A DNA stretch of 64,000 bases, taken from Nymphaea colorata. Lineage: Eukaryota > Streptophyta > Magnoliopsida > Nymphaeales > Nymphaeaceae. Within the stretch, counting starts at the first letter, position 1; each line of letters starts with the position of its first letter. The position numbers and the translations under genes are program-made. This document shows, one piece after another, positions 1-64,000 of this stretch. The notes under the pieces were generated by a model. That model saw only the letters and a list, made by a program, of their open reading frames with translations. It searched no databases and was not told the origin of the DNA. The DNA lies in contig NC_045143.1 of NCBI RefSeq assembly GCF_008831285.2, positions 6,829,503 through 6,893,502 on the forward strand, in the 5' to 3' direction.

Positions 1-205
1 ATGACTTTATTAAAAATTCTAAACTACTCGCCATTTTCAAGAATCGAGATTTATCCTTCGTTCGTCTGAAACATGGAACATGTTTCCAGATGCAAATTCA
101 AATCTATCAAACAAAAATATACATTTTATTTCCATTCCACCGTTTCAGAAATTTGTTTGTGAAAACATATTTTCTATTCCACAATTCGTGGCTGTCAAAC
201 GTTAC

Positions 206-702
206 CTGAATGAGAAGGCGGGGGAGGAGGCGAAGCAGCATGTGCGGTGCGAGGTGACGAATGATATACAGGTTGTGGCGGGAGAGGAGACCAACGATTT
301 GGTGCCGAAGAAGGCCCTTGCAATTCTCGTCTATTTTGAGGTTGAATTGGGAATGCCGGTGGAGCAGGCGGAGAAGATACCGCCTGGAGGTAAAGTTGAG
401 CAGGTGGTAATGCAATTGAACCTGCCAAGAATGACAGCTGGTTAAGCAACTAAGTCTCAAATGAACAGGCAGAGAAGAACCATTTGGCGTGGTAGCCGAC
501 GAACCATCTGACGTGGTAGAAGACGAAGGATTTGGCGCCAAAGAAGCCCCTTCCAACTCTCTTCTATTTTGAGGTTGAATTGGAAATGCCTGTGGAACAG
601 GCAGAGAAGATACCGCCTGGAGGTAACGTTGAACAGGTGGTTCCACAGGCGGAGAAGATACGGCCTGGAGGTAAAGTTGAGCAGGTGGTGTTGCAATGGA
701 AC
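206..702 (-). CDS. Proline-rich ectodomain exons of a partial receptor-like gene (E')
   Basis: Two successive exon-like segments lie on the minus strand. The downstream one (421 to 206) is bounded by TTGGCAG and CAG/GTAACG. It is 216 nt with phase 1 at both ends, and encodes a Pro/Ser/Gln-rich stretch containing PPAQLYLQAVSSPP and FPIQPQNRREL and ending in a run of prolines. The upstream one (acceptor at 702) repeats the same motifs, carries the YLQAVSS motif twice and has no clear donor, so its 3' border is uncertain. They follow the signal-peptide exon at 1072-1153 in a matching phase. I infer that they form an extracellular proline-rich stalk of a receptor kinase whose remaining exons lie left of position 1. 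This is not a recognised domain, and function is unknown. Confidence 0.5.
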
Positions 703-926
703 CTGCCAATAACAACAAACCGGGTGTTTGCATCATGACTGGTTTTGCAACTAAGAAACAAATGAAACTAATCGCGCCAAAATAATGGCAAAGAACCAAA
801 TGACCAAAATACTGATCACGCTTCATTTGAATTATGGCAGTTACGACGAAGTCAAGTTAATCGATGTGGTTTAAAGGGGCCAAGCCAGAAAAAATCAAAC
901 ACTCAAAAGGAGGTGGGGTGCGGGTC

Positions 927-1560
927 AATTATAACTTGTAATGCAAGCACGAAAGATGCAGATTAATTTACAAGCTTCAGCCAAGATTTCAAGACATCCA
1001 AATCTCTAAAGCAGAAAGATGGAAAATTAACTACAGGCAAGCAAAATTTCAGCTTTGGAGCTGGATCTCACCATATTGGCCATCAACCACAGAGGTGAAG
1101 AGAGCTGCAGCGATCAAGAACGAGAAGAGGTTTCGCTTGAAATGTATCACCATTGCCCAGTTGCCTTCGCTCCTTCTTCCTTCATTGACAGTTTGTATCT
1201 ACATGAGGTCGCAAGCATCATGTTCAGAGGATGAAAGAGAAGCCATGATCTGTTAGATGAGAAAAATGGAACCGCTCAGTTAATATGCTTCACAATGAAG
1301 TGAAGTGCGCAGTGGGCTCTAAATCCTATAAGGGGACTTTTTAAGTGTCCCTGCCCCACGGAGACGGCCTACATTATTACCGGATCAAAAGGTGCATGAG
1401 CAGTTGTCCCCTTCCATTTGACATGGTTGCTTCAAGTTCAGCAGCTACTTGCAAACTCTTGACCTGTTCATCCATTTGAAGCCCAGTCTTCCAGCTCCGC
1501 AACTCAAAAACCTAGTTCTCTTGGTCATATCATAAGAGCTCACAAACCAAATCTGGGCAC
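927..1560. repeat. Segmental duplication of the gene E first exon and upstream region
   Basis: About 630 bp here are collinear with 29055-29690. Both start at ATTATAACTTGTAATGCAAG and end near AAATCTGGGCACCA. The block spans the signal-peptide exon, the putative 5' leader and the upstream region, in the same orientation. The two copies differ by scattered substitutions and small indels. Confidence 0.75.
1072..1153 (-). CDS. Signal-peptide first exon of gene E' (rest off the left edge)
   Basis: This 82 nt exon starts at ATG 1153 and ends in phase 1 at a TATG/GTGAGA donor. It encodes [11 protein letters not shown] followed by a hydrophobic segment ending SVVDGQY, a typical secretory signal peptide. 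It is nearly identical to the first exon of gene E at 29187-29268, and homology continues on both sides. E' is therefore a paralogue of E that keeps a proline-rich exon downstream. Its transmembrane and kinase exons, if present, are outside the window. Confidence 0.6.
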
Positions 1561-1678
1561 CAGCCGCCCTGTAATAACAACGTTTTCTTTTTTTTTTTTT
1601 CTTTTTTTTTCTTAATTATTAAAAAACTTTAATATGGGTATTCAATAATTATTAAGTCTAGCTGAAATTGTCAACTAT
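1561..1678. other. AT-rich spacer with poly-T tract
   Basis: This is low-complexity sequence with a long T-rich run. No coding signal was seen. Confidence 0.4.
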
Positions 1679-1790
1679 GTCATTAAGGGGTGCAGTTATG
1701 AAAAAATAAATGGGCCAATTAATATATATGTAGCTGTCATTAAGGGGTGCAGTTATGAAAAAATAAATGGGCTAATTAATATATATAGCT
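1679..1790. repeat. Tandem duplication, 57 bp period, two copies
   Basis: The unit starting GTCATTAAGGGGTGCAG occurs at 1679 and again at 1736. The copies are nearly perfect, with one substitution and a short indel in the TATATA part. Confidence 0.85.
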
Positions 1791-1954
1791 GTAAGTAGTC
1801 AGCAGCTGTAAGTAGTAACTGTAAATATATATATCTAAGGAGGTGTTGCTGGCCAGGTATTGGCCTTATTTAACTCCATCAGTATTTTAGGTTCTTATTT
1901 GCTGCAGCCATAGAAAGAAGATTCCAACAACTACAAATTGGGGAAGAGTGAGAG

Positions 1955-2167
1955 CTAATTCTTGTTTTCATGTATCTTGGAATGAAGATCTAGAGCTACA
2001 AGAGACTGGTTTACGTGTTTGTCATCCGCGTCTTGAACGATCAAAGAAGCTAGGGAGCTGCTGATTGAAACGGGGGCTGCACAGTGAAAGCGACCTTGGG
2101 AATCCTGTTGGATCACCTTGAAGTGACCGCCCTGTAAGCACATCGAATTGACTGCACCTTGAAGCAA
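1955..2167 (-). other. Unrecognised 70-codon open frame
   Basis: A minus-strand frame of 70 codons has mixed composition and contains SLASLIVQDADDKH. It could be a terminal exon, because a CAG precedes it and a stop ends it. I do not recognise the sequence and no neighbouring exon supports it. Confidence 0.15.
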
Positions 2168-2410
2168 GACTGAAATTGTTAGTATGCATTACATTAAAAT
2201 GAAAGGTTGAACATGATTATAGAATTGCTCTTGAAATTTAGAATATAATCAGATTTATTAAGAAAGCATGTTGCATGATCATCCTGATGATAGATGGTGA
2301 ATGAATGGGTGATGTGACGTAATGATATCTAAATTTTAGAAGTGTATAAACTGCATGTATCACTTAAAAGTAAGCTTAGCAGGGAAAAACTCATGTTCTT
2401 ATTGAAGGTC

Positions 2411-2412
<2 letters not shown>

Positions 2413-2499
<87 letters not shown>
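2413..2499. repeat. (TA)n microsatellite, about 87 bp
   Basis: An uninterrupted TA run is visible. The surrounding 2200-2960 sequence is AT-rich and shows no gene. Confidence 0.95.
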
Positions 2500-2501
<2 letters not shown>

Positions 2502-2650
2502 ATACGTATGTGTGTGTATAGATATTCAGTATATACATATATATAGCCATATGTAGCTATGTATTTATATACTAGAACGTGTGTTTCAGTAGCTGGACTG
2601 ATTATAAACGTTCATGCATGTTGAAATGACGTGAGTGGCAAGTTATTTCA

Positions 2651-2726
2651 TGAAGGAACTTGGTGATAATAAAAAAATTGCATAAGTATGAAGGAACTTG
2701 GTGATAATAAAAAAATTGCATAAGTA
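2651..2726. repeat. Tandem duplication, 38 bp period, two copies
   Basis: The unit TGAAGGAACTTGGTGATAAT... ending CATAAGTA is present twice back to back with no visible difference. This suggests a recent slippage or duplication event. Confidence 0.9.
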
Positions 2727-3063
2727 TGTCTGCGTGTATTAGTATGAGTAGGATAGATCAAAACTATTTCTTAATTATTATGTTTCTGTCCCATCCTTCT
2801 CAAGGTCTCATGCATTATGTTAAGGTATAAATCATAACAGACAGAAAAAAAAGGGAAGACAATCTTATATTTTACTTCACACTAGCCTATGCAAAGAGTA
2901 ATACCATTGATAGAAGGCATACGTAGAGGGGACTGCTCCTTACTCTATGAATGTCAACTCTATGAATGTCAAATATATATATATATATATATATATTAAA
3001 AAAATCAAATTTTTGTAAAATAGTTCCACCCATGGCTCCTCTTCACCCGACCCTCAAATCGTC

Positions 3064-3560
3064 TTGGTCCGACAGGCTTTTCTTGACCGATCGGGTTTCA
3101 CTCTTTCTCGCTCGCTCCCTTCCCTCTTTGCGTCTTTCTCCCTCTCTTTCTCGCAGCCTCGCTTGCTCCTGCCCTCCCCTCCCCTCTCGCTTGCTCCTTC
3201 CCTACACTCCCCTCCTCTCTGGCCCACAAGCTACAACCATTGCTCCCCTCCTCTTTGGCCCACCGCCCACAACCATTGATAGCACACGGCCCTCTCTCTC
3301 GCTGGCTCCCTCCTTCCCTGCCCTGGCCCACAATCACAGCGCACGGCTGATGGCCCTCTCTCTCAGTCTCACGCCCTCTCTCACGCTGGCTCCCTCCCTC
3401 CCTACCCTCGCCCACAACCACAACCACAACAGGCAGCAGCAGCACAGCAGGTCCCTCTCTTTCGCTGGCTTCCTCCCTCCCTGCCCTGGCCCACAACCAC
3501 AGCACAGGGGCCCTCTCTCTCACGCCCTCTCTTTCGCTGACAGGGTGGTTCTCTCTCACA
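3064..3560. repeat. Pyrimidine-rich, degenerate tandem repeat tract
   Basis: Strand-asymmetric C/T-rich DNA contains several imperfect copies of a motif like CCCTCTCTCTCGCTGGCTCC followed by CCCTGCCCTGGCCCACAACC. The long open frames on both strands here come from the absence of A-containing stop codons and are not considered genes. A 24 bp TA run lies just upstream, near 2972-2995. Confidence 0.7.
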
Positions 3561-4016
3561 AATCTCTGCCCCGTGTTAAGAAGGTCTGCAGAATTTGTAT
3601 GACTTAGTTGAGCATCATCATTGTACAAATGTTAAGTACAAATTTGTATAGAACCAGTAGAAATATTGTATACTAAATCTTTTGTTGATGTCTTCATTTT
3701 TTCCATCTGCATAGATCTCTTCTGTACAATCCTTCATTCAGAATGATTTCCCCCATTCGCTATGGTTTAAACTTTAAACTTCCAAATGCTCAAGCTGCAT
3801 TTTCTTTTTATGTTGCTTTGACAGTTTCATGATAGAATAGGACCTGGTGAAAAAAACAGGTGAGCACCCAATCTCCCAAGAGCCCAAATTTCAGACTTCT
3901 CTGCTTTTCGGACGAAACCAGAATCTTCATTCCTCTGTTTTCCCTCTGATTGTAAAGAAAGATTTGGTTGGCATTCTTGCGAATGGCTAAAATTTTGATC
4001 TTCCTGTTGTTGGTAG

Positions 4017-4237
4017 GGAATTTATGGACTACAACTGCCCATAGAATCACAGCGGTTCTGTCATTGGCATGGCGTGTGGCTCAGCTCGGATGGATTGGAG
4101 GCCTGTTTCAATGCTGATCTTTGCAACTGTCACTGTGTTGTCTTCTTGGCTGCTTGCAGATTGCTACAGGTCACCTGATCCAGAGACAGGGTCCATCATC
4201 GACCACACCTATATGCATTCTGTAAGGCAGCACTTAG
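4017..4237 (+). pseudogene. Broken exon of an amino-acid permease (AAP/AAAP family)
   Basis: After the acceptor TTGGTAG, the plus strand reads NLWTTTAHRITAV, then LSLAWRVAQLGWIGG. After a one-base frame change it continues PVSMLIFATVTVLSSW, LLADCYRSPDPETGS and HTYMHSVRQHL, ending at a TTAG/GTTAGT donor. Plant amino-acid permeases carry this block in the first transmembrane segments (family pattern WTASAHIITAVIGSGVLSLAWAxAQLGW...LLADCYR). The glycine-rich IGSG linker is missing and the frame is broken at GGATTGGAGGCC. This is therefore a gene fragment, not a working transporter. No further permease exons were seen before copia DNA starts near 4450. Confidence 0.7.
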
Positions 4238-4452
4238 GTTAGTCATTTCACTTCAGTTTTCTTCGTATATGATCTTATATCAGAACTAGACTTAGGCCTC
4301 ACATTAATTTTAATTCTTAATTTAGCTCATTCATCTCAGTCGGGTTCAATATGCATTTTTTGCATGTTGATTGACTGCATTATATGATTGTTTGGGAAGG
4401 GCTTGGCGCATACAGTAGGCACGACATAAAACCTTCTTAAGCAGGAGGAGAG

Positions 4453-6617
4453 ATGCCACGAACTTTATATTTCGTTAGTTGGATTACATCAAAGACTTCT
4501 AGCTGGAAATTAAGTTTGAGGATACACTCTCCTTGTGATAGGCTAGAAGCAGCTTCATGTGGGAAAATCCTTGGTTCTCATTCAACATGCTACGAGCCAT
4601 CTTTACCATTATATGGTTTTTTCTTTCAGCTACTCCATTTTGTTGGGGAGTTTTTCTTACTGTCAACTGTCTACGTATGCCATGTAATTTGCAAAAATTT
4701 TCAAAATCATTTGACAAAAATTCTCCCCCTCTATCAGTACGAAATTTTTTTATAGGTCACCCACATTCTTTTTCTGCAAACACTTTAAATTCCTTGAATT
4801 TTTCAAAGGCTTCAGATTTTTCAACAAGAAAAAACACCCAACTCATGCGAGAAAAATCGTCAGTAAATAGTAGAAAATATCTACTATTATTCAGAGATGG
4901 AGTTCTTGTTGGTCCACAAATGTCAGCATGCACTAATTCTAAAGGAGTTTTTGCTCTCAATGCTTTCCCAAGTGGAAATGGAAGACGATGTTGTTTTCCA
5001 TACACACATACTTCACAAATATCTTTATTATTGGTAAGACAAGGTAAACCAACAACTAATTTTTTTTGCCTCAATAACTTCAGTCCATTGTAATGTAGGT
5101 GTCCATATCTTAAGTGTCATAACTTAGACACTTTATTCATGTCTGCAACTAAGGCATATGCATCAAAGTATGAAAGCTTGATAGGAAACATTTTGTTCTT
5201 TGTCATGTGCACAACTATAGGTGGCATGGTAAAACATTTCTTTTTGATTTCACATACATCATCATGAAATGAAATCAAATATCCTTTTTATGCTAACTAT
5301 CCAACGCTTAGTAAGTTATATGCTAATCCAAGTATATAATAAACATCATGTACCAACCTTTTAGTACCACCTTTAATTGATATCTCAATTGTGCCTTTAT
5401 CATCAATTTGTACCTTTTTGTTGTCTCCAAGTCGAACTTGTTGCTTTACCGATTCATCAATGTCACAAAACAAGTCTCTCTTTCCTGTCATATGATTACT
5501 GCATCCACTATCTAAAAACCATACATGATCAATATTTTCATTTGACTCTATATGAGTAAAAAATAAGTTACCATCTTCTGTTTTCTCTTCCAATACATTA
5601 ACTTGTTTTTTTGCTTTATCCCAACAATACGCTTCAGTATGACCATTTCTTATGCAAAAAACACAATACCTGTTTTTGTGACCATGTTTTTTATTGTTAG
5701 TGTCACCTCCTTCTGATTTGTTTCTAACTGCCTCAAATCTTCCTCGTCCACGTCCACAATAGTTACCTCTACTTCGCCCGCGATATGCATTCTTTCGTAC
5801 GGTTGCTCCCTTCTTCTCTTTGCTAAAGTCATCCAACTTGACTTGACCTTGGAATGCTTATTCAACATTTTTCTCAGTTGACCTATTCATTCTTTGTTCA
5901 TGGACTAAAAAAGAACCCAATAGTTCATTAGCAGAGTATGCAGTCAAATCTTTAGACTTTTCTATAGCCGTAACCACATGATCAAATTTAGGCGGTAAGC
6001 TTCTCAATATTTTTTCTACAATTTTTTGGTTGCTAACAACCTCTCCAAAGGTTTTCATCTCATTTATAATTATGAAAGCTCTTGAAAAAAAACTCTTGGA
6101 CTGATTCATTGTTTTTCATAAACAATGTCTCAAACTCTTTACGGAGGATGTGAAGTTTCACTGTCATTACCTTCTTATCACCATGATATTCTTGTTTGAG
6201 AATAGTCCAAGCTTCATTTGAACTAATAGCACCAGCAATTCGAGGAAAGATAGTCTCACTTACAGCTTGTTGAAGAACAAGCAAGGCTTTTGAATCCTTC
6301 TTCCATTGCTCTCTTGATTTAACTGTCTTCTCTCCTTGTTTTGAGCTCCTATATAGTCATTCTCAACTAAATCCCAATGATCTTGTGACAAAAAGAAAGT
6401 CTTCATTTTTATGCTCCAAAAACCATAATTATCACCACTAAATACAGGTATGAGCGATTGAAAAATATTCGAAGTGGACATGCCATTAGCCATATTGAAC
6501 AAAAATTTCCCACAGAAATTTTGTCGAACAAGTTATGTGCAAACTTTATCGTGCAGGCTTCTCTTTCGCACTTTTACCAACAATAACGACAACACAATCG
6601 ACCTGGCTCTGATACCA
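4453..6617 (-). mobile_element. Truncated Ty1/copia retrotransposon, gag to integrase
   Basis: Reading the minus strand from 6617, a primer-binding site matching TGGTATCAGAGCC (6605-6617) is followed by several pieces. A Gag N-terminus (MANGMSTSNIFQSLIPVFSG, about 6502-6260) and further Gag pieces reach about 5860. A CCHC knuckle (CVFCIRNGHTEAYC, about 5640) follows, then a protease core (WFLDSGCSNHMTG, about 5520). A GAG-pre-integrase/integrase part (CEVCVYGKQHRL; PLELVHADICGP; FTDDFSRMSWVFF) and TPQQNGVAERKN complete it. Frames change several times between pieces. Nothing matching reverse transcriptase or RNase H follows below 4453, so the element is cut inside the integrase region. Any LTR would lie right of 6618, but I could not define its outer end. 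Confidence 0.85.
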
Positions 6618-7439
6618 GCGTAGTTTGTGCATGAAATTGGTCATCATTACAACTGACTTCATCTTCTACATGTTCATGTATCAACTATACATTTAAACTC
6701 CAAATGAATAGGGTCCACACGAATTAAACTAACAACTACACAAGAATCAAACTAACAACTAAACTTTCATTGGTTGGTCAACCCAACCACAGCTATGTTA
6801 GGCTATGCAAAAAAATAGCCTAGAATGCAGGAAAACTCGAACAACTTCTACTTTGAGGCAATGCTTAATGTTTATGATTTGAGGCTTGAGCTCATCTAGA
6901 CCGATTCACAATCGCATCAGCTTCTTGTAGCCGAGACAGTATTGAAGATAATTAATGATTTGACCTTCCAATTGTTAACTATTTATCTAATAAGAAAATA
7001 GTAGGCATTTATTTTCAATTTTTAAATAAAAAGTTACGTTAAATATATACCAGTTCATGGCTTTTGTGTCCCTGTTATATTTTGCATCATTTAACCAAAA
7101 AAAGTGACAGATATATTATACATTAATATCGGCTAGGCTTTGAACCTCTACAGATCTTAGCTGTGACCTCTCTTTTGATGATTTAGTATACAGTTCTCAC
7201 AGTGTTTGGTAAAAAAAGTGCGATTTCGAAAACCATAACAAGTTTGCCAAGTGACCAATTTCACGTAGAAACCACATCTTTCTCTTACAGAAAGATCTTG
7301 ATTGGAGTCAAACAGAAAGATTTCTTCCTCTCGCAGCTCATGGCCAGCTGCCGGTTTTTTGTCGTTTTTGTGTACAGCTCATTTTAAATCATTAAAAGGT
7401 AGGGAGGCCATCTCTCCCGCAGGCATGCATTGGAACAAC
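6618..7439. other. Unresolved spacer, probable LTR remnant plus array-like sequence
   Basis: The left part directly follows the copia primer-binding site and may be a degraded LTR, but no second copy is available to define it. Positions 7230-7365 match a segment of the gene E repeat unit (GATCTTGATTGGAGTCAAAC, then CGCAGCTCATGGCCAGCTGC). No gene was seen. Confidence 0.4.
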
Positions 7440-7860
7440 GACTTTGTTCCGGAATTGGCTGATTCAGCATGCTAAGATTATGACTCTGCTATAGGAGCAG
7501 CCATGGCTCTGATACCATGGAAACTGTAATACGCCAGAGATGAAAAGAAGCGAAGAGAAAAGGAACAGGGAAGAATCAGAACACGATAGAGAAGCAATCT
7601 TTCATCAATTCTACTAACTATACAAGTTTTCCTTTCATTCGACCCAATTTAGGTCATGCAAGAAGCGTCTAGAACATTGTTGTGATTGAGGGAAAGAATC
7701 ATGACAAAATAAATAATGACAAGGCAACCAATAGAAACACTAGCAACTAAACATGGATAACAAATTGAAGATTAACTCAACGATCTTCTAGATTGTTCCT
7801 CTATTCTTCCTGAGTTCGATTATTCAATCTGCCTATATACAACGATTGATTTAAAAGGTA
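7440..7860 (-). mobile_element. Remnant of a second copia element (LTR edge and primer-binding site)
   Basis: On the minus strand a TGGTATCAGAGCCATGG site (about 7504-7520) abuts sequence ending TACAGTTTCCA. A TATATAGGC box lies further upstream near 7830. This is the usual arrangement of LTR, primer site and start of gag. Only a few gag-like codons (MAAPIAES) remain before similarity is lost. The LTR's outer border is not defined. Confidence 0.55.
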
Positions 7861-8029
7861 ATCCATAGAGAAGCTGGATACAAATGGCCATCGATGCAAT
7901 AGGCAAGAAAATTCATGATAAGGGAAATCAAAAAATTAAGTTGGTAAAACAATCCCTTTAGTGAAGAATTTAACAGATCATACACAAGTTCAGATCTTTC
8001 AATGGTTGGACATTTTCAGTTCATCACTA

Positions 8030-8560
8030 CAACTGAGTTTTCCATGTAGAAACTACGTCTTTCGTTACATAACGAGACCCTAAGTGACTAATTTCAAGTA
8101 GAAACTACGTCTTTCGCTTCCAGAAAGATCATGATTGGAGTCAAACAGAAAGATCCCTTCCTCTCGCAGCTCATGGCCAGCTGCCGGTTGTTTCACTCTA
8201 AATAATTTAAAGATGAATGTAAAATTTATTTAGTAAAGATGGTTTTTTCCTATAATCAAACATGAGATTTTGTAGAAGCAAATGTTAAAGGTAATCAAGA
8301 GTTGATGACCCATTGGTCAAATTGACCCATGGTGTTATTGTCTTATTTATTTTATAATTAAGCTCTGGCTGCTTGTTATTGACCATCATTCGAAAAAAAG
8401 ACGCATAGGCTGTGTTTTGTTGCCTAAAAAGCATTTTCAAGTTGCCATAGTCTTGGAATTGTCTTTCAAGAACTGCAGTCGGATTTCAAATATTTAACTC
8501 CAAAATAAGGAAAAGTGATACTTATCTGCACTGTCAAACGCAGCATTAACAAAAGAAAGA
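8030..8560. repeat. Leftmost partial copy of the gene E intron repeat unit
   Basis: Motifs that recur through 11.7-27.7 kb are present in the same order: GGAGTCAAACAGAAAGATC, CTCATGGCCAGCTGCCGG, AATCAAACATGAGATTTTGT and GCTGTGTTTTGTTGCC. The unit continues without a break into the 3' end of the gene E kinase frame at 8580. Confidence 0.75.
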
Positions 8561-8579
8561 AAAGCACACCAAAGAAAGT

Positions 8580-8650
8580 CTAAGACAAGATGGCCAAACC
8601 GAAGTTTTCTGTAAAGGGACTTGCAGCCGCAGCCACCAGATTATGTGGGA
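8580..8650 (-). repeat. Repeat-derived C-terminal tail of gene E
   Basis: The last codons of the kinase frame read [20 protein letters not shown] followed by a stop. This matches the end of the J units (for example [15 protein letters not shown]...NFGLVILP then stop), with the middle codons deleted. Downstream non-coding sequence also matches the units. Confidence 0.75.
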
Positions 8651-11109
8651 TCCCATCATAAGAAGATCGGCTGGTCATCATTTCAGATACGGAAGCCATG
8701 TCCAACCAAGTTTCCATGCTTAAGCCTGCCTTTAGAGTGCTCAGAATTTTGGGCATATCTGGTCTTCCAGTTGGATCTTGTATGGCAGTCTTTGCAATCA
8801 CTGCTACTTCCCAGACTGATTGGATGTTACACCGGCCCTTCAACAATGGATCAAGTAGACTCTCTATATTTCCTCTCATGAGCATAGGCATGACCCATCT
8901 AGTGAGATCGCATTTTTCATTCGTTTCAGTGATCACTATGGCAGGCTTCCCTGTTATGAGTTCAAAAAGTACTACTCCGAAACTATACACATCACTCTTT
9001 TTAGTGAGAGTCTGTGTATAGAGATACCTGCCCATCAACAAAAGTTGGTTCAAAGACTAACTTCATCCGGTCAATGATATGTTTGTGAAGGTACAATTTC
9101 AAGGAGAAATATAGTGAAAAACAATTACTAAATGTGCAACAAACAGATTATCAGATCCCCAAATTCCCATAAAAATTAAAAAAAAAAGTGCATATACATC
9201 CTTTCCATCACGAGTACCACCCTGTTAGCAGTTTGAGTCTTTTGCTGAAGTACATGGATATGACATCTATGCCCAAAAGCATATTTAAGAATCAACTGTT
9301 AAAAATGTTTCCGTGATTTGTGGATCAAAATTTGTCAACCAAAAAGGTTGAGAGAAATTGAACTTCAAATATAAATCAAATTATTAATGCAGCACAAAGA
9401 AGTTGTTTTGATTCTTTGCCAATAAGACGGTGGAAAGTAAACAATGGAAGCACGGTGTTTTCTGATATGGAGTCCCTTGAACAAGCAGATGCACAAACCT
9501 TAAACTTAAAGCCGGACAGACACTTTGAGTGAAAGTGGATGGAATTTTCTAATGCACCACTTTGAACTTTATACTCATGAGAAAAAGGAAAAAAAGGAAT
9601 GGCGGAAAGTGACATACTCAGGATCAATGTATTCCAATGTGCCATCAATTTTGGTTTGATAAGCTGAACACTCTGTTATATCTACTAACCCAGCCTTGGA
9701 CAACCCAAAATCTGCTAATTTGGCTTGCATATTGTCATCCAACAGAATATTTGCGGTCTTGATACCTCTTTGAATGATTGCTGGTCTGCATCCTGTATGC
9801 AGATATTCTAACCCTGCAGTTCACCAGTGGGTTTACCTTATTAAGGGATAGTAATAGTAATCGAGGCAGGGAAAGGCAGAAGGGGCACTATATACGGACC
9901 TGTTGCAGCGTCCAGTGCAATCTGTAGTCGCTTTCTCCATGTCAACTCATTGTTCGTATCTGTTTTGTACAAAGCCACAATATTCACTTAAATTTAAGAA
10001 GTTGGATATACAATTCCTTTCAAATGTAAATCATAAAATTGACGATGATTTCCAAAACGTGCGTAAACATTAAGCCACATTAACGCATTGAGTTGATACA
10101 GTTGAAGGCCTTTCAAGTTCAAAGGAAAGAATAGAAAATGGCATTTTCACTAATTTGGTCAGACCACTTACTGCCTTTTGACGGCCTGGAGTATACCTTT
10201 TAATATCTCAGGGAGACTTCTCGCCATGTACTCAGACACAAGTATTATTTCATCTTGTTCTTCGCATAAACCAACTAAGGAAACCAAGTTCTTGTGATGG
10301 ACTCTCGTCAAAATCTTTATCTGCAAAAGGCCAGGGGAGGGCAATTACATAATATGCATATTATAAAATTACTTATCTGCTCTTGGCAACTAAATCTCCC
10401 CTTTTCTGGCATGAAAAGAGTTCCATTCTTTTACTTAATTGTGCAAAGCAATTAACATATAATGATACAAGTATGCACTGTGATTGTAAAAAGCAAGTAA
10501 CGAATTTTATATGCACACAAAGATGCAGTTAAGTACCTCTGCGAGGAGGTTGCCAAGTACTGAGCCTGATTCTTTCAGTTTCTTGACAGCAACCTTAAGA
10601 CCACCTTCTGGTAGCTGGCCATAATAGACGGTGGAAGACCCTCCTACGCCGATTACCTGACTGAAGTTTTTGGTAATGCTCAGAATCTCGTCGTAGGTAA
10701 AGTGATGTGTAGCCGCAGCCACCAGTGCCATTTTTTCGGTTGGTCTAGTACTTGACCTGTCACTAGCTGCGTGGCGTCCTGATTTTTTAGCTGCAAAAGG
10801 TGTTTTTCAAAAGGGGATTACATTTCTTCCTCTCGCACCTCATGGGGGGCCGCTGGTTGTTTCTCTTAAAATAAACTAAAGAAGTATGTGCAACTCATTT
10901 AGGAAATATATATATATATATATATATGTAATTTTTTTCTCATATTTATTTATTTATTTAACTAATAAGTGTTAGACAGTTGGATGCTAGACCTTCAGTT
11001 TTTTCTCCTTATTTTTTCTCAACTATCGATCTCGAAAAAAATCATTATTTCATATTTATCTCTATAGTCCATTCCCCCCCCCCCCTCTCTCTCTGTTTTT
11101 CTTATTTTC

Positions 11110-11166
<57 letters not shown>

Positions 11167-14100
11167 TTACTTCCTTGAAATGTGACCATAGAAAAGTTAG
11201 AGCATTACACCCATTGGATTAGGGTTTCATGATCTCACCATTAACAATTAGGGATGTCAACGGATCAGATTCGGATCAGATATATCCTTAATCATATCCA
11301 TTTTTTTGGATACTCATATATTCAGATTTGAATTTGGATTCAAAGAAAAGTCATATGCAAATCCCAATCTGAAATCCGATTTACAATCTGAATCTGATTT
11401 TTATATTTATATCGAAATTCAAATTTTGGACCAAATTTTACCAATTTTAAAATTTAATAACATTATATATGGGATATTTGTTTAAAAATGAATCAAATCT
11501 GAATCTGTATCCTAGTCTCATCGGATATTTATGCATATCGGAATCTGAATCTAAATATGATCGGATGCCATTTATTAAATTTGAATCCAATCTGATTTCT
11601 TAATCAGATATTAAATGTTTTTCATATCTGTTTCGGATTGGTTCGGTCGAATATTCAATTCAAATTGGATATGTTAACATCTATATTTACAATCAGAGTG
11701 AATATCACCCACTAGATTTGAACCGATTATGTGCCTTATATACAACCGTCTATTCAGCCAGCTATGCTACGTTAGTTTTGTTGTGTTCACTCTTTAAAAT
11801 TATAAAAATGGGATTACATCTCTTCCGCGCGCAGCTCATGGCAAGCCGGTGGTTGTGTCGCTCAAAATCATCCAACGACGAATGTGTAACTCGTTTAATA
11901 AAAACTCATTTAATAAAGATAGTTTTTCCAATAACCAAACATGAGATTTTGTAGAGGCAAAATAATAAATATATCAAGAGTTAGAAGGCCCATAGATCAG
12001 CTTGACCCATTAGTGTGTTTTTTCTTAATTCTATAATTTGGCGCAGGCCGCTTGTTATGGACCTTCGTTCGAAGAAAGGGCTTAAGCTTCATTTTAGGCT
12101 TTTTTCAAGATGGCTTAATCTTCAAATTGTCTTTCTCGAACTTCAGATGGATTTCAAATATTTAATTGCAAAATAAATGAAAGCCAAACTTATCTGCATT
12201 ATCAAACACGGCCTTAACAAAGGAAAGAACAACACACAAAGTCTAAGACAAAATGAACATACCGAGGTTTCCAATAACGCCCCGAAGCTTGTTGTGAGTA
12301 AAGGGACTTGCAGCCGCTGCCACTGGCGTCGTTCTGTCGGCTATTCTAGTATTCGAGGCTTGGCTAGCTACAAGGGTTCCTGATTCTTCAGCGGCAGAAG
12401 TTTTTTTTTCTGTGGCGGTTCTGCTGCCTGCTTTTGACGGCGCTGCTTGAGCTTCCATCAAGTGTTGCACGACTGTTCCTTTAACATGAGTAAGAGACTG
12501 TGAATAAGAGAGATAGTAAATGCAATTGGTGGCTGACCGATTTAGTTTTTAGAATAGTTTAAGATTTTTTATATTTTTCGTTAAAATGCAGTGACCTATT
12601 TCATGAAAAATCTATGTCCTTGCTTACAAAAAGACTTTGGTTGGAGTCAGACACCTCTAAACAAAAGGCACTTCAATTTAATTTGTTGAAGTCAAGGTAA
12701 CAATTATTTTATTTTTGCTTTCAGTTGGGTGGAAGGTTAACAAACTGTCATTTGCAAAAGAGATCCAAAGTCTTCTTCATCTCCCATTCCCAATAGATCT
12801 TGGGCTGTTTCAGATGGGGGCACAGCACACCCGTCACCTATGGCGTCATGATCCCACGTCCATTCACATTTACAAACTGAGGAAATATCACCCACATGAT
12901 TCAGACCGAGGATGCGTCTTACATGCAACTGCCAGCCAGAGCAGCTATGCTATTTTAGTTTTGTTGTGTTTAGTGTTTAAATAAAAAAAATGTGATTAGC
13001 TCATGGTCGGCTGTCACTCAAAATAATCTAAAGATGAATGAACAGCTCATTTACTAAAGATGGTTTTTTTTTCAATAATCAAACATGAGATTTTGTGAAG
13101 GCAAATATTAAAGAGATCAAAAGTTCAAGACCTATATAGATCAATTTGACCATTGGTGTTTTTTTCTTATTTATTTTATAATTTGGCACTGGCGGTTGGT
13201 TACTGACACTCAAAACAGAAAAAAAAAGGTTGAAGCTGTGTTTTATTGCTAAAAATAAAAAGCCATACTTATCTGCACTATCAAGCCCGGCCTTTACGAC
13301 AGAAAGAAAAACACACCAAAGAAATTATAAGGCAAGATGACCAGACCGATGTTTACCTGTAATGCCTAGGATCTCGTTGTCGAATTTGCAGCCGCAGCGA
13401 CCAACATTGTTATGTCGGCTGTTATAGTACTTGACACTTCACTAGCTGCATTGCTTCTTGAATCATTAGCTGTAGAAGTTGTTTTTTCCGTGGCAGTTCT
13501 ACTGTTTGCTTTGGTTAGTGCTGCTTGTGCTTCCATCGAGTGTTGCTCGTCCATTCCTTTAATAAGGAGGAGAAAGAGATAGCATGAGAGAGAGTGTGTA
13601 CGTGGATAAAATGGAAATGCATAACAACATTTGGATAAGAAGTCCCTTAGATACAAGAAAAAACCGCAAAAGCAATATAGAAAAATGAAATATATAAGAC
13701 CGCAACACATTAAAGTTGAGTAAGAAGGGAAGAGGGGAGAGAGTTGATAGAGAGCACGGCGGAGTCACATAGCTGCAAGTGAGAGATGGTGCCCAAGCTT
13801 AATAACAAAGTGGATATAACCATGCACATGACATGACATAGAATCAAGCAATGAGGAGGTGCTTGTTACGCTCCTTCCAAATACACCACCCAGAAGAGAT
13901 AATTTATAGTCTCTAAACACAATGCTAGTAAAAGGACAGATAAGAGAAAGGACAGTAAAAGAAAGAAAGCAAATGGAGGGCGGGTATGAAAGGCTACGAA
14001 CAATAAAAAGGCATATAGAGGCAATAATACTATAAAATACGTAAGATAAAAAAGGTGAACAGAGAGAGAAAGAGAAAGAGAGACAATGCAAGATAAACAA

Positions 14101-17100
14101 ACAAGGGGGTTCAATAATAAAGATTCCCCTTTTTATCAATTCTGTTACATTTTAAAATGGTTTATGATTTTCATATTTTTGTTAAAATACAGTGAACTAG
14201 GAAAAAACTATGTCCTTGCTTAAAGAAAGGACTTGATTCAAATCAAACAAAAAAAAAACGGTCCAGGCCATGTGTTTCAAACCTCGCAATAATGGCATTT
14301 CGGTTTAATTTGGTAAAGTCGATGGAAAATTTGTTTTGTCACTTCCGAAAGAGATCCAAAGTCTTCCCCATTCCCCTTTCCTTTCAGGTATTGGGCTGAC
14401 TCTGGACTTTGGACGGACATGATACACCCATGAATTAAAGCATCGTCTTTTTACCATTTACAGTCTGAGGTAATATCACCCACGAGTTTTGAATCAGTGA
14501 TGCACCTTATGGTCACTCTTTTAAATTAAAACAATAGGATTACTTCTCTTCCTTTGGAAGCTCATAGTCATGGCAGGCTGCCGGTTGTTTCACTTAAAAT
14601 AATCCAAAGATGAATGTGAAACTCATTTAGTAAAGATGGTTTTTCCAATAATCAGACATGTGATTTTGTATTGGAAATATTAAAGATATAAAGAATTGAA
14701 GACATCTAGATCAATTTGACAAATGGTGTTTTTTTTATTTATTTTATAATTTGGCGCAGGATGCGTGTTATTGACCTTCATTCAAAGAAAGGAGGCCTAG
14801 GGTGTGTTTATTACCTAAATAGCTTTCTCAAGTTGGCTTAATCTTGAAATTGTCTTTCAAGAGCTTCATACGAAATTTCAAATATTTATCCATACTATCT
14901 AACACGACCTTAACAAAAGAAAGAAAAACACACCAACGAAAATCTAAGGGAAGATGACCAGACCAATGTTTCCGGTAATGCTCAGGATCTCCTTGTCGGT
15001 AAAAGTACTTGCAGCTGCAGCCACCGGCGTCGTTCTGTCGGCTCTTCTACTACTCGACACTTTGCTAGCTACATTGCTTCCTGAATCTATAACTGTAAAA
15101 GTTGTATTTTTCGTGGCCGTTCTGCTGCCTGCTTTGGTCGGTGGGGTTTGAGCTTCCCTCGAGTCTTGCACCGCCGTTCCTTCAACTGAAAGAAAAATAG
15201 GATAGGGAGAGAGAGGAGCAGAACAAAAATTTCACATTATTAGCAAAACACCCAACAAGAGGAGCTTACACAGGTACTGGAAACACCACAGTACAATAGC
15301 ACAAACCTAGAAAACCAAATATTCAAAACCATGAGAAAAAAAGGGCAAGCCAAAAATATTCAAAACCATGAGTAAAACAGCCCCCTTCATGAAGTATTAC
15401 ATAACCAACGTAAATAACAAAGCCAAAAACAACAACTAAAGAAGAAAGCGAAAGGGGAAAGAGCTAGAAACCAGACACCATGAATCCAAGTAGCATGAAC
15501 CGAAGCAAAAAAAAAAAAGTAGAAATCACCCACGAGTAGGATGCGTCTTATATGTCCTCATGATCCCATGTCCATTCACAAACCAAGGGAATATCATCCA
15601 CGAGTAGGATGCATCTTATATGCAACCGCCAACTTGTTGTGTTCAGTGTTTAAATAAAAAATTTGGGATTACACAACTTCCTCTCACAGCTCATGGCGGG
15701 ACACCGGTTGTTTCACTCCAAATAATCTAAAGATGCAGGGTTTTCCAATAATCAAACATGAGATTTTATTGAGGCAAATATTAAAGATATCAAGACTTGA
15801 AGACCCATAGATCAATTTCACCATGTTATTTATTTTATAATTTGGCACTGGCTGCTTGTTGTTGACCTTCATCCGAAAAAAAAAGAAGGCTTTGGCTGTG
15901 TTTTACTGCCTAAAAAGGTTTTTCAAGAATGCTTGATCTTGACGTTGACTTTCAAGAATTTCACACGGATTTCAAATGTTTAACTGCAAAATAAAGAAGA
16001 GCCGGTACTTATCTGCAATATCAAACACGGCCTTAAAAGAAAGAAAAACGGACGAAAGAAAGTCTAAGGCAAGTTGACCAGACCGAAGTTTCCTGTAAAG
16101 CTCAGAATCTCGTTGTCAGTAAAGGGACTTGCAGCCGCCGCCACCAGCTTCGTTTCATCAGCCGTTTTAGTGCTTGACACTTCTCTGGCTGCGTTGCTTC
16201 CGGATTCTTTAGCAGCGGAAGCTGTTTTTTCCATGGCAGTTCTGCTGTCTGCTTTGGTCGGCGCTGCTTGAGCTTCCATCGAGTGTTGCACTACCATTCC
16301 TTCAAAAAAAAGTGTGTGAAAGAGAGACAGATAGTTCATGCAATTGGTGGCTGTCCGATTTGTAGGCCATTTGTTTGTTTCAGTTATATTTTGAAATTTT
16401 TTAAGATTTTTGTTATTTTTCGTTAAAATACAGTGACCTATTTCATGAATAATTACGTCCTCGCTTACAGAAAAATCTTGATTGGAGTAAAAAACACAAA
16501 AGTCTAGGCCATGTGTTTTAAACCCTCTAAATAAGAGGCACGTCAATTTGATTTAGTAAAGCCATAGAAATTTTCGTATTAGCTTTGTTTTCAGGTGAGT
16601 CCGAAGTTAACAATCCACCATTTAGAAAAGAGATTTTAAGTATTTCTCATTGGCCCTTCCCTGACACGGTACACCAATCAACGAATGCATCATGATCATC
16701 CCAGCATTTATAGTCCGAGGGAATATCACCCACCTGATTTGAACTGATGATGCATCTTATATCCGACCACCTGTCCAGCCACCTTGAAATAAAAAAAATG
16801 AGATTACATCTCTTCCTCTTGCAGCTCATGGCTGGCCGCTGGTTCTTTTGCTCAAAATAATCCAAAGATGAATGCTCAAGTCATTTGGTAAAGTTGGTTT
16901 TTCCAATAATCAAACATTTGATTTTGTAGAGGCAAATATTGAAGATATCAAGAGCTGAAGACCCATGAGATGGATTTCAAATATTTAATTGCAAAATAAA
17001 TAAAATTCAAACTTATCTGCATTATCAAACAAGGCCTTAACAAAAGAAAGAAAACCACCACACACAGTCTAAGACAAAGTGAACATACCGAGGTTTCCAG

Positions 17101-20100
17101 TAATGCTTAGGAGCTTGTTGTCAGCAAAGGGACTTGCAGCCTTAGCCACCGGCGTAGTTCTGTCGGCTATTCTAGTATCCGACACTTGGCTAGCTGCAAG
17201 GCTTCCTGATTCTTCAGCAGCAGAAGTTTCTTCTTCTGTGGCCGTTCTGCTGCCTGCTTTTGATGGCGCTGCTTGAGCTTGAAGACCTGTAGATCAATTT
17301 GACCCGTGGTGTTTTTTTCTTAGTTATTTTATAATTTGGCACTGGTCGTCGGTTGTTGACCTTCACTCCAGAAAAAAAAAAAAGGCTGAGGTTCTGTTTT
17401 ATTGCCTAAAAAACTTTTTCTAGATGGCTTCATCTTGAAATTGTGTTTCAACAACTTCACAGACGAACTTTAATGTTTAACTGCAAAATGAAGAGCCATA
17501 CTTATCTGCACTATCAAGCGCGGCCTTAATGAAGAAAGAAAAACACACCAAAGAAATTCTTAAGCAAGATGACCAGACCGAAGTTTTCGGTAATGCTTAG
17601 GATCTCGTTGTCGGGTAAGGGATTTGCAGCCCCAGCGACCAGCATCATTCTGTCGGCTGTTATAGCACTTGATACTTCACTAGCTGCATTGCTTCCTGAA
17701 TCTTTTGCTGTAGAAATTTTTTCGGTGGCGGTTCTGCTGCCTGCTTTGGTCGGTGCCGCTTGAGCTTCCATCGATTGTTGCACCTTTGTTCCTTTAATAA
17801 GGAGAAAGAGATAGTGAGAAAGATTGTGTGTGTGAATGCAAGATTGACAAACTAACGGGTTCAATAATAAATATTCCCCTTTTTATCAATTCTGTTATAT
17901 TTTAAATTATTTAATATTTTTATATTTTTGTTAAAATACAGTGAACTATGAAGAAACTATGTCCTTTTTTTTGAGAAAGATCTTGATTGGAATCAAACAA
18001 AAATGCCAGGGCCATGTGTTTCTAACCTCTCAATAAAGGCACTTTAGTTTAATTTGGTAAAGCCAATGAAAAATTTGTTTTTACCACTCCAGAAAGAGAT
18101 CCAAAATCTTCCCATTCCCCCATTCCTTCAGATATTGGGCTGTCTCCACTTTGGTGGGACATGATACACCCATTAATTAGAGCATCGTGTTCCTCCCATT
18201 TACAGTATGAGGGCAGCCCAACCAGCTATGCTACTTAAGTTTTGTTATAATCACGCTTTTAAATAAAAAAAAGTAGGATTACTTCTCTTCCTTTTGCGGC
18301 TCATGGCAGGCTGCCGGTTGTTTCACTCAAACTAATCCAAATCCAAAGATGAATGTGCAACTCATTTAGTCAAGATATTGTTTCCAATAATCAAACATGT
18401 GATTTTGTATTGGAAAATATTAAAGATATCAAGAGTTGAAGACCAATAGATCAATTTGACAAATGGTGATTTTTGCTTATTTATTTTATAATTTGGCCCA
18501 GGATGCTTGTTATTGACCTTCATTCAAAGAAAAAAGGATTGGGGTGTGTTTTATTAACTAAATGGCATTCTAAAGATGCTTAATCTTGAAATTGGCTTTC
18601 AAGAACTTCATACGAATTGCAAATACTTATCCGCACTATCAAACACGACCTTAACAAAAGAAAGAAAAACACACCAACTAAAATCTACGAGAAGATGACC
18701 AGACCAAAGTTTTCGGTAATGCTCAGGATCTCCTTGTCAGTAAAGGTACTTGCAGCTGCAGTCACCGGCATCATTTTGTCGGCTCTTCTAGTACTCAATG
18801 TTGGGTCGGGTCCAGCCTCAAGACCCGACCCGGCCCGTCACTTAAGTGACGGGCGGGAGAAAGGAAGGGCACCCGATGGTGCCCCTTCCTCATGGTCCTC
18901 TCTTACGTCTCTCTCTCTTGTTATCTCTTTTGGGGAAAATGAGAAGGGACCCCTTGTGGCTGCATACGGGAGGAGAAGGAGAAGGAGAAGAAAAAGAGGA
19001 AGGCAAAGAAGAGAAGAGGAGAAGCAAGGCGCGTGGGTCGATTGGCACGCCAAGAAGAAAGAGGAAAGACAAAGAAGGAAAAATGAAGGAAGTCTTCATT
19101 GGGTGATTTCTTTCTTGAATCTTTGAGGCTTTTTCTTTCATTCGCATAAGAGATTGTTATTGTTCTCTTGAGTTCACTGTTTTTTCTTAAAACAGTAGGG
19201 ATATTGTTGCTCGTGTATTTGGCTCCCTTTCTTGATATATAGAAAGTCTCTCTTGCCCGTGGTTTTTTACCCCATTATTGGGGGTTTTTCCACGTAAATT
19301 GGTGTCTTCTTTTTCTGCATTATTTAGGATATATTTTGACGCATATTGCTGCAATAGTGGTGTTGGAAACTCGTTCTTTTACTCGCTGCCCTGTGATTCC
19401 GTTTTTAGCAGTTTTGTGGTGGATTGCCTTTTTTATTGTTGTTGAGCATTCTTTTGGGGGACACGGCTATAACAAAGTGGTATCAGAGCCAGGTTAACAC
19501 CAGGTTAGCGCCAGGGTGGTTGTGTGCATTCTTATTGAAGGATGGAGTCGACCCCTACTAGAATGGTCTCTTTAAATTTGAACAATTGGACTATATGGAA
19601 AGCAAAAATGGAAGATTTGCTGTATTGTAAAGACTTATATGCACCCATTGAGAACCAGAAGCCAGCGAATATGACAGATGAAAAATGGAAGTTATTGGAT
19701 AGGAAAACCATTGGCACCATCAGACAATGGTTGGATGACTGTGTTTTTCATTTGGTATCCGCAGAGACGAGCGCGAAGTCGTTATGGTAAAAGTTGCATG
19801 ATCTTTACGAGAGAAAAACAGCTGGGAACAAGGCTTTCTTGATTAGGCAATTGGTAAATCTGAAACTTAGAGAGGAAAAACCAGTGTCAGAGCATTTGAA
19901 TGAAGTACAAAGCATAATCAATCAGTTGTCAGCCATGAAAATGATATTAGATGATGAGTTACAGGCACTCTTGTTGTTCAGTTCTCTTCCCGACAGTTGG
20001 GAGACTTTAGTTGTTTCTTTGAGCAACTCCGCTCCAGATGGTGTGCTTACGATGAAGCATGTAACTAGCAGCATTCTAAATGAAGAAAGAAGGAGAAAGT

Positions 20101-23100
20101 CTCTTGGTACTGGTAGCTCGCAAGTGTTAGTGATGGGAGACAGGGACAGACAGAAGAACCGTAACAAATGGCAAGACAGATCAAAATCCAGGTCCAAATC
20201 AAGACCAAAGATGACAGGTAAATGCTTTCACTGTGGTATTCTAGGGCACAAGAAGATTGATTGCAGAAAATGGAAAAAAAAAAAAAGCAGAAAAAGAAGA
20301 GTCAAGAGAATGAGAAGCCAAAAGAGTACACTGCAGTTGCTTCAGATGATGAGGTAATGTTATTTTTATCTGAAGAAAATGATTGTCTTACAGTTCAGAA
20401 TGGTGATTCTACATGGATTTTAGATACAGGGGCATCATATCATGCCACACCATGTAGAGAGTTATTCTTATCCTACAGAGCAGGTTATTTTGGAGTAGTT
20501 CACATGGGCAACAGTGACACTTCAAAGATTGTTGGGATAGGAGATGTTTGCATTCAGACGAGCACAGGATGCAAGTTGACTTTGAGAGATGTGAGACATG
20601 TTCCAGACTTGAGAATGAATTTGATTTCTGCAGGAAGACTAAGTGAAGATGGATATTGTACTTTGTTTAGTCAGACAGATTGGAAACTCATCAAGGGGGC
20701 ACTAGTGTTGGCTAGAGGTGACAGATTTGGCTCTTTGTATGGGATGAAGTCTCGAATCAATAGTGTGGATGTCAATGCAGTTACTGGTGGTACTTCGTCA
20801 GATTTGTGGCATAAGAGGTTAGGTCACATGAGTCAAAGAGGAATCGACTTGTTCACCAAGAAGAATTTGTTACCAAAGGCAGATGGTGCACAGATATCTC
20901 CATGTGATCATTGTTTGGTTGGTAAGTTGCATCGAGTTTCCTTTCAGAAAAAGCGCTCTTCAAAAACTAAATATGTTTTAGATTTAGTTTATTCTGTGGA
21001 TCTATAAATGTGACATCTAAAGGTGGAGCATCCTATTTTGTTACATTTATTGATGATGCATCTAGGAAGGCGTGGGCCTTTATAATGAAAAGCAAAAGTG
21101 AAGTAAGTAGCATCTTCATGACTTTTCATGCAGCGGTTGAGCGCGAGACTGGCAAGAAGATGAAGAGACTGCGTACAGATAATGGTGGTGAGTACATAGC
21201 ATCTTCTTTACGAGATTATTGTTTAAAACATAGTATTAGACATGAAAAGACAGTTCCTTATACTCCACAGCATAATGGAGTTGCAGAAATGATGAATAGA
21301 ACAATAATCGAGAGAGTTAGAAGTTTGTTATCTAGCTCTAAGTTGCCTAAGTATTTTTGGGCAAAGGCAATACGTACTGCAGTTTATTTAATAAACAGGT
21401 CTCCTTCAGTGCCTCTAGATGGAGACATTCCACAGAGGGTTTGGTCAGATGAAGAGGTTAAGTATGATCACCTCAGAGTTTTTGGTTGCAAAGCGTTTAT
21501 GTATGTACCTAAAGAACATAAGACCAAATTAGATGATAAAGCTATTCCTCTAATATTTCTTGGTTATGCAGATGATGAATTTGGTTACAAGTTATGGGAT
21601 CCAGAGAATAACAAAATGTTCAGGAGTCGTGATGTTGTTTTCAGAGAGGATCAGACTATTGAAGATGTCATGGGAGACACGAAGTCAGGTGTGAATGCTA
21701 GTGGTGTTCATGAGCCAACCTATGCAGAACCTGAAGAACTTTCATCTGAGCATGGTGAGACTGATGAAGATGTAGAGGAAGAGGAAAGAGAGACAGATGA
21801 GCAGTATACAGATGGCAGCCCTATGGAGACTCAAACTGATTATGAGCATGAGTTGGAGGGGGAGCTTCCTTCGCATTCAGAGCCAATTGAGGAGCAATTG
21901 GGTAGAGCTAAAAGAACACGTATACCATCTACTAGATATTATACTGATGAATATATTATGTTTACAGATAGTGGAGAGCCAGAATGCTATGCAGAGGTGC
22001 TAGATGATGTGCATAAAGATGAATGGATTAAAGCTATGAAGGATGAGATGAATTCTTTATACAAGAATCACACTTTTGATTTGGTAGAGCTACCAAAAGG
22101 TAAGAAAGTGTTGCAGAACAAGTGGGTCTACAAGCTTAAAAATGAAGGTCAAGGCAAGTTGAGATACAAAGCTCGGTTAGTAGTGAAAGGTTTCAAGCAG
22201 GAAAGAGGTATTGATTTTGATGAAATTTTTTCTCCTGTTGTTAAAACGTCATCTATCAGGGTAAAATACTTGGTTTGGTGGCCTGTCTAGACTTGGAGTT
22301 GGAGCAGTTAGATGTAAAAACTGCTTTTCTTCATGGAGATCTAGAGGAAGAAATCAACATGACACAACCAGAATGTTTTGTGGTTGTCAGGAAGAAACAC
22401 ATGGTTTGTAAGTTGAAGAAGAGCTTGTATGGACTTAAACAAGCACTTAGACAGTGGTACAAGAAATTTGATGCATTTATGATAAATCAAAAGTATCGCA
22501 GGTCAGCCGTAGATCATTGTGTCTACATCAGAGAGTTCTCATCAGGTAGCTTCATTATATTGTTGTTATATGTAGATGACATGCTTATTGTTGGACAGGA
22601 TTGTCAATTGATTAGCAAATTGAAGATCGATATGGGCAAGTTCTTTGATATGAAAGACTTGAGACCAGCACAACAAATGTTAGGCATGAGGATTGTTCGT
22701 GATAAGAAGGCCCAGAAGTTGTGGTTATCACAAGAGAAATACATTGAGAAGGTGATTAGTAAGTTCAACATGAAAGATGTCAAAACTGTAAGTACACCTT
22801 TAGCAGCACATTTTAAATTGGGAAATGAGCAATGTCCTTCTTCAGCAGATGAAAAAGAAAGAATGGAGAATGTTCCATATGCCTCCGCAGTAGGGAGTCT
22901 CATGTATGCTATGGTTTGTACACGCCCAGATTTGGCTTATGCAGTTGGTGTAGTTAGCAGGTTCTTGTCAAATCCAGGCAAGGAGCATTGGGCAGCAGTG
23001 AAGTGGATCCTAAGGTATCTGAAAAGTACTTGTACTTACTGTTTATGTTTTGGTGAATCTAATCCAAAGATACAAGGATTTGTTGATGCAGACATGGCAG

Positions 23101-26100
23101 GTGACTTGAACTCTAGGAAGTTTCTTTCTGGTTATGTTTTTACTTTTGTAGGGGGAGTTGTATCATGGCAGTCCAGATTGCAAAAGTGTGTTGCTTTTTC
23201 CACTACAGAGGCAGAATATATTGCAGCAACTGAAGCTTGTAAAGAGTTGTTGTGGATGAAGAGTTTTCTTCATGATATAGGCCTTAGTCAGAAGATTGTG
23301 ATAGCCAAAGCGCTATTCACTTGGCGAAGAATTCAGCGTTCCACTCAAGGACCAAGCACATTGATATCATCAGATATCATTGGATTCGTGATGTGCTTGA
23401 GCAGAAATTGATTCAGTTAGAGAAGATACAGACAGAGAAGAATCCTGCAGATATGATGACGAAGTCTCTACCTAGAGAGAAGCATGACATGTGTAGAGAC
23501 TTAGTTGGGATGACTGCCTTTAAGGCAGTGTATTAATTTTGTTCATTTTGCAGGTATGATCCCTCTCTTGAGGCTGGAGGGGGAGTTTGTTGGGTCGGGT
23601 CCAGCCTCAAGACCCGACCCGGCCCGTCACTTAAGTGACGGGCGGGAGAAAGGAAGGGCACCCGATGGTGCCCCTTCCTCACGGTCCTCTCTTACGTCTC
23701 TCTCTCTTGTTATCTCTTTTGGGGAAAATGAGAAGGGACCCCTTGTGGCTGCATACGGGAGGAGAAGGAGAAGGAGAAGAAAAAAAGGAAGGCAAAGAAG
23801 AGAAGAGGAGAAGCAAGGCGCGTGGGTCGATTGGCACGCCAAGAAGAAAGAGGAAAGACAAAGAAGGAAAAATGAAGGGAGTCTTCATTGGGTGATTTCT
23901 TTCTTGAATCTTTGAGGCTCTTTCTTTCATTCGCATAAGAGATTGTTATTGTTCTCTTGAGTTCACTGTTTTTTCTTAAAACAGTAGGGATATTGTTGCT
24001 TGTGTATTTGGCTCTCTTTCTTGATATATAGAAAGTCTCTCTTGCCCGTGGTTTTTTACCCCATTATTGAGAGTTTTTCCACGTAAATTGGTGTCTTCTT
24101 TTTCTGCATTATTTAGGATATATTTTGACGCATATTGCTGCAATAGTGGTGTTGGAAACTCGTTCTTTTGCTCGCTGCCCTGTGATTCCGTTTTTAGCAG
24201 TTTTGTGGTGGATTGTCCTTTTTATTGTTGTTGAGCATTCTTTTTGGGGACACGACTATAACACTCAACACTTCGTTAGCTGCATGGTTTCCTGATTCTT
24301 TAGGTGCACAAGTTGTTTTTGTCGGCATTGCTTGAGCTTCCATCGAGTGTTGCACCACCGTTCCATTAACTGAGAGACAAAGGGAGTGAGAGAGACACAT
24401 AGACAAAAAAAAAAGAAGAGCAAAACAAAATTTTCAACATTATTAGCAAAACATCCAAAAACAAGTTAGGAGCTTAGAGATGTACTGAAAACACCTTAGT
24501 CCAACAGCACAAACCAAAAAAAACCAAATAATCAAAAACCTGAGAAAAAAGAGCAAGAAAAAAACACAGCAGGAGTACCCTCATCAAGAGTAAATCAGCC
24601 CCCTTCATGAAGCAATACAAACGTAACCAACGTAAACAGCCACATGAATCGAAAAACCAGGAACCAAGGCCAAAACAACAACTAATGAATGAAGGCAAAA
24701 CCCAAAAGAGCTAGAAACCAAACACCTTGAATCCAAGCAGCATGAACTGAAGAAGGAAAAAGCAGAAATCGAAGCAACACCAGAACAAACATAAGCAGCG
24801 CGACCTCCCAAGTCCCAAGCATTAAGTGATAACAGCAAAGCTCAATGAAACAGTTGAATGGCAGCAGCGAACCCTCGACAACTGTTACACCACATCCCAA
24901 CAGCAAAGGTCCAACACCAAAGGCTTTGGCTGTGTTTTACTGCCTAAAAAGGTTTTTCAAAAATGCTTGATCTTGACATTGTCTTACAAGAATTTCACAT
25001 GGATTTCAAATGCTTAACTGCAAAATAAATAAGAGTCCATACTTATCTGCTCTATCAAACACGACTTTAAAAGAAAGAAAGACACACGAAAGAAAGTCTA
25101 AGGCAAGATGACCAGACCGAAGTTTCCGGTAAAGCTCAAGGTCTCGTTGTCAGTAAAGGGACTTGCAGCAGCCGCCACCGGCTTCGTTTCATCAGCTGTT
25201 TTAGTACTTGACATTTCTGTGGCTCCGTTGGTTGTGGATTCTTTAGCAGCGGAAGCTGTTTTTTCCATGGCAGTTCTGCTGTCTGCATTGGTCGGTGCTG
25301 CTTGAGCTTCCATCGAATGTTGCACTACCATTCCTTTAATAGGGAGAAAGAGAGTGTGAGAAAGAGAAAGACAGATAGTGAACGCAATTGGTGGCTGTCC
25401 GATTTGTAGGCCACTTGTTTGTTCTCAGTTATATTTTAAAGTTTTCTAAGATTTTTGATATTTTTCGTTAAAATACAGTGACCTATTTCATGAGTAATTA
25501 TGTCCTCGCTTGCAGAAAAATCTTGATTGGAGTCAAACACAAAAGTCCAGGACAAAAGTCAGGCATGTGTTTTAAACCCTTTAAATAACAGGCACGTCAA
25601 TTTGATTTAGTACAGCCAAGAAAATTATTCTTTTAGCTCTGCTTTTAGGTGAATCCGAGGATAACAATCCACCATTCCCAAAAGAGATTTTTTAAGTATT
25701 TTTGGTTGGGCCTTTTAAATACGTCTTGAGCAAGAGTTGGGTGGGATAGGTTTAGGGTTTAGGTTTAGGATTTAGGACGGCATCATGATCATCCCATCAT
25801 TTATAGTATGAGGGAAAATCACCCACCTGATTTGAACTGATGATGCATCTAATATGCGACCACCTGTCCAACCACTACTTATGTGCACTATCAAATACGG
25901 CTTTTATGAAAGAAATAAAAACACACCAAATAAAGTCTAAGGCTAGAATGAACAGACCGAAGTTTCCGATGATCCTCAGGATCTCATTGCACGTAAAGTG
26001 ACGTGCCGCTGCAGTAACCGGCGTCGTTCTGTCTGCCGTTCTCTTACTTGACATTTCGCAAACTGCATGAATTCCTGATTCTTCGGCTGCAAAAGTTGTT

Positions 26101-27316
26101 TCTTTCAAGAAGTTTTCAATCCCTGCTTTTCCCGGCACTGCTTCCGCTTCCATCGAGTAATGCACCACCATTCCTTTAACAGGGTGAAAGCGAGAGTGAG
26201 AGGGAGTGAAAGCAATTGGTGGCTGACCAATTCGATGGCCATTTTTATGATGCCAATGGTTAGTTTTTATTTACTTTTTAAAATAATAGGTTTTTATATT
26301 TTTCGTAAAAATGAAGTGACCTATTTCATGATGAAACTATGACCTTGCTTAGAAAAGTATCTTGATTGGAGTAAAACACAAAAGTCCAGAACATTTGTTT
26401 AACCGTCCCAAAAGAGGCACATCAATTTAATTTAATTTTGTGAAGCAATGGAAAAACACATTTTTAGTTTTATTTTCAGGTGAGTGGAGAAGTTAACAAT
26501 CCACTGCTAAGAAAAGAGATCCAAGGTCTTCCCTATTCCTTTTTTCCTTTTCGGTCATGGGTTGTGTTGGGACTTCAGTCGAGACGGCACATCTATCAGT
26601 TAAAGTGTTATGATTTGCCACTTACACCCCAAAAAAATAACACCCTCGAAAATGAAACGGACAATTTACCTTTCAAGCAACCACATGCACAACCCACTAC
26701 CCTACTTTAGTTTTTGTTGTGTTCAGTGTTTTAAATAAAATAAAGGGATTACATATCATCCTATCGCTGCTCATGGTCAGTGGCCGGTTGTTTAGCTCAT
26801 AATAATCTAAAGATGAATGTGCAACTCATTTTGTAACGATGTTTTTTCAATAATCAAAACTGAGAGTTTGTAGAGGCAAATATTAAACATATCAAGATCA
26901 ATTGACTCGCGGTGTTTTTTTCTTAGTGTTTTTTTCTATACTGTACTAGCTGCTGTTATTGACCTTCATTGGAAAAGAAAAAAAAAACCTTAGACAGGGT
27001 TTTACTGCCGAAAAAGCTTTTTCAGAATGGCTTAATCTTGAAATTCTTTCAAGAACTCTTGACAGATTTTTACACATCTTCACTACCAAACACAGCTTTA
27101 GTGAAAACAAGAAAGAAACACCAAAGATAGTCTAAGGATAGATGTCCATACCGAAGTTTCCCATAATGCTCAAGATCTCACTGTAGGTAAAGTGATGTGC
27201 AGCTGCAGCAATCGGTGTCGTTCTGCATGCTGTTCTATTCCCTACTTTTGCCGGCGCTGCTTGAGCTTCCACAGAGTGATGCACCACCACCGTCCCTTTA
27301 ACGTGAAAGAGAGAGT

Positions 27317-27352
<36 letters not shown>

Positions 27353-29268
27353 ATGCAATTGGTGTCTGACCGGTTGGATGGCCAATTTTATGATGCCATT
27401 TGTTAGTTTTTTTACATTTTAAAATAATTTAAGGCTTATTATCTTCTTCATTGAAATGCAAAGACCTAGAAGAAACTGTGTCCTTTGCTTACAAAAAGAT
27501 GTTGATTGGAGTCAAACACCAAAGTCCAGGCCATATGTGTAACCAATTCAACTAGAGTGTCGTCATCCCATTGTTTACACTCCAAGGAAAAAGCACCCAT
27601 GAGACTCAAACCACATGCCCGACCAGCTGTGCTACTTTAGTTTTGTTGTGTTCACTTTTTTAAATAAAAAATGGAATTACATGTCTTATTTTCGCAGTTC
27701 AAGGTTCGGCTGCCAGTTGTGTCACTCAAAATAATCTAAAGATGAATGCACAATTCATTAGTAAAGATGGTTTCCCCAATAATCAAATATGGGATTTGTA
27801 GAGGCGAACGTTATGGATATAAGAGTTGAAAACCTAACATCAATTTAACCGTTGTTTTGTTTTTACTTTTTCTATAATTTGGCACTGGCTGCTGCTTATT
27901 GACCTTAAATCCTAAAAAAAAGCTTAGGCTGTGTTTTACCGCCTAAAAAAGGTCTTAGGCTGTATCTTGAAATTGATTTTCAAGAAGTATGGACGTATTT
28001 CAAATATTTAACTGCGAAATCAAGAAAATCCATACTAATTATATGAGCAATCAAACAAAGCTTTAACGTGAAAGGATCAGACCACAGAAAGTGTAATTAA
28101 ATACGGAAAATGGCTTTTTAACCATAGATGCCCAGGTTAGGAATCTTCTTGAGCTAATTAAATACCAACTTAATTACCTGGTTGCCCAAGATCTCCTTTT
28201 GCTGGCCTCTTCTTGTACTTCCATGAGACGGCAACTCCGATTACTGCAAACACCACGATGCCGGCCACGACGGTCCCAACCATGATGTCGAACGTCGTCT
28301 TTTCTTTGCCTTCTGGTTCAAATGGAACTGCAAAAGTTTGTCAGATTAATTGTATAGTCTGCTTGTAGCAACTAACAATTGCTGATGGCCAAGGAGAAAC
28401 TGCCCATTAAGGACAAACAGAAAGAGCTGGTTGTTGGTTCAAGTCTTATAAGCTTGGCCTGAACCAAATGTCCTGGTCGATCGAGGCAGGACAACCTTTA
28501 TTTATAAAAGGAAACAAAGTCTTGAAAGTATACCTTAGACTGCTGAAATTGTTGAAGCGGTGAAATAGGCTGCACATATAGGCCCCATGAAATCATATAA
28601 TTCGGAAGTATCTTATATATGCATAACTTTTTTTTTTTTTTTGTGTGGAGTGTATTTAAAGGGTTCTTTAGTAAGTTCTAACTTAAATATTAAGTTAGAT
28701 TCATGAAGCATATAATGCAGTGCTTAATGAACCTGCCTCAATATTTAAAGCAAATTCAACATTCACATAGCATTCTTGCTGTCAAACGGCCTCTTAAAGA
28801 TGTATCATCTTTTTGCTACAAATCCGCCCATTTTAGCTTCTGACGTTAGGTGGAATAAGACGTGTCAAAAATCGATATTGAGAAAGTAAAGTAGTGAATG
28901 GATTTCAGAATATTGTTAAACAACCTATACAGTAAATGGCTAATTAATGTGGTAGAACAAACGTCAAAATTTGATTTCATGCAGTATAGTAGGGTTAATC
29001 GTTTCAAAAATCTCCTGATTTCCTTTTTCCACCTAAGAAATTAGCCTCATTACCAATTATAACTTGTAATGCAAGCACGAAAGCATCGGAAAGTTTTGCA
29101 GATTAATTTGCAAGCCCCAACCAACATTTAAGACATCCAATTCTCTGAAAGCGGAAAGCCGGAAAATTAATTACAGTAATGCTCACCATATTGACCATCA
29201 ACGACAGAGGTGAAGAGAGCCGCAGCGATAAAATATGAGAAGAGGTTTCGCTTGAAATGGATCACCAT
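8580..29268 (-). CDS. Gene E: ectodomain-poor receptor-like pseudokinase spanning about 20.7 kb
   Basis: The predicted exons on the minus strand are 29268-29187 (signal peptide), 28327-28178 (transmembrane), and kinase exons 10790-10537, 10320-10197, 9959-9900, 9813-9618 and 9027-8580. All junctions are GT/AG with matching phases, and the sum is 1314 nt (437 aa). The signal peptide covers residues 1-25, a short acidic/basic linker follows, and the membrane helix is about 42-63 ([20 protein letters not shown]) before KYKKR. The kinase domain starts near 105. It has a glycine loop [11 protein letters not shown], the VAVKK lysine, an ADFGLSK magnesium motif and [16 protein letters not shown]. 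The catalytic loop reads [13 protein letters not shown]: the HRD histidine and the catalytic aspartate (about residue 239) are replaced. It therefore looks like a kinase-dead receptor. The kinase resembles the malectin/LRR RLK kinases at 32-47 kb. A 17.4 kb intron carries the J1-J10 exon array, and some copies could be spliced in. Expression and the exact splicing are inferred. Confidence 0.6.
11050..11165. repeat. Poly-C/(CT)n and (TA)n microsatellites
   Basis: A run of about 12 C followed by CT repeats lies near 11071-11092. A TA run of about 50 bp follows at 11113-11162. A shorter TA run occurs near 10908-10927. Confidence 0.9.
11249..11690. mobile_element. Probable non-autonomous DNA element (MITE-like)
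   Basis: An AT-rich block begins TAGGGATGTCAACGGATC and ends in sequence whose reverse complement is TAGATGTTAACATATCC. That gives imperfect terminal inverted repeats. Inside are many variations of AATCTGAATCTGATT and its complement. There is no coding capacity. The family and target-site duplication are not established. Confidence 0.4.
12263..12478 (-). other. J1: juxtamembrane exon copy, intact borders
   Basis: This copy is 216 nt with acceptor TTAAAG and a strong donor CCTCG/GTATGT, phase 1 at both ends, and is open throughout. It encodes a Ser/Thr/Ala-rich segment ([20 protein letters not shown]), then [20 protein letters not shown]. It is type A of the four unit types. It is the best candidate, with J10, for an exon that could really be spliced into gene E. 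Confidence 0.6.
13347..13556 (-). pseudogene. J2: broken juxtamembrane exon copy
   Basis: This type B copy ([19 protein letters not shown]) has lost the SPFTDNE codons through a small deletion. That shifts the frame to an in-frame stop (TRS then stop). The acceptor AAAG is kept. Confidence 0.6.
13590..14150. other. Array spacer with A/G-rich inserted stretch
   Basis: This segment between J2 and J3 is longer than in the other units and rich in GAGAGA and AAAGAAAG. The long minus-strand open frames rich in Leu/Phe/Ser follow from this composition. I see no gene. Confidence 0.4.
14964..15179 (-). other. J3: juxtamembrane exon copy, open frame
   Basis: This 216 nt copy has acceptor TTGAAG and a weak donor position ATTG/GTCTGG. 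It is type C ([19 protein letters not shown], then [12 protein letters not shown]). If not spliced out, the frame runs to VIFP and a stop. Confidence 0.55.
15215..15525. repeat. Insertion shared with the J7 unit (matches 24425-24780)
   Basis: An A-rich block contains CATTATTAGCAAAACA, GCCCCCTTCATGAAG, AACAACAACTAA and ATGAATCCAAGTAGCATGAAC. It is collinear with 24425-24780 and sits at the same place in both type C units. Its origin is not recognised. Confidence 0.7.
16084..16299 (-). other. J4: juxtamembrane exon copy, open frame
   Basis: This 216 nt type D copy ([20 protein letters not shown], then [14 protein letters not shown]) has donor position TTCG/GTCTGG, which is weak. Its closest relative is J8. 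Confidence 0.55.
17089..17280 (-). pseudogene. J5: truncated juxtamembrane exon copy
   Basis: This type A copy has the strong CCTCG/GTATGT donor like J1 ([18 protein letters not shown]). Its 5' end and acceptor are missing: at GAGCTT/GAAGACC it is fused directly to the downstream part of the neighbouring unit. Compared with J1-J2, about 0.6-0.7 kb has been deleted. Confidence 0.65.
17579..17791 (-). other. J6: juxtamembrane exon copy, open frame
   Basis: This 213 nt type B copy ([20 protein letters not shown], then [12 protein letters not shown]) has acceptor TTAAAG and weak donor GTCTGG. Unlike its partner J2 it is open to the end. Confidence 0.55.
18705..18798 (-). pseudogene. J7, 3' part: juxtamembrane exon copy split by the copia insertion
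   Basis: This type C copy ([17 protein letters not shown]) is interrupted after TACTCAA by the LTR at 18799. The exon resumes at 24264. The acceptor of the other half has changed from AAAG to AATG, so this copy is dead for splicing as well. Confidence 0.75.
18794..18798. repeat. Target-site duplication, left copy (CTCAA)
   Basis: This identical 5 bp sequence follows the right LTR at 24264-24268. Five bp is the usual copia size. Confidence 0.9.
18799..19474 (+). repeat. 5' LTR of the copia element
   Basis: It starts TGTTGGGTCGGG and ends GGCTATAACA. Compared with the 3' LTR by eye, it differs at about 13 of 676 positions, mostly transitions, with no length change. A TATATAG box lies near 19233. 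Confidence 0.95.
19478..19490 (+). promoter_or_regulatory. Primer-binding site (initiator Met tRNA)
   Basis: TGGTATCAGAGCC starts four bases after the LTR end and is complementary to the 3' end of plant initiator tRNA-Met. Confidence 0.93.
19542..20300 (+). pseudogene. Copia Gag with nonsense codon
   Basis: The frame starts at ATG 19542 ([19 protein letters not shown]) and carries UBN2-type Gag sequence. A TAA at 19788-19790 follows SAKSLW, after which the same frame resumes with [22 protein letters not shown] knuckle [14 protein letters not shown] lies near 20223. Right after it is a run of 13 A (20274-20286), where the frame changes to that of the protease. Confidence 0.9.
20300..21007 (+). 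pseudogene. Copia protease and GAG-pre-integrase region
   Basis: The aspartic protease motif [15 protein letters not shown] is intact near 20408. The GAG-pre-integrase zinc-binding pattern (LWHKRLGHM ... CDHCLVGK) lies near 20805-20925. The frame ends at TAA 21005, where bases appear to be missing before the integrase core. Confidence 0.9.
21010..22290 (+). pseudogene. Copia integrase and start of reverse transcriptase
   Basis: The integrase core shows [19 protein letters not shown] and the glutamate in [14 protein letters not shown], so all three acidic residues of the DDE triad are present. An acidic linker follows, then the first RT block (NKWVYKLK ... [20 protein letters not shown]). The frame is lost near 22262, just after SSIR. 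Confidence 0.9.
22275..23536 (+). pseudogene. Copia reverse transcriptase and RNase H
   Basis: The RT continues with [35 protein letters not shown] and the catalytic [11 protein letters not shown]. RNase H shows [10 protein letters not shown] and [16 protein letters not shown]. Near 23300 the frame shifts, disturbing the [11 protein letters not shown] block, and the last part ([14 protein letters not shown] ... [11 protein letters not shown]) is in another frame ending at 23536. Confidence 0.92.
23571..23587 (+). promoter_or_regulatory. Polypurine tract
   Basis: AGGCTGGAGGGGGAG lies immediately 5' of the 3' LTR, as needed for plus-strand priming. Confidence 0.8.
23588..24263 (+). repeat. 3' LTR of the copia element
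   Basis: This 676 bp LTR has the same ends as the 5' LTR and about 98% identity by eye. It is followed by CTCAA. Confidence 0.95.
24264..24364 (-). pseudogene. J7, 5' part: remainder of the split exon copy
   Basis: The exon sequence resumes after the target-site duplication (minus strand [11 protein letters not shown]). An internal deletion removes part of the Ser/Thr-rich region, and the acceptor AG is lost. Confidence 0.7.
24425..24915. repeat. Longer copy of the type C insertion (matches 15215-15525)
   Basis: It shares ordered motifs with the block at 15215 and extends further right. The minus-strand reading is rich in Leu/Phe/Cys codons without a recognisable domain. The block is unrecognised, possibly a retroelement 3' end. 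Confidence 0.55.
25118..25333 (-). other. J8: juxtamembrane exon copy, open frame
   Basis: This 216 nt type D copy ([20 protein letters not shown], then [14 protein letters not shown]) has an intact acceptor and weak GTCTGG donor. It is the pair of J4. Confidence 0.55.
25958..26173 (-). other. J9: juxtamembrane exon copy, open frame
   Basis: This 216 nt copy ([16 protein letters not shown] ... [20 protein letters not shown]) has an intact acceptor and weak GTCTGT donor. It lies outside the ABCD blocks and is closer to the true kinase exon in the HFT part. Confidence 0.55.
27152..27295 (-). other. J10: short juxtamembrane exon copy next to the transmembrane exon
   Basis: This 144 nt copy has acceptor TTAAAG and a good donor TTCG/GTATGG, phase 1 at both ends, and is open. 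It lacks the Ser/Thr-rich middle but keeps [17 protein letters not shown] and [20 protein letters not shown], very like the real kinase exon ([18 protein letters not shown]). As the first array copy after the transmembrane exon, it is a strong candidate for a genuine gene E exon; inclusion would give 485 aa. Confidence 0.55.
27313..27350. repeat. (GA)n microsatellite
   Basis: About 30 bp of GA repeats lie just upstream, in the minus sense, of the J10 acceptor. This gives a CT-rich polypyrimidine stretch before that splice site. Confidence 0.9.
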
Positions 29269-29690
29269 TGCCCAGTTGCCTCGGCTTCTTCTTCCTCCAT
29301 AGACCCTGAGTATCTTCATGAGGTCGCAAGCCGAGAAGCCATGATCTGTTCGATGCAAAGAAACATATTGGTCGTTTTATATTCTTCACACAGAAGGGAA
29401 GTGAGCAGTGGGACTTCGTTCAGCTAGGACTTTGAAAAGTATTCTGGCCGACATCTACCAGGCCTACATTGTTACCGGATGAAAGGACAGATGAGCAGTT
29501 TGCCCCCACACCATTAACTTCTATTTGTCCCATTCCACTTGACTTGGTCGCTTGAATTAATGGCCTCGCAGCTCGTCAACTACTTCTCGAGTTGTTCTTC
29601 TACTAGAAGCCCACGTTTCCAGGACTGCGACTCAAAACTCTAGGTCACTTGGTCATAGAAGAGTTAACGAATCAAATCTGGGCACCAACC
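29055..29690. repeat. First exon and upstream region of gene E, duplicated at 927-1560
   Basis: This is collinear with the left-edge copy. It contains the signal-peptide exon (29187-29268) and the probable promoter and leader. An alternative upstream ATG in the same frame exists (MKILRVYGG), but the MVIHFK start gives a better signal peptide and is the one shared by both copies. Confidence 0.7.
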
Positions 29691-29699
29691 GTGGCCTAT

Positions 29700-30742
29700 G
29701 CATGCAGTAGTGTGTACGGGAGTTGACACACGTGACCATGTTAGCTGAGAGGAGAGTATTTTATTCACCATCAGATATGTATGCATACTAAACAAAGAAG
29801 GGGGTCGGATATTTTGGTTACTTTTCAAAAAAATTAGCTTTTCTTTAGCTTTTTTAAGTTTTTCAATACCATTTTCTAACTTTATAAGAAGGGGCAGAGT
29901 AAGGTGGGCAGCATGGGTGTGGCCACCCTTGATCAAAACTTTGGAAAAAAAAATACACGCAATTTTTAATAATTTTCATTTTAACCCTATATAAAATGTT
30001 TAAAAATTTATATTTAGGTCCTCGTTAAAGTTTTGAAACTACAGTTGGACTTCTCTAAAGAATTCTTGCTCTTCTCTTATCATAAGGAAGCTCTCATTTT
30101 TAATGATAGGAGGTATTCTGACTATTTCACATCTCAATACACAATTTATTGTGCATGGAACGGTGCAGATAACCAGCATCAGACTTAAAACCCTATCAGT
30201 GTTCAATGGGGAGGTGGTGGATGTGTGGTGTACCACCACAGTTGGACCGTTAACCCATCACATGGGTGGGCCGCCAGCCATTAAGATGCACCGTCTTTCA
30301 TTAACCTTGTGGAGCAGTGTTTGGACGTGCCATTCCATTCGGTCTAAGTAGCGAAAACACAAGGCCAAAAATGAGACGTCCCTGTAATATATAATTAAAA
30401 CAAAATAAAAATAGCTTAAACTAAAAAGAAGAATTTGCAAGTTAACGCTCAAATAATGGTGCAATAAAAAATCCCCGCCCATGTTCTCAAGATCAACAAA
30501 GAACCGGTCAATTTTTTTTTTTTAATTCTCATAGGAACCACTTGTTATCAAAAATATTAAAATACTCATTAAAATGTCACTGAAAAGCTAAAAATAAAAA
30601 GAAATGGTCGCGCTACAACCGCAAGTTCAACCACCCCCTTACAATATCCAAATAGTATTTTTCCATAAGGAAAAGTTTTTTGAGAATTATGAAAAAACTT
30701 AAAGCAGTTCTTTTGCTTGGAAGGTCTTTTCTACTTTTTTTT

Positions 30743-30777
<35 letters not shown>

Positions 30778-32400
30778 GAGTGTAAAACTTTTAAATTCAT
30801 TTTAAAAAGTCTTTTTAAACAAAATGTGAATCTTCTGATGTGTTTATAAATACTTATTTAGTTGAAGTAAGTCTTGTAAAAAACATTGATCTTTCTACTA
30901 TCAAAATATTGAAATTATAAAAGCCATTCATTTTTTGGTATCAAAAAACATTATTTAGGTAAAAAAAACTACTAATTTAATATATGTTTCTCACCAAAAC
31001 ACTATTAAGATCATATCTATAAGATTGGACTGCACAAAAAAATATACTTTAATAACTAATTTTAATATACTGTCAGAAAGATACATTTTAAAACGTAAGG
31101 TCAACCACGACATGGTGAGCTATTGAGAAGAAAGAAGACTGCCAACTCAAGTGGTGGGAACTCAACTTTAGTTTCTTTTTTTTTTTTTAAAGAAGAGTAT
31201 AAATTTTCTTTCTCAATAAAGTGGAAACCAAAATTAAGAAGGAGTCATTTGGGAAATTGTTGTCTCATGTACTTAATCTAAAAGTTAGTTAGATTCATGG
31301 GATACTATAAACAGTGTTTTATTGAATCTAGCTCACTTTTTAGGGCTGATACAACAACATACTGTTGCTTTTCTCTAACATCCCTCTAAGATTATCACTA
31401 TATCAACCGTCAAACACGGACATGAATAAACAGCACGTATCAAGTACCGCCAAGTTGCTCCATTCTTCCTTCTTCCTTTGCAGTAGAAACGGAGCCCGGG
31501 GGCGGCAGGGGTTCCTGGCCCACCCCCCAAACCTTAAAAAAATAATAATAATAATTTGCATGACATATCTTATATAAAATTTTAAAAATTATATTTTGAA
31601 TCTTATTAAAATTTGAAACTATATTTTGGCCTCTCATAAAAAAATTTGTGACCCTAATTAACGGCTTGGTAAGGTTGGGGGACCATTATGATCGGGAAGC
31701 TGAGGAGAAGGCATGATCTATTAGGTGTGAAATATCTGGATAGAAATATTGCTGAGAAAAAAAGGAAATGGAAGGCATTAGAGCAAGCTGGCTTTGTTCC
31801 ATTCTCACTTCCGAAATTAATCTCCGTGTCTACAAGGCCGCCAGCACCATGGCCTGAGCACACTCGTTTCGGCTCTTCGTCACACACATATCACCTTGAA
31901 TAGTTTTGAGTTTGGATTGGAAAGGCAGAGTTAGCGACCAGGATTTCGCCAAGACAATGTTAATTAATATTCCGCAAGTAATATTCATAAGTTATGCTGC
32001 TTTTAATCGGTTGAAATAAATTCATGACTAATAAAGCAATACAAAAAAAGCTTACAAACACCTTTGATTTGGCTTGTCAGCTTTAGAAGCCATGTGACAT
32101 TCGAAGAGCAATTGCTGAAGGAGTTGCTTGCCCAACTAGTGAGTGAAAATGGCATCACGTTCACAAAATTGTCACACGCAGCAAAGTGCATGAACCAATT
32201 ATATGTGAAAAATATCGGTGAAATATAGTTCACAGCAAAATGAATATGAAGAGCTTGGGCGGACTTTGAAAAGGATTGAGGAACATCTCCACAGGAAAAT
32301 TGGAAACAATGTGAAGAACTACTTTAGCTTACGTTCTTTGCCTGAGAACCAACCTCATGAGAGCATTAGATAAAAAGAGTGTTGCATGTCAATGGTTCTC
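29700..32400. other. Intergenic DNA between gene E and gene A
   Basis: This is AT-rich sequence with a TA run at about 30744-30773. Two short blocks (about 29880-30060 and 31480-31660) each hold a 'ggcccacc/ggccaccc'-type start followed by AT-rich DNA with ATTTTGG/CCTC motifs. They look like remnants of a common plant non-coding mobile element. No supported gene. Confidence 0.4.
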
Positions 32401-32402
32401 TT

Positions 32403-35400
32403 TTACCTTGCAGACGGATAAATGGCTACATCTGTGTCAGACAGACCAGTGGCGCTTAACGTTGTTCTGCCTCCTGATAATGAATCTGATGGGCTTGCCA
32501 AAATCCTCCAACTTCCACTTCTCTCAGTAGATGCCTCCATCTCCATGGCTTCCTTCAACTGAGCCACAACCAAAGTCATGGTAGGCCGAACGACCGACTT
32601 CTCACTAGTGCATGTCATCGCTGTCTCCGCAACTTTCCATATGGAGCTGATTTCATACTGCCCATGTAGCCTGGGGTCAATAATACTGTTGATATCCCCA
32701 CTCCTTAGTTCCGATACCACAATTTGAACTAATGAGAACCTTTGTCCTTCAGCATCAGTTGCTATGGCAGGTTGACCTGTAATGAGCTCAAACAGGACTA
32801 CCCCAAAGCTATACACGTCACTTTTCTCAGTCAGCTTGCTGGTGTAGATATACCTGAAATGAAGAGACCATGTCACTTTATTTGAAATGCAACTTCATTT
32901 CACTGAAGAATAGAAAAGGAAAGTGGTATTGCAGAAGTAAAGGTAGTGCAACAGAGTTCCATTTCTCCTTTTTGTGCATGGTAGTGAATGGGCCGTTATA
33001 TATACATATATATTCAAAGCTTATGCACCTTCATGCTTCTATAGAAACTGGGATTTGAGTCACAACTTATGAAGGGTTAATTATGTCCTTCAAACTCTCT
33101 GGATAAACAGGAATGTATAACTATCATGTCTGTTGTTTCAGGAGTTCACACTGATGAGTCCATTCTATGACCAGCTTCCCCTGTTACCAATTTAGAATTC
33201 TTAGGGAACTGTAGATAATTATGGGTTCCTGCGTCCATCACAACAGACTTGCTCAGTAGCCAGTCAAGCATCATTCTTTTATGGAAATTGGCCCAAGGAC
33301 CATATATGTGCCTATGTTGGAGATAGATACTGCAATGATTATCTAGACTTTAGTTCTTCTAAGATTTGTTGCTGGATGTACAGTACTCATGGTACATGTA
33401 AAGGTTGATTCGAATGGGCAGCATGGAAGATTCTGCATAGAAGTGACAGTGATAAAATTAGCCTTGCTTGAAGGACAGAAATATACTCAGGGTCCAAGTA
33501 TCCAATTGTGCCAGCAACACCAGTTGTAACGTGTGAAAATTCATCAGAAATTATACTTTTTGATAGCCCAAAATCTGCAATCTTTGCTTCAAGTTTCTCA
33601 TTAAGAAGAATGTTGCTCGACTTGACATCTCTGTGAATGAATGCAGGTATGCACCCTGAATGCAAGTATTCCAAGCCTGCATCTCACATCTCATGTCAGT
33701 ATCCATTAGGTACTTGGATCGTAGAAACCAGAAAGAGACCAAGACAGTGATCAAACAAATTAGAAGACAGATCAAAATTGTATAGATGATCAGCTACTAA
33801 CCGATTGCTGCATCCAAAGCAATCTGCAATCGTTGTCGCCAGTTCAGTACATTGGCTGTTTTATCTGTAGAAAGAAATTGTGCTTAAGATTTCTCAAACT
33901 TTGGAGGGAATTTCTTGGGTCCCAGCACACAGCAGTTATCCCAATAGGTTGGATGACAAAATAACTGGACTAGATATTTTGAAGATTGAAAGTGAGTGCA
34001 GATATAACACTCAAAGTGCAGGTACTTTGTCAACACTCCTTTTCTTTTAGAAGACTAAAAGCTAGATCTTGCACTTGCAGACATACCTGAAAGTAGTTTC
34101 TGAAGGTTTCCATTGGACATGTACTCATAAATAAGGATCATTTCTGTTTGATCGTTGCAGTAGCCAACAAAAGGCGTCAAGTGTTTATGGTGAACTTGCA
34201 TCAACATCTTAACCTGCAGTGAAACGTAAGGACTTACTGTTGATCCATAGTACGTGATAGTTCGTGTTTTTCTCTTAAATAATTTTTCATCACCATGCAG
34301 ACCTCAGCAGCAAATTCCTTGGGTCCTCGTTCTACAAGACTTGTAGCCATCTTCTTTACTGCAACTTCACGTCCATCATTGAGGACTCCATAGAAGACAG
34401 TGGCAGACCCTCCTTTACCAATAACTTTCTGAAAGTTATTCGTCATTGCCATCACTTCGGAGTAAGTAAAAATGCCATTTTTGCTGTATCCAGGGGTTGC
34501 ATGTGGCCACAAAGGACTGCCTATCATTTCTCTGTTCATTGTTACAGCCCTGCCTACCTCCAGTTTGCCTGTATAAGACAAGGAAAGGAAAAGAAAATCT
34601 TATTATTAGATCTGAGCATCTGATAGGGATGAACATTCAGATTAGTACTTGATCCAATTTGTAGAACAAATGGAACTTCCGACCAAAGCATGCACGAGAT
34701 ATGGACACAACACGCCTTGAATTGTTTACCCTCATGGTTAACTATTCCATCTTACTAGACCAGCAGTAATCAGACCCAAGGCACAAGGTCTGGACACAAG
34801 TTACGTGAATGGTTTTGTCTATATTGGCATCTGTAATTAGCATATATCTAAATAAGCAACTCACCCTGTTTTCTTCGCTTGATCATGTTGATCACCAAGA
34901 ATAGAATTAGTGCTGCAACCGCTAAAGGTACCACCACGGAGATCACAATAACAAGGCTCCTGCCCTTACGATCTTTACTGCATCTGTCGCTTTGGCAAAT
35001 CAGGGGATTGTTCTCAATGCTTAAACAATAAAAAAACAATAAAAAGAAAACAATTTAGTTAGACTTACTGAAACAAAAAAAAAAAAAAAAGCAATTTATT
35101 GCATATGTTTTTTAGTTTGTGACAAACCTCAGCACGATTTCTCCACTCTTATTTCTTTCGAGCAAACTCAATGGAATTGACCCAGAGAGGTGATTGTTCG
35201 ACAGATCTCTGAAATTGTAAAAGCAAGTTTGCCACGATAATTAGAAATTCCAAATTGAACCATCTTCTCAATCTGAAAAATTACTCACATATGGAGCACA
35301 TTGCGCAACTCTTGCAAAACGTCTGGCACTGGTCCATACAGGTTGTTCCCCGACAAGTTCCTAATGGAAGAGGGCAGTAATGAGGTTAGAGCCACAAACT

Positions 35401-38397
35401 GAAACATTAGAAATCAAAACAACTTATTTGAGACTCACAATGTTTTCAGTGCCGTGAGTTTTGAAATAAGTCCTGTGATTGTACCATTTAGCTCACTATT
35501 GGAAAGATCCCTGCAAACGAAATGTTACTTTACGTTAACTGCCATGAAAGTGTTAGCCAACCTGTCTGAAGATCAGCAGTTGAAGTCTCACAGAGTCTGT
35601 ATTTTTGGTGTTGAAGAATCGTCACATTCTATGCCATCCCAAGGATAATCTTTAGGAAAACAAGGATCTCCCACCCAGTTTTTCTTTAGTTGATAGAATT
35701 GCTTGATATCCGTTAGAACTAAAACTGCAGAGAAAGGTCAGAAAAACTCATAAAAATAGAAATAAATGAAGAAGGGAAACGATCAATGAAACACTACGAC
35801 ATAGTCATATCAGCTTTTAGTGTAAAAAAAAATAAAAGTCAAGAGTTCAGTGTATAATTCATATCAATATCTGAAGGTTTTGAAGAATTAATATCTATCA
35901 TTAGATAAAGTGAATTAGTTGTTTTTACCTAATTTCACAAATGAGAAAAACATAAAGGTTATCTCTCTCTGTTTCTCTCTCTTCATCAAAGCTTATAAAA
36001 TTGCATTTCAGAAATTACTTAATTTTTTAGGTTTTCATGGCTTTTGTTAGTGAAAAAACAGTTAAAAGAGGACGTGCTGTGCGTTTAGGCACATGCGTGA
36101 ACACGGGGAAAAGATTGAAACAAACACAAAAGAAGGAAAAGAAAAGTGCTGCAAGCAAACCATCGATGGTATCAGTAGCAGAGCCAGACAGCTGGAAGAC
36201 TTTGTAGACCTCGAAGGCGTTGAGCACGGCGCCTTCGTCGGAAGCATTGGTCGATCGTATGGAAAATGAGTACTGAGAATCGACTGTTGGAGCTTCCGTA
36301 TACAGAAAAGAGCTCAAGAGGTACGTAACATTGGTCGCTCTCCAGTCTTGCCCATTGAGCTGGACGTTCATTTGCCTCGGACCGCCGGAGGCCGGCTTCA
36401 CCACGTCGGCGAAGTCTAAAAAGAGATAGAAACTGCTGTCTTGCGCCCCGACCCAGCGGATAACTATCTCCCTCGAATACACCGCAGTCTGCATCACAGG
36501 CACCGGCAACCCGAAGGATGGATGACCGTCGTGTACATCCTCCGTCACGGACTCCCGAGTGCTCTTTGGTGTTCCATATGCACCATAGTCTGGATCCCAT
36601 CTACGATCATACCGGTCGCCGGGCCACCTGCATTCGGCAATCTCGTTACTAAGAATTTTACTGCTACCTGAAGGGCAGAGACAAATGAAAACAAAGAGGA
36701 AGAGTAAGGAGGGAGAAAGAAATTAGCAGACCTTATGGATGTGGAAGAGTTCCCTCCAACGTCCACCCGCTTGTGAGTTGTGAGCGCCTGGGAGCTGTTG
36801 GCCGGTGCGTACATGTTCTGAGTAAGTGGCCGGAGCTTCAAACCGGAAATGAAAGGCGTCCCTTTTCCGACATTGACAAGGCAAACATAGAAGGTTGTGG
36901 ATGTTGCTTCGGCGACCAATTCCGACCGATAGTGATGAGTGCTATTATCCAACTTCACTGTGTCCCACAGGTCCACGCCGAAATAGACGTCGAAGCTCGG
37001 CGGGCGGTTGAGGCGGTCGTAGTTACCATACATGAAAGAAGACCGGAGGAGATACTTGTACTTGGTGCCCTTAGTCGCCGGCAGGCGGTAGCAGTTTCTT
37101 TTGTAGGTGGGGAAATATCTCACCGTGTTGTACACTCTGTGCTCGATGTTATTCAGGGCGCTGTACATGGGGTCTATCGGCGTCTTGACGCCACTCTCTA
37201 CGTAGATATCGTCGGGAGTCTGGGTGAGGTTGTCGGCCTGATTGGTGTAGTCTGAAGTCCCTGTCAGTCCGCAGTCGATGTTGAGAAACCCTGTCCACCA
37301 GTATTGGTACCGTTGAAAACAAAACAAAGTGAGAACAATTGCTGCATTGTTTCCATTTTCTTTGTTGCTTTCTCTGTAAACAAGAAAGGTGAGAGAATTC
37401 TTGTGCACAATTAGCACCTATCAAGTATTTATCAGGTTTTAGCAGCTTAGAGGTCTGTCGGATGAGATGGGTCAAGGCATCTAACGGTGTACAGAATATA
37501 ATCTAACGGTTGATTATGAAGGTCTAGACAATAGCCACAGATATCATTTACGAACTGCGTTTTTCTCAAGTATAATTCGGTAAAGTTGTTTTCTTATAAA
37601 ATTTTCTTGGCAATTTTTTTTTTAAAAACAACAAAACCTAAAAATAAAATGCAAAAAGTGTGACAATAAAAAATGTGGAAAAAAATAGGTTTTCTGTCGA
37701 TTTTTGAAATTTTCTTTTATCGTCTTTCTCAAAAACAAGGTTTTGCCTTAGTTAGGTTTTGACATTTTTTAACTAGAATAGTAGCTTCCGGACTATGATT
37801 TCTAGCAAAATCTTCATTTATAGCGCCGTTTAGAATTGATCGAAAACTCATATACAGGTCATGATGAGATATTGCATGGTATATGTCCATGGAAACTGAT
37901 AGGTGACAGTTCCGGTGTTCAATCAAAAGAAAAAAGAAAAGACTATTAAGAACAAATTTGTTCTCCGCATAAAAAATTTAAAGAGGATCCATTGAAAGAT
38001 GCAATGAGCGCGTAGTTAGAAAGGGGTAGAATCATATGAGATACATATGCTATAAAGAGAACATATAAACAGTCGAGATGACTTCTGTTTGCCCGCTACC
38101 AGGCTACCAGCCGTCACTTTTTAAGTGTAGAAGGCATTCTTTTAGCTTGGTGATATGTAATTGATAAACTACACGAGACAGTTGTTGTTTATTCATTTTA
38201 ACATAAGAGACATAGCTTCTATTATCTGAAGAAAAAGATTTACATGGCATGCGGCAAGAGAAGGAAAACATGCCATGTGGGAAAACAGACTGTGAGATAA
38301 GGAAGAAAAGAGATCGAGCGGCCATACCTTCTTGTGCTCCTGCTAAGAAGAGGGAAGCCGACCAACAGAGCAGAAGGAAGAAACCATGTGAAGCCAT
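32403..38397 (-). CDS. Gene A: malectin-like/LRR receptor kinase, 13 exons, 913 aa
   Basis: The exons are 38397-38328, 37290-36732, 36663-36161, 35724-35592, 35510-35439, 35360-35289, 35208-35128, 35019-34865, 34568-34303, 34213-34087, 33864-33802, 33676-33487 and 32853-32403. The sum is 2742 nt with all phases consistent. A signal peptide ([20 protein letters not shown]) comes first, followed by a malectin-like domain at about 24-377 ([11 protein letters not shown] at its start, [20 protein letters not shown] at its end). Then come a WDGIEC cap, three LRR segments on separate 72-81 nt exons (about 422-497), a membrane helix at about 510-535 before KRRKQG, and a kinase at about 580-860 ([16 protein letters not shown] near 717, DFGLSKS, GYLDPEY). 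This is the LRR-RLK subfamily I architecture (known members act at the plasma membrane in immunity and symbiosis); the ligand is unknown. In the glycine loop the third glycine is alanine ([11 protein letters not shown]). The C-terminus SDTDxxIYPSAR is shared with gene B and the fragments. Confidence 0.9.
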
Positions 38398-38401
38398 CTT
38401 C

Positions 38402-40822
38402 TTCTTTGCGATCTTATAATTATCTCTTCTCCAAGAAGTCTTGACAATCTGACTCCAAGTGATCTCCCTGGCCTTTTTTCGTTGAGACTCAAGAGAATCC
38501 CAGTGATCTATCTCCCTGTCCTTCTTTTTGTGTGGAGACTGAAGAGAGGCAAGAAGATGAAGTACCAGTAGGTGAAGTTAATGCGGTCGTTCGCTTGCGT
38601 GGGCAAGCCTTCAATTGCATTGGTCTTTCCAGATCGGAATACAGGTGCGTGGGTAGGAGAAGACTTGTCAACGTGCCTTGATGTCTATAGCCACTGACCA
38701 CTTCTTAGCCATAGATCCCGGTCATCTCACGTCATGGTTAAATTTTACGAGTCAATTTCATAAGTATCGGTTTACTTAGATGTGAGACGGATGAGGAAGA
38801 ATATCATTTCAGCTTTGATATTCTTCATGTCAATAATTGAAAGAAAAAAAATGAAAAATTGTCATATATTTAAATAACAAGGACATGTATAGAATGGATG
38901 TGGAGAAAAAAAATCACCATGTTTAAAATATTTTGTGTTTGGGCAAAAATTAGGTAAATGAGCAAAATTTCCTTTCGTTCAAAATAAGATATAATTTTCA
39001 GTTATAAGATAAATGGAGCAGAACTGTGATCAAGAGTGCAAACAGACCTAAAAGAGAAGTACGAACAGAAAGAACCACTCAATAACTGATCCCCTCGATT
39101 GGAAGAGACTGACACTTTCGTTCTAAGCAGGCACCTGACTGAGAGGCGAGGAACACGAAGAGCTCCTTTTAGTGAAGGAAGACACTGACCTTTCCCTCCT
39201 TTCCTCATCTGCCTCTGGTAGTAAAAGACTTTAGCGATCGATGAAGAAAGGGCCAAAGAGATATACTTCCAGACTGGATTCCTCCTCTTTACACCTCTGC
39301 GACCAGCTTCTTCCGGTGGCAGGGGAGAGGCGATGCAGCGTCGAGACTTCAAGAGCAGTAGGCAGTGCATTCTTCCTCATGATCCGCTGAAAAGAGTCCG
39401 CGTTTTTCAACTGCAGTCACAACGGGAGATGCACACCGCCGGAAGTCACGACCTGCAGATAACTTTTCCGAGGTGTTTGACAGAGTTCCGGGTAAGTTGG
39501 TTGGGGAATTTTACTGGGTGGCCCCGCGGCAGCAGGTCAGAATACAGATCCGACTCCATAGTCTTGTCTGGGCCTTGAGAGAGAAGGCCCACTGAAATTA
39601 TTGAATTCTGCAGTATTCAATTCGACGATTATGACTAGTTTCTATTCCAGTGCCTAGACATTTCTCTTTCATAGGCGACTTCCACGCTCTCCCCTCTTAT
39701 GCTGTAACGGAGAACAGGAGTCGTCCCCCTCAACGTTTGTGCTTCCAACAAACCACTGCCCATTTTTCACCCGAATTCTCAAAGAAATCCACCGATATAA
39801 GGCCAAATCGGCGTATCCGCAGATGCAGCTTTATGGTCAATGATACATTGATTAAACATTGCTTTAGCTTATCAACTTAAAATTTTTTAGCAATTTTTAC
39901 TGCCAACCTGCATCAATTTCCAAAACAGGATAGAGCCAAGAATTACAATGAAAACCGAGATTCACAACATTGGTGTCATAACATAAAAGATTGCATGATC
40001 TGAATAACTTCCTTGAAAAGAAAATTTAATTGGGATCATCAATTGAAAATCAAGTAATTGTTAGAGTTAGGCAGAGATGTCTACCGGGGGGGCACTTCAC
40101 CTCGTTCAACTTGAATTAGGTCTTGAGTCCTATAGCCACTCTAGGTTGAAGGTGATCCTTTAAGGCTATTCATTAGCATGTAGCTCTAACCTCGAACGGG
40201 GTCGTCTTTCAAGCAGCAGTGCAACTTCACATCTGCAGACAGGTCGGCCTACTTACACGCCAGCGCCATTGCTTCCAGAAACGTTAGGCGTTGTTTGCCA
40301 ATATGAACAGCAAAATTTTCTTCTATGCATTTATCCCAAAGACTTAAGTACATTTATAGAACACTAACTCACAGTATTCCATGAATCTGCCCTCACTTTT
40401 GGGGCAGATAATTATTCTCATGGCCAAATGAACCATTTTGATGCCTTGGAATTTGGTTATATTTTTGCTGTACCAACTCAACCGATCTGATCTAATCAAG
40501 GTGAGAATTTGAATTCAGGTTCAAATGTCTATTTCCTACAATCGAGTCTAACTAAAACTTGCTTAATAACTGACCTTTGCCTGCATTTATATTCAGAATT
40601 GTTGCCAAACCTCACCAATCTCACCGATTCTAGCTGTTTGGGATCAAGAAGATCCAATCCATGCATTAACATTCCCAGGTCAGTTACGATTTTTTGATTG
40701 GCTAATTGCAGTAAAAGCGACTGATACATTGGGCAATCGCGATCAACAGCATAAGAAATTTACGTATGACATGAAAAACAGTGGAGATTTTTTGGTACAA
40801 GGATCTCCAATGCAGACGTCTG
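38402..40822. other. Intergenic DNA between genes A and B
   Basis: The gene A promoter must lie just right of 38397, but no convincing TATA box was identified. A 122-codon minus-strand frame at 39002-39370 is basic and Ser/Leu-rich with no recognisable domain. The rest is AT-rich without features. Confidence 0.4.
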
Positions 40823-40825
40823 TCT

Positions 40826-43800
40826 TTACCTCGCAGATGGATACACGGATGAATCTGCGTCCGATATGGTAGTAGTACTTAATGATTCTCTGCCAAATGA
40901 TAGTGATGTGGATTTTCCCCACTTTCTGTCGCTTATAGTTCTCTCTCTAGATGTCTCGATGTCCATGGCTTCTTTCAACTCAGCCACAACCTCTGTCATG
41001 ATAGGCCTTATGACCGACTTCTCTTGAGTGCATGTCATTGCCGTCTCTGCAACCTTCCACATGGAGTTGATATCATATTGACCTTGTAGTCTGGGATCAA
41101 TAATACTTCTGATGTCCCCTCTCATAAGTTCCGGCAGAACAAGTTGAACTATTGGTACTCTTTCTCCCTTGACATTAGTTGATATTGCAGGTCGGCCAGT
41201 AATGAGCTCAAACAGGACAACTCCAAATCCATACACGTCACTCTTCTCGGTTACTTTGTTGGTGTACAAATACCTAAACAGAAAACAGAGATTAACGATC
41301 AAATTCATTTTAATGAAAGTAGTCCTCAATTTCAGTGAAAGATTAGAAGGAAAAAAAGAGAAGAAAATAGTCGGATCGTGTTGCAGAAACACAAGTAGCA
41401 AGAGGATTCCATGTCCCCTGTTTGTGCAGAATGTTGAATGAGGAACTCAAAATAATGAGTCCGTTCCAAGAACAATTTCTCTGTTACTAAATATAAGGCA
41501 AGATGCATGGTTAGAAATTATAAGTGATTGCCCCTTTAGCGTTCTCGGGAAACTTAATAAACCAGACCATTATGGCTTCTTGTGTGCATCAAAATCACAT
41601 GCTCAGTAGCCTACTGAGCACCTTGCTCTTGTGCAAAGTGGCCAGAGACCTCTAGCTATTTTACTGCAACAATCTATGACCTGCACTTAGATGGAGAACT
41701 CATGATTCATGTAAACACCTTGACTCAAACTGGCCGTTTCAGAGATCTTGTGCACAACTTATCTCTACAAAATCAATCTTGCCTTAACGAGGAAAATGAC
41801 GTACTCAGGGTCCAGGTATCCAGCTGTGCCAGCAACAGCGGTTGTAATATGTGTGATCTCATCGGAGACAACACTTTTTGATAGCCCAAAATCTGAAATC
41901 TTTGCTTCTAAGTTCTCATTGATAAGAATGTTGCTTGACTTTACATCCCTATGAATGAATGCTGGTGTGCATCCTGAATGCAAGTATTCCAGGCCTGCAT
42001 CCCAAGTTTAAAATCCATTAAGTGTTTCTGTAATATAAAAAATTGAAGACAAATTAATATCAAACATGCACAAGAAAGACCATCATTGTTCAGATGATCG
42101 GGTGCTAACCTATTGCTGCATCCAAGGCAATGTGCAACCGTTGTTGCCAGTTCAACACATCAGCTGTTTCATCTGTAAAAGATACTGTCCTTCAGCTTTC
42201 TGAAAATCTGAAACTGAATTTCTTGGTTCTAAAGAATCTTAGAAGGATAAATGACAAAATAACTGAAACGAATACTTTGGAGATTGAAAGTGAGCAAATA
42301 GGATACTACAACGTTGGTACTTCGTCAACACTAGTTAATCAAATTTAAAAACCAGAGCTAGCATTTTTTTGGCATACCTGAAAGTCGTTTATGAAGGTTC
42401 CCATTAGCCATGTACTCATAAATTAGGATCATCTCCTTTTCATCAGCACAATACCCAATAAAGGGAGTTAAGTGTTTATGGTGAACTTGCATCAGCATCC
42501 TAACCTGCAGTCACATGTAAGCACTTACTGTTGGTTCGTGAAAAGTTGAACTACTTTTTTCCAAATAATTTCTTATCACCGTACGAACCTCGGCAGCAAA
42601 TTCCTTGGTTCCTCGTTCAAGAAGTATTGGAGACACTTTTTTAACTGCGACTTCACGTCCATCTTTGAGGCATCCATAGAAGACAGTGCAAGATCCTCCT
42701 CTACCAATAACTTTCTCAAAATTATTCGTCATCTCCACCACTTCAGAGTAAATGAAAGTGCCACTTTTGGTGGATCGCAAGTTTGCATCTGGTCGCGGAA
42801 GATTGTCTGCTATTTCCTTGTCTTGTGGAGGACCGCGTACTCCCAGCTTGTCTATGTAAGAATTTGTTTTCTCTGTCAATTATGGAGTATATAATACATA
42901 GAGAGAGAAAGGGGGTGGGAGAGAGAGAGAGATAGATTGTCATATATTCAACTTCTTGTTGGCCTATGTAGCTTAAATAAACAACTCACCCTGTTTTCTT
43001 CGCTTGATCACACTGATCACCAAAAAAAGAACTAGGGTGGTGACGACAAGTGATACTACAACAGAAATCACAATTACATTCTTCCTGCGCTTTCCTTTTT
43101 GGTTACATTGGTGTTGTTCATGACAAATCTGAGGATTGCCATCAAGGCTGAAATAGTGGAAAAGTCGAAAAATTAGTTTTGTTAGCATTGCTGGACTAAG
43201 AACAAACTAATTGTTGCATTACTTGTGTTTTTAGGTTTGTGTCGAACCTTAATACAAGTACTCCATTCTTAATTCTTTCTTGCAAGTCAGGAGGGATCGG
43301 TCCAGAGAGGTCGTTGCTTGACAGATCACTGAATTTACACACCAAATATGCCATGAGAATTAGGAAATCTTGGATTGCACCATCCCAATCTAAAGAAGCA
43401 CTCACATATTGAACACATTCTGGAGCTCTCGTAGAAATGGTGGCACTGGTCCCTTCAGGTTGTTCCTTGACAAGTTCCTAAATGAAGAATCAAGACATAC
43501 AAAAGCAACAACAGTGGCAATAAATACAATGTCGTTAACTGAAGCCACAAACCTAAGATATGCAACTTGAAGAAGTTCATTTAGTTAGTATTTGGCAGAC
43601 TCACAATCTTCTCAGCTCTGTCAGTTTAGAAATTTGTGGAGCAATTGAACCACTTAGCTCACTGTTGGAGAGATCCCTGCAAATGAAAAAAGTGTTCGTT
43701 AGCTTCCAAGAAAAGTACTATCGAGCCAACCAGTCGGCAGACAAGCTGAAGAAATCAACTCACAAAGTCACTATTCGTGGAGGGGAAGCATTATCACATG

Positions 43801-46800
43801 TCACACCATCCCAAGGAGAAACAGGAAAACAAGGATCTCCCATCCAATTTTTCTTTAGATTATAGAACCCTTTGATATCCTGAAGAGCACTAGCTGCATA
43901 CAAAAGAATGGAGAATTTACAAGTAAAAGAGAAAATTGAAAAGGTGAAAAAAATCATAAATGAAGAAATCTGGACTAACTTTCTTCCAGATTAGAATAAC
44001 CAATTCCGCTTAATAAAAAAAAAAAACTATAACACTGGCCCCAGTTTTCAGTTGACCTTCAAATGGCCTACTTACTTCTTAAATGAAGCATTAGGATGAA
44101 TTCAATTGTCTCTCCCTATGTGTGTGTGTGCAGATTTATGCATGAATTCCCAAGCCTGAAAACTTCAACAAAACATGGAAATAAGGAAAGAGCCAAAATC
44201 CTAACATTGAACAATAACCTTACGATAGTTGTGAAATCAACGTACATTTAAGACAGAAGATCTTATCAAGAATTTGCGGCGATCAATATTGGATAAGAAT
44301 AAGGGAAAGTAATGAAACAAGGAAAGGGATAAGAAACAGTAGAGAAAGCAAACCATCTTCAGGATGAGTTTTATAGCCAGTCAGCTGCAGGACTTGGTAG
44401 ACCTCGAAAGAATTGAGGACAGCCCCCTCATCGGAAGGATTTGCTGACCTTATGGAGAATGAGTACTGGGAATCGGTTGTTGCTGCTCTTGAGTACAAAA
44501 CAGTGCTTCTGCAGTAGTAAACTGGTGTAGAATTCCAGTTTTGGCCATTAAGCCGAACCTCCATTTGCCTCGAATTGGCGTGGGAGGGTAGCAGCACGTC
44601 GGCGAAATCCAAGAAAAGGTAGTAGCTATGGTCGACCCCGCCGGGCCAGGTGATAACTATCTCCTTGGAGTACGCCGCTGTCTGCATCACAGGCATGGGC
44701 AATCCAAAGGATGGCTGGCTGTTCTCTGTCACATTGAGACTAGTCTTCTTTGGCGTTCCATACTTACCGTAATCTGGATCCCATCTACGATCAAAGACGT
44801 CATACGGCCACCTATATCCATTAATCTGGTTAACAAAAATTCCCCAGTACGTCTTTTTTCTGGTATTCTCTACTAGCTAGTTAGCATCATCTTGAAAGTT
44901 ACGAGTGGTGCTTGTTAGAATACTGCAAAATATCTCCCTTGGTACTAAGCTGCGGTTAATAATGAGAAAGATTGAAAAGAAGTTCAACTGACCGCGTGGC
45001 CGTGGAAGAGGTTGCTCCGACGTCGACCCTCATGTATGTCATCAGTGCTTGGGTGCTACTGGCCGGTGCATACATGTTTGGAGTAAGTGGCCGGAGCTTC
45101 AAACCGGAAATGAAAGGCGTTCCGTTTCCTGTATTAACAAGGCAAACATGGAAGAAAGTAGACGTTGCTTCGGCAATCAGTTCAGACCGATAGTGATGAG
45201 TGTTATTGTCCAGCTTCACAGTATCCCACAAATCCACACCCAGATAGATATCGAAGCTTGGTGGGCTGTTCTTGCGGTCGTAGTTGCCGTACATGAAAGA
45301 AGCCCGAAGGAGATACTTATACTGGGGGCCCAATGTCGTCAGCAGCTGGTAGCAGTTTCTTGTGTAGTTTGGGAAGTATCTCACCGTCGTGTATACTCTG
45401 TGCTCGGTGTCCTTCAAGGAACTATACGTGGGATCTATCGGCATGTTAACTCCACTTTCTACATACCCATCGTCAGGTGTCTGGTTGAGGTTGTCCGCCG
45501 GATTGGTGTAGTTTGGAGTCCCTGTTAGTCCACAGTCGATGTTGAGAAACCCTGCCACCAGATTATTGTTAGTATGCTGAAACACAGAAAAGTGAGAAAT
45601 CTGCATCTTGACTAATGATTTTTCTTTTGCTTAATCTGTTCAATTCTTTACAAAGATGAAAAATAAGAAATTTCAATGTCCATCAACTAGTAATCGAAGT
45701 GTGTAGATAATTAAGTTCAAATCAACTAAGTTCATGAAATCCCTAAAACTTAACGCTTCCAAAGTTCTGACAGATGCCCAACTAATTCCCGATACCCGGC
45801 GACGTCCCGGCAAGCCAGCCCAGCCACCCATTTTTTATCCGGCCAAGTTGGGGGTGGGGGGTATTGATTTTTAATTTGATGCGCAGTCTTGCCTGAAACG
45901 TGTTTGATTGGCATTCGCCTATGCCACGACGATCTAGTCCATTGTCCGCAGCTCTACTGGACCTAGTTGTTGTTCAGGCTACGGGACCCTCCCTCCCTCC
46001 GGCAGTCTCCGCCCATCTACTGCCGTGCAACACTCAAGCTCTCTATATACTGCTCCAAAGATGTTCAACACCTCTCCGGGGATGGCAGATCTCTTGCTAC
46101 CAAGACTTGAAAACGCCACGTCTTCCCCGTTAATTTCTCCAGCAGGCCTTGTCTTGCCACTTGTCTCCTTCCTTCACCAAATTACTGTTCCTGATGAACC
46201 GCTGCCGCCTGTCGGTCACAGGCCTCAGCCTTTGGCAGCTCCGTTGAACTTGTCGAAGAACGTCAGGGGGGGCTTATAGTATATTATTTTCATGCCTCCG
46301 CTGAACTTCTTTTTTGCTCACCATCTTTCCCAACCACTCTCCACCCGAGTTTCGCTCGGCAAGGCAACACGCGATTTCCCACTACTGTTATTGGCTCAAG
46401 TCTAATTTCCATTGTTTTCCTTCTTTTTCTTCCTTTGAGGAAGTCAAGAGCAACAACTGTTGTAGCTAGGTCGAGCAAGCCTTCCAAATAGAAATTGCAA
46501 ATCGGCCTCTTAGCCGTAAAAGCTGAAGTGAAGGTAACCCTTTTCCTTGTAACAAGCTGTAACGAACATGATATTTATTTGTAACTCGTGTACATAAAAC
46601 CCAGACCAACGGGCGTACTCTAAAGAAAAACTGAAAATGAGAAGCAAACGAAGAACGCGACCATTTTTCAGTGACTGCTAGAGGAGTCTACGTTGCCTGA
46701 TTCGAAAACTGCAAGCTTCGGCTCAGTTAATTGACGGAAGCCTTCTGCTGCGCACCCTTGAAAATCATCGAGGGAACTTCAACTCCCAGGAGTACTTATT

Positions 46801-47033
46801 TTTATTATCTGAGGGAAAAAAAGTTTCTACAGAAACAAGAGGAGGAAGTTGGTGGTAAAAATTTCCATCTTCTCGTCTCCAGAGAAGGTTATGGCCCTCT
46901 TCTGGCAATATTATCAGTGAGAATGATACAACAACTAAGGAAGAAAGCTCTAACTTTTACCTCTTTGTGCTTCAGCTAGAAAGAGGGAAGCCGTACAGCA
47001 GAATAAAACGAAGAAACCATGTGTGTTCGTCAT
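40826..47033 (-). CDS. Gene B: malectin-like/LRR receptor kinase, tandem paralogue of A, 913 aa
   Basis: The exons are 47033-46961, 45551-44993, 44859-44354, 43893-43764, 43676-43605, 43477-43406, 43328-43248, 43147-42990, 42851-42589, 42504-42378, 42172-42110, 41994-41805 and 41273-40826. The sum is 2742 nt, the same total as gene A although five exons differ in length by 3 nt. The domain order is as in A: signal peptide ([16 protein letters not shown]), malectin-like ([17 protein letters not shown] ... [12 protein letters not shown]), PWDGVTC, three LRRs, a membrane helix before KRRKQG and an RD kinase ([31 protein letters not shown]). The glycine loop has cysteine in place of the third glycine ([11 protein letters not shown]). 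Exon 3's acceptor (CCAG at 44860) is my choice by phase. Orientation and adjacency to A indicate tandem duplication. No disabling change was seen. Confidence 0.88.
45780..46760. other. Compositionally distinct block inside gene B intron 1
   Basis: This is markedly more GC-rich than the introns around it (for example GATACCCGGCGACGTCCCGG near 45790). Short open frames occur on both strands without recognisable domains. It is possibly an insertion, but no terminal repeats were identified. Confidence 0.3.
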
Positions 47034-47039
47034 CTTCCT

Positions 47040-49025
47040 TGCACTCTTTGGCTTTCTGGATCTAAATGAATTCAGTAGTTCGCCTATCTTCTTTTGGTGT
47101 GGAGACATGAAAAGAGATATTTGGCAGGGGATCATAAATGCTGGTTGGTGAATAGCAATGGCAGGTTTTCAATTTTGTAGGCCCCATCCAACTAAGTGTC
47201 TTGAATACTTGTCTTGAGTTACAGCTATAGGGGGCTGTATGAACAAGAAAACCATCATAGAAGATGAAGAATGATGTACAGAAACGGGTATTAGCAATCC
47301 AGCTTTAGCGAAGGATGCACTATATTCAATACATCTTTTTAAACGGGTATTCCATCTTCACGCATTCAATGTGACTAACGGGCTTTTGCCATATAGCACG
47401 ATCATTCTCTTCCGCAACCGCCACCTTGTTCCAGTAAAGATGCTTGGCTAGCTAGCTATATCCTCGATTTAATTCGCTTTTCAATCTTCCTGAATTCTCT
47501 TGCCATCCTTTACAGTACCTTTTCCAGCAGGACACAATAATATGCACATAAATGTAAATGAACTCCCATTCTATAAGCTAGTGACATGCATGCATAGAAA
47601 ACACTGTACAAAAAGTATATAAAAAGTAAATAAACACACATTCCTTCTTTGAACAACACTATTGTAATCAATGACACAAGCTTAATAGTCTCCAGAGTAC
47701 GGAAACCATAGCAGTTATAGATATTAATTCTGAAAAAAAAAAATGCATGCCCATGTATTTATATATAGCTGATATAGACCCATGGACCCTCTCTCATGAA
47801 TTGCGATATGCAATGTATAATTATATATTAATGCGGACCAAAACAAGATCATTGGCTAAGATGCCAATTACAATGGGAATTGTTCTGCTGACCTTGTTTA
47901 GGCTTATTAAATAGTGAAGCATGACAATAGTGAATATTATCCAATGCTAAAGAAGCAGGTGCTACGTAATCTTGAACCCAAAAAACATGGCTTTTTCATC
48001 TCAATTATGCACGTAATCTAGAATGAAAAAACGTGTTTTGCACACATCTACTTGTCGAAGGAGAACACATCTGCTTGTCGAAGAGCCCCTCCTAAAGAAC
48101 AAGCAAGGGCATGTAAACCATAACAACTACGTACGGCTGGATTTAAGTTGCCAGAAAAATCAAGTAGGTCTCTTGGTGATCTTGCTTCAAAATGTAAAAG
48201 AGGAAGTCACACAATATAAAGGAATGTCTCCTCTCTTTGTAGGTCATGTGAAGAACAACATTGTCAGAAACAGCCCGACACTCGAGAGAAGTTTTATGGT
48301 TGGACGTAGGTCTCATGCCCGGACCACTCAGAAAATCCTCCGTGCTGCGCTACCTATTTTTCTTCATTACTCATTTCAAAGTCCGTCCTAAACAATGCTG
48401 CAGTAAACTGGATTTGGTCATTAAACGATATGATGAATTTCATGTGTTGTCGAATAGGCAGATGCCAATTGAGAATTTGGATTCAAAGAACAATCAAATT
48501 TGATCCCATAACCAAATCCAACGGACTAAAAGTCTATATATATTATATATATATATATATATGTGTGTGTGTACTTACGTACGTATTATTTTGTCATTGG
48601 AATGTTTGGACTAACCAAATGGTGTTTTATATACATGCAAAAATGAGTTAAGTATGTACTATGTAGTGGAACGTCAAGTCCATAAAGCTCCTGAAGCCAG
48701 CACTTCCAGAGGGAAGACGTATTGAGTCATTAATGCTTTAAAGTTCCCTTCTTCAATAGAATCGACCCAACCACCAATTAACAGAATAAAAAAATATCTT
48801 TTTTGAGAAGAAGAGAACGGATATATATGTATAAGACCATCCACTCGTGTCAGATGTCATATTGCTGTTGGATGGTTGAAATTTAAAAATTTGTGGTTAA
48901 AAATTATTCCCTATATTGACACTAACAACGGTTTTATGGTGTGATGATAGTGGTTTTGGTAATAACCTAGGGTCTTTTAATGAAAAATTTGTAAATCTTA
49001 AGTATTTGGCAGCATTATCTAATTT

Positions 49026-49062
<37 letters not shown>

Positions 49063-50990
49063 CATTGAAAATATAAGGAAACTAAAAGTAATGAAAAACT
49101 GATATGCGGTGCCTTTAAATTAAGTTGACGAGTGCCGAATCCTTTTATCATTAATTCCATTGGAATTGACAATTCACGACAGTTGGACAATGTTGCTTGG
49201 AGTTTCCTTCATTTAGTCCACTTTTTGAGTTGGCAGTCATTTTCTTTATCATAATCACCTCCTCCAAGCATGTAAATAAATGATAAGCTGATAAAAAAGC
49301 CAGAAATGACCGTGGCGAGAGAAAGTTCCTCCTGCAAAGGCAAAAAGTGGAAAGGTCAAAGATAGTTACCTTTGTGCCATGTGAAAAGCCAAGAGACAAG
49401 TCGGCCACTGATCTCAATAGTCGACTGGCGCATTCAAGGGAGACTCATTGGGTGAGATAAGCATTCTAGCACTGTGTCAGACTAGAGCGCAAAGCCTCAG
49501 GTGCAGAGTTAAAAATCTGGCTTACAAGGGCCGACTTGTAAGAAGTTTTACAGCGATAAAAATACATTTTTCAAAAATTTACAAGGGCTAAATAATTTTT
49601 CTTTTCTTTTCTTCTTCGGCACTAGTCGGCAGCTCCTTAAATAACGTATGAGTTGTTTGGCAGTAAAAACATTTACCCATAAATCCATAAATATGTAAAT
49701 GTGTTTTAAAGATTATGTAGATTCATAAAACAATAGTTTTAGTATTTTATGAATATACTTTAATCTTTACAATAAATTCATAAAATACTCAAAAAATATC
49801 AACCAACCCTTTAAGATTGAGGGGAATAAATCTTGGTTGGAGTCCCCTCGTCCATTTAAATGATGATAGCAACTGGTTGACTTTACATGCTTCAGCTTTC
49901 AACTGAGGAAATTGAGTTCATAAAATTAGAAAAGGACGACAAATTTTTGTTTGCTGTTACAGGACCAGCTAAGAAACGGACCGGCATTAAATCATTTTCA
50001 AATATTTTGGAGAACTTCCAAAATCGTACCCCGATAATTAATGCCCGTTTACAATTTTTATATTTTCCGGCACATCCATGGCCCATGTCAGAAATTTTTA
50101 ACAAAAGAAACTTAATTACATTTGTGTGGTAATAATAATTTCTGGGTTTTTTTTATTTTAAAGGGGTTTAGAAACAAGCCAGTGAATTGAAAAGTAACAG
50201 TATAAAAAAGCACTCATGGAAAGTGAAAACATTTGGGCAAACAAAAAAACAAATCATTAATTTGGTGAGGAATATTAATTTGTTTTGAGGAAATTTTTGG
50301 TTCACATGCTGCGTTTGATGTCTTAAAATTTTCTACCTCCACCTTTCCCCAAAGGCTATTGTGGTTCTATAGAAGGAACTTAATTTGTTGGGGCCTGGAC
50401 CCCCTCAAAGGGCTCACATCTTGGCTTGGTTCGTGCTACTCGATTGAATTAAGACTCAAGTAAACTTGCAACATTTGGGGTCTCCTTTAACTTCAATTTG
50501 TCCCCTATGCAAGCCTGATCAATAAGAAAGAGACTGGGGCTCACTTCTTCAAGCCTTTCCATTCAGCAGGACCACCATTTTTTTTTTCATCGTAGTCGTG
50601 GACAACTGGTCCGGGAAATCCTTTTCGAGAGACTTTATTATGTGGATCACATGAGGTTCATCTAATTACTTGGCACGAAATGGTGCATGGTTCGTTTTGA
50701 TTGTTCAATTAACTCCTATATCAACATGCTGTGTTGTTTTGGTCACCAAAGAACGGCACAGTCCACCCCTAGCAATTGATCCTCGGTGCAATGGGATTTG
50801 TTATGCCCACAGGAGTTTTCGCCTGACTTGTCTTGCAAACTGTTTGGACCACGACTCATGAATACGGGTGCGCTAATGCACTGCTGTTTGTGTAGTTGAG
50901 ACATGCCCCTGTTCGATTCTTATAGATGTTACTTTTTCTTGTTGACATTGAGATAAAGTACTAGATGGAGTTTTCTTCCCCAACCCCTTC
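47040..50990. other. Intergenic DNA with microsatellites
   Basis: TA runs lie near 48540-48562 (followed by TG repeats) and 49028-49061. A stretch at 49500-49620 shares GGGCCRACTT and AT-rich motifs with 52590-52690 and may be a shared element. No gene recognised. Confidence 0.4.
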
Positions 50991-51000
50991 TCTCTCTCTC

Positions 51001-51320
51001 AGCTTCGTGGCGCATTTGGGAGGAGCGCAACAACATAGTCTTTAAGGACACCTTCTTTTTGCCAGATTCTGTGGCTCGTCTTGTGCAAGGAGATGTCCAG
51101 TTTGCCATTCAGTTGAAGCGCCGCTGTCCGTTTGCGACTGGGTGACTGTGCCGCGCCGCCTTTCCTCTCTCTTATTTTTCTGTGCTTTGTATTGTATATT
51201 CCCCGTTCCTGATTCTGTTTTTGCGGTTTGTATTTTTGCGAATGTTCCTAGAGGACTTCTTGTCCCCAAATTTTGTTATATATTCTCATTTTATAGCTCT
51301 CTCTCTCTCTCTTAGTCAGT
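51001..51320 (+). mobile_element. 3' fragment of a LINE-like element
   Basis: Plus-strand reading gives SWRIWEERNNIVFKDTF, then LPDSVARLVQGDVQFAI and a stop near 51142. The WxIWxERNxxxF pattern is typical of the C-terminal end of plant non-LTR retrotransposon ORF2. A CT-rich and T-rich 3' tail follows. Everything upstream of the tail domain is missing. Confidence 0.5.
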
Positions 51321-51329
51321 TAAAACCGT

Positions 51330-52290
51330 CATCTATGTTGACCAGGTGTTTGGTGCATGGGTCATCAACCGACCGTTTGGATGATGAATCAACCATTATC
51401 CGTCCCTTTTTTGAGATACTTTGGCACTTTGGAACTTCTGTATGATGACTGTGGGTTGCCCTTATGAAGAATGGTCCTCATTTAGGTTCGGAGTCATTGA
51501 CAACCAAAATCATCAAACAGTCCTTCGAGAGCACAAAGTGCTTACCCATTCAGTCTCTTATGTTAAAAATCAAGGTGTTCTGTTTGTCTTGGTAGTTGCA
51601 GAACACTTGAGATCGTTGCTTCTTGGGTTTCCTTGAAATCCGGATTGTGTTGATCCATTTCCATAAAACTCCTCACATTTGAGCCATCGGTTCTTGTACA
51701 CACACCTCTTCTTTCCATTTTTCCTGTAATATTTGTGATCTCCCAAATTACCCTAAATATTGCTTTATCACATATTTTCTGGAGCTAAAGAGCATAATCA
51801 GCTTAAATATTGCAGAAATATCAAATTGGCAAGGTTTCATGTTTTTGTGGAAGAACTGCCTAAAGAGCCTATTGAAAGTTCTACGCATTATTTTTCTTCC
51901 CATGAGCAAGACTTCAACTAAATTTTCTTTCAATATACCCCATGCAGAAAACGAAACAAGCTGTGGAGAAAATATACCCACACAAAGCCGTGCATGTTCC
52001 TATACTACAGGCTAGAAATTGTTAACAGAAGGACCAAGGTTACAATGACCATCCCGAATCAGTTTGTGGCTTTCCTTCAACTTCCTCAATAGCTGGCATT
52101 TACATTTTCAATGTATTCATATTCAGAATTTGACTAGCTGACGATCTGAAAATCAAATGTATCAGTGTTAGATTTCATTACCAAACCAACCACTTCAAGC
52201 TTTGAGTCAATAATCAAATAAATATAAGCCACTGTTGTTCCTCATTAGATGCGATATTTCCTTTTCTTGCTGCAATTTCACTCACACAAA
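51330..52290. other. Spacer, no gene recognised
   Basis: Mixed AT-rich sequence with short open frames only. Confidence 0.3.
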
Positions 52291-52299
52291 AAGTATTAA

Positions 52300-52576
52300 T
52301 TTTGGCAATCTCAATCAAAGACGTGTTGAACTTTCAACCAGCCCAGCCATTCAAGCAGCTCCACAAGTAATTTAGATATAACATAGAAAGAGTCCTTAAG
52401 ATTATGTTCTTCACACGAGAATTAATTTTATTAAATAAGTTTGATAGAAAATTATCTGTTGATGGCTGTCTTTACCTTGCAGATGGATAAATATCTGAAT
52501 CTGTATCAGATAGAGAGGTGGACCTTATTGGTGCTTTGCTCCTTGAAAATGAATGCCTGGAACTTTTCCACAGCCA
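52300..52576 (-). pseudogene. 3' end of a malectin/LRR receptor kinase gene (fragment F)
   Basis: The minus strand reads WKSSRHSFSRSKAPIRS, then LSDTDSDIYPSAR and TAA, followed by 3' flanking sequence collinear with that after the plus-strand pseudogene at 57.8 kb (for example CTTGTGGAGCTGCTTGAAT). Similarity stops abruptly at 52576. It is an inverted partial copy of about 57705-57990, with roughly 15% divergence by eye. Confidence 0.75.
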
Positions 52577-52579
52577 CTG

Positions 52580-53510
52580 ATATCAATAGTGGGCCGGAGC
52601 ATTCACATGGTCCTAGCAGCAGGGGAGAAGCAAATTTTGCTTTCAAGGGCCAACTTATACTTCTCAAAATTTCTATAGGGGTTAAAACTTCAAACCCCAG
52701 AAGCTGCACAGTTGCTGTACTTCTCATGTAGTTTTTGGTTTTTGGAAGGTAATGAAGTCACACCTAAATACCGTGTTTTCCTCGGATGGTGTTATGGTTT
52801 TTGGTACCCTATTGAGGAAGCATTACTAAGCCCATTTACAATACAATATTTTAGCCGCATTACTGATGTCAAACATCAAAAACCATTGCAGAAATGGCAA
52901 TTTTACTACCTATTGCCTGCAGCACCGTGTTCCCGGTAGCACCTTAACCATCAAGCCGATTCCCCTCTATTAGTGAGAAGCCTGCTATCTCTATGTCAGG
53001 AACATGGATTAGACCATAAAACATGGTAGCGGATGTGCAAAACGTAGTCATAGGATAAAGTTCCATTCAACATTCTCTGAGGAGTAACAATTTATTACTG
53101 GTGCTTCCAGTGCGTGAGTTAGGTTATTGAAAGAGTGGAACAATGGATCCCCTTATCCAGCTTCTAGAGATGACACTGCAGAGTCGCAATACATAACGAA
53201 TGCCAAGAAGCTGGAATAAGCAACCTAAATTACTGATTGACCAAAACATGCAAGGCTGAAGAAAACTAATAAACTTATAGCTTTGAAAGTGAAGTTTCCT
53301 CTGCCAAGAAGCCTTCTTCATTGTAAACCGCCCTGAACAAATGGATTCACAAACATTAATCAATCGGATACCATTAGAGACAATCCAGATTGTTGAAGAT
53401 CATGGAATAACGTTCTGTTCTCTCTCTTCTTCTTGGTTTTTTTTTTTTTTAATCTTTGATAGTTCTGCTAGTTTGGTTCCAATTTCTTTTGTAAATGTCC
53501 TGCTCTTAAT
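52580..53510. other. Spacer between fragment F and pseudogene C
   Basis: The right end (from about 53400) looks like intron 3 of the receptor kinase family, leading to the TTGCAG acceptor at 53515. The left part is unrecognised. Confidence 0.35.
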
Positions 53511-53515
53511 TGCAG

Positions 53516-56500
53516 TTTCCGCCATCATGGCCATCAAAGAGTACTATCAACTGAAGAAATATTGGGTTGCTGATCCTTGCCTTCCTCAAAATTCTCCTTG
53601 GGATGGTTTGACATGTGATAATTCATCAACTCCGTGAATAGTGACTCTGTGAGAGCTCATGTGCTGGTCTTCAAAAAGGCTCGCTTATAGTGTGATGCTT
53701 ATTTATGTATCTGCAACAATTTTCAATTGCAGGGATCTTTCTAATAGCAGGCTAGATGGCATAATTTCTGGTCATATTTCAAAGCTAACAGCGCTGACAA
53801 CATTGTGAGTCTCTCAACAATCATGCTGTTCTTATCTCTGAACTTCTAATTTGACCGTGACCTCATAGCCACTATTGGCATATTGGTTTTCTGTTCTCTC
53901 TTAATTCAGGAACTTGTCAAGAAACAACCTGAATGGACAAGTGCCAGCATTTTTACAAGACTTGCCAAGTTTGATCAAAATGTGAGTGCTCTTTCAGGTT
54001 AATAAAATGTGAAATAAAAATCTCCAATATATGTGATATACTCGTTGTATGAACTCAGAGATCTGTCAAACAACAACCTATCTGGGCCACTACCTGCCAG
54101 CTTAAAGGAAAAAATGAAAGATGGTCAACTCATGTTTAGGTTAGACGTAAACATACAGGCACAAGTACTGTTATATGCATGTCTTCCTTCAGCTAACAAT
54201 AATTATGTCTTTTTTCAATTCCATTATCTAAAGCATTGAAAACAATCCCCGAATTTGCCAAGAAGGTCAATGCAGCCAAGATGGAAAGACTACTCACAAG
54301 AGCAGGAGAACTGTAATCGTCATATCTTTGGTGATATCTACACTTCTGACAGTTCTCATAGTTGTGGCCGTCATAGTCACAATAAAGAGAAGAAAACAAG
54401 GTGAGTTGCTCACTTAATAACATATACCTAGGAATTTGAAGTATGAAAATTGTGTTTCTGAAGGACCAAAAAGTTTATGCAGAAGGGTACTATAACGAGC
54501 CAAAAAGATAAAAATTAGAAAGAAAATGTCGCATAAGTATAGGAATGAGAATCCATGTTTCAGATAACGGAAAGTTGGGACACTGTCACACAATACTTAT
54601 GCTTAGCCGACAAGAAGTGTGAACGTGGTCTGATCTGGACATGGACTGAGAAAGTTTTTGAACGTTATGAACAATAACTGTTCCATGGAGAGATACAGTT
54701 GGGGTTGGCCTGGTCAAAATTTTAGCTGGACTTTTATGTTCAGCACCAGCAAATCTTTCTCAAAGGAAAAAACGAAAAAATATGTTCACTCTGGTTTAGG
54801 CATCCAGATTCAGCATTAGACCACGTGCTTTTAATTGTATAATGGCAAAAAGGTACACGACTCTGGATCTTCCACAGTTGATACTTGAGGTTGAACCATT
54901 GCCTTGCCACCACGGTTCTGATAAAACTCGTTTCTGTCATATATAAAACGAATTAGAACCAGTTATATCCATGTTGGTATTGAGCCTCTCTCGTAACCAT
55001 TTTTTCCCCTGAATGGCTAGACAATCATCAACAGTATCAGACAACCATGGAGTATAAGAAAAGTGGCATTTTCACATACTCTGAGGTGGTGGCAATGACT
55101 AATGATTTTGACAAAGTAATTGGTAAAGGAGGATCAGGCACAGTGTACTATGGTCATCTAAAAGATGGACGTGAAGTTGCAGTTAAGAAAGTAGCTGGAC
55201 TTGTAGAAGAAGGAACCAAGGAATTTCAAGTAGAGGTTTGTGCTTTTATGAGAATATATATGTTCATAAATAAATGAACAAAAAAATCTACAGATCATGG
55301 TGGGAATAAAGCTGCCTCGCATTGCAGGTTCACCTACTGATGCAAGTCCATCATAAACATTTGGCACCTTTCATTGGGTACTGTGATGATGGCAAACAAA
55401 TGGTCCTCATCTATGAGTATATGGCTAATGGCAATCTTCGACAGCGATTGTCAGGTATGTTTGCGTATTCCTTCTACACTATTTGAACTTGCACTCAAAA
55501 CCAGGAAGCTGTTGATAAACACATAGGTTATGAAAAGCTAATTACTTGGGTTGATCACATCTCTTGTGTGTGGTGAGTATCCCCTCTATATAAATATATA
55601 TATATATTTATATATATGTATGTATATACATATATATATATGTGTGTGTGTGTGTGTGTATGTTTGAATTATAAGTAAAGTTCATATGATTACTTTTAGG
55701 GTCATGTTCAAATCAGGGTAAAGATTTGAGGAAATTATCTGCATGGGAATCATCAGAAACATTTGACTGCATGGGCATGATAAAAGAAAATGTGCCAATA
55801 TACTCTGTATAATGCTTCGGCTTATAAATTTCAGTTGTTATGCTTGTATAAGAAATCCATGCATCTATCTGCATGTGTACTAGTCTCCTGCATGTTTAGG
55901 TCCATGGATCCTTTTGAAGGTGCCTTACTTCACCCTATTGAGGGCCTCCTTCACCCTTCTTTGCCAACTGTCGCCCCTTAATTGTATGTCATATTGTCAT
56001 TCTGTTCCTTACATTCCATGTGCTTCTTACAATTAGTTAGAAAATGGCTTCTTCATCATTGAAAGCCCCGTTTCCACGTCTTGGACAAAGACTTTCACCT
56101 AGTGGAGAAACCCCTCTTGACAGATGATATTAAAAGACAGAATGTTTCATCTTTGTTGACATGTCATCTTCTTTGACACCTGATTTTTGAGAATCTTTAT
56201 CATATCTGAGTTATCTGCAAACGGTGATATTCAGTTATCTTGTCATTTAATTAATGGTCTGCTCTTAAGAATGCTTGAAATGTGGGGAAAACCAAGAAAT
56301 CCGGTCCCAAGTTTAAGCCAACCAGCTTTTACAGATGAAAGAGCTGACGCATTGAACTGGCAACAACGACTGCGCATTGCTTTTGGTGCAGCAACGGGTT
56401 AGCATCTGACCATCTGAAAAATTTTGTTATCTTTTTTTTTTTTTTTTCACGTGATCTCATTGATTTGATCCTTGCCATCAAATCTTCTTATTTCTCAGGT

Positions 56501-57811
56501 ACTTAATTGTTACCAATTTTGGATGCAGGACTTGAGTATTTGCACTCAGGATGCACCCCAGCAATCATTCATAGGGATGTGAAATCAAGCAACATTCTTC
56601 TGAATGCGAATTTTGAGGCAAAGATTGCTGACTTTGGGTTATCAAAGAGTGTTATCTCTAGCAGTGTTACACATATTACAACTGCAGTTGCTGGCACAGC
56701 TGGTTACTTGGACCCTGAGTATGTAGCTTTCGTCTGCAGACAAGACTAATTTTGTCATAATTGTCTACGTGAAAATCATCCAGCCCAGCTATTTTGAGTC
56801 AAACCATGTGTACTACATCTGGGGATACAACCTAGAATTCACTATATTCCAGATAAACTTTTTGGCTACTGGCTGCAATGTTAGTTACTTGGTTCATTTT
56901 CACGCTTTATATAAAAGCAAGGTTACTAGGGCCATAAACATGCTCTCGAGCTTGTTCCAGTTCGCTTGAGAATTCTAAGAGTTAACTTCCAATTATAAGT
57001 GTATATTATTGGTAACATGGAAACTGGTTTTGGAACGAACTCATGCACATGAGCTCCTGGACAGACAGGAGACTTATACAACCTCAGCAGGCTTCACAGC
57101 CTTTGAGGAACATAATTACCAAATTGATAAGCGTAATTCAAGTCCATTGATATATTAAAAGCATTAACATTGTTAAACTAAGAAAAATTATATAAGTATA
57201 GATGATCATGGGCATACAAGTACCGATATGTGTGAGTGCAACTGCTAACTCAATGATATGCACAAACAGGGAGATCGGACTATGATTCCTGTTTGTGTTC
57301 CTCCATCACCCTCCTGTTTTTCTTTTTCTCTTCTTACCCTCTTTTATCTAAAACTTGCAGCAATGTCAACGTTGATTAATTCTTTTTCTTCTTTTTAGGT
57401 ATTGGTGCACCGGCAAGGTTACTGAGAAAAGTGATGTCTACGGCTTTGGGGTAGTCCTGTTATGGAGGAGAAAATGTCCCAATAGTTAAAATTGTAGTAC
57501 CAAGACTTTTGAGGGGGGACATCAACAGTATTATTGATCCCAGGATACAAGGCCAATATGAGATCAGCTCCATATGGAAGGTTGCGGACACAGCAATGTC
57601 ATGCACTCAGGAAAAGTCATTCATTAGGCCTACTATGAGAGATGTTGTGGCTGAGTTGAAGGAAGCCATGGAGATTGAGATGGCTAGAGAAAGAAGTGGA
57701 AGCTCGAGGATGTGGAAAAGCTCCATGCGTTCATTATCAACGAGCAAAGTACCAATAACGTCCGCTTCTCTATCTGATACAGATTCAAGCATTTATCCAT
57801 CTGCAAGGTAA
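53516..57811 (+). pseudogene. Gene C: receptor kinase pseudogene, exons 4-13 only
   Basis: Exons matching genes A and B in order and phase are 53516-53648, 53733-53804, 53910-53981, 54059-54139, 54234-54400, 55021-55235, 55328-55454, 56335-56397, 56529-56718 and 57399-57811. They cover the WDGLTC cap, three LRRs, a membrane helix (VISLVISTLLTVLIVVAVIV region) and the kinase. The signal peptide and both malectin exons are absent upstream. Exon 4 has an in-frame TGA (53635) where gene B has an arginine codon. The last exon lacks about 40 nt encoding ELITG and following residues, which shifts the frame to an early stop. The kinase motifs [22 protein letters not shown] and DFGLSKS are otherwise preserved, and the glycine loop here keeps all three glycines. 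Confidence 0.88.
55590..55662. repeat. (TA)n/(TG)n microsatellite in an intron of pseudogene C
   Basis: Alternating TATATA and TGTGTG runs lie in the 880 bp intron between exons 10 and 11. Confidence 0.85.
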
Positions 57812-58002
57812 AGGTAGCCATCAACAGATAACTTTATATCAAATTCATTTAATGAGATTGATTCTCACATGAAGAACATAATCTGAAGTACTCTTTTTAT
57901 GTCACATTTAAATTACTTGTGGAGCTGCTTGAATAGCTGGGTTAGTAGTTAAAAGTTGGACATGTCTTTCCTTGAAATTGCCTAAATAAATACTGTTTTA
58001 GT

Positions 58003-58782
58003 CAATGTTATAAAAGGCATAGCGTATCGCGTATCGGTCGGGCTGACCTATACGCTGTATCGTAACGTATCGTAAACGTAGCATAGCGTATCGTAAAATT
58101 AATTTTTTAATTTTAAAAAATATTTAAAAATAAAAAAATAGAAAAAAAATTATTAAAAATCTGAAAAAATAAACAAAAAATCAGAAATCAAGAAAAATGT
58201 ATTCAAATACAAAAAAGATCATCATACATAAGGAACATTCATGTATGCCAACAACGCATTCAAAAATTAAAAATTAGATATTCAAAATAACATAATAAGC
58301 ATTCATCACAATTTTAAACTTGAAAATTTTACAGAATCTTAAGACTTAAAGTCTTAGGACTTTGAGTTTTAGGACTTATATTACATCACAATTTTATAAG
58401 TTCAAAACATATAGTTATCAACTTATCATCTTTCATGATTTAACGATAATATTTTCTAAATCGATGAATCATTGGTTATTTTTTATGAAAATGTGCAAAA
58501 TCTCTCCCTCCTACGTCTCTTGGAGTCTTTAAATACAAGAAGAGAGAGGGAGGAGTGTTTAAACTTTAAAAAATAAAAAATTTTGTGTTTTAGTCCGTAT
58601 CGTACGATACGGGGGTGTATCACCCGTATCGTACGATACGGCCCCCGTATCGCACGTATCGTGCGATACGTATACGATACGGACGCGTATCATCTTTAAA
58701 CAGCGTATCGTATAAATTTTGTTGACCTATACGATACGTATCGTACGATACGCATCTGTATCATACGATACGGATAACATTG
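58003..58782. mobile_element. Foldback-type element built from CGTATCGTACGATACG palindromes
   Basis: The ends are inverted repeats (CAATGTTAT at 58003-58011 and ATAACATTG at 58774-58782). Both arms are dense in CGTATCG. The 16 bp perfect palindrome CGTATCGTACGATACG occurs at 58596-58611, 58625-58640 and 58737-58752. The roughly 480 bp centre is AT-rich and has no coding potential. The flanking bases do not form a clear target-site duplication. The family is not recognised. Confidence 0.65.
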
Positions 58783-59168
58783 GTTTGAACTACACATTTT
58801 TTTCTGAAAGCCTAACTCCCGAACAGAGCATACATGGTTGTTCGGGAAGTGCTGTAAACTACTAAAGTTGGTAATTGTCTCTTTCCAGTTGGAGACAACA
58901 AGCAAGCCAGCTGAATGGTTGCAGCAGATTTTCAATCAAAAGCATGCTCTGTTCTCAGCCTTCAGAATTTAGAAAAATCGCAAGATGAACTAGACATTTT
59001 TTCATAGATGTTTCACTAATAATTGGTTATGTTCGATTGAACCATTTGTATTTCATATTAATCAGAAAAAAGTGGTTTTCAATCCAATAATCATGATATA
59101 TAACGACCTTGATGATGATGACAAAAGCCATTGTATAAAAAAGATAAGGCAAGCAATAGAGCACATAC

Positions 59169-59680
59169 CATCATCAGCATTAGTCACAAACCCGCTCAGG
59201 GGAAGGAGTTTGTAGACCTCAAAGGAATTGAGGACAGCACCCTCATCCGAAGCGTTGGTCGAGCGTACGGAGACCGAGTACTGGGATGCAATCAAAGCAC
59301 GTGGTGAGTAGAGAACACTGCTGGAGAGGTAGGTAACGTTGACGTCGCCCCAGTGTTGATCGTTCAGGCGAACCGTCAGGCGCCTCCATTTCCCGGAGGA
59401 GGGCGGTACCACGTCTGCGAATTCCAAGGTCAGAAAGAAGGCGCTGTCGACTCCCCCAGGCCAGCTAACGACTATCTCCCCGGGCGCGTAGACAGCGGTC
59501 TGCAACACAACTGAGGGTGTTCCGAAACTCGGGGTCAAGGACTCGGTGACCGAGGCATTTGTGCTCTTGGGAGATCCATATGAATCGTAGTCGAACTCCC
59601 ATATACGATCAAAGCTGTCCGCCGGATACCTGAGTTTGGTAATCTGGTTCGTTAGTGCGAGATTATTTTTCACCATGTCA
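59169..59680 (-). pseudogene. Gene D: lone malectin-like exon 3
   Basis: This single exon is 512 nt with the same phases as exon 3 of genes A and B. It has acceptor TGCAAG and donor GATG/GTATGT. It encodes the second half of the malectin-like ectodomain: RIWEFDYDSYGSPKSTN, PSFGTPSVVLQTAVY, FFLTLEFADVVPPSS and [20 protein letters not shown]. The frame is open. No other exon lies to its left on this strand, and copia DNA occupies the right side where exons 1-2 should be. It is either the broken-off 5' half of gene C or a relic of another paralogue. Confidence 0.8.
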
Positions 59681-59877
59681 CTTGCAGAGGTTGCTAAGGC
59701 CTTTGGGGGAAGCAGCTGGTTTAGTTTCAAGAGTGAACATCTTCGCTTGTCTAAGATTATATCAAGACCTTTGGGTGAGCGGGAGGTTGTTTCACCGCTC
59801 AAACGAGAATGAAACAGTTTAAACGAGAGATGAAACTCCACCCTCCTTCCTTGCCCTTTCCCCAGGGTTTAGAGCTA

Positions 59878-60361
59878 TGTTAGTACTGATGGGATTTCTC
59901 CCCATAGCGCACATACAAAACCAAACGCATATGCCCTAAACAGGATCATGTTCATGCTAAATCATTGAATCAAACATAACCTTAAACTTAAAGCGGAAGC
60001 GTACCTGAATCCATCTGATCTGGTGCACGGGAAGATCGCAGCAGGGTCTTTCAGGGTACGTGCGGCGCGCTTGAGGTCTCTCTCAGATGGGGAAGAGGAA
60101 AACCCTAGAAACCAATGTTTCAGGCAACCCTTGCACGACCCCAGGGACCACTACCATTATATAACGAGGACAATTACGGATTCAACCCATCAAAGAGTCT
60201 GTAATCGCATATAGGTATCTATACATTTCAAAATTACCCCATACCATCTAAAATGACGTAATATCCCAAAATGCAATCACTTATGCGGATATTTACATTA
60301 AGACAGCTATAATGTCTGAAATTCCTCATAGACATATGTCGGCCCACCAAATGATCTTACA
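59878..60361 (-). repeat. Probable 3' LTR of the right-end copia element
   Basis: On the minus strand it starts TGTAAGATCATTTGG directly after the purine-rich GGCCCAAGTGGAAGAT. A TATATAA box lies near 60157-60164. The end at ACTAACA (59878) is a guess from TG...CA rules. No second LTR is in the window to confirm length. Confidence 0.5.
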
Positions 60362-63100
60362 ATCTTCCACTTGGGCCAAATATGTCTTAATACATTCAGA
60401 CATTACACAAAACCTTAAGAGCTCATAACTGCTATCTTATTAAACGTCATTTCACCAATCTCGTCCATGTTCATATCAACACAGAACCAAAACGGCTTTC
60501 GCTATATCAAAAGTTAGCTAAACCTTCAATGATCACAAATGTTAACATAACCAATGACATAGATCTGATATGGATGTATAGCATGAGAATTACATGCGAT
60601 GTGATTACAACATGTCTATTCTCAACTATTCCAACTTTAAAACCTTATGGAGATCAAAACATAAACACAGAATGGATCCAAAGAACTTTAAACTTTATTC
60701 TGCAGAAAATTGAATATGTGTCCATACATAAGAGCAAACAAAATACAAACTCCCACTAAACCAGCACATCATCCAAGGATAACACCCCATACGAACAACA
60801 TGTTCGTGAAAGACCTTATGTGTTAAACCCTTGGTAAGCGGATCCGCAAATCATAGAGTTTGTCACAATATGCTCTAAAGACACCTGACCATTCTGTATC
60901 CCCTCTTTAACAGCCCAAAAACTTAATGTCGATGTGTTTCGACTTTGACAAACTGTGGCTGTTATAAGAGTACATGAATGCTGAATTATTGTCACACAAC
61001 AACCTTAGTGGTCTTTCTATACCATATATAATGCGCAGCCTCGTGACAAAATTCTGCAACCACAAAACCTGATTGGATGTCATTATCTTGGCACCCAGCA
61101 AAGTTAGAATCTGAATACCCAATGATCTCCCACTGGTCTGACTTCCTGTATGTGAGCATAAAATCTTATGTTCTTTTTAAGTACATCAAAACTCTTTTGG
61201 CTGCTTTCCAATGACCCATACTAGGATCACTTAAGTATCTTCCTAACATTCCAATGATAAATGCAATATCCAAACGAGTACAAACCTGAGCATATATAAA
61301 ACTTCCTACAACAGACGAATAGGGAATCCTTTCAATTTCCTTATATTTGATTTCACTTTTAGGGCACTGTTTGAGACTAAACTTGTCTCCTTTATCAACT
61401 GGAGTCTTTCATGGTTTACAATCCTTCATGTCATATCGCTGAAGCACCTTATCAATGTAGACCTTTTGTAATAATCCAAGAATACCCCGAGAACGATCTC
61501 GAAATATTTGGATCCCTAATACAAAAGATGCACAACTAAGATCCTTCATGTCAAATTGTGTTGACAAAAATTCTTAGTTTCATGCAATATGCCCACATCA
61601 CTACTATTCAGCAATATATCATTGACATATAAAACCAGAAAGATAAATTTGCCCCACTGATGTTTTGGTATACACATTCATCAACCATATTAGTTTCAAA
61701 ACCAAATGAAACTATAACTTGATGAAACTTGTAATACCACTGACGGAAAACTTGCTTTAGCCCATAAATGGATTTCTTGAGTTTGCATACCATTTTCTTT
61801 GCATTTCCTGAAACAAAGTTTTCTGGTTACACCATATATATCGTTTCATCAATGTCTCCATTTAGAAACGTTGTCTTAACATCCATCTATTGCAGCTCTA
61901 AGTCAAAATGAGCTACAAATGCCATTATAGTCCTGAAAGAGTCTTTCAACGAAACTGAAGAGAAAGTCTCTGTATAATCAATGCCTTCCTTTTGAGTAAA
62001 GCCCTTAACGACAAGACGTGTGTTATACCTTTCGATGTTATCTAATGAATCCCTCTTGGTTGTAAATATCCATTTACAACCAATGGGTTTCACACCTTCA
62101 GGCAAGGGAACAACTTCTCATACGTTATTATCCATCATGGACTTTATTTTCTCATTCATGGCATCCATCCACTCAAGAGATTTAGAACTCTTTATTGCTT
62201 GCTGGAGGTTGACAGGATCATCCTCCATTAAGCCCATATCAACATCATGTTCTTGGAAATAGACAAAATCATTTGAAATTGTATTTCTCCTCTCTCTAGT
62301 GGATCTCCTCAGTGGCACCTCTACTTGATTTTCTTGAGGTTGTTGAGTTTGTTCTTCAGTATGGAGATCGACATCATTGTCTTCTTCTGAATAGAGTGGA
62401 CTCAGGTCCCTCTTCAAAGGCAATGCTTCTAACCTGATCACCTCCTCAAACTCAATATCCTCAAAGAAATGAGCATTTCCCTTTTAAAGAAAGACTTACT
62501 GAATGGATTAAAAAACTTATAACATCTTAATGTTTGTTCATTTTCCCTTATACATACAATGCAAACATTAAAGTCTGCAAAATCAAGGGACTCAAGAATT
62601 CCTTTTGACATAAGGCTTTATATTCTCTTTTCAGAGATATGTCTTAAGCGTCAATGTCACAACATAATAGAATTCTAATTTGTTAATTTTACTTTTAGTA
62701 CCACTAGACGTAACATGCAAGATTTCATTATATGAAGCAACCATATCAAGCAAAAAAAAGGTTATCGCTACTAGACAAAGAACTAGTGGCAATCAAATTT
62801 GAGTGCAGAAACAACTTAAATTTACTTCTTCCAAATAAACAATAATAACCAAACTTGTTCAATGAAGAAATAGTAACCAAATTCCATCTAAAAGATGGTA
62901 CCACATAAGTTTCTGTCAAATTCAAATAGCAACTAGTCTTTAACAATAACCAAAAATCTACTATGGCTTCAACCTTTGCCTTCTTGTCATCGCTCACATA
63001 GATGAATCTTTCAGCATCATTTGGCGTTCGACAATTTAGGCAGTCTTGCATAGACACTATGTGAGTAGTAACACCGAATCTACCCACGAAGTGTTTCTGG
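60362..63100 (-). mobile_element. Degraded Ty1/copia element (protease to RNase H)
   Basis: Minus-strand pieces run from right to left. First is a protease C-terminal part (MQDCLNCRTPNDAERFIYV, NLTETYVVPSFRWNL). A GAG-pre-integrase knuckle remnant follows (SLDFADFNVCIVCIRE near 62580). Then come an acidic linker (62118-62441), reverse transcriptase blocks (KPIGCKWIFTTKRDS, NTRLVVKGFTQKEGIDYTE, KKSIYGLKQVFRQWYYKFH) with the YVDD site eroded to FYMSMIYC, and an RNase H relic (LRLLCDNNSAFMYS, SKSKHIDIKF). Most of the integrase core is deleted. A purine tract and LTR follow at 60361. It is dead, with many stops. Confidence 0.85.
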
Positions 63101-63840
63101 ATACTAAAGTTAAATTAACCTCAAAACAAACCAAAAATACCAAACATGCTCACAATCAATACATGTACTTAGATGAAACAACAAATATAAATGAATTTAA
63201 ATACAATGGCCTAAATCCCATCACAAGGTACCGGTGCAACGCTAATATCCAATCTTTGGATTGAAATATTAACTGCAAGTGGCATTCTTGGTCAACAATG
63301 AATATAGAAAATTAACCCTATCAAACAACGAGTCTATCTTTGGATTGACTCGCTATTCACATGGAAACCTAAAAAATTATCACATATTCATTGCTCTGTA
63401 TACTTAAACCTGACCAAACAACAATCCTCCTTTGGGCTGATCATTGTCCGCATGGATCAAGTATACTATCATCTAATGTTTAAAACAAGCAAATTCGTAC
63501 AACAAAGGTCACTTTGGCGACATAAAGTACAAACGTACTCATTTCAAACAACAGACATAGCCAAAGATCAAATTCATAATCCAAACATTCATACAAAGCA
63601 CATACACAATTTTAATAACATGCAAAACATGATACATGAATTAAAATTTACATACAAATTTGCCCTATATTGATTCCAAAACCAAAATGATCCAATAAAA
63701 GGGGCCCAAAAGTGTCCAAAATTTTATAAATCGGTATCATAATCGTGCTTAAGAGGATGAAGAACTACTGAATTGGCCCTAAAATAGCCTGTATCGTTTT
63801 TAAACCACAACAAAAGCACCCACATGCCCTTACGTAGGGG
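63100..63840. other. Unrecognised spacer
   Basis: AT-rich sequence upstream, in the minus sense, of the copia protease remnant. It may be decayed gag but no motif is readable. Confidence 0.3.
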
Positions 63841-64000
63841 TGAACCAGTCTTAAAATTAGACGTACCGGTCAAAAATAGACCGTATCGGTTCTAAAACCC
63901 AATGAACCGGTTAAAAAATGGCAAAAATAGGTTCAAAAACTGGATGAACCGGTCCTGAAAGCCCTGAATTGGTTCTAAAACTGAATGAACCGGTCCCAAA
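63840..64000. repeat. Degenerate AACCGGTT-centred repeat at the window edge
   Basis: A motif like TGAACCGGTCCCAAAA or GGTTCTAAAACTGAATGAAC recurs about every 30-50 bp, each around ACCGGT or a one-base variant. It continues to the last base, so its full extent is unknown. Confidence 0.6.

Follow-up and report, generated by a model that had tools for sequence, protein, structure and literature searches.

An eight-unit array of truncated exons in ABCD-ABCD order inside one intron of a receptor-like kinase gene of Nymphaea colorata

Tandem exon duplication, reportedly described by Kondrashov and Koonin in 2001, leaves an exon and its flanking intron duplicated within one gene, the copies being compatible in phase. 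Unequal crossing-over is the source of higher-order repeats such as those of alpha satellite and the super-repeats of nebulin, in which a block of several units is itself repeated and sister units lie at a fixed offset. Among plant receptor-like kinases, the proline-rich extensin-like receptor kinases (PERKs) carry a proline-rich ectodomain, and an active kinase of this class is expected to have the VAIK lysine, HRD and DFG motifs. In Drosophila Dscam, similar in-phase exon copies that are mutually exclusive are lined up in one intron stretch (excerpts of PMC1397879 and PMC6071210). Clusters of mutually exclusive exons are also reported from plants, their similarity suggesting tandem exon duplication (excerpt of PMC6071210), and tandem exon duplication is remarked on in general terms elsewhere (excerpt of PMC2674458). 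Among the matches listed in our literature searches, no title or beginning of an abstract concerned a plant receptor kinase with an exon array, which is not proof of absence.

We analysed a window of 64,000 nt of the N. colorata genome (contig NC_045143.1, positions 6,829,503 to 6,893,502); positions below are those of the window except where chromosome 6 (C6) is named. In gene E, encoded on the minus strand, a 17.4-kb intron separates the membrane exon from the first kinase exon, and the original prediction placed ten copies of a juxtamembrane/start-of-kinase exon between them. All ten (J1 to J10) were found inside this intron, on the minus strand (Table 1). The prediction holds, but the copies are not whole exons: each unit spans almost the entire intron together with ~76 codons from the front of the kinase exon, and this exon piece ends in NFGLVI. 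Adjacent copies of exon and intron within one gene, in compatible phase, are what tandem exon duplication produces; gene E differs in that only the front of the exon was copied, its 3′ end being a breakpoint, and in having ten copies and a four-unit super-repeat. The predicted extent of 11700 to 27700 needs adjusting, since the two-block array itself spans 11794-25875 and unit-like sequence continues to ~28.1 kb.

Table 1. Gene E and its intron array: positions in the window. A slash marks a splice boundary
Feature	Position	Strand	Remarks
Probable signal-peptide reading frame, gene E	29170..29268	-	similar frames in paralogs F, G, M
Membrane-spanning exon, gene E	28178..28327	-	acceptor GCAG/TTCC, donor CCAG/GTAATT, phase 1; sites from sequence; similar exons in paralogs
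J10	27150..27290	-	frame ~75 nt shorter; donor-like G/GTATGG
J9	25956..26177	-	open frame; runs past usual TAG
Block B (J5-J8)	16784..25875	-	interrupted by copia 18799-24263
J8, pair of J4	25116..25337	-	
J7 5′ part, pair of J3	24269..24364	-	cut by copia
Copia-type LTR element, inside exon J7	18799..24263	+	LTRs 18799-19474, 23588-24263
J7 3′ part	18703..18798	-	
J6, pair of J2	17577..17795	-	3-nt deletion; open frame; runs past usual TAG
J5, pair of J1	17087..17284	-	5′ end lost at 17279 junction; donor-like G/GTATGT
Block A (J1-J4)	11794..16782	-	
J4	16082..16303	-	
J3	14962..15183	-	
J2	13338..13560	-	7-nt deletion and 1-nt insertion; early stop after NSTTRS
J1	12261..12482	-	donor-like G/GTATGT
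C0: 5′-shortened J (eleventh copy) fused to first kinase exon	10537..10790	-	possible acceptor TTTTGCAG/CT, phase 1
Remaining kinase exons K2-K5	8640..10317	-	matches 10317-10195, 9957-9898, 9817-9614, 9029-8640
J 3′ part grafted on kinase tail, then unit intron	8153..8639	-	twelfth J fragment

A DNA search of the genome (a 407.8-Mb assembly in 783 contigs) with one unit returned at least 51 matches, 51 of 51 on C6 between 6.612 and 6.857 Mb, and a search with the J peptide at least 24, 24 of 24 in the same stretch and evenly divided between the window (12) and its surroundings (12); these counts are lower bounds. A transposable element as the source of the unit was rejected, all of these DNA and protein matches lying in one chromosome 6 cluster. 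In that cluster, at C6 6612075-6857040, some twelve kinase genes related to one another share the minus strand, several of them broken by stops; our survey of it covered 240 of 284 kb.

J corresponds to the front of the first kinase exon (C0-type) in eight paralogs (F, H, G, I, K, M, N and O), and truncated J-type copies are also carried by four loci other than gene E, namely N, O, P and the broken Q. A single exon-to-intron join is common to the J copies of gene E and to these four: NFGLVI of the juxtamembrane/kinase exon passes directly into sequence whose place in the paralogs is ~100 bp into the intron that follows the membrane exon. At this point the exon reads GGTCATCGG in several paralogs, the intron reads CTCTAGCCTTAGAC in paralog K and similarly in F, G, H and P, and J-type copies read GGTCATCTAGCCTTAGAC (O) or a close derivative; the 3′ end of the J exon is a duplication breakpoint. 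We infer one founding tandem duplication, of a segment that began ~100 bp into the intron and reached codon ~76 of the exon; its ends overlap by 2 bases at the join, and the event would have placed TAG directly after the exon piece. This duplication is probably older than the array of gene E, since single truncated-unit copies exist in paralogs of the cluster. An exon tree of 22 rows puts the J-type rows on one side with modest support (82/70). Each exon half alone needs two changes of type, with no starred conflict, and J-type and C0-type copies may have exchanged sequence.

The J copies are similar in sequence and equal in phase, J5 and J7 being without the usual acceptor. That phase-1 acceptor AG is kept in eight of the ten copies (J1, J2, J3, J4, J6, J8, J9 and J10), and is lost in paralog copy P as well. 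Cutting a J piece at G/GT leaves phase 1 too, so that the piece is symmetric; it measures 216 nt in J1, J8 and J9. Of 14 J-type copies, 13 (all but Q) have GT at the donor position, G/GTATG being confined to J1, J5 and J10. In most J copies the donor is GTCTGG, which fits the plant donor consensus poorly. GT and the G at +5 are unchanged in 13/13 J-type copies, and the same bases are found in 7/8 and 8/8 C0-type exons; as these C0-type exons are unspliced there, conservation in J-type copies is no proof of a donor. An in-frame TAG follows ATC directly in O and P, and three codons on in J1, J3, J4, J5, J7, J8, J10 and N. Three of the eight block copies are broken: J2 is frameshifted, J5 has lost its start and J7 is cut by the copia element. 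In the raw sequence of 12 of the 13 copies (J7 omitted), frames are open up to or past NFG in 11, J2 stopping early.

The eight units J1 to J8 had been predicted to form an ABCD-ABCD arrangement, and blocks A and B are indeed collinear and 86-87% identical. With the copia element removed from B and one target duplication kept, global alignment gave 3330 aligned columns, 2907 of them identical (87.3%); all 22 full 150-column windows of this alignment were 80-92% identical, and two milder gap settings gave 85.6-86%. The best BLASTN pieces were 89% identical for J1/J5, 83% for J2/J6, 83.5% for J3/J7 and 83% for J4/J8, other unit pairs reaching mostly 65-80%. This offset-by-four collinearity is far beyond chance. 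It matches higher-order repeats such as alpha satellite and nebulin in that a multi-unit block recurs with offset sisters closer than neighbours and collinear along the block, and it differs from them in having two blocks only and in lying inside a plant receptor kinase intron.

In an exon tree of the 13 J-type copies (ultrafast bootstrap/SH-aLRT), J1/J5 (100/99), J2/J6 (96/96) and J4/J8 (100/99) were recovered, and J3/J7 fell in an open fork; by exon alone this pair is weak, and the trees of the downstream and upstream flanks both gave it 100/99. The 22-row exon tree gave J3/J7 57/91, placed J1-J8 in a starred clade (98/98) and joined J9 and J10 outside it (94/91). In the fixed-window flank trees, J3/J7 was the only starred pair, J4/J8 appeared upstream (93/99) and not downstream, and J1/J5 and J2/J6 appeared in neither; these trees are poorly resolved, J5 lacks its own upstream flank and J2 carries a 480-bp insertion. 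The whole-unit evidence for J1/J5, J2/J6 and J4/J8 is thus the collinear block alignment, not the flank trees. Sisterhood along the whole unit, as originally proposed, is borne out by the block alignment and, for J3/J7, by both flanks, and the other three pairs are unstarred in the flank trees. The proposed pairing itself agrees with BLASTN, alignment and exon trees, in all of which the offset-by-four pairs, not neighbouring units, are closest. The peptide marks on which it was built are present: ADRTTPVA and GTATGT in J1/J5 (ADRTTPVA also in J3), EVSS.ITAD in J2/J6, FTDKEIL in J3/J7 and TKTADET in J4/J8.

Divergence orders the events. Exon distances between units are 0.19-0.31 (J1, J3, J4, J6 and J9 compared) and between blocks ~0.12. 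The two LTRs of the element inside J7, which we take to be copia-type from reading-frame motifs, are 676 bp long and differ at 13 sites (1.9% divergent, 98.1% alike; K2P 0.0196), with a 5-bp target duplication, CTCAA. LTR divergence is about one-seventh to one-eighth of block divergence (0.020 vs 0.14-0.16, K2P), so the element is younger than the block duplication. The order put forward originally, of single-unit duplications, then a four-unit block duplication, then deletion and copia insertion, fits this descending series (0.19-0.31 > ~0.12 > 0.0196). Two stretches of A have no counterpart in block B, one of 671 bp where J5 borders J6 and one of 150 bp below J5; A in turn has an additional 480 bp beside J2 (13605-14084), flanked by AATGCA, a motif that occurs once at that place in B, and no inverted repeats were found in this insertion. 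Sequence of 76 bp lying below J1 (11685-11760) is found again at 16706-16781 (78%) and 25799-25874 (72%). These two recurrences leave a single base to the upper edge of A and of B, as would be expected of unequal crossing-over in register, but at the lower edge of A the match stops 34 bp before it. After the founding duplication, growth would have gone unit by unit and then by a four-unit unequal crossing-over between units, with the deletions in B, the insertion in A and the copia element in J7 as later layers. The higher-order array and its event order are real.

Across the 13 J-type copies there is no substitution stop, where neutral simulations (400 runs at each of 12 settings) give expected means of 8.5-15.8 and came out free of stops in 2 of 4800; the frameshift stop of J2 is left out of this count, and the broken J of Q is omitted from this test as from the trees, omega estimates and parsimony. 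For J1-J8 alone (8 settings), the probability of zero stops was 0.001-0.008 when flank composition was used and 0.021-0.059 when exon composition was used; for the time since the block duplication the test is weak, with P of 0.03 and 0.13, respectively. Stop codons were masked in the codon file, together with the first nine codons of J5 and the first 24 of C0 of gene E; in raw translation, the aligned codon columns hold no stop in the 13 copies except at the first codon of J5, beyond its junction.

Since the block duplication, exons have come to differ by 12.2-12.5% and introns by 12.9-15.0%; between units, the exon stands at 0.25 vs 0.22 and 0.28 for the flanks. Summed steps by codon position are nearly alike (90, 106 and 114), and kinase-start codons took 71 of 310 parsimony steps in J-type vs 22 of 153 in C0-type copies, being slow only in the latter. 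Among the J branches of gene E, codon maximum likelihood (ML) put omega at 0.77 for the older ones and at 0.86 for those that follow the block duplication, neither different from 1; in N, O and P it was 1.20; the control, C0-type exons, gave 1.32, also not different from 1, and the stem-branch estimate hit its bound and was not used. As C0-type exons reach ~1.3 though surely coding, the J stretch is loosely held and omega cannot decide. Pairwise NG86 counts show dN below dS for some older units (0.17 vs 0.60 in J4/J6, for example), which codon ML does not confirm; pooled pN/pS was 0.77 in the four block pairs, compared with 0.71 in C0-type exons (three sister pairs). The idea that the J copies are under strong purifying selection was rejected, since neither codon ML nor exon/intron divergence upholds the NG86 hint.

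Gene E itself has five kinase exons from 10790 downward, in a frame that ends at 8583. The kinases of paralogs F and G end in IPHNPVAR and a stop, whereas that of E runs on into a J 3′ part, joined where the kinase end and the J part both read CxGGTGGC; this graft, with its TAG, is the current end of the kinase frame. More remnants of the unit are found at 8082-8151 and 7249-7360, of which 7249-7318 repeats 8082-8151 at a distance of 833 bp. The kinase keeps the lysine and DFG, and HRD, intact in six other genes of the kinase alignment, reads QRG (9614-9817), so that the aspartate of an active receptor-like kinase is lost; at one further site gene E has glutamate (E) where the six other aligned paralogs carry G. 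The frame is otherwise open and pseudokinase-like. Kinase omega, computed without paralog K because its exon 4 was wrongly cut, is 0.65-0.69, indistinguishable from 1 and from the values of its relatives. Gene E looks partly decayed, though with its kinase exons open and such an omega it may not be decaying.

By description, the gene resembles PERKs in its signal-peptide-like frame and single membrane span, and in the Pfam Pkinase match of paralog F and the proline-rich frame of paralog G; it departs from them in that no proline-rich frame was found for gene E in 28.1-29.7 kb. The frame in G lies upstream of its membrane exon.

Could the array be an artefact of assembly or collapsed haplotypes? 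Tandem repeats are hard to assemble, and the published N. colorata assembly was made from PacBio RSII reads (PMC7015852). Blocks, however, differ by 13-14% and units by 19-31% in the exon, the copia element that interrupts one block is younger and carries a target duplication of its own, not one N stands in the window, and paralogous genes apart from E show the exon-intron join again. An artefact, which would also have undone the original prediction, is extremely improbable given parts that diverge by ~12-30%, a copia element with its CTCAA, sequence free of N and a join that reappears in paralogs. What the array does is a separate matter, and the reading we consider probable is a duplication history with past splicing that has left a mostly unused array in a decaying paralog. 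The J copies would have been exon-like units with open frames through much of their history, probably spliced at times, either as a short alternative end (membrane exon, J and TAG) or as a cassette through a weak phase-1 donor, G/GTNTG; at present they would be splice-capable, mostly unused passengers in a decaying receptor-like kinase paralog. The open frames suggest past use, and present decay is argued for by an exon rate close to the intron rate, the broken J2, J5 and J7, kinase-start codons that are not slow, and QRG for HRD. Against this reading, the absence of stops argues that something kept the frames open, unlike in a purely passive array.

The J copies as alternative last exons, giving short kinase-less membrane proteins of membrane exon, one J and TAG, are a possible but unlikely account: the in-frame TAG follows J in O, P, N, J1, J3, J4, J5, J7, J8 and J10, and the kinase frame itself now closes on a J 3′ part that carries this TAG, but J6 and J9 run past it, J2 is shifted to an earlier stop, and a nearby stop in intron sequence may be chance. 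Doubtful, too, is a working array in which one J or none would be spliced between the membrane exon and C0 to vary the juxtamembrane segment. Eight copies have the phase-1 acceptor, the piece is symmetric, no substitution stop occurs in 13 copies, J1, J5 and J10 have G/GTATG donors, and the front of J, missing from C0 of gene E, would be restored by a J cassette. Yet most donors are GTCTGG, the donor bases are common to unspliced C0-type exons, J7 and P no longer have the usual acceptor AG, the exon end stems from a duplication breakpoint, exons are about as diverged as introns and three of the eight block copies are broken. Nor is there convincing docking-type pairing. Of nine stretches, each compared with 12 shuffles, none exceeded its shuffles beside the membrane exon and six did near C0, where the long matches pair a G12 tract (allowing G-U) with pyrimidine tracts of several units; these matches are of low complexity. 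A G12 tract and a long AT repeat occupy 11067-11168, upstream of C0. Improbable, too, is a Dscam-like array in which up to seven open copies (J1, J3, J4, J6, J8, J9 and J10) would offer a juxtamembrane choice or kinase-less short forms, a choice doubled by the four-unit duplication. Gene E shares with Dscam its similar, in-phase exon copies in one intron stretch (PMC1397879 and PMC6071210, excerpts), but its array shows a sign of selection only as stop absence, and several copies are broken.

The locus shows an exon array built stepwise (founding join, unit expansion, four-unit jump, decay) in an order readable from divergences. It offers a natural test of how Dscam-like arrays could begin, and of whether tandem exon pieces are spliced before selection acts. 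Should the copies prove to be used, gene E would give a noteworthy example, in a plant, of a receptor diversified by an exon array. Queries of what we take to be malectin-like type gave no credible match in 28-32 kb; the places that they did match, 36-45 kb and the neighbourhood of 59 kb, belong to other genes. A second receptor kinase group with such presumably malectin-like exons borders the cluster, at 32.4-37.4, 40.8-45.6 and 53-60 kb of the window.
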